DNA from: Owenia fusiformis
Taxonomy: Eukaryota > Annelida > Polychaeta > Sabellida > Oweniidae
DNA: 64,000 nucleotides
Assembly: GCA_903813345.2 (NCBI GenBank)
Contig: CAIIXF020000010.1
Span: 2,597,169 to 2,661,168 of the forward strand
Direction of reading: 5' to 3'
A program made the translations under genes and the position numbers. Of this stretch, positions 1 to 64,000 are shown piece after piece; position 1 is the stretch's first letter, and each line of letters begins with the position of its first letter. A model generated the notes under the pieces. The model was not told the DNA's origin. It worked only from the letters and a program-made list of their open reading frames with translations, and searched no databases.

Positions 1-665
1 CAGGGTTCCATCGAATAATATTCAGTCAATCTAAGCGACTCCTTCTCCTGCCAAACTTCATTCAAAAATGCTATTGAACGCCAAGTCACTGCTCATGTTC
101 AAAATAAGCAGCATCTTTACGGACACATTCTCTATGCATCCCATCCCACTCATGATGGAACATGATCTGATCTGTCTGCCACTGGTCGGCCACTTGGATA
201 ATTCTCTGGTTTGACTCGACCACCCTTGAACTTCTCGTGCTAGCAAGTATACACTCTTTGCTCAGACATAATAGAGTCCCCATAGGCATTTCTCAAGAAC
301 CTAATTGTATAATGTACTCATAGGTTATTCTTAACACAGACTTGTATCAATGTTCTCTGTTTGATTCAGTTTTTTTGCTATTGAAGATTTTTTATCCATT
401 TTGATACCTTTGGAATATGGCTACCCTGGCAAAAAGATGTTTTGCCACTCGTGTATAATGACTCGTAATCTTGTCAACAATAAACATATGTTGTCATCAT
501 AACAATATATTAGACATTCATAGAATTAATTTTTCATAGAATACATAAAATCTCAGAAAATTGCTCTAATTTAGATGAATCAATTAACAGCTGTGCCAAG
601 AAAGAAAATAAACAACGTAGAAATAAAATATAATGACGATCAGCAGGTAAATGTCACTTGCTCCG
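1..665. other. No supported gene
   Basis: AT-rich sequence without a convincing exon. A minus-strand open stretch (289 to 86) has protein-like composition with several Cys and His residues and a clean stop. It has no recognisable domain, and its upstream boundary runs into a stop in the same frame, so I do not call it a gene. Confidence 0.4.
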
Positions 666-685
666 GGTAACCTACCCCTACACAG

Positions 686-860
686 CCAATATAATTCGGC
701 GCCGTTTCGGCATCGAAAAAATTCGGCGCTGTTCCGGCACCGTTTCGACACCGTTTCGTCACCGAAACCTTTTGACACCAACATTTGCCACCGGACTAGT
801 CAGTCCATTTGGTGCCGAAACGGCACCGAAATTTGGCACCGAAACGGCGTCGAAAATCAG
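686..860. repeat. Inverted and tandem GGCACCGAAACG-type short repeat
   Basis: About ten copies of a 10-14 bp motif (CGGCACCGAAAC and its complement) occur in both orientations: rightward copies fill the left half, complementary copies the right half, so the segment can fold back on itself. It is GC- and CpG-rich in an AT-rich setting. No coding potential is evident. Confidence 0.7.
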
Positions 861-1186
861 ATTGCATTTTGGGGGTGTATATAACTATAGTCATCGGCAA
901 TCATATATATTGTGACATGTATCCTGTCTCTTTATAATAAAATTAGTCAAACTACTACAACACAATCGAGCACAACCCAATAATAAACCAACCCAACACA
1001 GTCAACAAGATTAAACTCAACTCTACCTATCATTTAACTAATTCATTTTGGCACTACCTGACAAAAACCCTACCATAACACAACCAGGCTTAACCAAATA
1101 CTCAATTAATTATACTCGATTAAATCAAATTTAATCAATTAAATCAAAACACAATCAGGCACACCCTATGAAACGGTGATATCTGT

Positions 1187-1364
1187 GACACGTCGCAAAA
1201 AGTTCGTGCACGTATTGTTACACATTTCGCTTCTCAACACCACAGAATGTGACGTTTTTTGAGAAAAATGTACAGACACGTCGCAAAAAGTTCGCGCGCG
1301 TATTGTTACACATTTTTTGCTTTTCAACACCACAGAATGTGACGCTTTTTGAGAAAAATGTACA
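1187..1364. repeat. Two-copy 88-bp tandem repeat
   Basis: Copies begin at 1187 and 1275 with GACACGTCGCAAAAAGTTCG and both end in GAGAAAAATGTACA. An inverted fragment (CTTTTTGCGACGTGTCAG) lies at 2154-2171, so 1187-2171 may be the remains of one element with inverted ends. Confidence 0.75.
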
Positions 1365-2179
1365 CATATGGAAATCCTTTCGTCCTCCACATTTGCCTCT
1401 ATATCTCAAAATATTTAAGGCGAATAACTTTCATATCGTATATGTATTAACAATGGGTTAGGAGCATCATTAAACACAAATCAATTTGTTATTTTAGGTG
1501 AAATAAATATATGTGTTGCTGTGTTTGAAAATAGGTGAATGGCGTAAATTCGCCCTATTTTAATGAATTTTGAAAACCTTTCGTCCTCCACTTTTCCACA
1601 TACAACAGAAAACACATACGTTTGCGAACACAATCAGCTATTTATCAATAAACTAGAGTTTTTGAGCAAAATAATCATGTATGATATATAACAAAGTGGT
1701 CTCGTATTTTTTGTTTAATGTACACTTGAAAAGTTGAAGGTAACAAATAATGAGCAAAGAAGGTCGCTGTCAACAGATTCTATTTTTCAAACTATATGAC
1801 GTCACAATATGGGACGCTAAGTAGAATTCATCCTTTGAAATAACACTTCCATCTACCTTTATCAAGATGAAAATAAAGTATAATAGTCAAATATTGTTTG
1901 AGTTATGCGCGTTTAAAAACGAAAAAGTATTCAAAATGTAACGTGTCGACAGCGGATATTTGGAAGATTTTCGGGTAAAAAAACTCTTTAAAAAAAAAAA
2001 GAACGCGCAAGAATTGTGAAAGATGTGTACTTCATTTGAAAACTTCATTAAAGCAGCTTTAAAATGATATATAATTTTGATTAGAATATTATCTTATATT
2101 CCGAAGAATTAAAGTTACATTCATGCGATACCCTAAAAACACAAGTGTGCCAGCTTTTTGCGACGTGTCAGTATATCCA

Positions 2180-3039
2180 ACTATAAGCTTCTCTAAATAG
2201 AGACAACCACAACCGGGCAACCACAAACACAATCGTGGACCAATACATACTCCTCCCACGGAACGTTTTAGAAGTACAGATTATAACGGTTTTTTGAAGT
2301 TCTGTCTACTTTAACAAGTAAGGTCGTCTGAACTCTTTGTTCGTTAATATGTTGATTTTCTTAAATATATTAGTTATGATCACTCAATCACTCGATTAAC
2401 GGTATGCTATGAAAACTATTTTTAATGTTTTTTAACTTTTTCTTGCATTTTAAAAATATTTTCTTGCGAAATTGCGTCTTGGAGGAGAGGTGTTTCTCTG
2501 TAAACACAAATTTCTATCGACAATTCCCAAACTCTGATGGTACATTGTATTCTCGAATAACACATCGTTGAAAATGTTCGAGCTTTGTGACGGACCCGAT
2601 GCAGAAAACGTTATCCTCCATTTTAAAGGGAGTTTTTACCACACATGACGAACACTGCCGAACACTCACAACTACTCCCATGAAAGACATGCGTCGAAAT
2701 CTGATTACGCACGATCATTTCGTTTTGTCATTTGATCTAATCCTGGCTGCCTGTGTTATCCGCCAAGGTTAAAAAGCGAGGGACTAAATGAATAAATTAC
2801 AGCTTCATTTAAACCAAAAATTACAAACCAGAGGCATTTTTAAATTCCGACTAGATTGTGTTCCTTGGTACATAATTATTTATAATATGCAACTTAACGT
2901 ATGACATTCATGACATGTGTTTAAAAATAGAAAACATCTTACAGAATGAGAATAGCCAACCTCCTCTATTTCGTAACATTACGTCAAAGTAACTACAAAT
3001 AGTTGTGAAACAATAAATACGAGCGTTTAATTTCAGTAA
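2180..3039. other. No supported gene
   Basis: No exon with a convincing frame and splice sites. A 61-codon plus-strand open stretch at 2587-2772 shows no recognisable feature. Confidence 0.4.
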
Positions 3040-3378
3040 AATTAGCAACCTTTAGCTCCTTCTATTGGACTACGTGTTAAAGCCTTTCATGTTTGAATTG
3101 TGAAGAGAAAAAAAATATATGTAGGGCTGCAGATGTCCAATTCCTCACTTTTCTAAGTTTTCGCCATTTACAATAAGTGGGAAATTGCCACAAATCATGT
3201 AACCTACAGAATATGCATCCATCCGAAGTTCTAACAAAAATATAAGTTAATAAAGAGAAAATTGAATTTAACTTTATGGAACACAAAATTGATATCTTCT
3301 TCGAGAATATTGGGACAGTTCGGAGGTGCAGAAAATAAAAAAAACGTTGGGGAGTTAAGGCTGTCAAACCTATAGAGG
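3040..3378. mobile_element. Short inverted-repeat element, same family as 8182-8963
   Basis: The left end (TTAGCAACCTTTAGCTCC, then GGACTACGTGTTAAAGC) and the right end (GGGGAGTTAAGGCTGTCAAACC) match the two ends of the longer element at 8182-8963. This looks like a degraded, internally deleted copy of a non-autonomous DNA element. No transposase is visible. Confidence 0.55.
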
Positions 3379-4010
3379 GATGTATGATATTGAAAAATAT
3401 TGTATCCTTTTAAAAACAAATGTTAAAATAAATTATACAAAAGGTGTCCATTCGCCTGTACTTTTTTCAAAATACCCGTTCATTTGATATTGTCCGTTCG
3501 GCTAATAACCCAATGATCGGATCTAGTACAGAGGCCAATAATTTTTTTCATCGGTTTGCCCCTCTTGATTTTATCTGGACCGCCCCGTAGATTATACGTC
3601 AGTGGGTCATTTTCACTGGAACCAGACGATATTTTTGTCCGACGCATGAGATATATCATATGCGGCGTTCCCTTTTTGCTTTTGCAAATGTTGAAAATTG
3701 AATGCGATTGCAACCCTGGGAGTGTAACATTGCTCAGAGGTACTCAATCCCTTAAAATAATGCATTGGACCACAATTTCATTCGTACCTTATTCACAGAA
3801 TCGATGGTACAGCTATAGTAACACCAAGTAGTGACACTACGTTATTTCTAAAGGATAAATGTCAAATATTACATTGTTTTTGCGAGAACTCATCGGGGAC
3901 CTCATCAACTTTGAATAAATGTTTCATTTTTCCCCCTTGGAGCCCCTGGGTTTGAGACCAATCATATTACATTGAAATCTTCTAAATTACCACGAGTGAC
4001 AAATTGAATG
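3379..4010. other. No supported gene
   Basis: Short open stretches on both strands overlap each other at 3480-3831 without domains or splice structure. Nothing supportable. Confidence 0.4.
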
Positions 4011-4533
4011 ATTGTATTTTAATTTTCACTTTACAAATATTACATACATTCCTCATGTTACAACCAAGGAGGTCAAGACATATAAAACTGTTTTATATGT
4101 CTGGTTACAAAGACAATGGAATATGATGCAGTTTCATGTTACCAGGTTTATCAATCCTATAGTCACTTCACATATAAAAAGGTATTTCTCATTTATCCAT
4201 CAACCAAAATATTGCTGGGGTGTACAGATGGTCTTGATTGCTGTTAGCTAACCGAGGGACGCACAAATTAGCTCGATTACAATTTCCTTGATATCGAATT
4301 GAGCTGCATGCCAAAACTAATTAGGTGCATTCCCAAGTAGAAATTCACCAATCAGAAAACGTATAAATTTGAAGTAAGACATGCATGATGGGATTGAAAA
4401 GGGCGCCGTTTGTTGATTACACTACTCACCTATAGTAACATTCCCGGGGAAAATCCTCCCGGGGACAGATTAGTGTTCCCTCTATTGACCAGACTTGGTA
4501 CTACACTCCACTCCACCTTTTGTAAATAAGGTC

Positions 4534-4607
<74 letters not shown>

Positions 4608-4740
4608 TTAGTTATTTTCAAAAGGTGGAGTGAAGTGTAGTACCTAGTTTGGTCAATAGAGGGAACTATTATCTGTCCCCGGGAAAGTTTCCGCGGGAAT
4701 GTTACTCCAACTGAGTAATTCAGTCAGTAAATTGGCTTAA
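4011..4740. mobile_element. Dispersed repeat with ~90-bp inverted arms around a TA microsatellite
   Basis: Arms at 4434-4523 and 4617-4707 are inverted copies (TAGTAACATTCCCGGGGAAA and its complement) flanking a TA run. The arm plus about 300 bp of leader recurs, diverged, at 12361-12830 in the same orientation, so this is a family of palindromic, probably MITE-like elements. No coding region is seen. Confidence 0.65.
4536..4604. repeat. (TA)n microsatellite, about 34 units
   Basis: Uninterrupted TA dinucleotides at the centre of the inverted-arm element. Likely to be length-variable and able to extrude as a cruciform with the flanking arms. Confidence 0.95.
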
Positions 4741-4907
4741 ACTACTATACAATTTCAATCCCAGAACTTGTTGTATTATGCATGAGTTCTATGTGCAGGA
4801 TTGGATAGCTTTTACCAACACGTGTCACTCGTCGGGCGAGGTGTACCGTGATGAGTTGCACATTCAATATCGCAATTATTTGGCCTTTTCGAATTAACAA
4901 CTTAGAC

Positions 4908-5108
4908 CACACTGGAGGATCCAGAAGAAAATTTAACCCCCACTCTTTGAAAATTTGGCCTAGGTTGTCAAATCATTCCCAAAAAGGCTCGGTTTTTATG
5001 AGGCCCTATGTTATTTTTTACCAAAACATTTTTTGGGGCCTATGATGTTTTTCTTGGCCCACAAGATGGGTGGGGGGGGGGGCAAGATGGATCTGGATCC
5101 GCCAGTGG
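4908..5108. mobile_element. Non-autonomous element with GGATCC-type ends (family member 1)
   Basis: The segment opens with ACTGGAGGATCCAG and closes with GGATCTGGATCCGCCAGTGG and includes a G9 run. The same ends and interior (TTGGCCCAA-like, AAAATTTTGG-like words, poly-G) recur at 30018, 32937-33256 and 57047-57366, defining a repeat family in this window. Confidence 0.65.
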
Positions 5109-6694
5109 ACCATGTATGATTACAAAAATAGGCGTATAAACACGGTGAACAATCGTAGAACTACTGATATGCCCGTCATTCAATGATTTACGTGTACGCT
5201 ATGAACAACTTCCATTGTGTGTTTCATTTGGACGCATCCCGTCCTATACGTATACTTGAAGTATTGCCGCCCTTAAACTTTATGAGAATGACGTATACCG
5301 TTTGCATAGCGTCCCGAAGGCGATGATAGAGAAGGCGTGGCTTTCCAAGGCAGGGAAGCACAATTTTACAAATGTAAATTCTTTACAAAGTTCAAAACAC
5401 AGCGCGTATTTAATTAATTTCGCTATACATTTTCATTTAGTTAAGGTACTGAAAAACAGTTAAAAGATCAGCAAAACATGCAGAGAAAATACAAAGGAAA
5501 TATTCATTTACACGGAGTTTCAATCTCCTTTATGGCATAGTTGAATGAAACATTTGGAAACTAAAAAACGAACTATAACGTATAGAACGTTTAAAGGAAA
5601 TGGCGAAATATTTTCCTCATACTAACAACATACAGTTTGGACGATATGAAATAGATAGCAACTTAACATAATTCGGCGCATCATTGAAAAACGTATACCG
5701 TCCTTCATAACAGATTTGAATCAGACTTTTGGGAAGTGATATGCATTTGACTGACATAATATATAGATAATATTACAGACGCTTTCATGATTTTAAATAG
5801 CTACACATACAGCAAACATTTGTTTAAAATAAGATTTAAGAAGAATGGATAAGCCTTCTAATGGTGTGCTGATAATATTGTTTTGGTTCTGGTAAAATGG
5901 AGATAAAAGTATTTCTAATAAATAGCTTAATCTTTCAATCGCTCCCTGCTTTTGAAGAGTGCCCCGTTGCTTACGAATCCCTATGTTGGTGGGGAATGAA
6001 TACAGAGTTGACATTTTAAATTAATGTTTATATGGATGCTCTTAAACCTGCCAGTGACAAATAAATACAAATGGATGATGCTTTTTAGAATGACAGTTAA
6101 GTTGACCGTATACGAATGACCCCTCCAATTGCACAAATGTGATGTATTGCTTTGAAATACGACCTTATTGCGCCCTTATTGAAAATGTCAAACTTATGGT
6201 TAACGGTAAACGCATCCCTGCTTGGGACGTTTGATCTGTAGTCGTGTGAAAGACCTTCAGGAGACAATTTTCAGAATAAGGTGCATGTTACATCCAGGCC
6301 TTTCTCATTTTCTAACTGTCCATAAAACACCAAACACATGGTGGATCTTAGCTGAAGAGTTTACAAAAAGGTTAAACAGCCGTAGTTTATATTTAATTAT
6401 TGACGGGTCAATTCAATTTGATCTTTTGTAAGAAATGGAATAGGTTGAATTATAATCTACATTATTACCACCTTGCAGGGCCTGTTCTATGGGTTTTAGT
6501 ACTAGTTGAGAAGGCATTTAAATTGCTATATTAACGTGAGCAATATTGTGTCGGGTGTTAATGACTTTAGTCGGGCAATAATGACATTATCCACCCGGCT
6601 ATGTTTCCCGAAAAAGTGATATCGTTCAGTGCGTAAGATTTTCTATTTCAAATTTGCTATTTCAGCCCTGGGCATTAACGGTGGTAATAATAGT
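5109..6694. other. No supported gene
   Basis: About 1.6 kb of AT-rich sequence. I see no exon with flanking splice sites and no family motif. Confidence 0.4.
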
Positions 6695-6788
6695 AATAAC
6701 GTCATTTCTGCGGGCAAGATAGTGAAATATTGGACCTTGGGCCCTTGGTCCAATATTTCACTATATTGCCCTTTGAAATGACGTTATT
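6695..6788. repeat. Near-perfect 94-bp palindrome
   Basis: Arms of about 45 bp (AATAACGTCATTTCTGCGGG ... and its complement) meet at GGGCCC near 6740. The whole segment can form one long hairpin. It resembles a small palindromic MITE. Confidence 0.85.
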
Positions 6789-8181
6789 GTACTAGTGTCA
6801 TACATACATTATTTTACCACTTTTCTCAGCCGTCCCTTAATATGTCTCCTTCTTTTTTCAATATATTCCTTGTAAAAAGTATCTAATTTCAAAGGCAAGA
6901 CGTCGTCTTTTGATTACTTTTACTGATTTTGACATTCAAAGTAAGGACACTGAAAAGCCGAGGTCCAAATCTAGGTCTTTACGGGGTTCTCTAAATTTAA
7001 CGCGTGGGTTATGAAAAAGGTGTACAATCTTTTCAGAAATCCTAAACTGAAATCAGAATTGAAATCTGAATTCCGTTTAAGATTCTATGGTGCTTTGCAT
7101 TTCGAAAAACCAATATGATGATAACCAAATATTACTTTATGGGTTAAGTCAGTTACGTAATCAGCTACCTACTAACGTACTTACTCAGCAATCGACTCAA
7201 CTAAAAAACGATTATAATATGAATAATTAGTTACGTATAAAACAAATATTTGGTGAAAGTACACGCTTTATTTGATACATACTCTTTGGCATGGAGAGAA
7301 ATAGCATATTTAGTGTACTATAGTAAGATCACTGCTACCCACCTAGTTACACAGACGTATCGTCAGTGTATCATAGTGGGACTACTTCTGGGACTAGGTT
7401 TCGGTAAGATTTTTTATTTCCCGATTTACACCTACTTATAAGTCACGTTGCGGATAATAATTTGGCTCGAAGTTAAGGAAGATAGTCTAGTTTGAGAATG
7501 TGAAAAAAATATGAAATCAAATTACATTTTCAACTTGATACGGCTGATACGGGATCGAATATGGTTTGTTACGGAACTTTGGATGAATGGGATCTTTTAC
7601 GGGATTCTTTGAATATAAATTCTATTCTCTGCCTATTTCCCAGGGAGAACGTGTTATTATGCAATAAGGAAATATATACGAGTTGACGATCGAGCGAGCG
7701 TAAAAAATGAGTACAGATATTGATATCAGTGAGTCAATTAAAAATGGTATCAGGAAATATTATATTCACATGTTATCATACATATTTTACAAGATCATAC
7801 AATATATTGTAACGTTTTATATACAGTTGTTGTTCAAGCCTATTGTCTTTGCTTTTTTATTGTTTTGAATTACGAGATACTTTTAGCATTTCATGCCGAT
7901 CTTTCTTATTGACGTACATTCAAAATACATGTACTTTGAAGTATTTCACGTTGATACATTGTACCGTTTTACGCTATTTTAGTATTTGGTTGAATTTCTT
8001 TTATATTGCGTTAAATAGCCTAGTATTTTGCACTGCAATATATTAGATGTAATGAATTTGTTATTGGGTACTTTTTTATATTCTCTCGGGTTGCCTTTTA
8101 TTTAGCCTATGTGTTACTGTACAACAACATGTTATTATCATTTGTTTTTAAATTATTGTAACTGAACGAGATGCACTATTC
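6789..8181. other. No supported gene
   Basis: AT-rich; open stretches at 7250-7441 and 7843-8046 are hydrophobic by base composition only and have no recognisable domain. Confidence 0.4.
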
Positions 8182-8963
8182 TCCATAAACTTAGCATCCT
8201 TAGCTCCCCCATTGAACTACGTGTTAAAGCATCTTTACTTAACTTGCGATGAAAATACTTATTACTATTGATGAAAACGTAATATGACTTTATTTCCAAT
8301 ATCTCCAAATCTCCAAAAGTTTTTCCTTCAATTACAATAGGTCGAAAATTGGTGATAAAGATGAATTTTTGAAAATCGTCATTCCCATGTAAACCAATGG
8401 AAAATTGTGGGTTCGGGGCAAATCAGATATCAATTAAGTAAAAGATTAAAATATTTTTACATAGAAAATAGAATTCTCTAATATTTTCATTCACTAAGTC
8501 TTGGTTTTACTTGATGAATACAAAAGTTGCAGAGCGTCAAAGTCATTTTTGAAAATCATTTTTCGCCTCTTGTGTTATTTCAATAGGAGATGTTTTGAAA
8601 AAACAATTTTGACTTTAAACACCTATAACTTTGTTGAACCTGAAGAAACGTACCAGTTTTTGTAAAATAAGTTGCAAATTCAGTTGCCTACCTAACTTGT
8701 ATATTTTTGCAAGGACTCGGATGACTGTTTTTTTCTCGTATGACTTGCGACATGTCGATCTTCAAAAAGTCATCAAAATCATTAATTTTCGACCTATTAT
8801 AATTGAGGAAAAAATTAAGAAAATTTGGAGGAATCGGAAATAAGCTCAAATTACTTTTCCATCGATAATATGTATTTTCTTCGCAGATTAAGTAAATAAA
8901 AAGGTAAAGAGGCTTTAACACGTTGTTCAATGGGGGAGCAAAGGTTGCCAAACTTATGGAGGG
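8182..8963. mobile_element. 780-bp element with ~50-bp terminal inverted repeats
   Basis: The left end (CTCCATAAACTTAGC, CTCCCCCATTGAACTACG, GTTAAAGC) is mirrored at the right end. No transposase reading frame is evident inside. A shorter relative sits at 3040-3378. Interpreted as a non-autonomous DNA transposon. Confidence 0.7.
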
Positions 8964-9044
8964 GAGTGTACCATCGTTTTATAAAAGGTGGTTGTAAACG
9001 GTAACCCCGACACTGTTTTCCTCACACCTTAGCAAGTTGCTCAC

Positions 9045-9365
9045 TCATATTTTGTGTACACCATTCAAATTCCTACCGGCCTATTATATTTCACGACCAT
9101 CAAACTAATAGTCATAATGTTACAGCACTTTAAACAAAAAATAGAGTATACAAGCTTGAACTCAGGACAATTGATAACCTCAGAACGGAGATCATATCAT
9201 CAGGCCACGCGTGCTGATGAATGAAGTCGGGTCGTTGAAAAGGTTGGGCGACATAGTGCTGTAACATAATTATGATTATTATTCTAATGGTCATGAAATA
9301 CGGTACACTGCTAGACTGGTAGCAAATTGAATGGTGTACAAATGTGCAAAATACGAGCAAAAATA
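9045..9365. repeat. Imperfect ~320-bp palindrome
   Basis: Words on the left (GTGTACACCATTCAAATT, CATAATGTTACAGCACT) recur as complements on the right (AATTGAATGGTGTACA, AGTGCTGTAACATAATTATG) in mirrored order around about 9185. Probably a MITE; the centre has no tRNA-like features. Confidence 0.65.
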
Positions 9366-10173
9366 TGACGAAAATGCAGAAGTGCCGTTTCACCAAACTG
9401 TAATGTATTGTGTCATATTGACTAGAGTGTACAATAATATTGATTTTTGTTTTTTAATTTTGCATCGCATTACGTTAAAATACAATTCCCTCTATTAGTT
9501 TGGAAGATAATTGTGCATCACTTATTAGAAAAGCACAAAATAAAATCTTTCATCAGTAACGATAACATATAAATCATGCAACGAAAATACATACCAAACC
9601 TTTGAGGGCTAGTCATTAGTGATAGGCATTTGTTTGCATTAATTTTAGCGCATATTATCGCAATTATGTAAGGTATGTACCCGGGGGTATGTATCGCAAT
9701 GTAGTACTACTGATTGTTCAAGTAAAATGCACAGGATTGCGTTATGTTGTACCATTTTACGATATTGTTTTTTTGCATTATATCGCTTTTTGTATAAGAC
9801 TGTTTTATCTTAATGTTATTTTGTATTTTAAATACATGTTTCTTTATTTTGCAATAAAACAACGTTCTTTGTTCGTGATTTGCATGTTTAACAAGTATGT
9901 CAAATACGTTCTATGTCAAATACGTTCAACAATCATTTAAGTATCTCGCTACTAAGGTAAAGGTAATATATGTTCAAACTGCGAGAGAAAATTACTCACT
10001 TTGATTACCGATTGAAATTGTAACTTGACAACGGATTAGGGATTATCATTTGTCATTGTCTTCGTCCTTTTTAAATTAAGGATCCATTGTCTTTGCAATT
10101 GGAAGACGGCATATGTGGCCGTATCTGGATTTGCCACTTCAAATCATTCAATAACGTTTTTATCGTGTGATCC
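9366..10173. other. No supported gene
   Basis: AT-rich sequence; nothing with exon-like structure. Confidence 0.4.
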
Positions 10174-10264
10174 TCTGTATTGCTACTGAGATTGTCCCTT
10201 CGCACCAATATTTTCTGTATTGCGACGGAGATGATCAACGGGGACAATCTCAGTAACAATACAG
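10174..10264. repeat. Hairpin with 24-bp arms
   Basis: CTGTATTGCTACTGAGATTG at 10174 is mirrored by CAATCTCAGTAACAATACAG at 10245-10264, with a loop of about 40 bp. Small inverted repeat, no coding role seen. Confidence 0.8.
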
Positions 10265-10800
10265 ATTGGTACAGCACAAGAACTGACCACATTTACATTG
10301 GGCTGAAATATCCATATTTACCCACCATTTACAAAAATATTATTCGTCTGATCGCCTAATAATCCTATACCGAGTATCGCATTTAGTATCAATGACCAGG
10401 GTTGGTCTGACAAATCATTTTGGACATTTATATATTTCCTAACCACAAAATCAACATCTCTAACCTACAATTACGTTTCTCTTATTACTGTCTCCGGGAT
10501 AGTGATCAAATCGACTTTCCAAAATCGCTTGGCAGCGGCGATTTCTAAAACTTTATACCTTTGCAAAGTAATCTAAAATGACCAATTCATTGACATGCAA
10601 AATGTCAGCTACAACCTACCATTTGTTACACACCATGACCGCCGAACGCCGATAATCACCGACAGCCGAAGGCGAATGCCATCCATAAAAAGTTAGAGAT
10701 GGTTCACTCGATGGTTTCAAAAGTGTTTTGGTTTTGAAAACTGTCCATTATATCTAGTTATTGATATGAATTATATTTTTCCACAACCATGGGGTATTTA
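10265..10800. other. No supported gene
   Basis: Unannotated sequence; a short GCCGAACGCCGATAATCACC-like segment near 10640 hints at a degraded GC-rich inverted repeat, no more. Confidence 0.35.
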
Positions 10801-11760
10801 TAGGATATCCTATGATTTTGAGGAATATCATTTTTATCTACGAGGTGATATTGGTATCTGCACGAGAGAGCAAAGAGAATGAGTGCATATATCACCGAGT
10901 AGATTAAAATGATATTCTGAAAAAATCATAGGATGTTCTTATTATCCTTCACAAGGAGTGTACAAAATGTATAATACCATTGCAAAATGAATTCCATGCC
11001 AAATAGAATCAATTTGGCGGGAAATCAACAAGCGGAGTATATCGTCACACTATCCTCCGCATATTGGGTTTCTGGAGTATATCGTGGCAATATCCTCCAG
11101 TTCAATATCTCTAACATCATGGAACGATTTCCACAAAAATCTATCCCCCGATCTATCCTAACGTAATGCATTGTTATTATTTCATTATTACCGTCATATT
11201 CATAGCGTATCATGTCAAAATAAAACTTAATCACTTATTCACCACATATTGTTTTTGCAACTGGAGTCAAAACGACGCTGGTAGATGTTTGAGACACGTT
11301 AGTAAATTACGAATAATTATAGGATATCCTATGATTTTGAGGAATATCATTTTTATCTACGAGGTGATATTGATATCTGCACGAGAGAGCGAAGCGAACG
11401 AGTGCATATATCAATATCACCGAGTAGATTAAAATGATATTCTGAAAAAAATCATAGGATGTTCTTATTATCCTACACTTACAAGGAGTGTACTAAATGT
11501 ATAATATCATTGCAAAATGAATTCCATGCCAAAATAGAGTCAATTTGGCGGGAAATCAACAAGCGGAGTATATCGTCACAATATCCTCCGCATGTTGGGT
11601 TTTCCGGAGTATATCGTCACGATATCCTCCGCCCGGACTATATCGTTACGATATCCTCCGGATATTCATTTTGCCAATAAATATCAAATTTATTTTTTAA
11701 TGTTATTATACATTTAGTACACTAAGTGTAGGATAATCTATTTATAAACAATCACATTAA
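10801..11760. repeat. Tandem ~519-bp duplication of a palindromic element
   Basis: TAGGATATCCTATGATTTTG begins at 10801 and again at 11320. Each copy holds a hairpin (GAATATCATTTTTATCTACG against its complement) followed by repeats of a GGAGTATATCGTCACAATAT-type word, two or three per copy. The second copy also has an inverted end at about 11690-11740 (TTTAGTACACTAAGTGTAGG). It looks like a MITE that duplicated in tandem. Confidence 0.75.
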
Positions 11761-12360
11761 GTTGTAAAATATCCTATGTTAAACCTAAGTCACATTTGTC
11801 GTTTGTCATACGACAGGTGACATCGGCAGCAGATCGCAGAAACTGGAACGAACGTTTGCCGCAAGGACACCCTGCATTTGCCTTCGTATCTGGGGAAAAT
11901 ACACACTTCAAGTTGACACAGTACGGTGATCGCGAATCGCGATTGAAAGGTCATCACGGAAACCATGGTTTAATATCAACATGCATTCAAAATGTACAAT
12001 ATGTAAAATATTATATTTTCAAATTGATTAACTCTTCATCCTTGGGTTAACTCAACATTATATAATGGGCATCCAGCTGCCCATGATCATATTCAGTTAT
12101 CATTATTACATCTCTTTATTTCCCATTTAGCATGGAATAGAAATAGGATAATTGAATACAAATAGAAGTGGAAATAATCCAATTTGAATGTGATCTCTCA
12201 ATTCAAATAAAAACGGAGGAGATTTTTGACTGTATTGGTAAAATTGTTATATCCGACGGGCGTACAGTGGCAGAATGAACTAGCTCAAACTCGTGTTAAA
12301 TCCATCATTTGCATGACAGGGAACAATATTTCACCGGCTGGACTGTCCAGTGAATTCATT
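11761..12360. other. No supported gene
   Basis: A plus-strand open stretch at 11796-12050 has balanced amino-acid composition but no recognised family, and no flanking splice structure convinces me. A minus-strand AATAAA lies near 12115 and could belong to the 3' end of the leftward DNAAF8 gene; this is speculative. Confidence 0.35.
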
Positions 12361-12830
12361 TATAAAGTTCACTATCCACGCAGAGCAAGCAAGCGTTTTA
12401 AATTTTACAGTTTTATGGTTTGTCAATCCTTATCCCTATATATTCACATAACAAATGTTTACAAAATGTGTGTTTTCAAACCGACCACTCATCCATAACT
12501 CAAGTATTGGCGTCTATATTTGTTTCGATTGTTATAAGCTAACTAGCCGCACAAACTACTCAGCTTGATTACATTTTCTTTCATATAGATTTGTACAAAG
12601 GCAAAAAATAATTAGGTGTATTCCCAGGTATACATTCACCAATCAGAAATTATAAATATTCAAAGTAGGACATGCACGATGGGATTGGAAGGTACAAAGC
12701 GTATAGTTACATTCCCGGGGAAAATCCTCCCGGGGACAGATTAATGTTCCCTCTATTGATCAAACTAGGTACTATTACTTCACTCCACCTTTTGAAAATA
12801 ACTAACTCATATATATATATATATATATTC
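12361..12830. mobile_element. Second copy of the 4011-4740 repeat, one arm only
   Basis: The stretch from about 12540 follows 4250-4430 word for word with substitutions (AATTAGGTGTATTCCCAGGT, CACCAATCAGAAA, GATGGGATTG), then has the CATTCCCGGGGAAAATCC arm at 12710 and a short TA run at 12810. The inverted second arm present at 4617-4707 is missing. Confidence 0.65.
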
Positions 12831-12943
12831 ATATATTTTATCATGTAAGTTTAGCAAAAAGATTGGATTTTCATTATTCACATTTAAAAATATGATATGA
12901 GATATTTTCGTTGAAAGTAAACCAAGACCAGTTTTGCACATAC

Positions 12944-15900
12944 CACATTGAACAATGTTGGAGTGGCCTCACCAGAGGGTTGTTTGCCACGAACAGAGGT
13001 GGAAGGACGCAATGCCTCTAATCGTTTACTTAGCCTCATTCTCGATTGACGCTCATGATCTCGCTCAGCTCGTAACTTTCTGAAAGTTTATAATATTAAT
13101 TTTGAGTTACCTATAAAATTAGTGAATGTTCCATAACATTACAATAGTACAACAGTACAATTATTATTATTATTATTATTATTATATCTTGGTTACCGCC
13201 ATATTTGGCGAGCAATACCTCATTGGTATATTCCGTATTTTACGTATTTTACACTCGAAGATAGAGCCAGAAACCCCTCCTTGGAGGAGCCCTGTTTTCT
13301 TTTATGTGCACAGGTATACAGACATACAGGTACACACCACAGCCTTTTATACGAGTCGTGAACCACTCAGTCAAACACCCAGAATTACATAACGCACAAA
13401 CAAACTTGTCTGAACCGGGAATCGAACCCGGGGCCAAGCGATATTGGTAACCTTGACTCTCTCTGCCACTGAGCCATAGCGGGTGGACATAGGACATAGA
13501 AGAGAAGTGCCTAAACTAAACCTTAAGATTCAAAGACAGATCATGTTGGATAAAAAAAAAGTAAAAAATAAATGCTACTTACTGGGCAATCTCAAATCTG
13601 CGTTTTTTCTCCCTTTCTAGAGCCATTTCAAGTTCTGTCTGTTTCTGCTCATCCGTGATATTGTCTTTTGTCTCAGTAGGGGTATTAGGGGGTGTTCCTG
13701 GAGTAATAAAATGCAATGTACTGTACCGTTCTACCATACATTTCTATATATGTTTAATTGTAAACACCAGGGTCCAGGGTGCAAATATTCTTAATCTTAT
13801 CTCACCTGTTCCAGATAAATTCTTGTTTGGAGGCGGAGCATTGTTTGGAGTGACAACTGTCAATGGTGTCCGTGGAGACAGCATGGGGGGCCTCTTTGGA
13901 ACTGGCCTAATAACAAACACATCAGTTTATTATTTAAGTTATTCAAAAGTGAAAAGTCTTACATTAAGCCTCTGAATCCCCATCTCTCATCTTCACCTAC
14001 AGAGGTAGCTGCTGGGATTGTCATAAGGGTCTTACGCAAGACTAGAAAACAATTCATCAATATTCCATGTTCGTATTAATTTAATCCAAATGAAGAAAGC
14101 TATTAGGAGGGCCTTTTCAATTGTATTTGAATTTGGACAGTTCTGCATCTTAAACCATAAATAATTCCTACACAGATATGTAAATTATTTTTCAGATAAT
14201 AAAATTTGGATTGTAAGGGAATCGCTGTGCAATTTTTGTTGATAAATATTATAATAAATAATAATAATAAAAAAGAATAAAATTTGTTAATCTTAAGTCG
14301 ATTGTTCTTACCTATGCTGCTTGGGTTGTTTACATGCTGTATCCTGACCATGGTTCTTGTTATCTTTAGATAACTTTTGTTTCAGATGCAGTCTCTGTTC
14401 TCTCCAATCTTCATCATCAGAATCCGAATCTGAGCTTACAGAACTAAAATTAGAGAATAAAATAGGTCAATCATTTGTATCATATGTTGAAATGGACCGT
14501 CAAATCTCCCCTATCTGAATCAATTATAGTTCAGTTTTAAAACTTCATTAGTTTGCATCAAGTGTCGAACTGAACTATTAAATCTCCCTACCCAGGTCGA
14601 CCCCCAGCTAGACATTAAACTTGATCAAACCAATTTGCATTGTGATGGACTTGGCTTGAACTTAAAAGGAATTCTAAAAATGCATAACAGAATTATTAAG
14701 TAACCTCCGCAATCAATCAGGGAAGATTTTTTGACATGCTGCGCTATCCCAGAATCCCCTTACAATGCTTCCATCTACATTCCTTGTAAATCAATAACTG
14801 CACTATTATTCATTATTTTCATTTTATTATTCATATCTTATTTATTAATTAATAATTTTTTTATTTTTTAATATGGTATTAGACTGTATTACCCGCTGGG
14901 CTCTTGTAGTTTAAGGATGCGAGTAATTGCGTCACTGTTCATTTGCTCCTTTTGGCGATTCTTGTCGAAATTCCTCAGGTCCATATAGACTGTATCAGGC
15001 TGGGGGGTTTTATGTACTTCTGTTGGGAATAATAATATAGAGAGTAAAAAAGTACAATGTTCTCCCAAAATTAGTCAACAAAATATGTTTATTATTAACA
15101 CATCCACTTATGAATTCATATATTACCTGGCCTAGAGGACGGGGTAGGTGGCGTAGGCAAGTCATTGGTGTTTGTTCCCATTGAACACGTCTGCTTACGT
15201 ACATCTGGCTTAGTAGCTAAAATATATACAGCTTAATGTAGATAAACTGACAGAGGAAAGTGGAATGTATATACATTAATTAATAATTAAAAAACTACTA
15301 TTTATTAATATTTTAATTGTAATTTTCAAGTCTGATTTTCTTATAACACATCCCATTCTGCTCAGAGTTGTTAAAATTATTACAACATATTGGTTTGAAA
15401 TATACAATATTATAGTGTTGCAGAAGTAACACACCTTTACACAACAATGCAAGATGACCTTTGACTTACATTGATTCTTATTCCTGGTGGTTTTAGTAGC
15501 TTTTGGAGGTAGAGGTTTCTTCTTAATAGCCCCTGTTTTCGGGTCAATACTGTTGATTTCTTTGCCAGATTGCTTCATTGACAACTCAGCTAGTTGTTGG
15601 AGAATACTACCCTGTTCAATACTGGGCTCTGGAAAATTTAGGTTGAGACAAATATGCTCCCAATATGATATTTTTTTACCTTCAGTTTTGATCATCCCAT
15701 GGGCTTCCTACTACATGTAGTTGACTCTAATTGAAAGCCCATGATCATTCGGACATTAATTTTATTTGTTGATTATAAAAAATCTGAAAAGTTATGAATA
15801 TCTACAGACTGGAAAAATGGGGAACAACTTTTGCAGCATTGAGATACTTGACTATTGCAGTTATGACAATGTACTGAGAACATACAGTAAATAACCAAGG

Positions 15901-17532
15901 TTATTTTAACTCAAACTTAGTATTGAGATTTAAGGGAGGTATTTGGGATTAACCTTACATCCAAGTAAATTCTAATCACCGTCCAAAACTCTCAGATGAA
16001 AACTGACTTTCGAAGGTTCATATTTCATGATTAATTTAAGAAGTGAGTCTAATAGGATATGTTTTCACAATTTTAAGTACACAAATGAGTACAAAGTTAT
16101 GAACGATCGAACTTACCTTTGGCTCTTGAGGCCCCCACTTCTCCACCCCCCAGTGTCTCGTCTAACTGGAAGCTTTGAGGAGTGACACTTGGTAAATCTA
16201 AAAATGGATAACATAGGAATAAGTTCACAATTAGGAATATCTAAAATAATCTGGCCTTTGCATTTTGATTGATTGACATCTATTGAAAATTCTTTTTACA
16301 GATATGCAATTCATTGTAAGAAATTGTTTGTGTTAATATCTTTTTATACAATTTTTGAGAAATATCCATATATTTGAATACTCACCAATATCTAGACTAT
16401 CCAGACCTTGTAGAGATAATACTGTGTTCTCTTTGGGCAATAACTTAGACATAATCACTTCATCACGCTTGGATTTTTGAGCTTTTTTCTTCGCTTTTTC
16501 TTGAGCATGATACTTTTTATTCTGATTCTCATCCCATAGTTCATTTGATGAAACTCCAATTGAGGTGGACTTCTCATTGACATTTGGTGATTCATTTGCC
16601 TCATTTGTTAATTCATTTGCCTCAATTGTTGTTTCGTTTGCCTCAATTGTCCAGTTTTGTAGCATAGGATTAGGAGGGCTAGAGACGTTAATGCTTGCTT
16701 TAGCAGAGTCATTTATTTTGTTTTTAACAAGCTCATTTTGGTTAATGTGGTCACCATTAGCTGCTGGTGCAGAAAATGGCCGCTGTTTAGGTACATCCCG
16801 ACTCCATTCCTCCTGTAAACGTTTGTCAAGCCTACCTAGCAAATCTATGTCAATATCTCCAACTTTTTGATCCGTGTTATTAACAGGATTTAAAGCTTCA
16901 AATCCATCAGACAATTCACTTTCATCAATATCTTTCTCATCATGTAGATCTTCAAGATCAAGTGTTGGTTTCTTTATAGAGCGTTGAAAGATGCCAACTT
17001 CTTCATCCGAGCTGATCTGGAAAAACAAAGAAAATGATTTAGCAATATCTGGATATCCTTCTGAATCTTTCTGAAGTGTTGATTCATTGATTTTCAAAAT
17101 TTCACTCAGTAACAAAAAATGGTCAGATTTTGGAAATATTTTTATATTTTATTTGACAGGAACATATTTAAACATGGATGATTTAACATGACTTGTATTT
17201 CTTCTTTTCTAAATAAAAGTATGGCAAGGACTGTAGTGCTAAGTACTAACAAAAAACTTATAGTTTTGTAATGAGCCATACCAGCAGTCAGTGCTTATAT
17301 CATTTTTATTATGATTGCATTATTTTATCACAGAGATATTCAACCTGATGTTTTCTTGATACAACTTCAAATTATAACTTACATCTGATGTATCGAAATC
17401 AATAGTTGGAAGATTTTTCTCAACCTCAGCAAAGATGGCGTTAAGCTTGGGTTGCAGGATTGACTTCTCAGGCAGGTAACCAGGAAGACTCAACTTCCCT
17501 TGGATTCCGCCACTTCCCTCATCCGATGACAT
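12944..17532 (-). CDS. DNAAF8: Dynein axonemal assembly factor 8 (C16orf71/DAAP1), ten coding exons, 3' end not found
   Basis: Known role: DNAAF8/DAAP1 is a cytoplasmic factor found with outer dynein arm subunits in multiciliated cells. Exons (minus strand): 17383-17532, 16386-17016, 16117-16197, 15470-15628, 15127-15216, 14893-15019, 14312-14443, 13806-13906, 13583-13697, 12944-13079. All boundaries are GT-AG and phases join in frame, giving 574 codons. Family signatures as I recall them from the human protein: an early acidic block followed by SSDEEVGIFQR (human has EEELFIFQR), VLSLQGLDSLDI (human VLSLQQLEAWDLDDI), ILQQLAELSMKQS, and TVYMDLR followed by an acidic Ser/Asp run (human TIFIDLRQ). 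Then come a proline-rich segment and a charged coiled coil (KLRAERDHERQSRMRLSKRL). The start ATG follows an acceptor five bases upstream (TTGCAG), so a non-coding first exon must lie further right. The last exon could instead use a donor after 12973 or read on to a stop at 12884-12886. Confidence 0.82.
13161..13185. repeat. (TTA)n microsatellite
   Basis: About eight TTA/ATT trinucleotides inside a DNAAF8 intron. Likely length-variable. Confidence 0.9.
13250..13486 (-). mobile_element. tRNA-derived SINE in a DNAAF8 intron
   Basis: On the minus strand, an A box (TGGCTCAGTGGCAGA, 13462-13476) and a B box (GGTTCGATTCC, 13418-13428) are spaced as in a tRNA gene. The acceptor stem does not pair and sequence continues about 160 bp beyond the tRNA-like head, so this is a SINE and not a tRNA gene. 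Same strand as the host gene. Confidence 0.75.
13997..14041 (-). other. Cryptic 45-nt exon with in-frame stop inside DNAAF8
   Basis: A good acceptor (TTGTTTTCTAG) and donor (GTAG followed by GTGAAG) flank 45 nt. Joined between the 14312-14443 and 13806-13906 exons in their required phase it gives TAA after three codons, while skipping it joins the two exons perfectly. Either a decoy or a poison cassette exon; read in another frame it looks protein-like. Confidence 0.4.
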
Positions 17533-17602
17533 GCTGCCTGCAATGTTAAAATAACTAGATTGGTAAATTGAACAAAGTTCAATTTAAGACTCCAGATTGA
17601 TT

Positions 17603-17812
17603 TACTTGAGTAAAGAGCTGAGTAAGTAACTGAGTAGGAAGCTGAGTAAGTAGATGATTAAGTAATTAACTAAGTAGCTGAGTAAGCAGCTGAGCAGGTA
17701 GCTGAGTAAGTAGCTGAGTAGGTAGCTGAGTAAGTAGCTGAGTAGGTAGCTAAGTAGGTAGCTAAGTAGGTAGCTGAGTAGGTAAGTGGGTAGGTAAGTA
17801 GGAATTTTTGAC
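17603..17812. repeat. AGCTGAGTAAGT/AGCTGAGTAGGT minisatellite
   Basis: Roughly 12-bp units alternating GAGTAAGTAGCT and GAGTAGGTAGCT, with degenerate edges. The same array with the same flanks recurs at 25235-25446, showing that the block 17553-18180 was duplicated to about 25185-25830. Confidence 0.9.
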
Positions 17813-18084
17813 CGGAAGTCGGATTGAAATTTGGTTTGCAGATTTGGATTCCTGAGAAAATTCTACCCTTAATTCATAACTCATAAGTTAAATTATGAGA
17901 ACTTTTTATTTTGACCTACTTTACGGACACCATATCTCAAAAGTGGGTCAAAATACTTTCTGACGGCAAACGGCTCTCACCATTAGCACACTCTTTGCTA
18001 CCTGTATACAAAATTTTGAAGCAAATCCTAAAAGTGTAGTGCCAGAATCGCAAAAATAAGGAAAAACTATGAATTTGACCTAGA

Positions 18085-19510
18085 TTTTGACCTAGGCATT
18101 TTGGTGTCCAAATATTGAAACTAGGTAAATTTTGAGGTCCCCTTCTTTTATAGGAATTCATTATCTTAAGCTGTACTCAATCTATATCTCGTATTTTACA
18201 CTTCAAAAAAATCTTTTTTCCTTGACTTTCTATCAGGATACCATCAGATCGATTTTCCGAAATTTCAAAACGCCATAACTTCTGAACCGGAAGTCGGATC
18301 GAAATTTCATTTAAAGATTCGGATTCCTGACAAAATTCTACCCCTAATTCATAACTCATACGTTAAATTTGGCGAATTTTTATTTTGACCTACTTTTCGG
18401 ACACGCCATAACTTTGGAACTGGAAGTCGGATCGAAATTTGGTTTGCAGATTCGGATTCCTGAGAAAATTCTACTCTTATTTCATAGCTCATATGTTAAA
18501 TCTGGAGAATTTTTCATTTTGACCTACTTTTCGGACACCATATCTCAAAAGTGGGTAGAAATACTTTCTGACGGCAAAAGGCTAACACTATTAGCACACT
18601 CTTTGCTACCTGTATACAAAATATTGAAGCAAATTATTAAAGTGTAGTGTCAGAATCGAAAAATAAGGAAAAGCTGTGAATTTGACCTAGATTTTGACTT
18701 AGGCATTTTGGTGTCCAAATTTTGAAGTTATGTAGCTTTTGAGGTCCACTTCTTTTATAGGCATTCATTATGTTAAGCTGTACTCAGTCTATATCTAGAT
18801 TTTGACCTAGGCATTTTGGTGTCCAAATATTGAAACTAGGTAGCTTTTGAGGTCCCCTTCTTTTATAGGAATTCATTATCTTAAGCTGTACTCAATCTAT
18901 ATCTCGTATTTTACACTTCAAAAAAATCTTTTTTCCTTGACTTTCTATCAGGATACCATCAGATCGATTTTCCGAAATTTCAAAACGCCATAACTTCTGA
19001 ACCGGAAGTCGGATCGAAATTTCATTTAAAGATTCGGATTCCTGACAAAATTCTACCCCTAATTCATAACTCATACGTTAAATTTGGCGAATTTTTATTT
19101 TGACCTACTTTTCGGACACGCCATAACTTTGGAACTGGAAGTCGGATCGAAATTTGGTTTGCAGATTCGGATTCCTGAGAAAATTCTACTCTTATTTCAT
19201 AGCTCATATGTTAAATCTGGAGAATTTTTCATTTTGACCTACTTTTCGGACACCATATCTCAAAAGTGGGTAGAAATACTTTCTGACGGCAAAAGGCTAA
19301 CACTATTAGCACACTCTTTGCTACCTGTATACAAAATATTGAAGCAAATTATTAAAGTGTAGTGTCAGAATCGAAAAAATAAGGAAAAGCTGTGAATTTG
19401 ACCTAGATTTTGACTTAGGCATTTTGGTGTCCAAATTTTGAAGTTATGTAGCTTTTGAGGTCCACTTCTTTTATAGGCATTCATTATGTTAAGCTGTACT
19501 CAGTCTATAT
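18085..19510. repeat. Nearly exact 715-bp tandem duplication
   Basis: Everything from about 18085 recurs 715 bp later (for example TATATCTCGTATTTTACACT at 18181 and 18896). The only change I found is one extra A in a poly-A run near 19375. The copies diverge after about 19500. A recent event within the satellite, or an assembly artefact. Confidence 0.85.
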
Positions 19511-20135
19511 CTTGTATTTTACACTTCGAAAAAGTCTTTTTTCCTATTGGCTTAACATGGGCACCAAATTTAGCGATTTTTGAGATTTCAAAACGCCATA
19601 ACTTCCGAACCGGAAGTCGGATTGAAATTTTGTTTGCAGATTCGGATTCCTGAGATAATTCTACACTTATTTGATGATTCACACGTTGAATTTAGAGAAC
19701 TTTTTATGTTCTGACCTACATTTCGGACGCCATATCTCAAAATCGGTAAGAGTAATCAACAAAACGGTTTACCATTTGCAATGAGCTTTTTCTAAGGAAC
19801 ATGATGAAAAAAACCCGGAGCGAAAATACTGAAGGACGACTGAGAAAACTTGTAAAATAGTGAAAAACCACGATTTGACCTAGTTCTTGACCTTTGACCT
19901 AGATAAACATTTGACCTAATTTCCCAGAAACTAAGTATCATTACCTAGTTGAATATGTTAGCAGATTTAAGTTAGTCCTTCTAGTTGCTGAGAAAAAGTG
20001 TTCGGAAAGAAAGAATAATAACTAGATTTTGGAAATTGAACGAAGTTCAATTTCAGACTCCAGATCTAGACTTTTTTTTTAGCCGAGTCATCCAAAATAA
20101 GCCGAGTCATCCAGAATAAGCTGAGTCATCTAGAA

Positions 20136-20333
20136 AGAGATGGATAAATAAAATAGGAAGGTCGGATAGGATAGAATAGGAAAGAACGATAGGATAGAAT
20201 AAGAAAGAAGGATAGGATAGAATAGAATAGGAAGAAAGGATAGGATAGGATAGGAAGGATAGGAAGGAAAAGATATGAAGGAAGGATAGATAGGAAGGAT
20301 AGGGTAGGATGAGATAGGAAGGATGGATGAATT
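20136..20333. repeat. GGATA/GGAAGGATA minisatellite, array 1
   Basis: Purine-rich 5-9 bp units (AGGATAGGATAG, AGGAAGGATAG) on the plus strand, preceded by repeated AAGCCGAGTCATCCAGAATA words. Confidence 0.9.
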
Positions 20334-21559
20334 TTTCAATATTTTCTTCTCTACTCTTGACTTTCTATCAGGATACCATCAGATCGATTTTTCTCGAAAT
20401 TTCAAAACGCTATCACTTCCGAACCGGAAGTCGGATCGAAATTTGGTTTGCAGATTCGGATTCCTGACAAAATTCTACCCCTAATTCATAACTCATACGT
20501 TAAATTTGGAGATTTTTTATTTTGACCTACTTTTCGGACACGCCATAACTTCCGAACCGGGAGTCGGATCGAAATTTGGTTTGCAGATTCGGATTCCTGA
20601 GAAAATTTTATACTTAATTCATAACTCAAACGTCAAATTTGGAGAACTTTTTATTTTGACCTACTTTTCGGACACCATATCTCAAAAGTGGGTCAAAATA
20701 CTTTCTGACGGCAAAAGGCTAACACTATAAGCATATTCTTGGCTACATGTATACACAATTTCGAAGAATATAATTAAAGTGTAGTGTCAGAATCGAAAAA
20801 ATAAGGAAAACCTATGAATTTGACCTAGATTTTGACCTAGGCATTTCGGTGTCCAAATTGTGAAGCTAGATGGCTTTTGAGGTCCCCTTCTTTTAAAAGC
20901 TTTGATTATATGAAGCTGAACTCAGTCTATATTCCGTATTTTTCACTTCAAAAAAATATTTTTTCCCATTGACTTAACATGGGCACCAAATTTAGCGATT
21001 TTTGAGTTTTCAAAACGCCATAACTTCCGAACCGGAAGTCAGATCCAAATTTCGTTTTCAGATTCGGAATCCTGATAAAATTTCCTATAAGTCTAATATC
21101 CTGGACATTTGATTCGGAGAACTTTTTTTTGGACCTCGTTTTCGGACACTGATATCTCGAAATCGGTTTGAGATATCAAAAAACTAAATCGACCCTAGGT
21201 TTCCTAGTTTTTTATAAGGAACACAATGAAAAAAACCCGGATCGAAAATATTGAAGGACGACCGAGAAAATCGAAAAAAGTGACAAAGTACTGGATTTGA
21301 CCTAGTTCTTGACCTTTGAACTAGATAAAAATTTGACCCAATATCCCACCAACTAAAGACTGAACCTAAATAAACTGTATTATGGTACTTACTGGATACC
21401 TCATAGTTATTGAAAAAACTCCGAAAGAATAATAAGAATAAGAACTAGACTTTGGAAATTGAACGAAGTTCAATTTCAGACTCCAGATCTAGACTTTTTT
21501 AAGCCCAGTCATCTAAAATAAGCCGAGTCATCCAGAATAAGCTGAGTCATCCAGAATAA

Positions 21560-21752
21560 GATGGATGGATAAAATAGGAAGGTAGGATAGGATAGAATGG
21601 GAAGGAACAATAGGATAGAATAAGAAAGAAGGATAGGATATAGAACAGAATAGGAAGAAAGGATATTATAGGAGAGGATAGGAAGGAAAGGATACGAAGG
21701 AAGGATAGATAGGAAGGATAGGATAGGATAGGATCAGATAGGAAGGATGGAT
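21560..21752. repeat. GGATA minisatellite, array 2
   Basis: Same structure and flanks as the array at 20136, with a few unit differences. Confidence 0.9.
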
Positions 21753-22879
21753 GAATTTTTCAATATTTTCTTCTCTACTCTTGACTTTCTATCAGGATAC
21801 CATCAGATCGATTTTCCGAAATTTCAAAACGCCATAACTTCCGAACCGAAAGTCGGATCTAAATTTAAAGATTTGGATTCCTGACAAAATTCTACCCCTA
21901 ATTCATAACTCATACGTTAAATTTGGCAAATTTTTATTTTGACCTACTTTTCGGACACGCCATAACTTCGGAACCGGAAGTCGGATCGAAATTTGGTTTG
22001 CAGATTCGGATTCCTGACAAAATTCTACCCCTAATTCATAACTCATACGTTAAATTTGGAGAACTTTTTATTTTGACCTACATTTCGGACACCATATCTC
22101 AAAAGTGGGTCAAAATACTTTCTGACGGCAAATGGCTAACACTATTAGCACACTCTTGGCTACATGTATACACAATTTCGAAGAATATAATTGAAGTATA
22201 GTGTCAGAATTGCAAAAATAAGGAAAACCTTTGAATTTGACCTAGATTTTGACCTAGGAATTTTGGTGTCCAAATTCTGAAGCTAGATGGCTTTTGAGGT
22301 CCCTTTCTTTTGAAAGCTTTCATTAAATTAAGCTGAACTCAGTCTATATTTCGTATTTTCCACTTCAAAAAATATTTTTTCCCATTGAATTAACATGGGC
22401 ACAAAATTTAGCGATTTTTGAGTTTTTAAAATGCCATAACTTCCGAACCAGAAGTCGGATCGAAATTTGATTTGCAGTTTCGGATTCCTGAGATCATCCT
22501 ACACTTATTTCATAACTCACATATTGAATTCGAAGAACTTTTTGTTTTGACCTACTTTCCGGACGCCATATCTCAAAATCGGTAACAGTAATCAAAAATC
22601 TGATGGCACACTTATGAAAGGGCTGTTTCTAAGCTACATGATGAAAAAAAGACAAAGTTGTTTCGATAAATAACAACGAAGATAATTGATAGAATGTTGA
22701 AAATGCAAAATTTGACCTAGTTCTTGACCTCTGACCTAGATAAAAATTTGACCCAATTTCCCACCAACTAGATACTGAACCTAAATAAACTGTATAATGG
22801 TCTTTACTGGATACCCTATAGTTATTGAAAAAACTCAAAAAGAAAAATAAGAAGAATAATAAGAAGAATACTGGCAAAA

Positions 22880-23085
22880 ACAATAGACTCCAGATTGACA
22901 TCTGGAGTCTAATAAGAAGAATAAGAATACTGGCAAAAACAATAGACTCCAACATTGACATCTGGAGTCTAATAATAATAAGAAAACTGGCAAAAGCAAT
23001 AGACTCCAGATTTTCAATCTGGAGTCTAATAAGAAAACTGGCAAAAGCAACAGACTCCAGATTTTCAATCTGGAGTCTAATAATA
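22880..23085. repeat. Four short palindromes AGACTCCAGATTTTCAATCT-type
   Basis: Each unit has AGACTCCAGA facing TCTGGAGTCT across a few bases, separated by AATAAGAAAACTGGCAAAAG. Four copies in tandem here and one at 28630-28672. Each can form a stable 10-11 bp hairpin. Confidence 0.85.
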
Positions 23086-23887
23086 GGATTCGGCCATACG
23101 CGTTTCGTGGGTAATGGCTCTATGGACGTTTTGAGGGCCTATAACGGTCGATTAAAGGACAGGGAATCGTCGGAGGTAGTTGGGGAGAATGCTTGGCTCG
23201 TGCTTCGCGGATCCGTCGAGGTCAAAAAATAGTCCTTCAAAAAATGGGCCTTCCAGACGCCTATGTAGAGCTTTCGACGTAGATTCGAGCAGCGTACGTG
23301 TCGTTCTACATTCCGCAATCGTTAGTTTGATGAAGGGAATCGTTGTTTTAGAAATGCTCTAGTCATCCTTCGGGCCTATTTTCTTTCAAATGTATGTTGT
23401 TCGCAGAGATACGTAGACCAAGTGTATACGTGTAGTCTAGATATACGGCAACGGTGGCCCGTACGCGAACTTCAAACGCCTATATCTCGATAACTAATGG
23501 GTGGATTTCAATTTGGTTCACAGTTTTTTAGATGCTCGGAAAACTGTCTTTCGGACCAGCTAGTTTTCCTCCGATTCTGACTTCTTAAGGAGGCTCGAGA
23601 GGCCAAAATAGCGAAAATGCAGATTTCGACCTAGATTTCGACCTTTGACCCAGATAAGGATTTGACCTAATTTCCCACCAACTACGCCTAGCCCCCTAAC
23701 AACGTGTATGAGTAGATTTATCCAGATTTCTCTCGTTGATGAGAACGTGTGTACAGAAAGATTTTTGCTTTTGCACATACAAAAGCAAAAATCACTAGAC
23801 TTTGGAAATTGAACGAAGTTCAATTTCAGACTCCAGATTTAGACCATTTTTAGCCGAGTCATCCAGAATAAGCGGAGTCATCCAGAA

Positions 23888-24075
23888 AAAGATGGATGAA
23901 TAAAATAGGAAGGTAGGATAGGATAGAATAGGAAGGAACGATAGGATAGAATAAGAAAGAAGGATAGGATAGAACAGAATAGGAAGAAAGGATATGATAG
24001 GAGAGGATAGGAAGGAAAAGATACGAAGGAAGGATATAGGAAGGATATGATAGGATCAGATAGGAAGGATGGATG
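23888..24075. repeat. GGATA minisatellite, array 3
   Basis: Same purine-rich unit family and flanks as arrays 1 and 2. Confidence 0.9.
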
Positions 24076-25234
24076 CATTTTTCAATATTTTCTTCTCTAC
24101 TCTTGACTTTCTATCAGGATACCATCAGATCGATTTTCCGAAATTTCAAAACGCCATAACTTCCGAACTGGAAGTCGGATCGAAATTCGATTTGAAGATT
24201 CGGATTCCTGACAAAATTCTACCCCTAATTCATAACTCATACATTAAATTTGGCGAATTTTAATTTTGACCTACTTTTCGGACACGCCATAACTTCGGAG
24301 CCGGAAATTGGATCGAAATTTGGTTTGCAGATTCGGATTTCTGAGACAATTCTACCCTTAATTCATAACTCATATGTTAAATTTGGAGAACTTTTATTTT
24401 GACCTACTTTTCGGACACCATATCTCAAAAGTGGGTCAAAATACTCTCTGACGGCAAAAGGCTAACACTATTAGCACATTCTTGGCTACATGTATACACA
24501 ATTTCGAAGAATATAATTAAAGTGTAATGTCAGAATCGCAAAAATAAGGAAAAACTTTGAACTTGACCTAGATATTGACCTAGGCATTTTGGTGTCCAAA
24601 TTTTGAAGCTAGATGGCTTTTGAGGTCCCATTCTTTTAAAAGCTTTCATTATATTTAGCTGAACTCAGTTTATATTTCGTATTTTTCACTTCAAAAAAAT
24701 CTTTTTTCCCATTGACTTAACATGGGCACCAAATTTAGCAATTTTTGAGCTTTCAAAACGCCATAACTTCCGAACCGGAAGTCCGATTCAAATTTGGTTT
24801 GCAGATTCGGATTCCTGAGATCATTCTACACTTACTTTATAATTCATATGTTGAATTTGGATAACTTTCTGTTCTGACCTACTTTCCGGACGCCATATCT
24901 CAAAATCGGTAACAGTAATCAAAAATCTGATGGCACAGTTATGAAAGGGCTGTTTCTAAGCTACATGATGAAAAAAAGATGAAGACGTTTCGATAAATAA
25001 CGACGAAGATAATAGACAGAAGGTTGAAAATGTAAGATTTGACCTAGTTCTTGACCTTCGACCTAGATAAAAAATTGACCCAATTTCCGAGGAACTAGAT
25101 ACTGGACATAAATTGACTGAATAATGATCTTTATTGGAAGCCTTATGGTTATCGAGAAAACTGGGAAAGAATAATAAAGAATAACTAGATTGGTAAATTG
25201 AACAAAGTTCAATTTAAGACTCCAGATTGATTTA

Positions 25235-25446
25235 CTTGAGTAAAGAGCTGAGTAAGTAACTGAGTAGGAAGCTGAGTAAGTAGATGATTAAGTAATTGAG
25301 TAAGTAGCTGAGTAGGTAGCTGAGTAAGCAGCTGAGCAGGTAGCTGAGTAAGTAGCTGAGTAGGTAGCTGAGTAAGTAGCTGAGTAGGTAGCTGAGTAGG
25401 TAGCTAAGTAGGTAGCCAAATAGGTAAGTAGGTAGGTAAGTAGGAA
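25235..25446. repeat. AGCTGAGTAAGT minisatellite, second array
   Basis: Copy of the array next to DNAAF8 (17603-17812), with identical leader TTACTTGAGTAAAGAGCTG. Confidence 0.9.
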
Positions 25447-26817
25447 TTTTTGACTGGAAGTCGGATTGAAATTCGGTTTGCAGATTTGGATTCCTGAGAA
25501 AATTCTACCCTTAATTCATAACTCATAAGTTAAATTATGAGAACTTTTTATTTTGACCTACTTTACAGACACCATATCTCAAAAGTGGGTCAAAATACTT
25601 TCTGACGGCAAAAGGCTCTCACTATAAGCACACTGTTTGCTACCTGTATACAAAATGTTGAAGCAAATCCTAAAAGTGTAGTGCCAGAATTGCAAAAATA
25701 AGGAAAAACTATGAATTTGACCTAGATTTTGACCTAGGCATTTTGGTGTCCAAATATTGAAACTAGGTAGCTTTTGAGGTCCCCTTCTTTTATAGGAATT
25801 CATTATCTTAAGCTGTACTCAATCTATATCGGAAGTCGGATCGAAATTTGGTTTGCAGATTCGGATTCCTGAGAAAATTTTACTCTTAATTCATAACTCA
25901 TATGTTAAATTTGGAGAATTTTTTATTTTGACCTACTTTTCGGACACCATATCTCAAAAGTGGGTCAAAATACTCTCTGACGGCAAAAGGCTAACACTAT
26001 AAGCACACTCTTTGCTACCTGTATACAAAATTTTGAAGCAAATCCTAAAAGTGTAGTGCCAGAATCGCAAAAATAAGGAAAAACTATGAATTTGACCTAG
26101 ATTTTGACCTAGGCATTTTGGTGTCCAAATATTGAAACTAGGTAGATTTTGAGGTCCCCTTCTTTTATAGGAATTCATTATCTTAAGCTGTACTCAATCT
26201 ATATCTCGTATTTTACACTTCAAAAAATCTTTTTTCCTTGACTTTCTATCAGGATAACATCAGATCGATTTTTCTCGAAATTTCAAAACGCCATAACTTT
26301 CAAACGGGAAGTCGGATCGAAATTTGGTTTGCAGATTCAGATTCCTGAGGAAATTCTACCCTTATTCCATAGCTCATATGTTAAATTTGGAGAACTTTTT
26401 TAGTTTGACCTACTTTCCGGACGCCATATCTCAAAATCGCTAAGAGTAATCAAAAAACGGATGGCACACTCTCGATTTGTTTTTTTCTAAGCTACATGAT
26501 GAAAAAAAGATGAAGGAGTAACGACAATAAGCAAGGAAGATAATTGACAGAATGTTGATTTGACCTTAATTTGACCTAGTTCTTGACCTTTGACCTAGAT
26601 ACAAATTTGACCTCATTTCCCAGAAACTAGGTTGATGGGCTATGTTAGCCATGTAAGTAGGTTAAAGTAAGTTCTCCTAGTTACTGAGAAAACGTGTACG
26701 GAAAGAAAGAAAGAAAGAAAAATAACTAGACTTTGGAAATTGAACGAAGTTCAATTTCAGACTCCAGATTTAGACCATTTTTAGCCGAGTCATTCAGAAT
26801 AAGCTGAGTCATCCAGA

Positions 26818-27012
26818 AAAAGATGGATGAATAAAATAGGAAGGTAGGATAGGATAGAATAGGAAGGAACGATAGGATAGAATAAGAAAGAAGGATAGGA
26901 TAGAACAGAATAGGAAGAAAGGATATGATAGGAGAGGATAGGAAGGAAAAGATACGAAGGAAGGATAGATAGGAAGGATAGGATAGGATAAGATCAGATA
27001 GGAAGGATGGAT
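26818..27012. repeat. GGATA minisatellite, array 4
   Basis: Same purine-rich unit family and flanks as the other three arrays. Confidence 0.9.
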
Positions 27013-28799
27013 AAATTTTTCAATATTTTCGACTTCTCTACTCTTGACTTTCTATCAGGATACCATCAGATCGATTTTCCGAAATTTCAAAACGCCATAA
27101 CTTCCGGACCGGAAGTCGGATCGAAATTTGATTTAAAGATTTCGGATTCTTGACAAAATTCTACCCCTAATTCATAACTCATATGTTACATTTGGTGAAT
27201 TTCTATTTTGACCTACTTTTTAGACACGCCATAACTTCGGAACCAGAAGTTGGATCGAAATTTGATTTGCAGATCCGGATTTCTGAGAAAATTCTACCCC
27301 AAATTCATAACTCAAACGTTAAATTTGGAGAATTTTTTATTTTGACCTACTTTTCGGACACCATACCTCAAAAGTTGGTCAAAATACTTTCTGACGGCAA
27401 AAGGCTAACACTATTAGCACACTCGTGGCTACATATATACACAATTTCAAGGAATATAATTAAAGTGTAGTGTCAGAATCGCAAAAATGAGGAAAACCTT
27501 TGGATTTGACCTAGATTTTGACCTAGGGAGTTTGGTGTCCAAATTTTGAAGCTAAGTAGCCTTTGAGGTCCCCTTCTTTTATAGACTTTCATCATGTTAA
27601 GCTGTACTCAGTCTATATCTCGTATTTTACAGTTCAAAAAAATCTTTTTTTTTCCATTAACATAACATGGGGCACCAAATTTAGCGATTTTTGAGCTTTC
27701 AAAACGTCATCACTTTCGAACTGGAAGTCGGATCGAAATTTGGTTTGCAGATTCAGATTCCTGAGAAAATTCTACACTTTAATCATAACTCAGACGTCAA
27801 ATTTGGAGAACTCTTTATTTTGACCTACTTTTCAGACACCATATCTCAAAAGTGGGTCAAAATACTTTCTGACGGCAAAAGGCTAACACTATAAGCACAC
27901 TCTTGGCTACATGTATACACAATTTCGAAGAATATTATTGAAGTGTAGTGTCAGAATCGCAAAAATAAGGAAAACCTTTGAATTTGACCTAGATTTTGAC
28001 CTAGGCATTTTTGTGTCCAAATTTTGAAGCTAGATGGCTTTTTAGGTCCACTTCTTTTAAAAGCTTTCATTAAATTAAGCTGAACTCATTCTATATTTCG
28101 TATTTTTCACTTCAAAAAAATCTTTTTTTCCCATTGATTTTACATGGGCACCAAATTTAGCGATTTTTGAGCTTTTAAAACGATATAACTTCCGAACCGG
28201 AAGTCGGATCCAAATTTGGTTTGCAGATTTAGATTCCTGAGATCATTCTACACTTATTCCATAACTCGCATGTTGAATTTGGAGAACTTTTTGTTCTGAC
28301 CTTCTTTCCGGACGCCATATCTCAAAATCGGTAAGAGATATCAAAAAATAAAATCGACAATGTCCTAACCTACTTTTTTATTAGGAACACAATGAAAAAA
28401 ACCCGGATCAAAAATATTGAAGGACGACCGAGAAAATCGAAAAAAGTGACAAAGTACTGGATTTGACCTAGTTCTTGACCTTTGACCTAGATAAAAATTT
28501 GACCCAATTTCCCACCAACTAGATACTGAACCTAAATAGACTGTATTATGATCTTTACTGGATACCTTATAGTTATTGAAAAAACTCTTAAAGAAAAATA
28601 ATAATAATAAGAAGAAGAAGAATACTGGCAAAAACAATAGACTCCAGATTTTCAATCTGGAGTCTAATAATATGTGACATAACTTGTAGCATGTAGGCCT
28701 AACAAGTAACAACCAGTATAATAAAACATCTATTGCAGATAGGGATATTGCTAACTGCTTAGAAAAGTGTACCAAGCTAGATACAGACATGAAAGATAG

Positions 28800-28890
28800 A
28801 GTTCTAAATTCAATGCACCATTTAGAACCTAGTATCCTCAGGTTCAAAGTCCAAATGCTCTACCGCTGAGCCAAAGAGGTTAAGGCCACC
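28800..28890 (-). mobile_element. Degenerate tRNA-like SINE head
   Basis: On the minus strand TTGGCTCAGCGGTAGAGC resembles an A box region and GGACTTTGAACC an anticodon arm (Gln-like TTG), followed by a poor B box (AGGTTCTAAAT). The acceptor stem does not pair. More likely a SINE fragment than a working tRNA gene. Confidence 0.45.
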
Positions 28891-29581
28891 ACAGCTGAGT
28901 TGTAATAGCAACTTGCTATCTAGAAGTCTATTCTTGGAACTGTCATAATTTACGATTTTGCCTCAAAGTCATTGTTTGTCTCAATGTAGAAAATTTTATT
29001 TTCTGAATCATAAGTTAGGACAAGACAAATTTATGATCAACCGAAAATCAAGTTTTAGTCTAAGCTTATATGACAAACATTACCAATATTACAAAACCAT
29101 GGTGCATTGATAAACAATGGAATTTTATATGTAACTGAGATGACTGGCAAAAGCATAAGATTTCATATTTTGCACTGATAAAGAAGAATACACTTGTTTC
29201 TTTACAGATGCCAGCCAAATTTTTTGTAGTAGGATCAGAAGCTCAATACAAATTTTAAAATGATTATTGTGCAGCCATTTCGGAAATATATGAGACAAAT
29301 CATACCTACAGTGCTGGTATATATTAATTGATCAGTCGTTTAATTGGCATATTTTCTTGAATTTTAACATTTAATGTCCCAAACTCCCACAAACTGCAGA
29401 AAAGTATACACCATAAATCATATATTAACAAAATGAGTGTCTCCAAGGCTTCATACCAGCGTATGCATAGTGCATTTGTCACAAGTTTGAGCTGAAATTT
29501 CGCCAAAATGAAGAAGTAGGCTAAGGGTAGTCTCTGCCAGGTTTGTTTATTGTGGTAAGCTTGTAAGTGCTAAGAAGCAAA
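28891..29581. other. No supported gene
   Basis: Unique-looking AT-rich sequence to the right of the satellite. I see no exon here. Confidence 0.4.
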
Positions 29582-29769
29582 TAATGGCTTAAAACGTCGT
29601 ATTATTACGTCACATTGGCGATAGGTGGCACATCCCCTATTATCGCCCAAATTCAGTCAATTTTACTTCCGGTTTATTTTTCTGCCTCAGAAACTTTTCG
29701 GAGTTTAAAGATCGAATTATGGAGGTTTGGAGTCTCAAAAAGGGATAAAAAGGCGGATTTGGTAGAAAG
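29582..29769 (+). promoter_or_regulatory. Possible promoter and non-coding first exon
   Basis: An ETS-type site in reverse (ACTTCCGG, 29665 area) lies just before a segment ending in a plausible donor (GTAGAAAG followed by GTAATATT). All three frames of that segment are closed quickly, so it could only be 5' UTR. The stretch TATTATCGCCCAAATTCAGT at about 29639 has an inverted partner at 34458-34490, so it may instead be the end of an inserted element. Confidence 0.3.
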
Positions 29770-30017
29770 GTAATATTACTTTTTATATTTATCAAGAAAT
29801 CGATTGTGTTACGTGACATATGTTCGAAAAAACAAGATTTATTTTGATCAATATTTCAAATAAACCAATAAAATAACGCTTCACCGTTCAGCCTAAAACG
29901 GGATATTATCACAATACCTCGTCTGATTTTGCTGTTAGGGCGGCTTATACGAATAAGTGGTGTTGTCGTATGCTGCCCGGTAATGATGAGTTGGAATATC
30001 AAGAGTCTTGACAAAAC

Positions 30018-30085
30018 ATGCACTGGCGGATCCAGGGAGGTGGGGGGGGGGGGGCATGGGGTCCAGCCCCTTTTTTGAACCTTCA
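30018..30085. mobile_element. GGATCC-end element fragment (family member 2)
   Basis: ACTGGCGGATCCAGGGAGG followed by a poly-G run is the left end of the family seen at 4908-5108 and 32937-33256. The rest of the element is missing or unrecognisable. Confidence 0.5.
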
Positions 30086-30167
30086 AAAATGATATGTATG
30101 TTTATACGTATTATAAAACCTTAAAACAGCTTCATACTATCTTATTCAAGCTTTATCATGTTTCAGA

Positions 30168-30360
30168 TTCGAAGTGTAATGTCAAGATGGCCTCCAGGGA
30201 ACTAAAGTGTAACATGCTGGACAGATATGAAAAGGAGACTAAATTCAATATCCCACGTGGGAAGCTGAATTGTTGTGGCAAATTCCAGGGTTGTTAGAGA
30301 ATTATACAGACAGACCTTTCACAGAATACTTGATTGAAGAATAAATTAGTAAGTTTTTCT
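30168..30360 (+). pseudogene. Coding-like exon remnant, unrecognised, frame broken
   Basis: After an acceptor-like CATGTTTCAG there is an ATG in good context (AAGATGGCC, 30187) opening 36 codons. The protein-like signal then continues in another frame (words such as TWEAELLWQIP and FTEYLIEE) to a TAA just before a strong donor GTAAGT at about 30350. Reading it needs a frame change. I do not recognise the protein. It could be a decayed exon, a UTR or chance. Confidence 0.25.
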
Positions 30361-30794
30361 TATGATTGATTTTGAATATTATATATGCACCAATGTGCAC
30401 TGTCAGGCGCCTACTTTTGCCAAGGGAAGTGGGTCGTGAGGTAGATTTCCACAAGTCCATTTTATAAAATCCTCACATGAAATATTAAACTATTTTATTT
30501 TATTGAACATTACAGGTAATGCATTTAATGTGCTTTTTTCTGAACACAAATAAAATCCAAAATATAATATAAAAATTGATTTATTAAATCTTTTAGGCCT
30601 AATTGTTTTAAGTTTAGGGGAACATTTTGTATGCCTTTCATGTTAACTGATCTGGGTTAGCCATCTGTAATATGTAAATATGCACTGCAACATTTGAATT
30701 ATTATTGTAGTTTTCAATACTATATCTAGTACTGTGTTGTTAATTCAGGATTACTTATTACTCATTGCAGGTGACACAAGAAAAGAGAGTCTAT

Positions 30795-30899
30795 CAAAAA
30801 GAGCATAATTGATCAGTTCAACCCAAAGGAATGGTATGATCAGCAAGAGTGGCGACTAAAAGCATTACAGTTTGGAATAATTATTCACACGAAAGACTA
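30795..30899 (+). pseudogene. Second coding-like remnant, unrecognised
   Basis: An open segment with unusual-for-intron composition (FNPKEWYDQQEWRLKALQF) ends at a TAA at 30897-30899, close to the left end of the Tc1-like insertion at 30921. The nearest good acceptor (TTGCAG at about 30771) puts a stop in this frame. May belong with 30168-30360 and 32064-32150. Confidence 0.25.
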
Positions 30900-30920
30900 A
30901 GATAATGCATTACATATATA

Positions 30921-31918
30921 CAGGGTGTCCAAAAAAAAACAGGACCGTAAGAAAGTTGAATAACTCGGTCAGTTTTGCATATTTTGCCTTGAAATTTAAG
31001 AATTATTTAGTTCATTCAATGTGAATTTTGTTCTGAAAGTTTGATGATAATCTGTTTATTGTGTCAAAAACTACAGTCCTTTACAAAACATGCTCAAACT
31101 GGGCACTTCTCCTCTCTATGCACAAACAAATCCTACGAACAAAGTTGTTAATGACCCTTACCTATACACATTAATGTGGATGGTAAATATTGGGGTAGTT
31201 ATTGCCCTCTTAAGATTGTTAGGGGCCTGTCAGTATACACATAGGCTTTGAGAAATCCTCAAAGATAAAAATTTGGGGGATTTAGATCAGGCGAATGAGC
31301 TGCCCATATGGTTTGCGTTCTGCAACTGATGAGCTGACCACCAAAGCATTGCCTAAACCATTTCAGCATATCATTTGCAGTGTTGGGGTGGTATTGGCTT
31401 GTTAAAACCACTGCTTAATTATCTCCTCAGATGTCCCTTCTGGTGCTTAGTGACCTCCAAAACTTGGTGAGAACTTACTGGTCCTTGTTCATGGTGATAG
31501 CAAGTCCCCAGTCACCTTCGAACCAAAAGGGACTGATGATTCCACGTTTCCTCATTGCCACCCAGGGAGTGCATTATTCAGAATGCAATGGATGCTTTAA
31601 CACTTCATCAGGGGGATGTAAGCCCCAGTAGCAATTGTTCTTGGAACAAACTTGTCCATTCAGAAAGACATGTGTGTAGGAGGATCATCAACAGCTTTGT
31701 TCACCGGATTGAATTGTGCATAGAGATGAGATTTGCACATTTGGGGCATGTTTTGTAAGGAGCTGTAGTTTTTGACTCAATTGGTAGATTATTATCAAAC
31801 TTTCACAACAAAATTCACATTGAATGAACTAAATAATACTGAAATTTCAAGGCAAAATATGCAAAACTGACCGAGTAATTCAACTTTCTTACGGTCCTGT
31901 TTTTTTTTGGACACCCTG
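30921..31918 (-). mobile_element. Tc1/mariner-type element with 155-bp inverted ends, dead transposase
   Basis: Ends CAGGGTGTCCAAAAAA and its complement are flanked by TA, the target-site duplication of the superfamily. Imperfect inverted repeats extend about 155 bp inwards. On the minus strand the interior keeps broken transposase words: IISPFWFEGDWGLAITMN, and WAAHSPDLNPPNFYL, which matches the catalytic-domain SPDL-P-F motif. Stops and frame changes make it non-functional. Confidence 0.88.
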
Positions 31919-32063
31919 TATCACAGTAATTTTACTATAAAGCTTCCTTAAAGTTAAAAATGGCAATAGAAAATTTTGAAAATGAGTACAAGGAAAAAGA
32001 AAAAAACTGGTGAAAGGTATGCATATTTTGAATATAATTGTGAAGGTTTCCTAATGCATTCAG

Positions 32064-32150
32064 ACGCCTGTTCCACCATTTGGTTCAACGCCAGGAGAAG
32101 TGTACCAAAATCATGGAAACTATTTTGAGCATCTAATTGATATCAAATAG
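32064..32150 (+). CDS. Possible terminal coding exon of an unrecognised small gene
   Basis: Following an acceptor (CTAATGCATTCAG) there are 28 codons beginning TPVPPFGSTPGEVYQ and ending EHLIDIK, then TAG. Composition and the Pro-Gly-rich start look like a real C-terminal exon, perhaps of a small ciliary or structural protein, but I cannot name it. No upstream exon in the matching phase is secure. An X-box lies 120 bp downstream. Confidence 0.3.
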   Translation, partial: TPVPPFGSTPGEVYQNHGNYFEHLIDIK

Positions 32151-32268
32151 TGTACTAGGACTATAAGACTGACCTTTATACAGGAAGCAGCTTAGAAAGA
32201 TATTTATAAATTGACTTATTAACATTTATTGCGCTTTAAATCATCTGCCCCACCTGCCCAAAACATGA

Positions 32269-32282
32269 GTTACCATAGTAAC
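32269..32282. promoter_or_regulatory. Consensus X-box (RFX site)
   Basis: GTTACCATAGTAAC fits the RFX consensus GTNRCC-N(0-3)-RGYAAC exactly, with a 2-bp spacer. RFX factors drive ciliary genes in animals, and this site lies between two ciliary genes transcribed away from each other (DNAAF8 to the left, ANKS3 to the right). Distance from either coding start (15 and 7 kb) means it would need to be near unannotated first exons or act as an enhancer. Confidence 0.45.
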
Positions 32283-32936
32283 CATATTTTTGGTCCAATA
32301 AGGGGAAAGTGCATGAAAGTTGTTGCATTAATTGCTAGCTGTATTCATTTGACATATTCTGTGAAAATTTCAAATAAAGAATCACAAAACTTGATTTTGC
32401 ATTTTTAGAGGATTTTTGTTATCAGAACTTATTGATCGACCTAGTAATAGTATACATGTATAAAATTTTACAATAGAAGGCAAGTGAGATTCAAATATTT
32501 GTCAGCTGATGAGATATGTTTAACTCTTAAATGGATTTTGGACCCCAGAGCACATTCTTTGCAATAATTTTATAATAATTTTGATAATTTAATCTACATG
32601 AAATTTCATCTAATCGTTGTTAAATCTATTCCCTTTCAGATAAAACAACCCAGATGTAAATCGCATGAACTTTTTGTACAATCCTAGATCAAAGAACATC
32701 ACTGTCACCAAAATATATATATTCAAATAATATATTGTTATATGTAAATGCTACAAAATGTTCAAAACACTTTAGATACCGGACTCTTTATGATTAAGTT
32801 TACTCATATATTCTTGTTACAACATAAATAATCTATATATATTATGAAAGGTAAGTGAATAACCTATTAATGAAAACTGAAACCAGAATGAAAAAAGTTA
32901 TTTGGTTGCAGAGTTATTGTCAAATATGTGAAATAA

Positions 32937-33256
32937 ATCCGGGGGGGGACCCATGGGGCCAGCCCCCCCCCCTAGGTTGGGCCAAGAAAAAACAAAAATT
33001 GGGCCCAAAAAATTTTGGACCAAAAAAGGCCTTCAGGCACCAAAAAGTGTGCCTTTTTGGTCATTACTAGGCCTTATAAGGCCTTATTTTTTAATTTCAG
33101 GCCAAATTTTGAAGAACATGGGCCTCAAATTTACAAAATTTGGGCCCACTTTTCGGTTTTAGGGGCCCAAAATTTTTTATGCGCAAGCGCGGAAGTTTTT
33201 TTCTATGACCGACAATTTGGGCCCCCCCTTGTTGGTTCCTGGATCCGCCACTGCAA
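32937..33256. mobile_element. GGATCC-end element (family member 3)
   Basis: Starts with a poly-G run and GGCCAGCCCCCC, ends with TTCCTGGATCCGCCACTG. The interior words AAAAATTTTGGACC, GGCCTTATAAGGCC and TTTACAAAATTTGGGCCCA recur in inverted orientation in member 4 at 57047-57366. No reading frame of its own. Confidence 0.7.
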
Positions 33257-33996
33257 AGGGTGTAAAACATAAATCCAATTAAGGGCTAAATATTTTCCAG
33301 GTGCATTGTACATGATGCATGTTATCCATTTCTAAAAATTTAAGTAGATCCCTTTGACAGATTTCTTTGAAACAAAATAGTTCTGTATTAAAAAAAAAAT
33401 CCTTGCTTAAACCCTCTAATTACTTTCAACTACTCAAATCAATTGACCTGATTTTAGCAAAAATTAAATCAATAAAAGACCATATTGTTTTTCCAAGTGG
33501 GAAAATGTCTAGTTAACTTTAAATAAATTATAACTCAGTGCATTTATTAGTAGATTGCTTTATGACTGAGTGTGTACCCCACCTCTGTGTACAGTTTTTC
33601 AAATTCTAAATCACAAGGAAAGGTTACCCAGCGAGGGAGATACACAATCTTGAGATAAGAGTAAAAAAGACCCCTTGTGAAGTCCCCTATATCTTTATAA
33701 AAAACTCTAAGGGATTTGCCTGAAGTAAAAATACATCAAGGACTGTGTGGGCCATGTGTCACGTAAGAAAAATACTAGTATGATGCCCATTTGAAGCGAT
33801 GTCTTGCAAGTAGGCTAGCGATCAGCTGTTTCAATGCAAACAAAGCATAGGCATTATGTCCTTAAAAATATCAGATGTGGTTCACATATTCAACATCTTA
33901 AAACATATGGTCTAGTATAAAACGGTGGGTTTCAGTCTTCATATTGATGGAGTAATCAAATAAATATAATATTCATCATTTTAGACGGAGTAATCT
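33257..33996. other. No supported gene
   Basis: AT-rich sequence with nothing exon-like. Confidence 0.4.
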
Positions 33997-33998
33997 TT

Positions 33999-34140
33999 CA
34001 GAATAAGCAAAATATTTGTACAGAAAACAAAACATTATTTTTATGGCCTTATATCCTGGCACTTGTACACATTCCTGAAGGGGGTCAACTCGGTGCATTC
34101 AATGACTTTCGGCAGCGTGAGGAACAACGATTTACAATTG
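33999..34140 (+). other. Possible isolated exon, unrecognised
   Basis: Between an acceptor (ATCTTTCAG) and a strong donor (GTAAGT at 34141) one frame stays open for 47 codons, ending GGQLGAFNDFRQREEQRF. The charged C-terminal half looks protein-like. I cannot connect it to any neighbour in phase, and it could be chance. Confidence 0.25.
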
Positions 34141-34457
34141 CGTAAGTAGCCTACTTTATTTTTTCATTCTTTTGGACAAGATTTTTCTGTAAATGTGATA
34201 ATCAAAGGGTGAAATGCCTTTGAATTGAGCATTCAACTTACCCTTGGCGTCATCATTTTCGGCACGGACTGAAATCGTTTGGAGATCCCCGGGTTGGAGC
34301 TGTGCAGACGTTATTTACAAACTGTTATTTAACGAAATCGTCTGCCTCTTTCAAGGAGAAATGTATGCTCCCTTCCTGTTGTCGCATTCGAGAATGCAAC
34401 ATTGCCTTTGCAGTATTTTGAATTTTTATAGATTTCTATTCAAATTTCCCGCGAACT

Positions 34458-34545
34458 TTTTTGACTGAACTTGGGCGATAATAGAGGAATGATGTCATGC
34501 GCCATCTATTGACGATTTCGGCGTTTTACTCCATTCATGTGCGCA
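34458..34545. repeat. Inverted partner of 29582-29665
   Basis: The complement reads TATTATCGCCCAAGTTCAGT, preceded by an ATGGCGCATGACATC-like stretch that loosely matches the left copy. Either the ends of a ~5-kb inserted element or two copies of a dispersed short repeat. Confidence 0.4.
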
Positions 34546-34649
34546 AAATAATCAAATAATCAGTTTGGTTTAAACTTTGCTGCACATGCACACAATGTAT
34601 GCCATGTTTTTTCTAGTGATTTCGTTTCATTTCATGGAGTTTGCGTTTC

Positions 34650-34694
34650 AGTGTAACTTCCGCAAAAATGGCGGACCATGGATTGAATTAACAG
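34650..34694 (+). promoter_or_regulatory. Candidate ANKS3 non-coding first exon with YY1-like site
   Basis: AAAATGGCGGACC (34666-34677) matches the YY1 motif that often sits at transcription starts of housekeeping and ciliary genes, and an AACAG donor with GTAAAA follows at 34695. The ANKS3 start exon at 39501 begins right after an acceptor, so a 5' UTR exon must exist upstream; this is one candidate. The ATG here opens only seven codons. Confidence 0.3.
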
Positions 34695-34695
34695 G

Positions 34696-36041
34696 TAAAA
34701 TCACTTCGAAATTTCAAGAGAACTTTTAACCTATAATAGCAAAACTTTTGTTTTATTTGTGCATTCTATCTTATCTATCAGATAAGAGTCTCAGGGGTAT
34801 GTAGGCAAATTTATTTTGGTAGGAGCACTCTGTTTAGTTTGAAAACGCACCCTTTATTATTATATATCAGCACTATAAATTGAAGCGTCTTGTTGATCTT
34901 TACTTTTCAGATCACTTATGAATGGTATACAAGCCATCCAGCATTGATAATAGGCTAAAATAGTGATACTTTGTTGGAGGGAGCTTGTCTGTCCAAATCT
35001 GAATGATGCTTCCGTGATTCCAGAAATGTAACGTCAACATTAGATCTACATGTATGATTTTTGGACACACAGGCTCCCGGAACAACTCAATACTCTTTGA
35101 TGCAGTCTATAGCTTATTTACTCGAACCAAACAGGTAGAAATAGAAAGATGAAGAACTCAACTGTGCAAGATCTGACATGGGGAAGTACCATTTTGAAGG
35201 GTCGGCAGGGTGGCAACATTTTTTTTGAAATTTTTCAATTTGGTGTCTATTCTTCAGAATTATTCTTTGATCCTATGTGCAGCTTTATAGTTTCTGAGTT
35301 TCACTTTATAATTATACTTTCATAGGCTACATACAAGCTCAAAAATTCCTGCGAAAACCAGCAAATTTTTTTTTCACTTTCTTCAGAACGACACACAAAT
35401 AAGGAAAGTTTGAAAAGGCAAAATATTTACCTACGACTTCAAAATGACCTAAGATACCTTTACGTATGGTACCGCACGTTTGTGAACATGTTGCCCAATC
35501 TGTTCTTTAGTAGAAAGTGCAAAAAACTGAAGATATTTTGCAGAATTCCGCGTCCTCCATCAAAGTTCCCCGGATGTAACAACTAACTCAATTAAAATTC
35601 AGATAGCATGCTTTAAATAACGGCTAGATATAATTCATTAGAAAAACAGCGTTATAATTGTGAGACATAGGAGAATATCATAAATTTTAGTGTCAATTAT
35701 TCATGATATTTTCCTCATAAGATTCTTAATAACTTGTATTTGTTGTTATTTAAAAACAATAATCGCTATATAATACTAGTTCTCCGCAAAATGTCTACAT
35801 CTCGCGCTTTCTCGGATAGTTCTCGCAGGTGTGTGAGATTTGAAAAAAATATGAAAATTTAGGAATATTTTCCATTTACTGTTCTTTGCTAAGTCAATGG
35901 GAAAAAAAGTAAGTAAACAAATCGAATCACTTAAAAATCATTAAGCTTTTTACTCTACAGTCTGTTGTTCGTCACAGAAATGTAGTCCTACTCAGGCCTG
36001 TCAACCTGGGTACACCCTTCCAAATAATGTGAACACAAGTA
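34696..36041. other. No supported gene
   Basis: No exon with a credible frame. If the candidate first exon at 34650 is right, this is ANKS3 5' UTR intron. Confidence 0.35.
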
Positions 36042-36868
36042 CAGTGATTTTTTTTATTCTGGGAATCAGTTCATATGGTTGAAATAACGAAAGAATGTGA
36101 TGTAACCACGTGTCTACTTACCGGCTTGTTCTATGTCATCCATCGGACTAGGTTATATCGTGGAACGCAGCCAAACACGACACTGAAGGCAACAGCATAT
36201 CGATCTTGATCTTAGCCAAATTTTTGGAAATTTAGATCGTCCATTTTGCAAGCTCACGTGACTGACACGTGACACGTGTCTGATCACGTGACTAGTTACT
36301 GTATCGATCATGTGACTTAATGATGTGTCAATGACGTGTCACCCAACCATGTCTTCAAGGAAAATGGAAGTTAATATTTTGGAAAATGTTTTCCGAGCAT
36401 TTGCTACTGATTATAGAAGGCACAATAACGAACGAAACTGCTAAATTGTATTTCGTGCCTAACAGGTGCAGTACGCAATGAAAGAAACTGCTAAATTGTA
36501 TTTTTAGTCTGCTTATTGATATATTGATTCATAAAGACCTGAAATGATGCATTCAAATAAGACCGCCTCCTAAATGAAAACACTACACCTAAGGTGGTGA
36601 AAAAGAACGAACTAAAGTTGAAAGATCGCAACGTTCGCTACTTTGTTCAATTCCGGAAATCTCCAAAGGGCTGCAAATGGGAAATTATTTAGATTTTATA
36701 ACGGTAACCTCAGAATACTGGCTTCATTGTCATGTTTGGCTGCGTTCCACGATGTATCCTAGTCCGATGGATGACATAGAATAAGCCGGTAAGTAGACAC
36801 GTGGTTACATCACATTCTTTCGTTATTTCAACCATATGAACTGATTCCCAGAATAAAAAAAATCACTG
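36042..36868. mobile_element. 827-bp MITE with ~150-bp inverted ends and TA flanks
   Basis: Ends CAGTGATTTTTTTTATTCTG and complement are flanked by TA on both sides. About 150 bp inwards are inverted copies (CGAAAGAATGTGATGTAACC, CCGATGGATGACATAGA and complements). No transposase frame is visible. Tc1/mariner-type non-autonomous element in the putative ANKS3 upstream region. Confidence 0.85.
36255..36290. promoter_or_regulatory. Cluster of four CACGTG E-boxes
   Basis: CACGTG at 36255, 36266, 36273 and 36285, several as TCACGTGA, the form preferred by USF/MITF/TFE factors. Two more copies sit in the MITE ends (36107 and its mirror near 36800). Binding in vivo is inference. Confidence 0.45.
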
Positions 36869-37894
36869 TAGGCCTAACCTTGGTCCAAATATGAACACCA
36901 TGGTCTAAATTTTGAACACCTTGGTTTTGGCTTTGCACCGCTTAACTTCAACAAGTCGGTCAACCGAGGTCAACAAGAAAGTTTGAAGTAAATGCATGAC
37001 AGCAATTCGCGTGAAAATTCTGAATGAACTGAGTGTGGCCATAGAATATAAATAAGACACTCTTCGTTGTTTTGAATTTGCCTTAAATTGCCCAGTCAGC
37101 CGTCTTATTTTTATTGATGTAAACATAATAAACCCACCTTCATTGATCTTTACATGCAGTCCTAGTTCATACATTTGTCTACTTCGCAGGATGTTTATTC
37201 ACAAAAGAATTAAAATGAAACTGAAAGAAATATTTTGCAACAAGCGGCCATCTTGACTAAATCGCTATAGGGGAAAAAACGCATGCTTTCAAAATGGAGA
37301 ACGAGACGACGTCTATTTTAAATGAAAACGTTTAAGTAATATCTCATCAACAAAACAAGCCGTTACTATTTCAATTCATGAAATATTAACAGAACGATTT
37401 TTAGAATATTACATGAATTTATTGAACGACAGCTGAAGATTTTACAATAGTTCACGGTGTTCCAGATAAAATCACTTTTAGCCAAGAATTGGCTAGAGAC
37501 TCTAGTAATCTAAAACTGTTTGTGTTATACGCAATTCACATGAACATTCCGAACTAACTGCATTCATTTTTCCTGCATTCTTTTTTTGATCTGATATATT
37601 TTTTTATCTGAAATGCTTTTTGGATGTGACTTCAATTCATCAAATGTGTGACAAATACGCAAATTGCAGGACAGTTGAACAGCCTGCCTACTCTAGGTGA
37701 AGGCCTACCCTAGGCCTATTTTTCATTTTTCATGCATCATCGTATAATGCACAACTCAGTGTCAGTGACAAGGCAGGGCAGTCAATCACAGTTTGATTCA
37801 GATTCTATTAATTAGTCAAAAAATGTAATTTAGTGTACATCCTTTTGGTTTTATCTCGTTCCAAGACTATCTCTACGTTCTAGTCTTGCGAATG
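36869..37894. other. No supported gene
   Basis: One YY1-like site on the minus strand (CAAGATGGCCGC, 37244-37255) could mark a leftward transcription start, possibly that of the DNAAF8 first exon. Otherwise nothing recognised. Confidence 0.35.
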
Positions 37895-38096
37895 TCTTAT
37901 TCTTTTGTCTGTGTACGATTACAACATGGGAGAATTTTCTACGCTTCTTACACTTAAGATACCTATTTTAATAGATTCCTTGGTATTTTATCATTCTTAT
38001 TCTTTTGTCTGTGTACGATTACAACATGGGAGAATTTTCTACGCTTCTTACACTTAAGATACCTATTTTAATAGATTCCTTGGTATTTTATCATTC
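37895..38096. repeat. Exact two-copy 100-bp tandem duplication
   Basis: TCTTTTGTCTGTGTACGATT begins at 37901 and 38001, and the sequence between repeats with a 100-bp period up to TTTTATCATTCTT. Recent duplication next to the inverted repeat at 38115. Confidence 0.9.
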
Positions 38097-38114
38097 TTTT
38101 CGTGTAGTTGAATC

Positions 38115-38700
38115 CACAATTGTATGGGTTTATCGGCAGAACGAAGAGGTTTTCGTTTTTGATAGCAATATCACACCCGGTGATCGTAGAATTGGGACGG
38201 AGGGGGGGAGCAGGCAATTTCTGCTAGAAATTTCAACAAATCTGGAAGATTTATTTTTTAAAGAAGAAGTTTACTATTGAATTGCTAAATAAATAGGCTC
38301 ACGGTATTGTAAAATATGTTAGGTATTCTAGGATTTTTTTTCGATACTCTTTTAGGGTATAAGATCTATTACAAAAGGCGCAACGCACCAACGTGCAAAA
38401 GTCAATGTTGTTGCTATAAATGAAGCAACAATGGTGTACATGACCTGTAATAAAGAAAATTCAGAAATTGCCTGCTCCCCCCCTCCGTCCCATTTTTACG
38501 ATCACCGGGTGTGAATATTTGCGTGTAATATTTAACTTATTTCAACCGTCAAATTCCTCCATTCAGTTCCCGGCATGCACCAGTCATAAGGGAAATCCCT
38601 GGGGAATTCCCCTTCCGACATTTTGAAAATTGCTGATATATTTCCGATGTAAAAACTAAAATCTCTTCGTTCTGCCGATAAACCCATACAATTGGCGATC
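38115..38700. mobile_element. ~585-bp inverted-repeat element upstream of ANKS3
   Basis: Two pairs of mirrored segments: ATTGTATGGGTTTATCGGCA (38119) against its complement near 38690, and CACCCGGTGATCGTAGAATT with GGACGGAGGGGGG (38173-38224) against complements at 38463-38516. The nested arrangement is typical of a palindromic DNA element. The 91-codon open stretch crossing it is not credible as a gene. Confidence 0.7.
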
Positions 38701-39500
38701 TAACAACATAAAAAGAATTCTAAAATACTAAGGAATGTATCGAGGTAGGTCATTTAGGTGTGCAATGCGTAGTATTTTCTCCAACTTTGTAAAAACATTG
38801 ACTGCCCAATTATACACACGTACGACCACAATCTAAAGGGGTCGTAGGATGCGATAACTTTTGGTTGACTTTTCTGCCAAGTTCCTGCAAATATTTCCTA
38901 TTGTTGACAAAAATAAAAAAGTCCAGCATATCCATATACTATTTTACTTTACATGCCTTTCAATCTATTGATAATTATTAATAAGATAGATGAGAATATC
39001 TTTCAGTACCAATCTTCCCAGACAGTTTAAGAAATTCCGCTGTCTGGAAGTTGACCAAGAAAAGCTGTAATCTGATTGGTTGATGTGAATTCAGAATTAG
39101 ACAAGAGAATAACATTTTTAGACAGATGTCCGGTGAATTTGGCGATGAGATTTTCTCAATTTATACATTGGTATAAATCGTTTTATTAATAGTTATACTC
39201 TTACAAAATCACAATACTGACTACTGACAATTTCAAGTATGATAGCTTCAACTTACTTTGAGGGTATGACACGAAAGATTTATGTGTCTGTAAAATGTGT
39301 TTGGGATGTGATGAAGATTCACAATTTATGGGTCTCCAAAAATATAATTCAGATTAATTTCTCGGAACTAAGCTAGTGTAGTGCCAAAATATTCTTACGC
39401 AAAATACAAGTAAAACTTACTTGGTCATTATATTTCAAAATATCATTCAAATTCTTCCTTGTGGAATATCATTAGTTACATCATTTGTTGTCTTCTGTAG
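38701..39500. other. No supported gene; immediate upstream of ANKS3 coding exon 1
   Basis: No motif recognised. Ends in the acceptor TTGTTGTCTTCTGTAG at 39500, so at least the right part is intron. Confidence 0.45.
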
Positions 39501-39502
39501 GT

Positions 39503-41639
39503 ATGACAACAGCAGAACTTGAGTATAACTATGAGGCATCAGATGAGGCTTCCGAGGGGGAACTCCTGGATCGCAGTCTGTCATGTTGGAAAGGATTTAC
39601 ATCAGTTACCCTAGGCATTGAAGAGGAGTTTACACCCATACCCCTCTGTCTTTGTACCGCTGCCAGTATTGGATCATTTGATGTCGTGCGCTCCTTGATA
39701 CAGAAGTAATTATACACCCTCATCGATTAAGAGTGTTTTCCATATTTTTGTCATGTGGGGATATTTATTAATGAATATCCCTCCCTTATTAATGAAACCA
39801 TTAAAGAGATACAAGTAATATTGAACATTGATAATAAGCAAAGGTTTTGTTGTGATAAAATCATAGTTAAAGATTTTTGGTTAGTCGGTCATAGTTATCA
39901 AATGCGTTTAGTTCCTAAAATAGAATGATGTATTTATAATATTGCATTCTTTTTCCTTCCTATTTTCTTACTGAATGACATTTTGAAATTTTTGCATGAA
40001 CACTGTCATGATTAACCTTCACCCGGCCATGATGCATTTTATTAATTTCAGGGGTAATGTGGATATCAATGCAAAGAACAGGGGAGGCTGGAACCCTTTG
40101 ATGTATGCCAGTTACATTGGACATGACACCATTGTGCACTTGTTACTAGATGCTGGGGTCAGTGTGAATGTTAGCAATACAAAGGGGCAAACACCACTCA
40201 TGCTGGCAGCAAGCTGTGGCAATGAAAGTGTGGCATACTTCTTGCTTCAGGTAAATTATGATGCTCTAATAGAGGGTTATAAATTTAAACACCCTTTTAT
40301 GAATTTTTTACAATTCAAAGGTTTTGAGGGAGGAGGGAAGGTGCTATTCAGGTTGTGGTAAGCAAATCTGATAAGGTGCTTATTTAATTTTTGTTCAAAT
40401 CAATTACTTTTATGTTGTATTGTAAACTGTTTTCCAAGAAATGTTTTGAGAAGAAGTTAGTAAAATTGTCTTTTGTGCGGGAAGTATAACATTCAATTTT
40501 ATAACATTTCAATGAGCTATTGTAATTATTTTTTCAGGCTGGGGCAGATATTGAGGCTGTTGATAGGAAAGGTTGGACTGCTATGTTTCACGCAACATAC
40601 TCTGGCCATCAGAATATTGTTAGATTCCTGCTTGATAACAATTGTAATATGGAGACAAAGTAAGTCATTTTGTCAAACAAGTTCAATTCATTTTTGTATG
40701 TTTAAGGAGCCGCATCAAAATGTAACTAGGCTACATTTAAGTTCTGTTTTTTATCTTTAAGGAGGCTTATTAAAAACTGATTGCAGTTATGCAGGTTCTA
40801 CATGTATTTTCTATGTTTAGGGAGTCTTGCCAAAATATGGCTCATGCAAGTTCTATTTTCTATGTTTAGGGTCCATCTCATTCATGCAAGTTCTACTTGA
40901 TATTTTTAGAGAGACTCAACAAAACTAGATTTATGCAAGTTCTATTTTCTGTTTTTGTGGAACCTCAACAAAACCTGATTTCATGCAAATTCTATTTTTA
41001 TGGTTAGGGAGCCACACCAAGACCTGCAAGTTTAGTCTGCTTTTGTTTAGTAAGTCTCAACAAAACCTGATGTTATTTATGCAAGTTCTATTTTCTGTGT
41101 TTAGAGAGCCTCAACAAAATCTGACTTCTTTCATGCAAATTGTATTTTCTATGGTTAGGGAGTCACACCAAGACCTGCAAGTTTAGTTTGCTTATGTTTA
41201 GTAAGTCTCAACAAAACCTGATGTCATTTATGCAAGTTCTATTTTCTGTGTTTAGAGAGCCTCAACAAAATCTGACTCCATTCATGCAAATTGTATTTTC
41301 TATGGTTAGGGAGTCACACCAAGACCTGCAAGTTTAGTTTGCTTATGTTTAGTAAGTCTCAACAAAACCTGATGTTATTTATGCAAGTTCTATTTTCTGT
41401 GTTTAGAGAGCCTCAACAAAATCTGACTTCATTCATGCAAATTGTATTTTCTATGGTTAGGGAGTCACACCAAGACCTGCAAGTTTAGTTTGCTTATGTT
41501 TAGTAAGTCTCAACAAAACCTGATGTCATTTATGCAAGTTCTATTTTCTGTGTTTAGAGAGCCTCAACAAAATCTGACCCCATTCATGCAAGCTGCAATG
41601 GAAGGACATGAAATAATTGTGCAAGACTTCCTACAACAT
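39503..41639 (+). CDS. ANKS3: Ankyrin repeat and SAM domain protein 3, coding exons 1-4 (5' part of gene)
   Basis: Known role: ciliary scaffold linked to the nephronophthisis proteins ANKS6, NEK8/NEK7 and BICC1. Exons: 39503-39705, 40052-40250, 40538-40659, 41558-41639; all GT-AG and in phase (2, 0, 2, 0). The start is the first ATG after the acceptor at 39500. The N-terminus EASDEASEGELLDRSLSCW parallels the human SDEASEPELLNRSLSMW. Ankyrin repeats follow: CTAASIGSFDVVRSLI, MYASYIGHDTIVHLLLDAG (near identical to human), LMLAASCGNESVAYFLLQ, AMFHATYSGHQNIVRFLLD and FMQAAMEGHEIIVQDFLQH. The fourth ends where human ANKS3 has YFLNHG, so the last ankyrin repeat, the linker and the SAM domain are not seen; they must lie beyond, or the locus is broken by the duplication whose edge is in exon 4. 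The gene runs head-to-head with DNAAF8. Confidence 0.88.
40690..41557 (+). repeat. Exon-derived minisatellite of 54-bp units carrying splice acceptors
   Basis: About 16 units, each a pyrimidine-rich TTCTATTTTCTGTGTTTAG followed by GAGCCTCAACAAAATCTGA and CATTCATGCAA: that is, the acceptor and first ~35 bp of the fourth ANKS3 exon. The right part has a higher-order period of 151 bp (54+54+43), with copies at 41140, 41291 and 41442. The left units are more diverged. The true exon begins at the last unit, 41558. Confidence 0.9.
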
Positions 41640-42705
41640 GTAAGTGTACCATTTTGAAACATATGTGCATAATTAACACTCATCAGTTGACTTAGGTATT
41701 TTCAGATTGTTTGAGGGGCAAGTGTATTGCAGTCGATGTGTTCAATTTGCATCATATCACCTGTTAAAAAGTGAAACTTCATTTTCAATATGTGAAATAA
41801 AACATATTTAAGATCTCAAAATTTTGTTCACAAATATTGTCATCTGCAAAGTTTAGCCACTTTACCCCAGTTTCTTTTATTCATTGGACGGACTGAGGTT
41901 TTGTTTTAAAGGTCTGTTATGATGCAAAAATCTCTGTTGAATTGGATTGCTGTAAAATCAAGAATTTTAACTCATTGCACCCAAATGTATAAGAATTGAT
42001 TTATATCAAAATTACCTGCAGCTGTCTTCCAAGTTTCATTGCTAATTGGTTCAGAGTTTACATGCACTGGATTTGGACTTCTGAACATGGTGTGTACTCA
42101 GTAAAATCCCCCAACCCCTATTAGTTGATATAATGATATAATCCACATGATGTAAAAACATATAAATGAAGCATGTCACATTCTCTTTTGACTGTTTGAA
42201 ACAGAATATTTTTGTTGATATTTTCAATGTTACTTTATTTATCAAAGCATGCAAGAATGAAAAATTTATCCTATGACAATTTGTCTATTCTAGCAATTTT
42301 GAGAAATGATTTCTAGAAGTGCTGGCACTATGACAATTAAACTAAATGACACTGTTTAAAATCTGGTAAAGATAAATTTCAAAGTATTTTAAACTTTGTT
42401 ATATATAAAACATGTGAAACTTGAGATTGTTTCATCATTCCTTGATGACACTTATTCAATGAATTCATTTGTATTTTTTATAACAAAAGTTTACGACTTA
42501 CAAAAATATTATTGTAAGAGAGATTTCGCAATGCACATAAAAGCATGTTTATAAATCTCTTATATTAATAACTTGAACTAAATCATAATTTCTTGCGTAG
42601 CACTATCCATTTATACGGAGCCATGGCATATAAAATGCTGTTTATAATTGATTGAATACTTATCTCGTTGAGACATACTTTGCTTTCACTTATGAGCGAA
42701 ATCTC

Positions 42706-42822
42706 TCCATTAACAGAAATTTTATCATTAACAGAAATGTTATTGATAACAAAGATGTTATTATTAACAGAAATGTTATTATTAACCTAAATGTTATTCT
42801 TAACAAAAATGTTAATACAATG
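42706..42822. repeat. AACAGAAATGTTATTATT 18-bp minisatellite
   Basis: Six to seven degenerate units; also present at 55632-55748 in the duplicate copy with small differences. The flanking AGAGATTTCGC and GCGAAATCTCTC words are inverted. Confidence 0.8.
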
Positions 42823-43319
42823 AACATTCCATAGCAAAATGTAATTCATCTTTTATAATGTTTTCCCCAGTTGGGAACAATATTTACAAAGACATGATAC
42901 TCAGGTAGTGGTTTCCCATTGACCTACTTTGTTTTGAAGGTCAAGACCTTCATAACTAATAATATAATAATATTAATACTTAGTTGATAGATTGATACCT
43001 TTGGAATTCTAATATAATTTTCTAAATACATGTACAATAATGCTGGAGCTTTTTTCACATGATGTTATGCTTATAAACTTTTGATTTATTGAAAATAAAA
43101 TAAAAATACAACCATATACATCTGAAATCTAAACTATTAAACATGATTTTGATTTTGGTTGCTCCATCTAAACTAATAATTCAAATTATTAACCTATTAA
43201 AAGGATTATAAAAACAGTGATAATCTCAAACTTTCACTTGATTCGAATCATTGGTCCATTATGCTAATCTTTGAATACCGCAATAGAATTTTCTTGTTTT
43301 CATAGTGGACTATAATATA

Positions 43320-43477
43320 CAGTAAAGCCTGTTAATTGGAACACCTCCAGAAGTGGCACACTTTTAAGAGTCCCAAGACCAACTGACTTAGTGTTAAGCA
43401 AACCTCTTTAGTGAAACACCTCCCAAATTGAACAATTTAGAGGCACCAAAGGTGTTCCACTTAGGCAGGTTTTACTG
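43320..43477. mobile_element. 158-bp pogo/Tigger-like MITE
   Basis: Ends CAGTAAAGCCTGTTAATTGG and CTTAGGCAGGTTTTACTG are flanked by TA. The terminal CAGTAAA-CCT pattern is that of pogo-class elements. Its duplicate is at 56250-56407, so it was inserted before the segmental duplication. Confidence 0.7.
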
Positions 43478-44591
43478 TACATGAATTAGGATGTCTTGAT
43501 ATACCTTCCTTATATTTTAGTTTAAGACTGTGTATATATTAGATCACTATATTTACTATGTACAGTGTTTGTTTTATGTTCAGTTTGGTTAACATGCTGT
43601 TTATACCACAATCATTATGAGCAGGGTGTGTTATAAGGTTTAAAGACCTATTGATCAAAATTTGATTATAGACCAGTTGCCTTGTCATTTTGCTGCATGT
43701 GATTAAACAGTCAGCTATTCCAGATTGCCTACGTTCCTGCAAGCCTCTAAAAGCTTATGTCACACCATGCTGGTTATTAATTATCTTGTCTTAGCAAAGC
43801 CACATTGTATTTTTTCTCAAAACAGTCTTGGAAAGCCATACGTAAATTTGTACATATACATGTTCAAATCAAAACATAGAGCCATGCATGACATGGCAAG
43901 TGATTTGAGACAGTCTTATCTAATAAGAAAATGAGGCACAAAACATTTTGGAAATATGTGGATATATACATAATGTCCCATAGTCCATGGATTTCACAGA
44001 GTTGAATTTATATTTTTGTTATCCATGGAACACAGTGTTATTACTCATTATTATCAATTTTCAGTTTATACATTTTTCTCAAATAAATCTTGTTTGTTAT
44101 ATGTCATCTTATAGTTTGACTGTCTTCTTGTCTCATCGGTCTGTCCAGAGACATATAAAACATTTTGTTTTATGTCTCTGGTCTGTCATATTATGTATCT
44201 GTATTCAGTATAGTCTAACAGGTCATAATGTGCTTAATCCTCATCATAGGCTCAATGTAGTTCAAGTACCTTCAAGGGAGTATTGGTTTGCTATGCCTTC
44301 ATAATAACAGAGCTTGGTTTGCATTATCATATTCATACAGCCGTATGGGGTTTCTGATCAAATGCCTGTAATTTCTGTCTTTCTGTAATTTTTTCTGTAT
44401 TTAAAATACACTTATTAGGATAAAAAATCATATATCTGTTGTTAATTGTACAGGTTGGTGTGGGTCACTTTCTACAATAAACTAACAACTAGCTGTTTAA
44501 TGTTCCAATTTTGATAAGATTGAATAGCAAGATCAACATTAAGCAAAAATGTTCAATTCTTCACATTTTCCCAATGTTAACTTTGAGATCA

Positions 44592-47500
44592 TCAATCAGT
44601 TGAAATGTCCAAGTATAAGTCTGAGTTTGCTCTATATAACAACATGGAAAATACAGATTCTAATTCTTGACCCTCATCAATCAGTTCAAATGCTCTTGCA
44701 TAATCAGGATGAAAATTCCCTCCATATTGATAAGCCAGGTCAAAAATTTCTTTGAAATAAGACACGGCTTCAGTGTACAACCCCATGCTTTGGTGTATAA
44801 TACCTATCACTTTCAATGAATTGGTAATATCTGGGTGAGGTTCATTGTTGTGGATCTCTCTGTACATTTCTAGACTTTCATGGTGGTATTCCAGTGCTTT
44901 AGTCTTATCTCCCATGTCATCATACACATTGCCTATGTTGTAAAGTGATCCAGCAACATCTGGATGGGGACTGTCCTGGTAGATTAGTCTTCTCATTGTA
45001 AGACTCTCTTGATGATACTGCAGTGCTTTAGTCTTATCTCCCATGTCATCATACACACTGCCCATGTTGTTAAGTGATGCAGCAACATCTGAATGAGGAC
45101 TGTCCTGGTGGATGAGTCTTTGCATTATAAGACTCTCTCGGTGATACTCCAGTGCTTTAGTCTTATCTCCCATGTCATCATACACACAGCCTATGTTGTT
45201 AAGTGATCTAGCAACATCTGAATGGGGACTGTCCTTGTGGACGAGTCTTCTCATTGTAAGACTCTCTTGGTGATACTCCAGTGCTTTAGTCTTATCCCCC
45301 ATGGCATTATACACATTGCCTATGTTGTAAAGTGATGAAGCAACATCTGAATGGGGACTGTCCTGGTGGATGAGTCTCTCCATTGTAAGACTCTCTTGAT
45401 GATGCTGTAGTGCTTTAGTCTTATCTCCCATGGCATTGTACACATTGCCTATGTTGTTAAGTGATCTAGCAACATCTGGATGGGGACTGTCCTGGTGGAT
45501 GAGTCTTTTCATTGTAAGACTCTCTTGATAATACTCTAGTGCTTTAGTCTTATCTCCCATGTCATTATACACAATGCCTATGTTGTTAAGTGATGAAGCA
45601 ACATCTGAATGGGGACTGTCCTGGTGGATGAGTCTTGTCATTGTAAGACTCTCTTGATGATACTCCAGTGCTTTAGTCTTATCTCCCATGTCATCATACA
45701 CATTGCCTATGTTGTAAAGTGATGAAGCAACATCTGAATGGGGACTGTCCTGATGGATTAGTCTTTTCATTGTAAGACTGTTTTGATGATATTTCAGTGC
45801 TTTAGTCTTATCCCCCATGGCATTATACACATTGCCTATGTTGTAAAGTGATGCAGCAACATCTAAATGGGGACTGTCCTGGTGGATTAGTCTGCTTATT
45901 GTAAGACTTTCATGGTGATACTCCAGTGCTTTAGTCTTATCTCCCATGGCATTATACACATTGCCTATGTTGTAAAGTGATGCAGCAACATCTAAATGGG
46001 GACTGTCCTGGTGGATTAGTCTGCTTATTGTAAGACTCTCTTGGTGATACTGCAGTGCTTTAGTCTTATCTCCCATGGCATTATACACATTGCCTATGTT
46101 GTTAAGTGATGAAGCAACATCTGGATGGGGACTGTCCTGGTGGATGAGTCTTTTCATTGTAAGACTCTCTTGATGATACTCCAGTGCTTTAGTCTTATCT
46201 CCCATGTCATTATACACATTGCCTATGTTGTTAAGTGATGCAGATACTCCTATTTTATCATTGATTTTTTCACTTGTATTCAGACTATCATTATGATGTT
46301 TCAATGCTTGTGAATATTTGCCTTGTACCTGGTATAGTATACCTATTGCAGTATGTGTATTCGCTAATTTCATTTTATTTCCTTCTATTTCAAGATTTTG
46401 TAGTGTTTTTAATTCCATCTGATAAGCTTGTAATGCCCTCTCAAAAAAGAAGACATCCTTGTATAATTCTGCTTTCACTTTATTGCTCCCTTCAAAATAT
46501 CTGTTGCTATAAGCCCAGTAGCCACTCACATTCAAGTTTGATTTGAGGAATTCATACCATGGTAAAAATGTGTTAAAAAAACGTAGTATGGCTGTATAAC
46601 TTCTAATTGGTATTATTTCTATTTTTTCATTCTCTACCAATTCACTTTTTAAGAAAGATATGAACTCTTTCTGTTGCTTATATGTACCGTAGACCATATG
46701 TCTAAGATTTATGACAGAGATCACCATCAGTTGTAGATCCTTCATTGCTCTTTCAGTTAGGATACCCTTCTGTTGCAGTTCCTCTAACACGTCTAGAGGA
46801 GGACATGCTGTACATCCATGCATAAGCTTTAGAATGTTGATAGTGATTGTAGCAAATCTGTAGACATCATGCTTTGTATGCATTTTCCTTATGAATGATT
46901 TTGATGACAGAGGATTTTTTTCGTATTTTGCTAAGTCTTCTTTCAGTGTCCTCATTGCACGTTCTCTACCCATTGTGATGTCTGGATTGGTTTCAGATGG
47001 TGATGCCAATATGGCATGTACTTTCTCATTGTATTCCTTCCAAAGAGCATAGTCTCCAGTGATAAGAGATGATGTCATGAGGACGTCACTAAGGTGGTAA
47101 CCTTCCTTAAGGGATTCATTTGTAAACTGAAACTTACTCATTTCATCAACAGTCATGATAAGTTCAAGTTTGAGAGGTTTATCAGCATCTTCTCTAGATT
47201 TCCGACCAATAGCTGTCTTGCTTGCATATGGCTGTGTTCCATCAAAAGACACTCCCCTGGTGGTTGCTATGTCAAAGAAGTCATTGTTTTTCATGTCAGA
47301 TGGTAAGTGGTTATTGTAATCTGTAAGAACTGGTATGTCCAAACAGTTAAGCAAGGTCTCACCTAGGTTAAGTACCTTCAAATGCATATAATATGCTATC
47401 ATAGGCAATTGCTTTTTGACTTGGTCGTCAGGTTTGCCCAAGGGATCATACAGTATTGCCCATTCAATGTCGGAATATGCAGTGACCTCATTACGTGATA

Positions 47501-50500
47501 TTGAACCAAGCGCTATAAATGCAAACTTACAATCAGGCTTTCCTAAGACAGAAAAACAGTCATTGATGATAGACTTATAAAAATCTAAAAGTTGTTGCGT
47601 AATTCCATTATAGAACTCTTTACTGTGCTCTATTGTGTTACCCTCATCTTTATCTTTCATCTCTGTGGTCACATCATCAAATATCATGTCTTTCTTGATG
47701 ATGTCATTTACTGTTGTGTTAGAGTACTCTCGTATCTTTTCTAGCGCTTTTTTGTACTTCTGTGTTGAGACTTTTGTTGATAATTCACAATGTTGTGCGA
47801 CACAGCATTTTTGTACAAAGTTGTTTTCTATAAGTTGAAGCTGTTGGTCAATGTTTTCTAAGTCTTGACTCAGAGCTGTGTCAGTTTTTTCAGCGTCAGC
47901 GTCATTCAACATCTCAATTCGGCATTTAGCAGCATTGTACAATGCACAAGACCAAACATAGTGTTCATACCAGATATCAGAGGTCTCTGCTGATTTGATA
48001 TACTCTTGTCCAAGTTGACACATGAAGTCTGCCTGTTCTTTTAATTCAGTGCTCTGATTACATTCATTTATTTTGCGACCAAGTTCATACATTTCTTTGG
48101 TCACTTCTGAAAAATGAAAATGTGTAGACATAATGTGCCTGTTTCAATATATTTCTTAAAAATGTTCCTTGGTGTTATGGTCTGGGATTGTGATATTGGT
48201 ACAGGGTGTTAAAAAAACGCAACAAAAACGCAAGATATCGCTATATCTTGGAAAATACTAATCCAATTGTGTTCATCTTTTCAGGAAAGAAAGAAGGGAC
48301 TGTGTGTGTATAGCTCCTGCTGTTAGTTGGTTGTAAAACATGATGCCTCAAAAGACATTAGTATTGGAAACATACGCAAAACTCAGTCAGAGGTGACTGC
48401 CACAGCAATAAAAACTGAATAACTTTCTAACCATAGTGTTTTTGGCACTTCAGATTTGGCACAAATTATCCTCATTCAATGTGTGGTGAATTTGTGGAGT
48501 TTTATCAAAATCACTCCTGGGACTTTACAGTCATGGTCAAAATGCCTTCTTAAGTCTGCCTGAACCAGGGCATTTGACTGCGTTTTGATAGCATTTCGAC
48601 CATGACTGTAAAGTCCCTGGAGTGATTCTGATTTCACTCTAGATATTTACCGTACATTGAATGAAGATGATTTGTGCCAAATTTGAAGAGCCAAAACACT
48701 ATGGTTAGGAAGTTATTTAGTTTTTTTGTGGTTGCAGTCACCCCTGACTGGGTTTTTCGTATTCTTCTAGTTATGTCCCCACCATATAGTGTGGGGCCAT
48801 ATTGTCGGCCTAGGCGCGTCCGTCTGTCTGTCCGTCTGTCTGTCCGTCTGTCTGTCCGTACGTCCGGCAGTTTTCTCCAAAACCGCTACAGATATCACCT
48901 TCAAATTTTCAGGGATAACTTATGAGTGCATACAGATGTGGATGAAAAAAAATTAACTCGATACCTACTTCCTGTCGGCCATTTTGAAGTCAAATGCTAA
49001 AATCCTTGTCTGCAAACTTTAAGAAAAACGGCTTCACAGTTGCTTTTAAAACTTTAACATCTTGTTCAGCTCACTTCATTCTAGATCTGATTAGGTTTTG
49101 GACCTGTTAGCTCAGTCATGTCAGCCATTTTGAATGTTTTAAGAAAAATTAGCGCACAATAATACTTTGTATCATATTGAATGGTCAATTTTGAATTTTT
49201 CAGTTTTCATACTTTAACTTTTTAGTAGCTTTATAAATAATTTCAGGTGTACTTTGTTGTAAAAGCCTATGTTATTGTTAACAGTAGTTATATGTGATAA
49301 TTTTGTAAAACGATTTCAGCAAAAACTCATAATCACTTTTTTATTGTCGGCCATTTTGGATTTTTCCGTCCTAAAATCTTGTCTGTAAGTCTTGTCTATG
49401 CGTTTTCAGGTGAACCGTTTGGTAGATCAATTTCAAATTTTCAGGGATGATTCTTAGTATGAGAATCTAGATCTGATTAGTTTTTTGGCATTCTGGATAA
49501 ATGTCAAGGCAGCAATTTTGGATTTTCCGTCTTAAAATCTTGCCCGTAAAGTCTTGTCTACGCGTTTTTAGGTGAACCGTTTGGTAGATCAATTTCAAAT
49601 TTTCAGGGATGATTCTTAGTATGAAAATCTGGAACTGATTAGTTTTTGGGCATTCTGGGTAAAAGTCAAGGCAGCCATTTTGGATTTTCTGTCCTCAAAT
49701 CTTGTCTGTAAAGTCTTGTTTACATGTTTTCTGGTTAACTGTGTGACTAATTTTTTGGCATTCTTGGTAAATTTTAAGGTGGCCATTTTGAATTCTCCGT
49801 CCTCAAATTGTGTCGGTAAAGTCTTGTCTACTCATTTTTAGGATAACCATTTGACGGGATCATCCATAGGTGGGGACATATTGTACACATTTGTGTTCTT
49901 GTACAAATATCTTTTGAGCAGGTGTGCAAGGCATCATGTTTTACAACTAACCATTTACAGGAGCTGATACATACACAGTCTCTCCTTTCTCTCCTGAATA
50001 AATGAACATAATTGAATTAATATTTCCAAGATATAGCAATTTCTTTGGGTTGTATTTTTTAACACCCTGTACTTGGATGGTGGGGGAGGGGGTATTAGAC
50101 ATGGTTTCTTTTCAGTTAGATTATGGGATAGTTGGGGTTTGTTTTCCCTATGACTGGTATACTGCTCAATATGATAAAGGACAGGGACTCTTTTTGCATA
50201 AAGGTGATTTAAAGAAGAAGGCTGTAAGTTACTTAACTTATCTTCCCTTTAAAAGAAAGATAAATTATGCTGCAATTTTTATACCTGCCTAAAACCAAAG
50301 ACTTTTCAACAATATAATATATTTGTACTTGATTTTGAAGTGTCTAGGTTAGGCCAAGTTGATACTTATCTGAAGAATTTCAGATAATAGTGTTTTGATT
50401 TTGACTTTATCTTTTAACCTAGTCAGATGTCATGTATCATATTTCATGTGAATGATATCTTAGAGTGCGTGGCACCTCCCAGGATATTGATTTTTTTCTT

Positions 50501-52450
50501 TCTTAGCGGCAGGGCCAAAATATTGATATCCATATATGGAGATGAAAGTAATTTCATTTGGACAACAACTCCCAACACTCCCCTCAAGAGGAAAGCTTGG
50601 AACACTTAAAAAGTCATTGATTTTCAGTGACTGTCAAATGACTTGAAACCCATGATATTACATTAATTAACACATTACCTTTATATTTCATATACAGATG
50701 ATATACTATAGCAATTCATTCTGCTTGATAGTTCATTTTGGTTAGGGGGGGGGGCACCTCATAAGATCAATGCAGGAATGTTAAATTCTCTTTGTCAGTT
50801 AAGGGTAGAAAGTTGATGAGCCTTGATAAATTGCTAAACATGTATATGTTAAGTATTAAATATATTCAGACTTATGAAAACAATATGTAATAACAATAGT
50901 TACCAAAATTAATATAGTTATCATTAAAGATTGTGTATCTAAAAAAGCATGCAAAATCAATTCTTATATGGATATGTACTTGCTAAACATAACAATGTCA
51001 ACAGGATCAACTTTGGTCTCAGTATTTATAATTCTATGTTTTCACCAGCCATTACACATGGTTGTGGGGTATGGTGTGTTAATAAGACAACTACAAAAAT
51101 ACTAAATTCCCTCCAATATAATGCTGGAAGGGCAATTTTGAATCTAAAGTGTAAACCGGCTACATGTGCTATTTTAGCAGAATTAGGCTGGGAATCATTA
51201 ACTACAAGCATTGAAAACAAACAGATCGATTATTTTAGCTACCTAGTAAAAAATGATAGGAATGATCTTTTAAACATTGTTTTTCAAAGTATGTTAGAAC
51301 ACCATAGGTTTAATAAATATTTGTGTTGGCCATATATGAGAAACATCCACTCAATTATGAAAGATAGACGGCTGGATGATGTTATGTTCAGACCTTACAC
51401 TTCCTGGATGAAGACATATAAAGCCATCACAAATAGCCAAATGAAAACTGATATATTTAAATCAATAAATGTAAAATCCTCACTAAACATTAAAAATGTT
51501 TAAGATGAATTGGAATCTTGAATGTCATATGCACATTTCAAACGATTTCAGACTTAATGTTTTAAGGTTTCGAGCTAGGACAGGATGTTTCATGGTTGGT
51601 GCAGATTTGAAAAGATGGGGCCAAAGTGATGGATTGTGCCAATTTTGTAATTCAGGGATTGATGATCTTTCCCACCACTTACTGTTATGTCCATATATCA
51701 CCTCCGATCATTCTGTCTGATTTTCTAACTTAATAAGAGTGCACTTGAAGGCAATAATGAACATGTCTTTAACCATTTCATGTCTTTTAACGTTCAGAGC
51801 AAATTGCATTGGCTACTGGGCAATGATATACATAGTGTTTATGGGCACAAGAAGTTTTAGTAGATAGAAGTATCAAACAATTTTAATCTAATGCATTTGT
51901 TTCACCCTAATCTCAATGATACCACAAAATGAATATGTTTTGTATTTTATGTACATTTTTGTAAGAGCACCCAGTATTGGTGTGCCACCGTTTTAAAGGT
52001 GTTATAAATAAATATCAATGAGGAAAGACAATAAAGATTAACTATTTTAAATTAGGTTGCACAAGGAAAATAATTCTGCATGAACTTTTGAGATGCGTCC
52101 TAATATGATTGCAATCACATTTTCCCTGTTACTTGCAGTAATATAATTAGAATGCCTTTTCCTTCTTTCACCCTTTATGTTTTCTTATTTTATGAACAGA
52201 AGATATAATTGATTAAATAAGGAATCAAAAATGATAAATCATAGTCACCTGTTTTCTCTGATGGCTGATCAGGACCCGGATTTGCCTCTATTCCTCCTCG
52301 GATCAGAAGTGTCTCTATGATCTGTATGATCTGTGTCAAAGACTGTTGCATTGGAGATTTGACAGTTCGTTTTAAACGGAATGTCTCATTTTTGTGGCCT
52401 CCACCAAATGTCCCAATGGCCACTCTCCACTGTTGCACAGAATTTCCCAT
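44592..52450 (-). CDS. DUF294-type nucleotidyltransferase with 11 TPR units and 2A-like leader exon
   Basis: Two exons: 52249-52450 (67 codons plus 1 nt; Kozak AACATGG; donor ACAG/GTGACT) and 44592-48106 (acceptor TTTTCATTTTTCAG). They join in phase to make GAA and give about 1238 residues. Leader: Arg/Lys-rich, then hydrophobic, then GGIEANPGP (residues 52-60), a 2A-like motif. Second exon: a helical region, then a nucleotidyltransferase core with GS-x10-DIE (GSISRNEVTAYSDIE). A later LKLEL strand may supply the third acidic residue. Next is a helical domain with LSDVLMTSSLITGD and VLEELQQKGILTERAM, typical of the C-terminal partner domain of DUF294/GlnD-like enzymes. Then 11 TPR units of 43 residues and a divergent cap. 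NT-fold enzymes transfer nucleotides; the substrate here is unknown. Without the leader exon, an ATG at 48131 would start a 1179-residue form. Other 5' exons are possible. Confidence 0.8.
44800..46240 (-). repeat. TPR-coding array of 129-bp units, copy 1 (11 units)
   Basis: Eleven 43-codon units, each starting MGDKTKAL, with a diverged unit at each end. Units differ mainly at TPR positions 2, 5, 9, 12, 13 and 22 and at a few loop residues. Confidence 0.95.
48202..50069. mobile_element. Palindromic MITE with TA flanks, split by a nested repeat
   Basis: Ends CAGGGTGTTAAAAAAACGCA and complement are flanked by TA at 48200 and 50070. The left part is one long imperfect palindrome centred near 48567 (ACTTTACAGTCATGGTC, TTTGGCACAAATTATC, CTCAGTCAGAGGTGACTG and complements). 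The right arm resumes only after about 49885, because another repeat sits at 48772-49885. Lies in the intron of the NTase-TPR gene. Confidence 0.85.
48772..49885. mobile_element. Nested repeat with GTCCCCACC / GGTGGGGAC ends
   Basis: Begins TATGTCCCCACCATATAGTG, contains a (GTCCGTCTGTCT)n run and three ~150-bp internal repeats around AGGTGAACCGTTTGGTAGAT and GGCCATTTTGGATTTT, and ends in ATAGGTGGGGACATATTGTA. No transposase frame. Interrupts the MITE at 48202-50069, so it is younger. Confidence 0.75.
50070..50944. other. No supported gene
   Basis: Intronic to the NTase-TPR gene under my model. Open stretches at 50002-50292 and 50427-50609 have no recognisable domain. Confidence 0.4.
50945..52018 (+). 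pseudogene. 3' end of a non-LTR retrotransposon (LINE), frameshifted
   Basis: Plus-strand remnant of the region after the reverse transcriptase. The first stretch (50949-51503) has AITHGCGVWCVN and a leucine-rich helical part. After a frame change at about 51496, the second has VLRFRARTGCF and a Cys/His finger CQFCNSGIDDLSHHLLLCP, typical of the C-terminal finger of LINE proteins. A 3' UTR with GTTATAAATAAATATC ends near 52018. The RT domain itself is absent: a 5'-truncated, dead copy. Confidence 0.85.
52019..52248. other. Intron of the NTase-TPR gene, 5' portion
   Basis: Sequence between the LINE tail and the donor of the leader exon. Reads on in frame with the leader exon for 18 codons to a stop at about 52190, so an unspliced transcript would make an 86-residue peptide. 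Confidence 0.5.
52271..52297 (-). other. 2A-like motif GGIEANPGP in the leader exon
   Basis: Matches the 2A core D-x-E-x-N-P-G-P except that the first Asp is Gly. A hydrophobic helix (IIQIIETLLI) precedes it as in active 2A peptides. If active, ribosomes would release a 59-residue leader and restart at Pro60. The Asp-to-Gly change may weaken or abolish skipping. N-terminal 2A-like sequences are known from sea urchin NLR genes and from LINEs of marine invertebrates; a LINE origin of this exon is therefore possible. Confidence 0.65.
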
Positions 52451-52822
52451 GTTCTATTTTGCTTTGGGGCAAATGAATTACTGTTCTGTTTGTACTCTTG
52501 TATTCTTGTGGCTCAGCCTTGTTATTACATGTACTTCTAACATTATTTTGATTACTACTTAAACTACATAACTGCTTTTCTATCACATCTTTTGTTTTCT
52601 TGTAATCTGTGTCATAACTTGAAGCAATCCTAATTCAATATGAAGTCATATATCGATGTCCGGATGATTTATTTATAGTAAATTTATGATTGTTTGATAA
52701 ACCCAGTACTTGATATTGTCTAATTTATAACATTTCACCATATGGACCTTGAACTGTTAAAAATCGAATGTTCTTGTTTTAATTATGATCTTTAGACTTC
52801 ATGGGTAATCATTGAGATGCTA

Positions 52823-53415
52823 CAGGGTGGTCAAAAAAGCCAACCCTATTTTTTCCTTATATCTTTGTCATTTGTACATTATTAAATTTCATACCAGCCC
52901 ACCTTATCTCATGACCATTGGACCATTGAACCAGTATTTTAAACAACATACCCCAAATGGCCATTTTCAGACTGTCTGAACTTGTCTGGTATTCGGATGT
53001 AGTAGTGACACTTTTTTAACATAACAGAGCCATACCCCATACAGCCAATGATGCATTAGCATGGCTCTTGGATAACTTCAATGGCCACATTTTCAGCAGG
53101 ACGACAGATAATGATAAGGCACCCCATAGTCCAGAAGCCCCATTTAACTTTTACCAGTGGGAAAACCCCAAATATACGAGAATAACAGCAAAACAGCATT
53201 TGACCTCAAAAGTAAGATCACATGTGTCATTCAGACCATACTTGATGAGGAATGCAATTAAATCTTTGCCAACTTTGGAATATGTGTGCAGGTTTGCCAA
53301 CAGTGCATTGTTGGCCAACTGGGATACGTTGTTTAAAGTGCTGTAATATTGGATAGATCAGTCCAAACTACATTACGCTAACATTATACAATACAGTATA
53401 TATACATGTTATTTA
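52823..53415 (+). mobile_element. Degraded Tc1/mariner-type element
   Basis: CAGGGTGGTCAAAAAAGCC after TA at 52821 marks the left end. The interior holds transposase remnants on the plus strand. A second left-type end (CAGGGTGGTCCAAAAAACC) starts at 53416, so another copy or fragment follows. A right end was not identified. Confidence 0.7.
53020..53345 (+). pseudogene. Transposase fragment, mariner-like
   Basis: Reads PHTANDALAWLLDNFNGHI, then FSRTTDNDKAPHSPEAPFNF, equivalent to the PHTA...W(L/I)...F.G...SR...P.SPDL.P.DFF stretch of the catalytic domain, ending at TAA 53343. The SPDL catalytic Asp is replaced by Glu (SPEA). No start or N-terminal domain; a relic. Confidence 0.82.
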
Positions 53416-53877
53416 CAGGGTGGTCCAAAAAACCTGCATTTGTCTTGAAATAACATTTCAATTACCATAGGGGTCAAAATCATGATTTACCAACTGCTGA
53501 ATACAGAATGCTACGAACTGACCAGACAGACATAACCCCTATGTCAGCTTTAGGAATATAATTCTAATCACAGAAGTTCAAAATTGTTGATTTATGTATC
53601 AAATGAAAGCAAATTGATTTAAAAATACTTCTTTTTATAAGATTTGATTTAAGGAATATCAATCCATAGTTGGTATTTTCAGGGAATGTCATTGTTTAAA
53701 GTTAGAAGTTGGATGATAATTTTAAGTAAAGGTGAGGTTTGACTGGAATTCTCTTGACTTACCAAACACCAATAGATTACAATCCCGTTGTACTCATTAA
53801 TGAACTTATTGAATTTAATTATCATGTGTGTTGCTGTGAGGATCTAAAAATATACAAAGGCAAATTAAGATAATACA
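53416..53877. other. No supported gene
   Basis: Begins with a CAGGGTGGTCC transposon-end-like word after a TA; otherwise unrecognised AT-rich sequence. Confidence 0.4.
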
Positions 53878-54240
53878 AAGGACGATTCTCGGTTTGGAGT
53901 CTCCTGGGCTAATAATTTTTTTCATGAAAAGTATAGAAATAGTACCCAAATTAAACTATGAATATTCAAAAGAGGACATTTAAATCTACAAGATGTAAAA
54001 ATGACAAATTGGTCTGAAGCAGGGGTAACGCTCAATTAGACCGATTCAATAAAATACAAGTCTCGATTTGGGGAAAGAAGTTCATCAGTGTACTGCGCTA
54101 ATATTTTTTTTGCGAAAAATCTAGAAATATTACCCAAATTGAATTATAACTATTCAAAAGAAGACATTCAAATCTATATTATGTAAAAAAATCAAATTTG
54201 TCCGAAGCAGGGATAATGCTCATTTAGATTGATGAACTTC
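53878..54240. repeat. Two-copy ~175-bp tandem repeat, inverted at its edges
   Basis: Words ACCCAAATTAAACTATGAAT and GTCTGAAGCAGGGGTAACGC recur about 180 bp later with substitutions. The outer ends (ACGATTCTCGGTTTGG and CCAAATCGAGAATCGTC) are inverted relative to each other. Confidence 0.7.
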
Positions 54241-54598
54241 GTTCTCCAAATCGAGAATCGTCTTACTTGATTAGAAATAAAATCTAAATTAATATTGTTA
54301 AAAAATCATTCTCATGCCTGGCTACAACCATGGAAAGGTTCATGTGCAGTATGGCAAGTGAGTTTAGACAGTCATATCTTTCACCATGAGTATTTTCTAG
54401 GTATAAATACAGTAGTTTTTATTAAAACAATATGTTTTCTTTAAAGTGAAGTCCCCATGATAGTAAAATATCAATCCAACTCTCTTGAAAATTATGGATT
54501 AGGACCCCATCTTGTCACTTTTTTAAAAATGGAAGGCTTAATTTTCTAAAAATTGTTGGTGTGGGGTCCCTATTTATAATTTTTTGAATTGTTCGATT

Positions 54599-54670
54599 GA
54601 AAATCTGACGCCATTCATGCAAGCTGCAATGAAAGGACATGAAAAAATTGTGCAAGACTTCCTACAACAT
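54599..54670 (+). pseudogene. ANKS3: Truncated duplicate of ANKS3 exon 4
   Basis: From AATCTGACGCCATTCATGCA to the donor (CAT/GTAAGTG at 54671) this matches 41570-41639 with a few changes, including one altering GHEIIV to GHEKIV. The exon's acceptor and first ~13 bp are missing; unrelated sequence precedes it. It cannot be spliced in normally. Confidence 0.88.
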
Positions 54671-57046
54671 GTAAGTGAACCGTTTTGAAACATATGTGCA
54701 CAATTAACACTCATTAGTTGACTTAGGTATTTTCGGATTGTTTGAGGGGCAAGTGTATTGCAGTCGATGTGTTCAATTTGTATCATATCACCTGTTAAAA
54801 AGTGAAACATCATTTTCAATATTTGAAATAAAACATATCTAAGATCTCAGAATTTTGTTCTCAAATATTGTCATCTGCAAAGTTTAGCCACTTTACCCCA
54901 GTTTCTTTCATTCATTGGGATTGAGGTTTTGTTTGAAATGTCTGTTATGCTGCAAAAATCTCTGTTGAATTGGATTGCTGTAAAATCAAAAATTTTAACT
55001 CATTGCAGCCAAATGTATAAGAATCGATTTATATCAAAATTACCTGCAGCTGTCTTCCAAGTTTCATTGCTAATTGGTTCAGAGTTTACATGCACTGGAT
55101 TTGGACTTCTGAACATGGTGTGTACTCAGTAAAATCCCCCAACCCCTATTAGTTGATATAATGATATAATCCACATGATGTAAAAACATATAAATGAAGC
55201 ATGTCACATAATCATTTGATAGTTTGAAACAGAATATTTTTGTTGTTGATATTTTGAATGGTGCTTTATTTTTCAATGCATGCAAGAATGAAGAAATTAT
55301 CCTATGACAATTTGTCTATTCTAGCAATTTTGAGAAATGATTTCTAGAAGTGCTGGCACTATGACAATTAAACTAAATGACACTGTTTAAAATCTGGTAA
55401 AGATAACGTTCAAAGTTTAAAACTTTGTTAGATATAAAACATGTGAAACTTGAGATTGCTTCATCATTCCAATGAATTCATTTGTATTTTTGTTTTACTT
55501 ACAAAAATGTTTTTGTTAGAGAGATTTCGCTTGAACTTGAACAAAATCATAATTTCTTGCGTAGCACTATCCATTTATACGGATCCAAAAAACATAAGCT
55601 GTGCTTTCACTTATGAGCGAAATCTCTCTATTAACAGAAATTTTATCATTAACAGAAATGTTATTGATAACAAAGATGTTATTATTAACAGAACTGTTAT
55701 TATTAACCTAAATGTTATTCTTAACAAAAATTTTAATACAATGAACATTCCATTACAAAATATAATTCATCTTTTATAATGTTTTCCCCATTTGGGAACA
55801 ATATTTACAAAGCCATGATACTCAGGTAATGGTTTCCCATTGATCAACTTCGCTTTGAAGGTTAATATAAGGCCTTCATAACTAATAATATAATAATATT
55901 AATACTAATTGATAGTTTGATGCCTTTGGAATTCTAATATAATTTTCTAAATACATGTAATGTACAATAATGCTGGAGCTTTTTTCACATGATGTTATGT
56001 TTAAAACTTTTAATTTATTGAAAATAAGATGAACATACAGCCATATACATCTGAAACCTAAACAATTAAACATAATTTTGAATTTGGTTGCTCCATTTAA
56101 ACGTATAACTAATTCATATTATTAACTTATTAAAAGGAAATAAACAGTGATAATTTCAAACTTTCACTTGATTCGAACCATTGGTCCATTATGCTAATCT
56201 TTTAATACCGCAATAGAATTTTCTTGTTTTCATAGTGGACTATAATATACAGTGAAGCCTGTTTATTGGAACACCTCCAGAAGTGGCACACTTTTTAGAG
56301 TCCCAAGACCAACTGATTTAGTGTTAAGTGAACCTCTTTAGTGAAACACCTTCCAAATTGAACACTTTAGAGGCACCAAAGGTGTTCTGCTTAGGAAGGT
56401 TTTACTGAACATGATTTATAGTACTATAGTATACCTTTCAATTGGATGTCTTGATATACCTTCCTTACATTTTAGTTTAAAACTATGTATATATTAGATC
56501 ACTATATTTACTATGTACAGTATTGTTTTAAGTTCAGTTTGGTACATGCTGTTTATACCACAGTCATTATGAGCAGGGTGTGTCATAAGGTTTAAAGACC
56601 TATTGATCAAAATTTGATTATAGACCAGTTGCCTTGTCATTTTCCTGTATGTGATTAAACAGTCAGCTATTCCAGATTGCCTACGTTCCTGCAGGCCTTT
56701 GAAAGCTTATGTCACACCATGCTGGTTATTAATTATCAAATCAAAACAAAGAGCAATGCATGACATTGACATGGCAAGTAATTTGAGACAGTCATATCTA
56801 ATTAGAAAATAAGTCCCAACATTTTGAAAATATGTGGATATGTGGACATATACATAATGTCCCATAGTCCATGGATTTTACAGTCGAATTTTTGGTTATC
56901 CATGGAACACAGTGTTATTACTCATTATTATCAATTTTCAGTTTATACATTTTTCTCAAATAAATCAGGTCTTGTTTGTTATATTTCATTTTATAATTTG
57001 ACTGTCTTCTTGTCTCATTGGTCTCTCATATATTACATGTCTCAGG

Positions 57047-57366
57047 GGCGGATCTGGGAAACAACAAGGGGGTGGGCCCAAAGTTCAGGTCAGAGAAAAA
57101 AACTTCGCGCATGCGCAGAAAATTTTTTAAACCCTAAAACCCAAAAGTGGGCCCAAATTTTGAAATTTTGAGGCCCATTTTCTTCAAAATTTGGCCTGAA
57201 ATTAAATAATAAGGCCTGAAGAGGCCCGGTAATGACCAAAAAAGCCCACTTTTTGTGACCTTAAGGCTTTTTTGGCCCAAAATTATTTTTGAGCCCAATT
57301 TCTTTTTCTGGGCCCATCCAAGGGGGGAGGGCCCGAGCCCCCATTCCCCCCCCCAGATCAGCCAGT
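57047..57366. mobile_element. GGATC-end element (family member 4), present only in the right copy
   Basis: Starts GGGGCGGATCTGGG, ends CCCCCCCAGATCAGCCAGTG, and its interior is an inverted relative of 32937-33256 (TTTTTGGCCCAAAATT, GGGCCCATCC). The equivalent site in the left copy (44140-44200) has only a short palindrome, so insertion followed the duplication. Confidence 0.75.
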
Positions 57367-57815
57367 GTGTCTGTATTCAGTATAGTCTAACAGGTCATAA
57401 TGTGCCTAATCCTCATCATAGGCTCTATGTAGTTCAAGTTCCTTCAATGGAGAATTGGTTTGCTATGCATTCATAATAATAGAGCTTGGTTTGTATTATC
57501 ATATTCATACAGCTTGATGGGGTTTCTGTTCAAATGCCTGTAATTTCTGTATTTAAGATACACTTTATTAGGATAAAAAGTCATGTATCTGTTGTTGATA
57601 TTTGTACAGGTTGATGTGGGTCACTTTCTACAATAAACTAAAAACTAGCTGTTTAATGTTCCAATTTTGATTAGATTGAATAGCAAGATTAACATTAAGC
57701 AAAATGTTCAATTCTTCACATTTTCCCCATGTTAACTTTGAGATCATCAATCAGTTGAAATATCTATGGTTAAGTCTGAGTTTGCTCTATATAAGAATAT
57801 GAGAAATACAGATTC

Positions 57816-60800
57816 TTACTCTGGACACTTATCGATCAGTTCTAGTGCTCTCAGATAATCAGGGTGTGAATCCCCTCCATATTGATAAGCCAGGTCAAGA
57901 CTTTCATTGAAATAAGACACAGCTTCAGTGTACAACCCCATGCTTTGGTGTATAATGCTTATCTCTTGCAATGAATCAGTAATATCTGGGTGAGGTTCAT
58001 TGTTGTGGATCTCTCTGTACATTTCTAGACTTTCATGGTGATACTCCAGTGCCTTAGTCCAATCTCCCATGTCATTATAAACACACCCTATGTTGTAAAG
58101 TGATTCAGCAACATCTGAATGAGGACTGTCCTGGTGGATTAGTCTGCTCATTGTAAGACTCTCTTGGTGATACTCCAGTGCTTTAGTCTTATCTCCCATG
58201 GCATTATACAACCAGCCTATGTTGTAAAGTGATCTAGCAACATCTGAATGGGGACTGTCCTGGTGGATTAGTCTTCTCATTGTAAGACTCTCTTGATGAT
58301 ACTCCAGTGCTTTAGTCTTATCTCCCATGTCATTATACACACAGCCTATGTTGTAAAGTGATCTAGCAACATCTGGATGGGGACTGTCCTGGTGGATGAG
58401 TCTTCTCATTGTAAGACTCTCTTGATGATACTTTAGTGCTTTAGTCTTATCTCCCATGTCATAATAAACACACCCTATGTTGTAAAGTGATCTAGCAACA
58501 TCTGAATGGGGTTTGTCCTGGTGGATGAGTCTTCTCATTGTAAGACTCTCTTGATGATACTTCAGTGCTTTAGTCTTATCTCCCATGTCATAATAAACAC
58601 ACCCTATGTTGTAAAGTGATCTAGCAACATCTGAATGGGGACTGTCCTGGTGGATGAGTCTTCCCATTGTAAGACTGTCTTGGTGATACTGCAGTGCTTT
58701 AGTCTTATCTCCCATGTCATAATAAACACACCCTATGTTGTAAAGTGATCTAGCAACATCTGAATGGGGACTGTCCTGGTGGATGAGTCTTCTCATTGTA
58801 AGACTCTCTTGATGATACTTCAGTGCTTTAGTCTTATCTCCCATGTCATAATAAACACACCCTATGTTGTAAAGTGATCTAGCAACATCTGAATGGGGAC
58901 TGTCCTGGTGGATGAGTCTTCCCATTGTAAGACTCTCTTGGTGATACTCCAGTGCTTTAGTCTTATCTCCCATGTCATAATACACATTGCCTATGTTGTA
59001 AAGTGATGCAGCAACATCTGAATGGGGACTGTCCTGGTGGATGAGTCTTCCCATTGTAAGACTCTCTTGGTGATACTTCAGTGCTTTAGTCTTATCTCCC
59101 ATGTCATAATAAACACACCCTATGTTGTTCAGTGATGCAGCAACATCTGAATGGGGACTGTCCTGGTGGATGAGTCTGCTCATTGTAAGACTCTCTTGAT
59201 AATACTCCAGTGCTTTAGTCTTATCCCCCATGTCATTATACACACTGCCTATGTTGTTAAGTGATCTAGCAACATCTTGATGGGGACTGTCCTGTTGGAT
59301 TAGTCTTCTCATTGTAAGACTCTCTTGGTGATACTCAAGTGCTTTAGTCTTATCTCCCATGTCATTATACACATTGCCTATGTTGTAAAGTGATCTAGCA
59401 ACATCTGAATGGGGACTGTCCTGGTGGATGAGTCTTCTCATTGTAAGACTCTCTTGGTGATACTCAAGTGCTTTAGTCTTATCTCCCATGTTATTATACA
59501 CATTGCCTATGTTGTTCAGTGATGCAGCAACATCTGAATGGGGACTGTCCTGGTGGATGAGTCTTTTCATTGTAAGACTCTCTTGATGATGCTGCAGTGC
59601 TTTAGTCTTATCTCCCATGTCATCATACACACACCCTATGTTGTTAAGTGATGAAGCAACATCTGGATGGGGACTGTCCTGGTGGATTAGTCTTCTAATT
59701 GTAAGACTGTCTTGGTGATACTCCAGTGCTTTAGTCTTATCTCCCATGTCATCATACACACACCCTATGTTGTTAAGTGATGAAGCAACATCTGAATGGG
59801 GACTGTCCTGGTGGATGAGTCTTCTCATTGTAAGACTCTCTTGGTGATATTGCAGTGCTTTAGTCTTATCTCCCATTGCATTATACACATTGCCTATGTT
59901 GTTAAGTGATCCAGCAACATCTGGATGGGGACTGTCCTGGTGGATGAGTCTTTTCATTGTAAGACTCTCTTGATGATGCTGCAGTGCTTTAGTCTTATCT
60001 CCCATGTCATCATACACATTGCCTATGTTGTTAAGTGATGAAGCAACATCTGAATGGGGACTGTCCTGGTGGATGAGTCTTCCCATTGTAAGACTCTCTT
60101 GGTGATATTGCAGTGCTTTAGTCTTATCTCCCATGTCATCATACACACACCCTATGTTAAGTGATGAAGCAACATCTGAATGGGGACTGTCCTGGTGGAT
60201 GAGTCTTCTCATTGTAAGACTCTCTTGGTGATATTGCAGTGCTTTAGTCTTATCTCCCATTGCATTATACACACTGCCTATGTTGTTAAGTGATCCAGCA
60301 TCATCTGGACGGGGACTGTCCTGGTGGATGAGTCTTCCCATTGTAAGACTCTCTTGGTGATATTGCAGTGCTTTAGTCTTATCTCCCATGTCATCATACA
60401 CACACCCTATGTTAAGTGATGAAGCAACATCTGAATGGGGACTGTCCTGGTGGATGAGTCTTCTCATTGTAAGACTCTCTTGGTGATATTGCAGTGCTTT
60501 AGTCTTATCTCCCATTGCATTATACACACTGCCTATGTTGTTAAGTGATGCAGCAATATCTGAATGGGGACTGTCCTGGTGGATGAGTCTTCTCATTTTA
60601 AGACTCTCTTGGTGATACTGCAGTGCTTTAGTCTTATCTCCCATGGTATTATACACACTGCCTATGTTGTTAAGTGATGCAGCAATATCTGAATGGGGAC
60701 TGTCCTGGTGGATGAGTCTTCTCATTGTAAGACTCTCTTGGTGATACTGCAGTGCTTTAGTCTTATCTCCCATGGCATTATACACACTGCCTATGTTGTA

Positions 60801-63800
60801 AAGTGATCTAGCAACATCTGAATGGGGACTGTCCTGGTGGATGAGTCTTTTCATTGTAAGACTCTCTTGGTGATACTGCAGTGCTTTAGTCTTATCTCCC
60901 ATGTCATAATAAACACACCCTATGTTGTTAAGTGATGAAGCAACATCTGAATGGGGACTGTCCTGGTGGATGAGTCTTTTCATTGTAAGACTCTCTTGGT
61001 GATATTGCAGTGCTTTAGTCTTATCTCCCATTGCATTATACACATTGCCTATGTTGTTAAGTGATGCAGCAATATCTGAATGGGGACTGTCCTGGTGGAT
61101 GAGTCTTTTCATTGTAAGACTCTCTTGATGATACTGCAGTGCTTTAGTCTTATCTCCCATGTCATAATAAACACACCCTATGTTGTTAAGTGATGAAGCA
61201 ACATCTGAATGGGGACTGTCCTGGTGGATGAGTCTTTTCATTGTAAGACTCTCTTGATGATGCTGCAGTGCTTTAGTCTTATCTCCCATGTCATCATACA
61301 CACACCCTATGTTGTTAAGTGATGAAGCAACATCTGAATGGGGACTGTCCTGGTGGATGAGTCTTCCCATTGTAAGACTCTCTTGGTGATATTGCAGTGC
61401 TTTAGTCTTATCTCCCATTGCATTATACACACTGCCTATGTTGTTAAGTGATGAAGCAACATCTGAATGGGGACTGTCCTGGTGGATGAGTCTTTTCATT
61501 GTAAGACTCTCTTGATGATGCTGCAGTGCTTTAGTCTTATTTCCCATGTCATCATACACATTGCCTATGTTGTTAAGTGATCCAGCAACATCTGAATGGG
61601 GACTGTCCTGGTGGATGAGTCTTTTCATTGTAAGACTCTCTTGGTGATATTGCAGTGCTTTAGTCTTATCTCCCATTGCATTATACACATTGCCTATGTT
61701 GTTAAGTGATGAAGCAACATCTGAATGGGGACTGTCCTGGTGGATGAGTCTTCTCATTGTAAGACTCTCTTGGTGATACTCAAGTGCTTTAGTCTTATCT
61801 CCCATGGCATTATACACACTGCCTATGTTATTAAGTGATCCAGCAACATCTGAATGGGGACTGTCCTGGTGGATGAGTCTTCTCATTGTAAGACTCTCTT
61901 GGTGATATTGCAGTGCTTTAGTCTTATCTCCCATGTCATCATACACACACCCTATGTTGTTAAGTGATGAAGCAACATCTGAATGGGGACTGTCCTGGTG
62001 GATGAGTCTTCTTATTGTAAGACTCTCTTGGTGATATTGCAGTGCTTTAGTCTTATCTCCCATTGCATTATACACACTGCCTATGTTGTTAAGTGATGCA
62101 GCAATATCTGAATGGGGACTGTCCTGGTGGATGAGTCTTTTCATTGTAAGACTCTCTTGATGATACTGCAGTGCTTTAGTCTTATCTCCCATGGCATTAT
62201 ACACACTGCCTATGTTGTTAAGTGATGAAGCAACATCTGAATGGGGACTGTCCTGGTGGATGAGTCTTCCCATTGTAAGACTCTCTTGGTGATACTGCAG
62301 TGCTTTAGTCTTATCTCCCATGTCATAATAAACACACCCTATGTTGTTGAGTGATGAAGCAACATCTGAATGGGGACTGTCCTGGTGGATTAGTCTGCTC
62401 ATTGTAAGACTCTCTTGGTGATACTCAAGTGCTTTAGTCTTATCTCCCATGGCATTATACACACTGCCTATGTTGTTAAGTGATCCAGCAACATCTGAAT
62501 GGGGACTGTCCTGGTGGATGAGTCTTCTCATTGTAAGACTCTCTTGGTGATATTGCAGTGCTTTAGTCTTATCTCCCATGTCATTATACACACTACCTAT
62601 GTTGTTAAGTGATGCAGCAATATCTGAATGGGGACTGTCCTGGTGGATGAGTCTTCTCATTGTAAGACTCTCTTGATGATACTTCAGTGCTTTAGTCTTA
62701 TCTCCCATGTCATAATACACATTGCCTATGTTGTAAAGTGATCTAGCAACAGCTGAATGGGGACTGTCCTGGTGGATGAGTCTTCTCATTTTAAGACTCT
62801 CTTGGTGATACTGCAGTGCTTTAGTCTTATCTCCCATGTCATCATACACACTGCCTATGTTGTTAAGTGATGCAGCAATATTTGAATGGGGACTGTCCTG
62901 GTGGATGAGTCTTCTCATTGTAAGACTCTCTTGATGATACTCAAGTGCTTTAGTCTTATCTCCCATTGCATTATACACACTGCCTATGTTGTAAAGTGAT
63001 CTAGCAACATCTGAATGGGGACTGTCCTGGTGGATGAGTCTTTTCATTGTAAGACTCTCTTGCAGATGCTGCAGTGCTTTAGTCTTATCTCCCATGTCAT
63101 AATACACATTGCCTATGTTGTTAAGTGATGCAGCAATATCTGAATGGGGACTGTCCTGGTGGATGAGTCTTCTCATTGTAAGACTCTCTTGATGATACTT
63201 CAGTGCTTTAGTCTTATCTCCCATGTCATAATACACATTGCCTATGTTGTAAAGTGATCTAGCAACATCTGAATGGGGACTGTCCTGGTGGATGAGTCTT
63301 TTCATTGTAAGACTCTCTTGAAGATGCTGCAGTGCTTTAGTCTTATCTCCCATGTCATAATACACATTGCCTATGTTGTTAAGTGATGAAGCAACATCTG
63401 AATGGGGACTGTCCTGGTGGATGAGTCTTTTCATTGTAAGACTCTCTTGGTGATATTGCAGTGCTTTAGTCTTATCTCCCATTGCATTATACACACTGCC
63501 TATGTTGTTAAGTGATGAAGCAACATCTGAATGGGGACTGTCCTGGTGGATGAGTCTTCCGATTGTAAGACTCTCTTGGTGATATTGCAGTGCTTTAGTC
63601 TTATCTCCCATTGCATTATACACACTGCCTATGTTGTTAAGTGATGAAGCAACATCTGAATGGGGACTGTCCTGGTGGATGAGTCTTCCCATTGTAAGAC
63701 TCTCTTGGTGATATTGCAGTGCTTTAGTCTTATCTCCCATTGCATTATACACACTGCCAATGTTGTTAAGTGATGAAGCAACATCTGAATGGGGACTGTC

Positions 63801-63998
63801 CTGGTGGATGAGTCTTCTCATTGTAAGACTCTTTTGATGATACTCCAGTGCTTTAGTCTTATCTCCCATGGCATTATACACACTGCCTATGTTGTTAAGT
63901 GATGCAGCAATATCTGAATGGGGACTGTCCTGGTGGATGAGTCTTCTCATTGTAAGACTCTCTTGGTGATACTGCAGTGCTTTAGTCTTATCTCCCAT
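57816..63998 (-). CDS. Second TPR paralogue: 47 near-identical TPR units, 5' end outside window
   Basis: One uninterrupted 2060-codon reading frame with TAA at 57816-57818, open to the right edge. It is paralogous to the TPR half of the gene at 44592: same 43-residue units (MGDKTKAL, QESLTM, RLIHQDSPHSD, SLNNIG), same cap (MGLYTEAVSYF, YQYGG). I count 47 units plus the cap; two units near 60150 and 60406 lack one Asn codon and mark a two-unit duplication. The C-terminus stops at CPE, about 20 residues shorter than copy 1. By analogy the N-terminal nucleotidyltransferase should lie to the right of the window, but this is not seen. TPR solenoids bind peptides or proteins; 47 units would form several superhelical turns. 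Collapsed or expanded unit number from assembly error is possible. Confidence 0.9.
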   Translation of the reverse strand: MGDKTKALQYHQESLTMRRLIHQDSPHSDIAASLNNIGSVYNAMGDKTKALEYHQKSLTMRRLIHQDSPHSDVASSLNNIGSVYNAMGDKTKALQYHQESLTMGRLIHQDSPHSDVASSLNNIGSVYNAMGDKTKALQYHQESLTIGRLIHQDSPHSDVASSLNNIGSVYNAMGDKTKALQYHQESLTMKRLIHQDSPHSDVASSLNNIGNVYYDMGDKTKALQHLQESLTMKRLIHQDSPHSDVARSLYNIGNVYYDMGDKTKALKYHQESLTMRRLIHQDSPHSDIAASLNNIGNVYYDMGDKTKALQHLQESLTMKRLIHQDSPHSDVARSLYNIGSVYNAMGDKTKALEYHQESLTMRRLIHQDSPHSNIAASLNNIGSVYDDMGDKTKALQYHQESLKMRRLIHQDSPHSAVARSLYNIGNVYYDMGDKTKALKYHQESLTMRRLIHQDSPHSDIAASLNNIGSVYNDMGDKTKALQYHQESLTMRRLIHQDSPHSDVAGSLNNIGSVYNAMGDKTKALEYHQESLTMSRLIHQDSPHSDVASSLNNIGCVYYDMGDKTKALQYHQESLTMGRLIHQDSPHSDVASSLNNIGSVYNAMGDKTKALQYHQESLTMKRLIHQDSPHSDIAASLNNIGSVYNAMGDKTKALQYHQESLTIRRLIHQDSPHSDVASSLNNIGCVYDDMGDKTKALQYHQESLTMRRLIHQDSPHSDVAGSLNNIGSVYNAMGDKTKALEYHQESLTMRRLIHQDSPHSDVASSLNNIGNVYNAMGDKTKALQYHQESLTMKRLIHQDSPHSDVAGSLNNIGNVYDDMGNKTKALQHHQESLTMKRLIHQDSPHSDVASSLNNIGSVYNAMGDKTKALQYHQESLTMGRLIHQDSPHSDVASSLNNIGCVYDDMGDKTKALQHHQESLTMKRLIHQDSPHSDVASSLNNIGCVYYDMGDKTKALQYHQESLTMKRLIHQDSPHSDIAASLNNIGNVYNAMGDKTKALQYHQESLTMKRLIHQDSPHSDVASSLNNIGCVYYDMGDKTKALQYHQESLTMKRLIHQDSPHSDVARSLYNIGSVYNAMGDKTKALQYHQESLTMRRLIHQDSPHSDIAASLNNIGSVYNTMGDKTKALQYHQESLKMRRLIHQDSPHSDIAASLNNIGSVYNAMGDKTKALQYHQESLTMRRLIHQDSPHSDVASSLNIGCVYDDMGDKTKALQYHQESLTMGRLIHQDSPRPDDAGSLNNIGSVYNAMGDKTKALQYHQESLTMRRLIHQDSPHSDVASSLNIGCVYDDMGDKTKALQYHQESLTMGRLIHQDSPHSDVASSLNNIGNVYDDMGDKTKALQHHQESLTMKRLIHQDSPHPDVAGSLNNIGNVYNAMGDKTKALQYHQESLTMRRLIHQDSPHSDVASSLNNIGCVYDDMGDKTKALEYHQDSLTIRRLIHQDSPHPDVASSLNNIGCVYDDMGDKTKALQHHQESLTMKRLIHQDSPHSDVAASLNNIGNVYNNMGDKTKALEYHQESLTMRRLIHQDSPHSDVARSLYNIGNVYNDMGDKTKALEYHQESLTMRRLIQQDSPHQDVARSLNNIGSVYNDMGDKTKALEYYQESLTMSRLIHQDSPHSDVAASLNNIGCVYYDMGDKTKALKYHQESLTMGRLIHQDSPHSDVAASLYNIGNVYYDMGDKTKALEYHQESLTMGRLIHQDSPHSDVARSLYNIGCVYYDMGDKTKALKYHQESLTMRRLIHQDSPHSDVARSLYNIGCVYYDMGDKTKALQYHQDSLTMGRLIHQDSPHSDVARSLYNIGCVYYDMGDKTKALKYHQESLTMRRLIHQDKPHSDVARSLYNIGCVYYDMGDKTKALKYHQESLTMRRLIHQDSPHPDVARSLYNIGCVYNDMGDKTKALEYHQESLTMRRLIHQDSPHSDVARSLYNIGWLYNAMGDKTKALEYHQESLTMSRLIHQDSPHSDVAESLYNIGCVYNDMGDWTKALEYHHESLEMYREIHNNEPHPDITDSLQEISIIHQSMGLYTEAVSYFNESLDLAYQYGGDSHPDYLRALELIDKCPE
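58030..63998 (-). repeat. 129-bp TPR-coding satellite, at least 47 units
   Basis: Units repeat every 129 bp (126 bp in two cases) with very high identity. Both synonymous changes (CAC/CAT, TAC/TAT) and replacements at a handful of codons distinguish them. Blocks of two units are themselves repeated (60121-60380 and 60376-60635). Confidence 0.95.
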
Positions 63999-64000
63999 GG

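Follow-up and report, generated by a model that had tools for sequence, protein, structure and literature searches.

The window analysed here, that is, the whole stretch of 64,000 nucleotides, carries a small TPR gene and part of a larger paralogue, both on the reverse strand. The 3' part of the main exon of the large gene (57816..64000, reverse strand) consisted of approximately 47 of 78 TPR units of 43 amino acids (aa) and a C-terminal cap, and the open frame runs on to about G000:C10:2667028. The frame, on contig C10, was 4014 aa long and extended past the window end; the open reading frame at 57816–63998 (reverse strand) is its 3' half. The initial annotation had described this stretch as 43-residue TPR units, which could be confirmed, as the reverse-strand frame was open and built of 43-aa units, with 78 lattice units in the array and a length of 42 aa in two of them. 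A tandem block of 25 units (3225 bases) occurred in two copies; part of the second lay at 60942..64000 (reverse strand; approximate ends, computed from unit offsets), and the first was outside the window. The two copies differed at 8 of 3483 compared bases (0.23% divergence). An assembly artefact, which would have refuted the initial annotation, is unlikely, since no N occurred in the window or in locus L001, one frame was intact over more than 12 kb, and the pattern was repeated at further loci. The precise number of units in the large gene and its 25-unit duplication rest on the assembly alone, without reads to verify them.

The second gene of the window, with a frame at 44592–48143 (reverse strand), contained 12 TPR units. 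Its main exon (44592..48106, reverse strand) comprised a nucleotidyltransferase domain, linker helices and the TPR array, whose 12 units of 43 aa were placed at 44697..46244 (reverse strand) by computed coordinates. The modelled N-terminal domain region (46224..48131, reverse strand) was of DUF294 type with a GlnE/DrrA-like fold and carried the motif GSISRNEVTAYSDIE. A first coding exon was predicted from conservation, without a transcript, at 52249..52450 (reverse strand), with an MGNS... leader and the StopGo/2A-like octapeptide GIEANPGP near the exon end. The predicted GT donor at 52248, in phase 1, would open an intron of 4142 bases with its acceptor before 48106. Neither the enzyme domain nor this leader exon had been noticed in the initial annotation. 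The two neighbouring genes had zero 7-site unit types in common.

Pfam analysis of the small paralogue revealed matches to TPR_12 (397 bits, cut-off 30.1) and TPR_10 (314 bits, cut-off 27.5). In a full-length single-sequence model, residues 1–632 remained below pLDDT 50 and were not used. The model of the array was a two-helix superhelix, with helix A at unit positions 41–14 and helix B at 17–34/35, and it matched LGN-peptide complexes (4wne, TM 0.88 by target, rmsd 2.5). The 34-residue TPR template of the initial annotation was not quite right; the units belong to the 42/43-residue type known from kinesin light chain (KLC), where position 31 contacts the ligand as well.

Site entropy in the large gene was computed from the 50 units left after dropping one 25-unit copy and the capping units. 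The highest values were at positions 2 (1.88 bits), 31 (1.73), 9 (1.69), 12 (1.44) and 13 (1.31), followed by 22 (1.24), 43 (0.86), 5 (0.80), 23 (0.58) and 41 (0.54), and the remaining sites did not exceed 0.38. Seven of these ten sites had been named beforehand, while 43, 23 and 41 had been missed; the residues quoted were correct (position 5, N/Y; position 9, S/N/C and once W; position 22, Q/E/K; helix-B site, R/K/G/S). Position 22, also proposed as variable, was among the top eight sites in the large gene but was not raised family-wide (0.45). Peptide contacts of KLC1 given in the accessible part of the source (K340, N259/N301/N343, N302/N344/N386, V305/L347, L348, R266, K309/N351, Y313 and R327; PMC6214655) aligned to unit positions 2, 5, 6, 9, 10, 12, 13, 17 and 31. 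Six of the eight top variable sites of the large gene were among these nine positions (hypergeometric p 0.00033). The helix-B site that had been left unexplained is position 31, and its coincidence, together with that of 2, 5, 9, 12 and 13, with the published KLC1 contacts supports the reading of a variable groove. In KLC2, the substitution Arg312Glu is reported in the available text as unable to bind tryptophan-acidic cargo (PMC6224480).

The same sites recurred across the family. Among 25 arrays, position 2 was in the array's own top eight in 22, position 12 in 21, position 9 in 20, position 31 in 19, position 13 in 16 and position 5 in 10. The KLC1 contacts 6, 10 and 17 were not hypervariable in these units, and position 42, outside the KLC1 contact set, was raised (1.43). 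Residues at the contact sites were chemically diverse. Asn6 was kept in 361 of 457 units, which is only suggestive of peptide binding, no ligand being known.

Selection was evaluated in 25 arrays from 33 genes of one genome. The other eight genes were excluded: two arrays were too short (G12 and G7, with 4 and 3 units after trimming), five had an unclear 43-aa lattice (L015, L027, L028, L030 and L032), and L029 had a 36-aa lattice. Trimming removed the first and last two lattice units from each array (from G435 only the first), stop-containing units and some units of 41 aa from the first 13 genes, and one 25-unit copy from the large gene. The site set 2/5/9/12/13 and the nine KLC1 contacts were taken from papers, the six-site set 2/5/9/12/13/31 was post hoc, and the exposed non-groove set was picked by hand and not derived from a structure. 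The proposed check, replacement in excess of silent change at 2/5/9/12/13, was positive: piN at these positions over all-site piS exceeded 1 in all but one of the 25 arrays (median 2.46), compared to 2 of 25 (median 0.62) for the exposed non-groove set. Controls covered local piS and kappa: with silent diversity at these codons only as the denominator, the groove ratio was above 1 in 22 of 25 arrays (pooled 1.82), and the least favourable weighting tried left 20 of 25 above 1 (pooled 1.46). Of 20,000 five-site sets drawn at random, 2 reached the median replacement/silent ratio that the set 2/5/9/12/13 showed across the 25 arrays. The N-terminal domain showed purifying selection (median dN/dS 0.28 over 115 pairs).

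The pattern was not uniform. Four arrays were weak, namely G495 (contacts at 3 of its 8 top sites; lower bootstrap bound 0.68), L023 (ratio 0.95), L024 (1.07) and L025 (1.15); for the six-site set the lower 5% bootstrap bound was at or below 1 in 6 of 25 arrays, and array G2 contained two in-frame stops. Minimum-step counts in the first 13 arrays gave 186.5 replacement to 36.5 silent steps in the groove and 293.5 to 177.5 at other sites except 22 and 31. After rounding, the groove differed from the other sites (Fisher p 8e-9), but it was only marginally above neutral (187:37, p 0.044), and this result was therefore graded as weak. An Fst-like comparison of diversity between and within the first 11 arrays did not separate the groove from silent sites (Mann-Whitney p 0.48), and by the ratio of means silent sites were more differentiated (0.56 vs. 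0.30). This index was not used as evidence because of the site-wise p value and because it is bounded by within-array diversity.

These two results, together with a somewhat higher silent diversity at the variable codons (1.17 times), would be compatible with a relaxed-constraint-only explanation, where the array is a structural TPR rod, nothing depends on the groove residues, and unequal crossing-over spreads the variants. Relaxation cannot, however, push piN above piS, as was observed in nearly all arrays but in only 2 of 25 at the hand-picked exposed positions outside the groove, and the excess persisted with local silent diversity in most arrays; the chemical diversity at the contact sites also speaks against it. 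We consider this explanation improbable. The excess of replacement at groove sites, that is, selection, is well supported in one genome without population data, and its replication in 25 arrays permits usable statistics in the absence of such data. A comparison of pairwise diversity between units that recombine does not amount to a formal codon-model test, and silent sites are perhaps not fully neutral. The groove excess supports the modular surface, kept diverse at its binding sites, that had been suggested from the array; recognition itself is inferred from selection and structure, as no ligand is known and no individuals were compared.

Linkage between variable sites dropped to near background inside one unit, which indicates exchange tracts shorter than a unit. 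Homogenisation with shuffling, as proposed for the array, was supported by this rapid decay and by the slightly diverged 25-unit duplication. Mean pairwise unit identity within the 25 arrays ranged from 0.62 to 0.91 (two-decimal values), and the published cut-off of 85% for highly internally conserved (HIC) repeats was reached by 7 of 25 arrays only. The genes cut into lattice units had between 6 and 78 of them, and family loci numbered up to approximately 100 in the genome (103 matches). A fixed endogenous job is possible in principle, the protein acting as a scaffold or cargo adaptor like LGN or KLC with many host partners, one per unit patch, and no arms race; the solved structures closest in sequence or fold, besides designed and O-GlcNAc-transferase-type TPRs, are indeed the host-peptide scaffolds LGN/Pins and KLC. 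The number of loci, the spread in unit number, the recent duplication and the unshared 7-site unit types of neighbouring genes indicate rapid change instead, and we regard such a fixed job as unlikely.

DUF294 (PF03445) scored above the 21-bit Pfam cut-off in six of eight members scanned: the small paralogue (23.9 bits), L001 (22.7), L020 (42.5), L022 (26.4), L029 (32.3) and L027 (33.0), with L030 (20.8) and L018 (20.3) just under it. The N-terminal domain was modelled with a pLDDT of 86.7, and its top structural matches were DrrA (Z 26.2) and the two halves of GlnE (Z 23.2 and 22.0), the next row being at 16.2. The catalytic signature G[GS]...Dx[DE] was present, as was the nucleotidyltransferase signature G-S-x(9)-S-D-x-[DE]; across 33 aligned rows the motif residues G, R, E, T, S and D were invariant, Ser followed G in 97%, and the second acid was Glu in 97%. 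A signature of this type is carried by GlnE and DrrA. NACHT and NB-ARC domains had no Pfam match at E 0.1 in the main exon of the small paralogue or in seven other N-terminal regions; F-box had none at E 0.1 in the main-exon N-terminal regions of eight members, nor at E 10 in two leader exons. Identity as a cGAS-like receptor (cGLR) was rejected, as the h[QT]GS motif given for cGLRs in the accessible text of PMC9980059 was unmet: the residue before GS was L, H or F in the 33 rows, never Q or T, and L027 has C followed by GD. The enzyme probably nucleotidylates proteins; this activity is inferred from the model, and the domain could be inactive or use another substrate.

The predicted upstream exon has a start resembling MGNSxxQWRxAIGTF and carries an octapeptide of the 2A/StopGo type (GxExNPGP) that is conserved. 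Of the genome's 53 exact StopGo-type sites, 40 lay within 15 kb upstream of genes of this family, where 0.06 would be expected, even though StopGo is said to be rare in cellular genes. Pairing of motifs with enzymes covered all 53 motif sites and 78 of the 103 nucleotidyltransferase matches (the rest being weak or split pieces), and the leader motif was found within 15 kb of 41 of the 66 strongest matches and of 0 of the 12 weaker ones; a separate pairing of exon 1 with the enzyme used 31 of the 61 exon matches and 48 of the 103 nucleotidyltransferase matches. G[VI]ExNPGP was present in 19 of 20 fetched leader exons (GIEMDPGP in L055) and also in two genes on C10 and two on C6. The Asp of the classical D(V/I)ExNPGP was absent, with Gly in its place in all 24 leader exons read; for duck hepatitis A virus 1, the text available reports an active GxExNPGP motif (PMC6249498). 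An in-frame ATG just before the conserved block was rejected as the gene start because a TTTCAG acceptor stood there in 18 of 27 sequences and a phase-matched exon lay upstream. Of the remaining sequences, L019 had TTTTAG, seven lacked the anchor and in L007 the anchor was misplaced. Donor and acceptor phases matched where examined. Splicing of the leader to the main exon and ribosome skipping are inferred without a transcript.

Relatives of the enzyme domain were found in records of Parachlamydiaceae and other Chlamydiae, of which L033 combines the enzyme and 42-aa TPRs in one frame. The family may accordingly be a mobile or symbiont-derived set that came from Chlamydiae-like bacteria, in which DUF294-TPR proteins occur, and whose expansion would mean little for immunity; the single long main exon of the animal genes and the Neochlamydia NEX2 family, with 50 members of which most carry F-box, DUF294 and TPRs according to the part of the paper available (PMC4209131), fit such a history. 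The strong loci, however, lie mostly on chromosome-sized contigs, the leader motif precedes most of the strongest of them with matching phases where examined, and the radiation is deep; such an origin does not contradict the selection result. We regard this explanation as unlikely. In a tree of the animal and chlamydial sequences the bacterial split was weakly supported (64/86, 63% of bootstrap trees), and since the tree was unrooted with long branches, the direction of transfer is unresolved.

The reading that we prefer, with a probability of roughly 60%, is that of fast-evolving, TPR-guided protein nucleotidyltransferases presenting a changeable peptide-recognition surface, most likely for fast-changing or non-self proteins. 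Peptide binding, nucleotidylation, leader splicing, skipping and an immune role are all inferred, with no ligand, substrate, transcript or population data. The arrays would be peptide-binding TPR superhelices of the KLC/LGN kind, borne by nucleotidyltransferases of DUF294 type (GlnE/DrrA fold) that make up a large animal family. Retained Asn6 and core residues may hold the superhelix and grip the peptide backbone, while positions 2, 5, 9, 12, 13 and 31 would line the groove, read side chains and be driven to differ unit by unit. Through short-tract exchange and unequal crossing-over, variants would be copied and shuffled, the number of units would change, and differences of other kinds would be lost. 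Each gene would thus have its own quickly changeable recognition surface, bringing a target protein to the enzyme, where a nucleotide would probably be attached, and the N-terminus would be released or dual-targeted by the StopGo/2A leader exon. Recognition of fast-changing or non-self proteins, in innate immunity or a similar conflict, would be the most likely role. A stronger form can be put forward only tentatively: a germline-evolving system of animals of this lineage, free of somatic recombination, in which some 60 to 100 StopGo-led, TPR-guided nucleotidyltransferases catch pathogen or other non-self proteins by sequence and inactivate them by nucleotidylation, the array order being a readable, programmable peptide code. 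The preferred reading would give a testable natural peptide-recognition code for TPRs and would hint that animals have a family of protein-modifying enzymes with the GlnE/DrrA fold, beside Fic and SelO, which the accessible text of a review on metazoan AMPylation discusses as the eukaryotic AMPylases (PMC8097203).

The TPR domains of KLC and LGN/Pins have few, diverged units that are conserved between species. They share the superhelix with the arrays described here, and KLC also its 42-residue units, the paired Asn5/Asn6 and contacts at positions variable here; neither is known to have homogenised arrays or an enzyme. The protein-AMPylating enzymes GlnE (glutamine synthetase adenylyltransferase) and DrrA/SidM have the same predicted fold (Z 22–26), a fold match only, with 8–13% identity over the structural alignment; here the second acid is mostly Glu and the domain is joined in one protein with a long TPR array. 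Among the matches listed in the open literature, which leaves out most subscription journals, there was no animal family combining DUF294 and TPRs, and this absence is not proof. NEX2, as far as its accessible description goes, and L033 are similar in having DUF294 followed by C-terminal TPRs and in lineage-specific expansion, and of the chlamydial relatives (L033–L037), L033 and L034 were 30–32% identical over their best enzyme segment. They differ in being bacterial, in the F-box of most NEX2 members, not found here, and in the 42-aa units of L033, which are not homogenised (best period identity 0.17). Sea-urchin NLRs with N-terminal 2A-like signals likewise form an expanded family of recognition-type repeat proteins, with the motif at the N-terminus or close to it (Roulston et al. 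2016, PMC4981915). In the accessible text that motif is D(V/I)ExNPGP in NLRs, whereas here it is G(V/I)ExNPGP in a separate exon of DUF294-TPR genes.

The TPR, ANK and WD HIC repeats of fungal NOD-like receptors are comparable in their near-identical repeats, concerted evolution and large family (Dyrka et al. 2014, PMC4986451; Chevanne et al. 2010, PMC2873952). The available portions of these papers report that TPR positions on the concave side, as modelled on KLC2 (3EDT), are under positive selection, and give a share of HIC repeats of 0.8% in metazoans; the replacement excess at predicted interaction sites is also present here, in 24 of 25 arrays. There, NACHT or NB-ARC NODs occupy the place taken here by a GlnE/DrrA-fold nucleotidyltransferase, the most conserved TPR example in the text available is a fungal one with 21 units compared to 78 in this animal, and the StopGo leader further distinguishes the present genes. 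In fungal NLRs, repeats (WD, ANK and TPR) that are shuffled, almost identical and under selection on their binding face have been described; the present genes follow this regime in an animal genome, on a different enzyme platform and in an array of up to 78 units.

The minus-strand stretch at 57816–63998 had been described in the initial annotation as an array of 43-residue TPR units, and the frame was indeed open and built of units of that length. Reading the contig in the 498 Mb genome searched (window at G000:C10:2597169–2661168) revealed that the frame of this large gene extends past the window end to a total of 4014 amino acids; it comprises an N-terminal region of approximately 650 amino acids and then 78 lattice units, of which two measure 42 amino acids. 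The small paralogue (44592–48143, minus strand) had the same layout with 12 units, and Tandem Repeats Finder returned a period of 129 for both window arrays. Parts of the upstream flanks of the two genes were 88–89% alike, and an 18/54-base repeat (ATTAACAGAAATGTTATT) lay 3' of both, at 42709–42814 and 55629–55735; this shared downstream repeat is consistent with a putative duplication of the whole locus. An open frame of 186 amino acids at 50943–51503 on the plus strand resembles what we take to be a LINE-type reverse transcriptase fragment, recognised by eye without a search.

Amino-acid entropy was calculated over 50 large-gene units, after dropping one copy of a 25-unit duplication and the capping units. 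It was highest at unit position 2 (1.88), followed by positions 31 (1.73), 9 (1.69), 12 (1.44), 13 (1.31), 22 (1.24), 43 (0.86), 5 (0.80), 23 (0.58), and 41 (0.54), while all remaining positions reached at most 0.38. The variable sites listed earlier agreed with this ranking, but positions 43, 23, and 41 had been overlooked. In 34-residue TPRs, the available part of Magliery and Regan (PMC1261162) gives positions 2, 5, 9, 12, 13, 33, and 34 as the most variable, and 2, 5, 6, 9, 12, and 13 as those by which HOP TPRs bind peptides. The window units, however, are longer and of the kinesin-light-chain kind. The KLC1 contacts with the JIP1 or TorsinA peptide found in the accessible text of PMC6214655 (N259, R266, N301, N302, V305, K309, Y313, R327, K340, N343, N344, L347, L348, N351, and N386) corresponded in the 6fuz alignment to unit positions 2, 5, 6, 9, 10, 12, 13, 17, and 31. 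For this alignment the numbering was the chain index plus 200, units started at 97 and 139, and the two residues before N301 were placed by the 42-residue spacing. The variable site placed earlier "next to the helix B end" could thus be identified as position 31, itself a KLC1 ligand contact in that partly available list. According to the portion of PMC6224480 at hand, replacing Arg312 of KLC2 by Glu abolishes binding of tryptophan-acidic cargo; this residue equals KLC1 R327 by our own offset, derived from S328 = N343. KLC1/KLC2 specificity is set by two residues, and N343, at position 5, is among them (PMC6214655, in part). Asn at position 6, the peptide-backbone binder, was retained in 361 of 457 units.

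In the array model of the small paralogue, helix A spanned unit positions 41–14 and helix B 17–34/35. Foldseek gave the best rmsd for LGN peptide complexes (4wne; TM 0.88 by target length, rmsd 2.5), and ranks 1–8 by E-value were taken by SPINDLY, designed TPRs, and O-GlcNAc transferase. For assigning the groove, we relied on the partial KLC1 contact list and not on a surface calculation for this model.

A search with N-terminal residues 1–223 gave 103 genome matches (E ≤ 0.001), among which at least three pairs look like split pieces of a single locus. A total of 33 genes were read, and 25 of their arrays retained at least six 43-amino-acid units after trimming. Position 2 was among the eight most variable sites in 22/25 arrays, 12 in 21, 9 in 20, 31 in 19, 13 in 16, and 5 in 10, the next being position 42 with 9/25. 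At positions 2, 5, 9, 12, and 13, replacement exceeded all-site silent diversity in 24/25 arrays (median ratio 2.46), and this median was reached by only 2 of 20,000 random five-site sets. When the denominator was restricted to silent change within those five codons, the ratio at these positions was above 1 in 22/25 arrays (pooled 1.82), or in 20/25 (pooled 1.46) when transitions were unweighted. The nine KLC1 contacts showed an excess in 22/25 arrays (median 1.94), and 14 hand-picked exposed positions outside the groove in 2/25 (median 0.62). Per-site medians over the 25 arrays were 4.47 at position 31, 3.99 at 2, 3.05 at 9, 2.40 at 12, 2.31 at 13, 1.43 at 42, and 1.21 at 5; position 22, variable in the large gene, had a family median of only 0.45 and could not be retained as a family-wide site. 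A six-site set (2, 5, 9, 12, 13, and 31), picked post hoc with the data already seen, gave a ratio above 1 in 24/25 arrays (median 2.39), and in 19/25 the 5% lower limit from bootstrapping exceeded 1 as well. The N-terminal regions had a median dN/dS of 0.28 (115 pairs with dS below 0.8). Within this one genome the case for selection at the groove sites is firm, two weak tests excepted (Fst-like between/within-array comparison, p 0.48; minimum-step count against neutrality, p 0.044). This replacement excess supports the proposal that the units form a modular recognition surface whose binding sites are maintained in a diverse state, the function being inferred only.

L002 (G000:C2:27190000–27199999) carries a long array, 57 lattice units of which were cut. 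Two in-frame stops fall within it, the groove ratio of 1.55 was among the weaker ones, and L002 is perhaps a decaying gene. The divergent member L029 (G000:C2:22629200–22633500) contains a different homogenised repeat with a period of 36 amino acids, at which lag identity was 0.62; this seems to be a TPR array that was amplified separately. Beside a short family member on G000:C7, a 945-amino-acid open frame with another tandem repeat (WNGLTSVRNKLCVHALLYNTGVNRYEGNHTLIAKEH; L012:2845–5679, plus strand) is probably a satellite without stops.

Homogenisation of the arrays by exchange was borne out by the near-identical 25-unit duplication in the large gene, in which units 3–29 and 28–54 (counted from 0) differed by 8 bases in 3483. 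One pair of differences between the duplicated blocks altered positions 12 and 13 jointly, giving codons that other parts of the array often use, and looks like a short conversion tract. The 50 large-gene units comprised 35 seven-site types, none of them shared with the nine units of the small paralogue, and association between variable bases fell from 0.40 at 0–6 bases apart to 0.18 at 61–100 bases (shuffled 0.15). With association near the shuffled level by 61–100 bases, exchange is taken to be finer than whole units.

PF03445 (DUF294) exceeded the Pfam cut-off in the N-terminal region of 6/8 members scanned. For the model of this region, built from 32 family sequences (pLDDT 86.7, pTM 0.86), the nearest structures were DrrA (Z 26.2, rmsd 4.0, 323 residues) and the two GlnE halves (Z 23.2 and 22.0), the following row being a TPR match at Z 16.2; the top Foldseek entries were the same DrrA/GlnE entries (E 3e-7 to 3e-5). 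The motif GS-x-x-R-x-E-x-T-x-x-S-D-x-E was nearly invariant in the family. The domain is inferred to be a protein nucleotidyltransferase with undetermined nucleotide and substrate. Bacterial relatives consisted of five Chlamydiae records (L033–L037), one gammaproteobacterial record, and one weak Corynebacterium match. In L033 the enzyme domain is followed by 42-amino-acid KLC-type TPRs in a single frame, and the part of PMC4209131 available gives F-box/DUF294/TPR as the composition of Neochlamydia NEX2. Judged from sequence alone, the Chlamydiae enzyme relatives and the L033 TPRs suggest transfer between Chlamydiae and animals in either direction; a tree of the animal and bacterial enzyme domains did not resolve which.

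A TTTCAG acceptor directly preceded the conserved EVTKEMYELG block in 18/27 sequences inspected. The upstream flanks of five paralogues shared a coding stretch, MGNS..QWR.AIGTF..., which carries G(V/I)ExNPGP towards the end and is followed by a phase-1 GT donor fitting the main-exon acceptor. On this conserved stretch and the donor/acceptor match, a leader exon of the small paralogue was predicted at 52249–52450 on the minus strand. Such exons, with the octapeptide and an MGNSxxQWRxAIGTF-like start, which we take to be a possible N-myristoylation site, lie upstream of nucleotidyltransferase-TPR genes here, at C10:2669620, and in L043–L062. The octapeptide was present in 19 of 20 further leader exons fetched (including L050, a C9 stretch already examined), the exception being L055 with GIEMDPGP; the L051 exon was without an ATG. 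All 18 scorable leader rows had a phase-1 GT[AG] within 60 bases. The reverse-translated octapeptide gave 53 genome sites versus one for the backwards control, and 40/53 lay on the same strand within 15 kb upstream of a nucleotidyltransferase match, against 0.06 expected if evenly spread (78 of the 103 matches used). A site was found for 41/66 of the strongest matches versus 0/12 weaker ones. Sites away from these genes (G000:C11:27982685, 27982727, 35430909, and 27966453; C5:35108577; C9:12160189; C1:42610962), two of them 42 bases apart and those on C5 and C9 identical in letters, are perhaps transposons or another gene family. The available parts of the sources report GxExNPGP as a working skip motif of duck hepatitis A virus 1 (PMC6249498), describe N-terminal 2A-like sequences of sea-urchin NLRs that mediate skipping and also act as signal sequences (PMC4981915), and regard StopGo as uncommon among cellular genes (PMC12846837). 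That the leader exon is spliced, translated, and ribosome-skipping is inferred.

By profile, the family falls among both the KLC/LGN-type TPRs and DUF294. The first reading, a recognition surface diverse where it binds, is supported, and the system proved richer than that reading could show, with function inferred. Among the matches listed from the open literature, none joined this enzyme to a homogenised groove-diverse array and a StopGo leader. Because no Pfam match to a NACHT or NB-ARC domain was found in the main exon of the small paralogue or seven other N-terminal regions, the family is not a member of the fungal NLR type. In how they work, the window arrays resemble the highly internally conserved repeats described for fungal NLRs, in which, as far as the available portions of PMC4986451 and PMC2873952 go, the TPR sites under positive selection likewise lie on the concave face.
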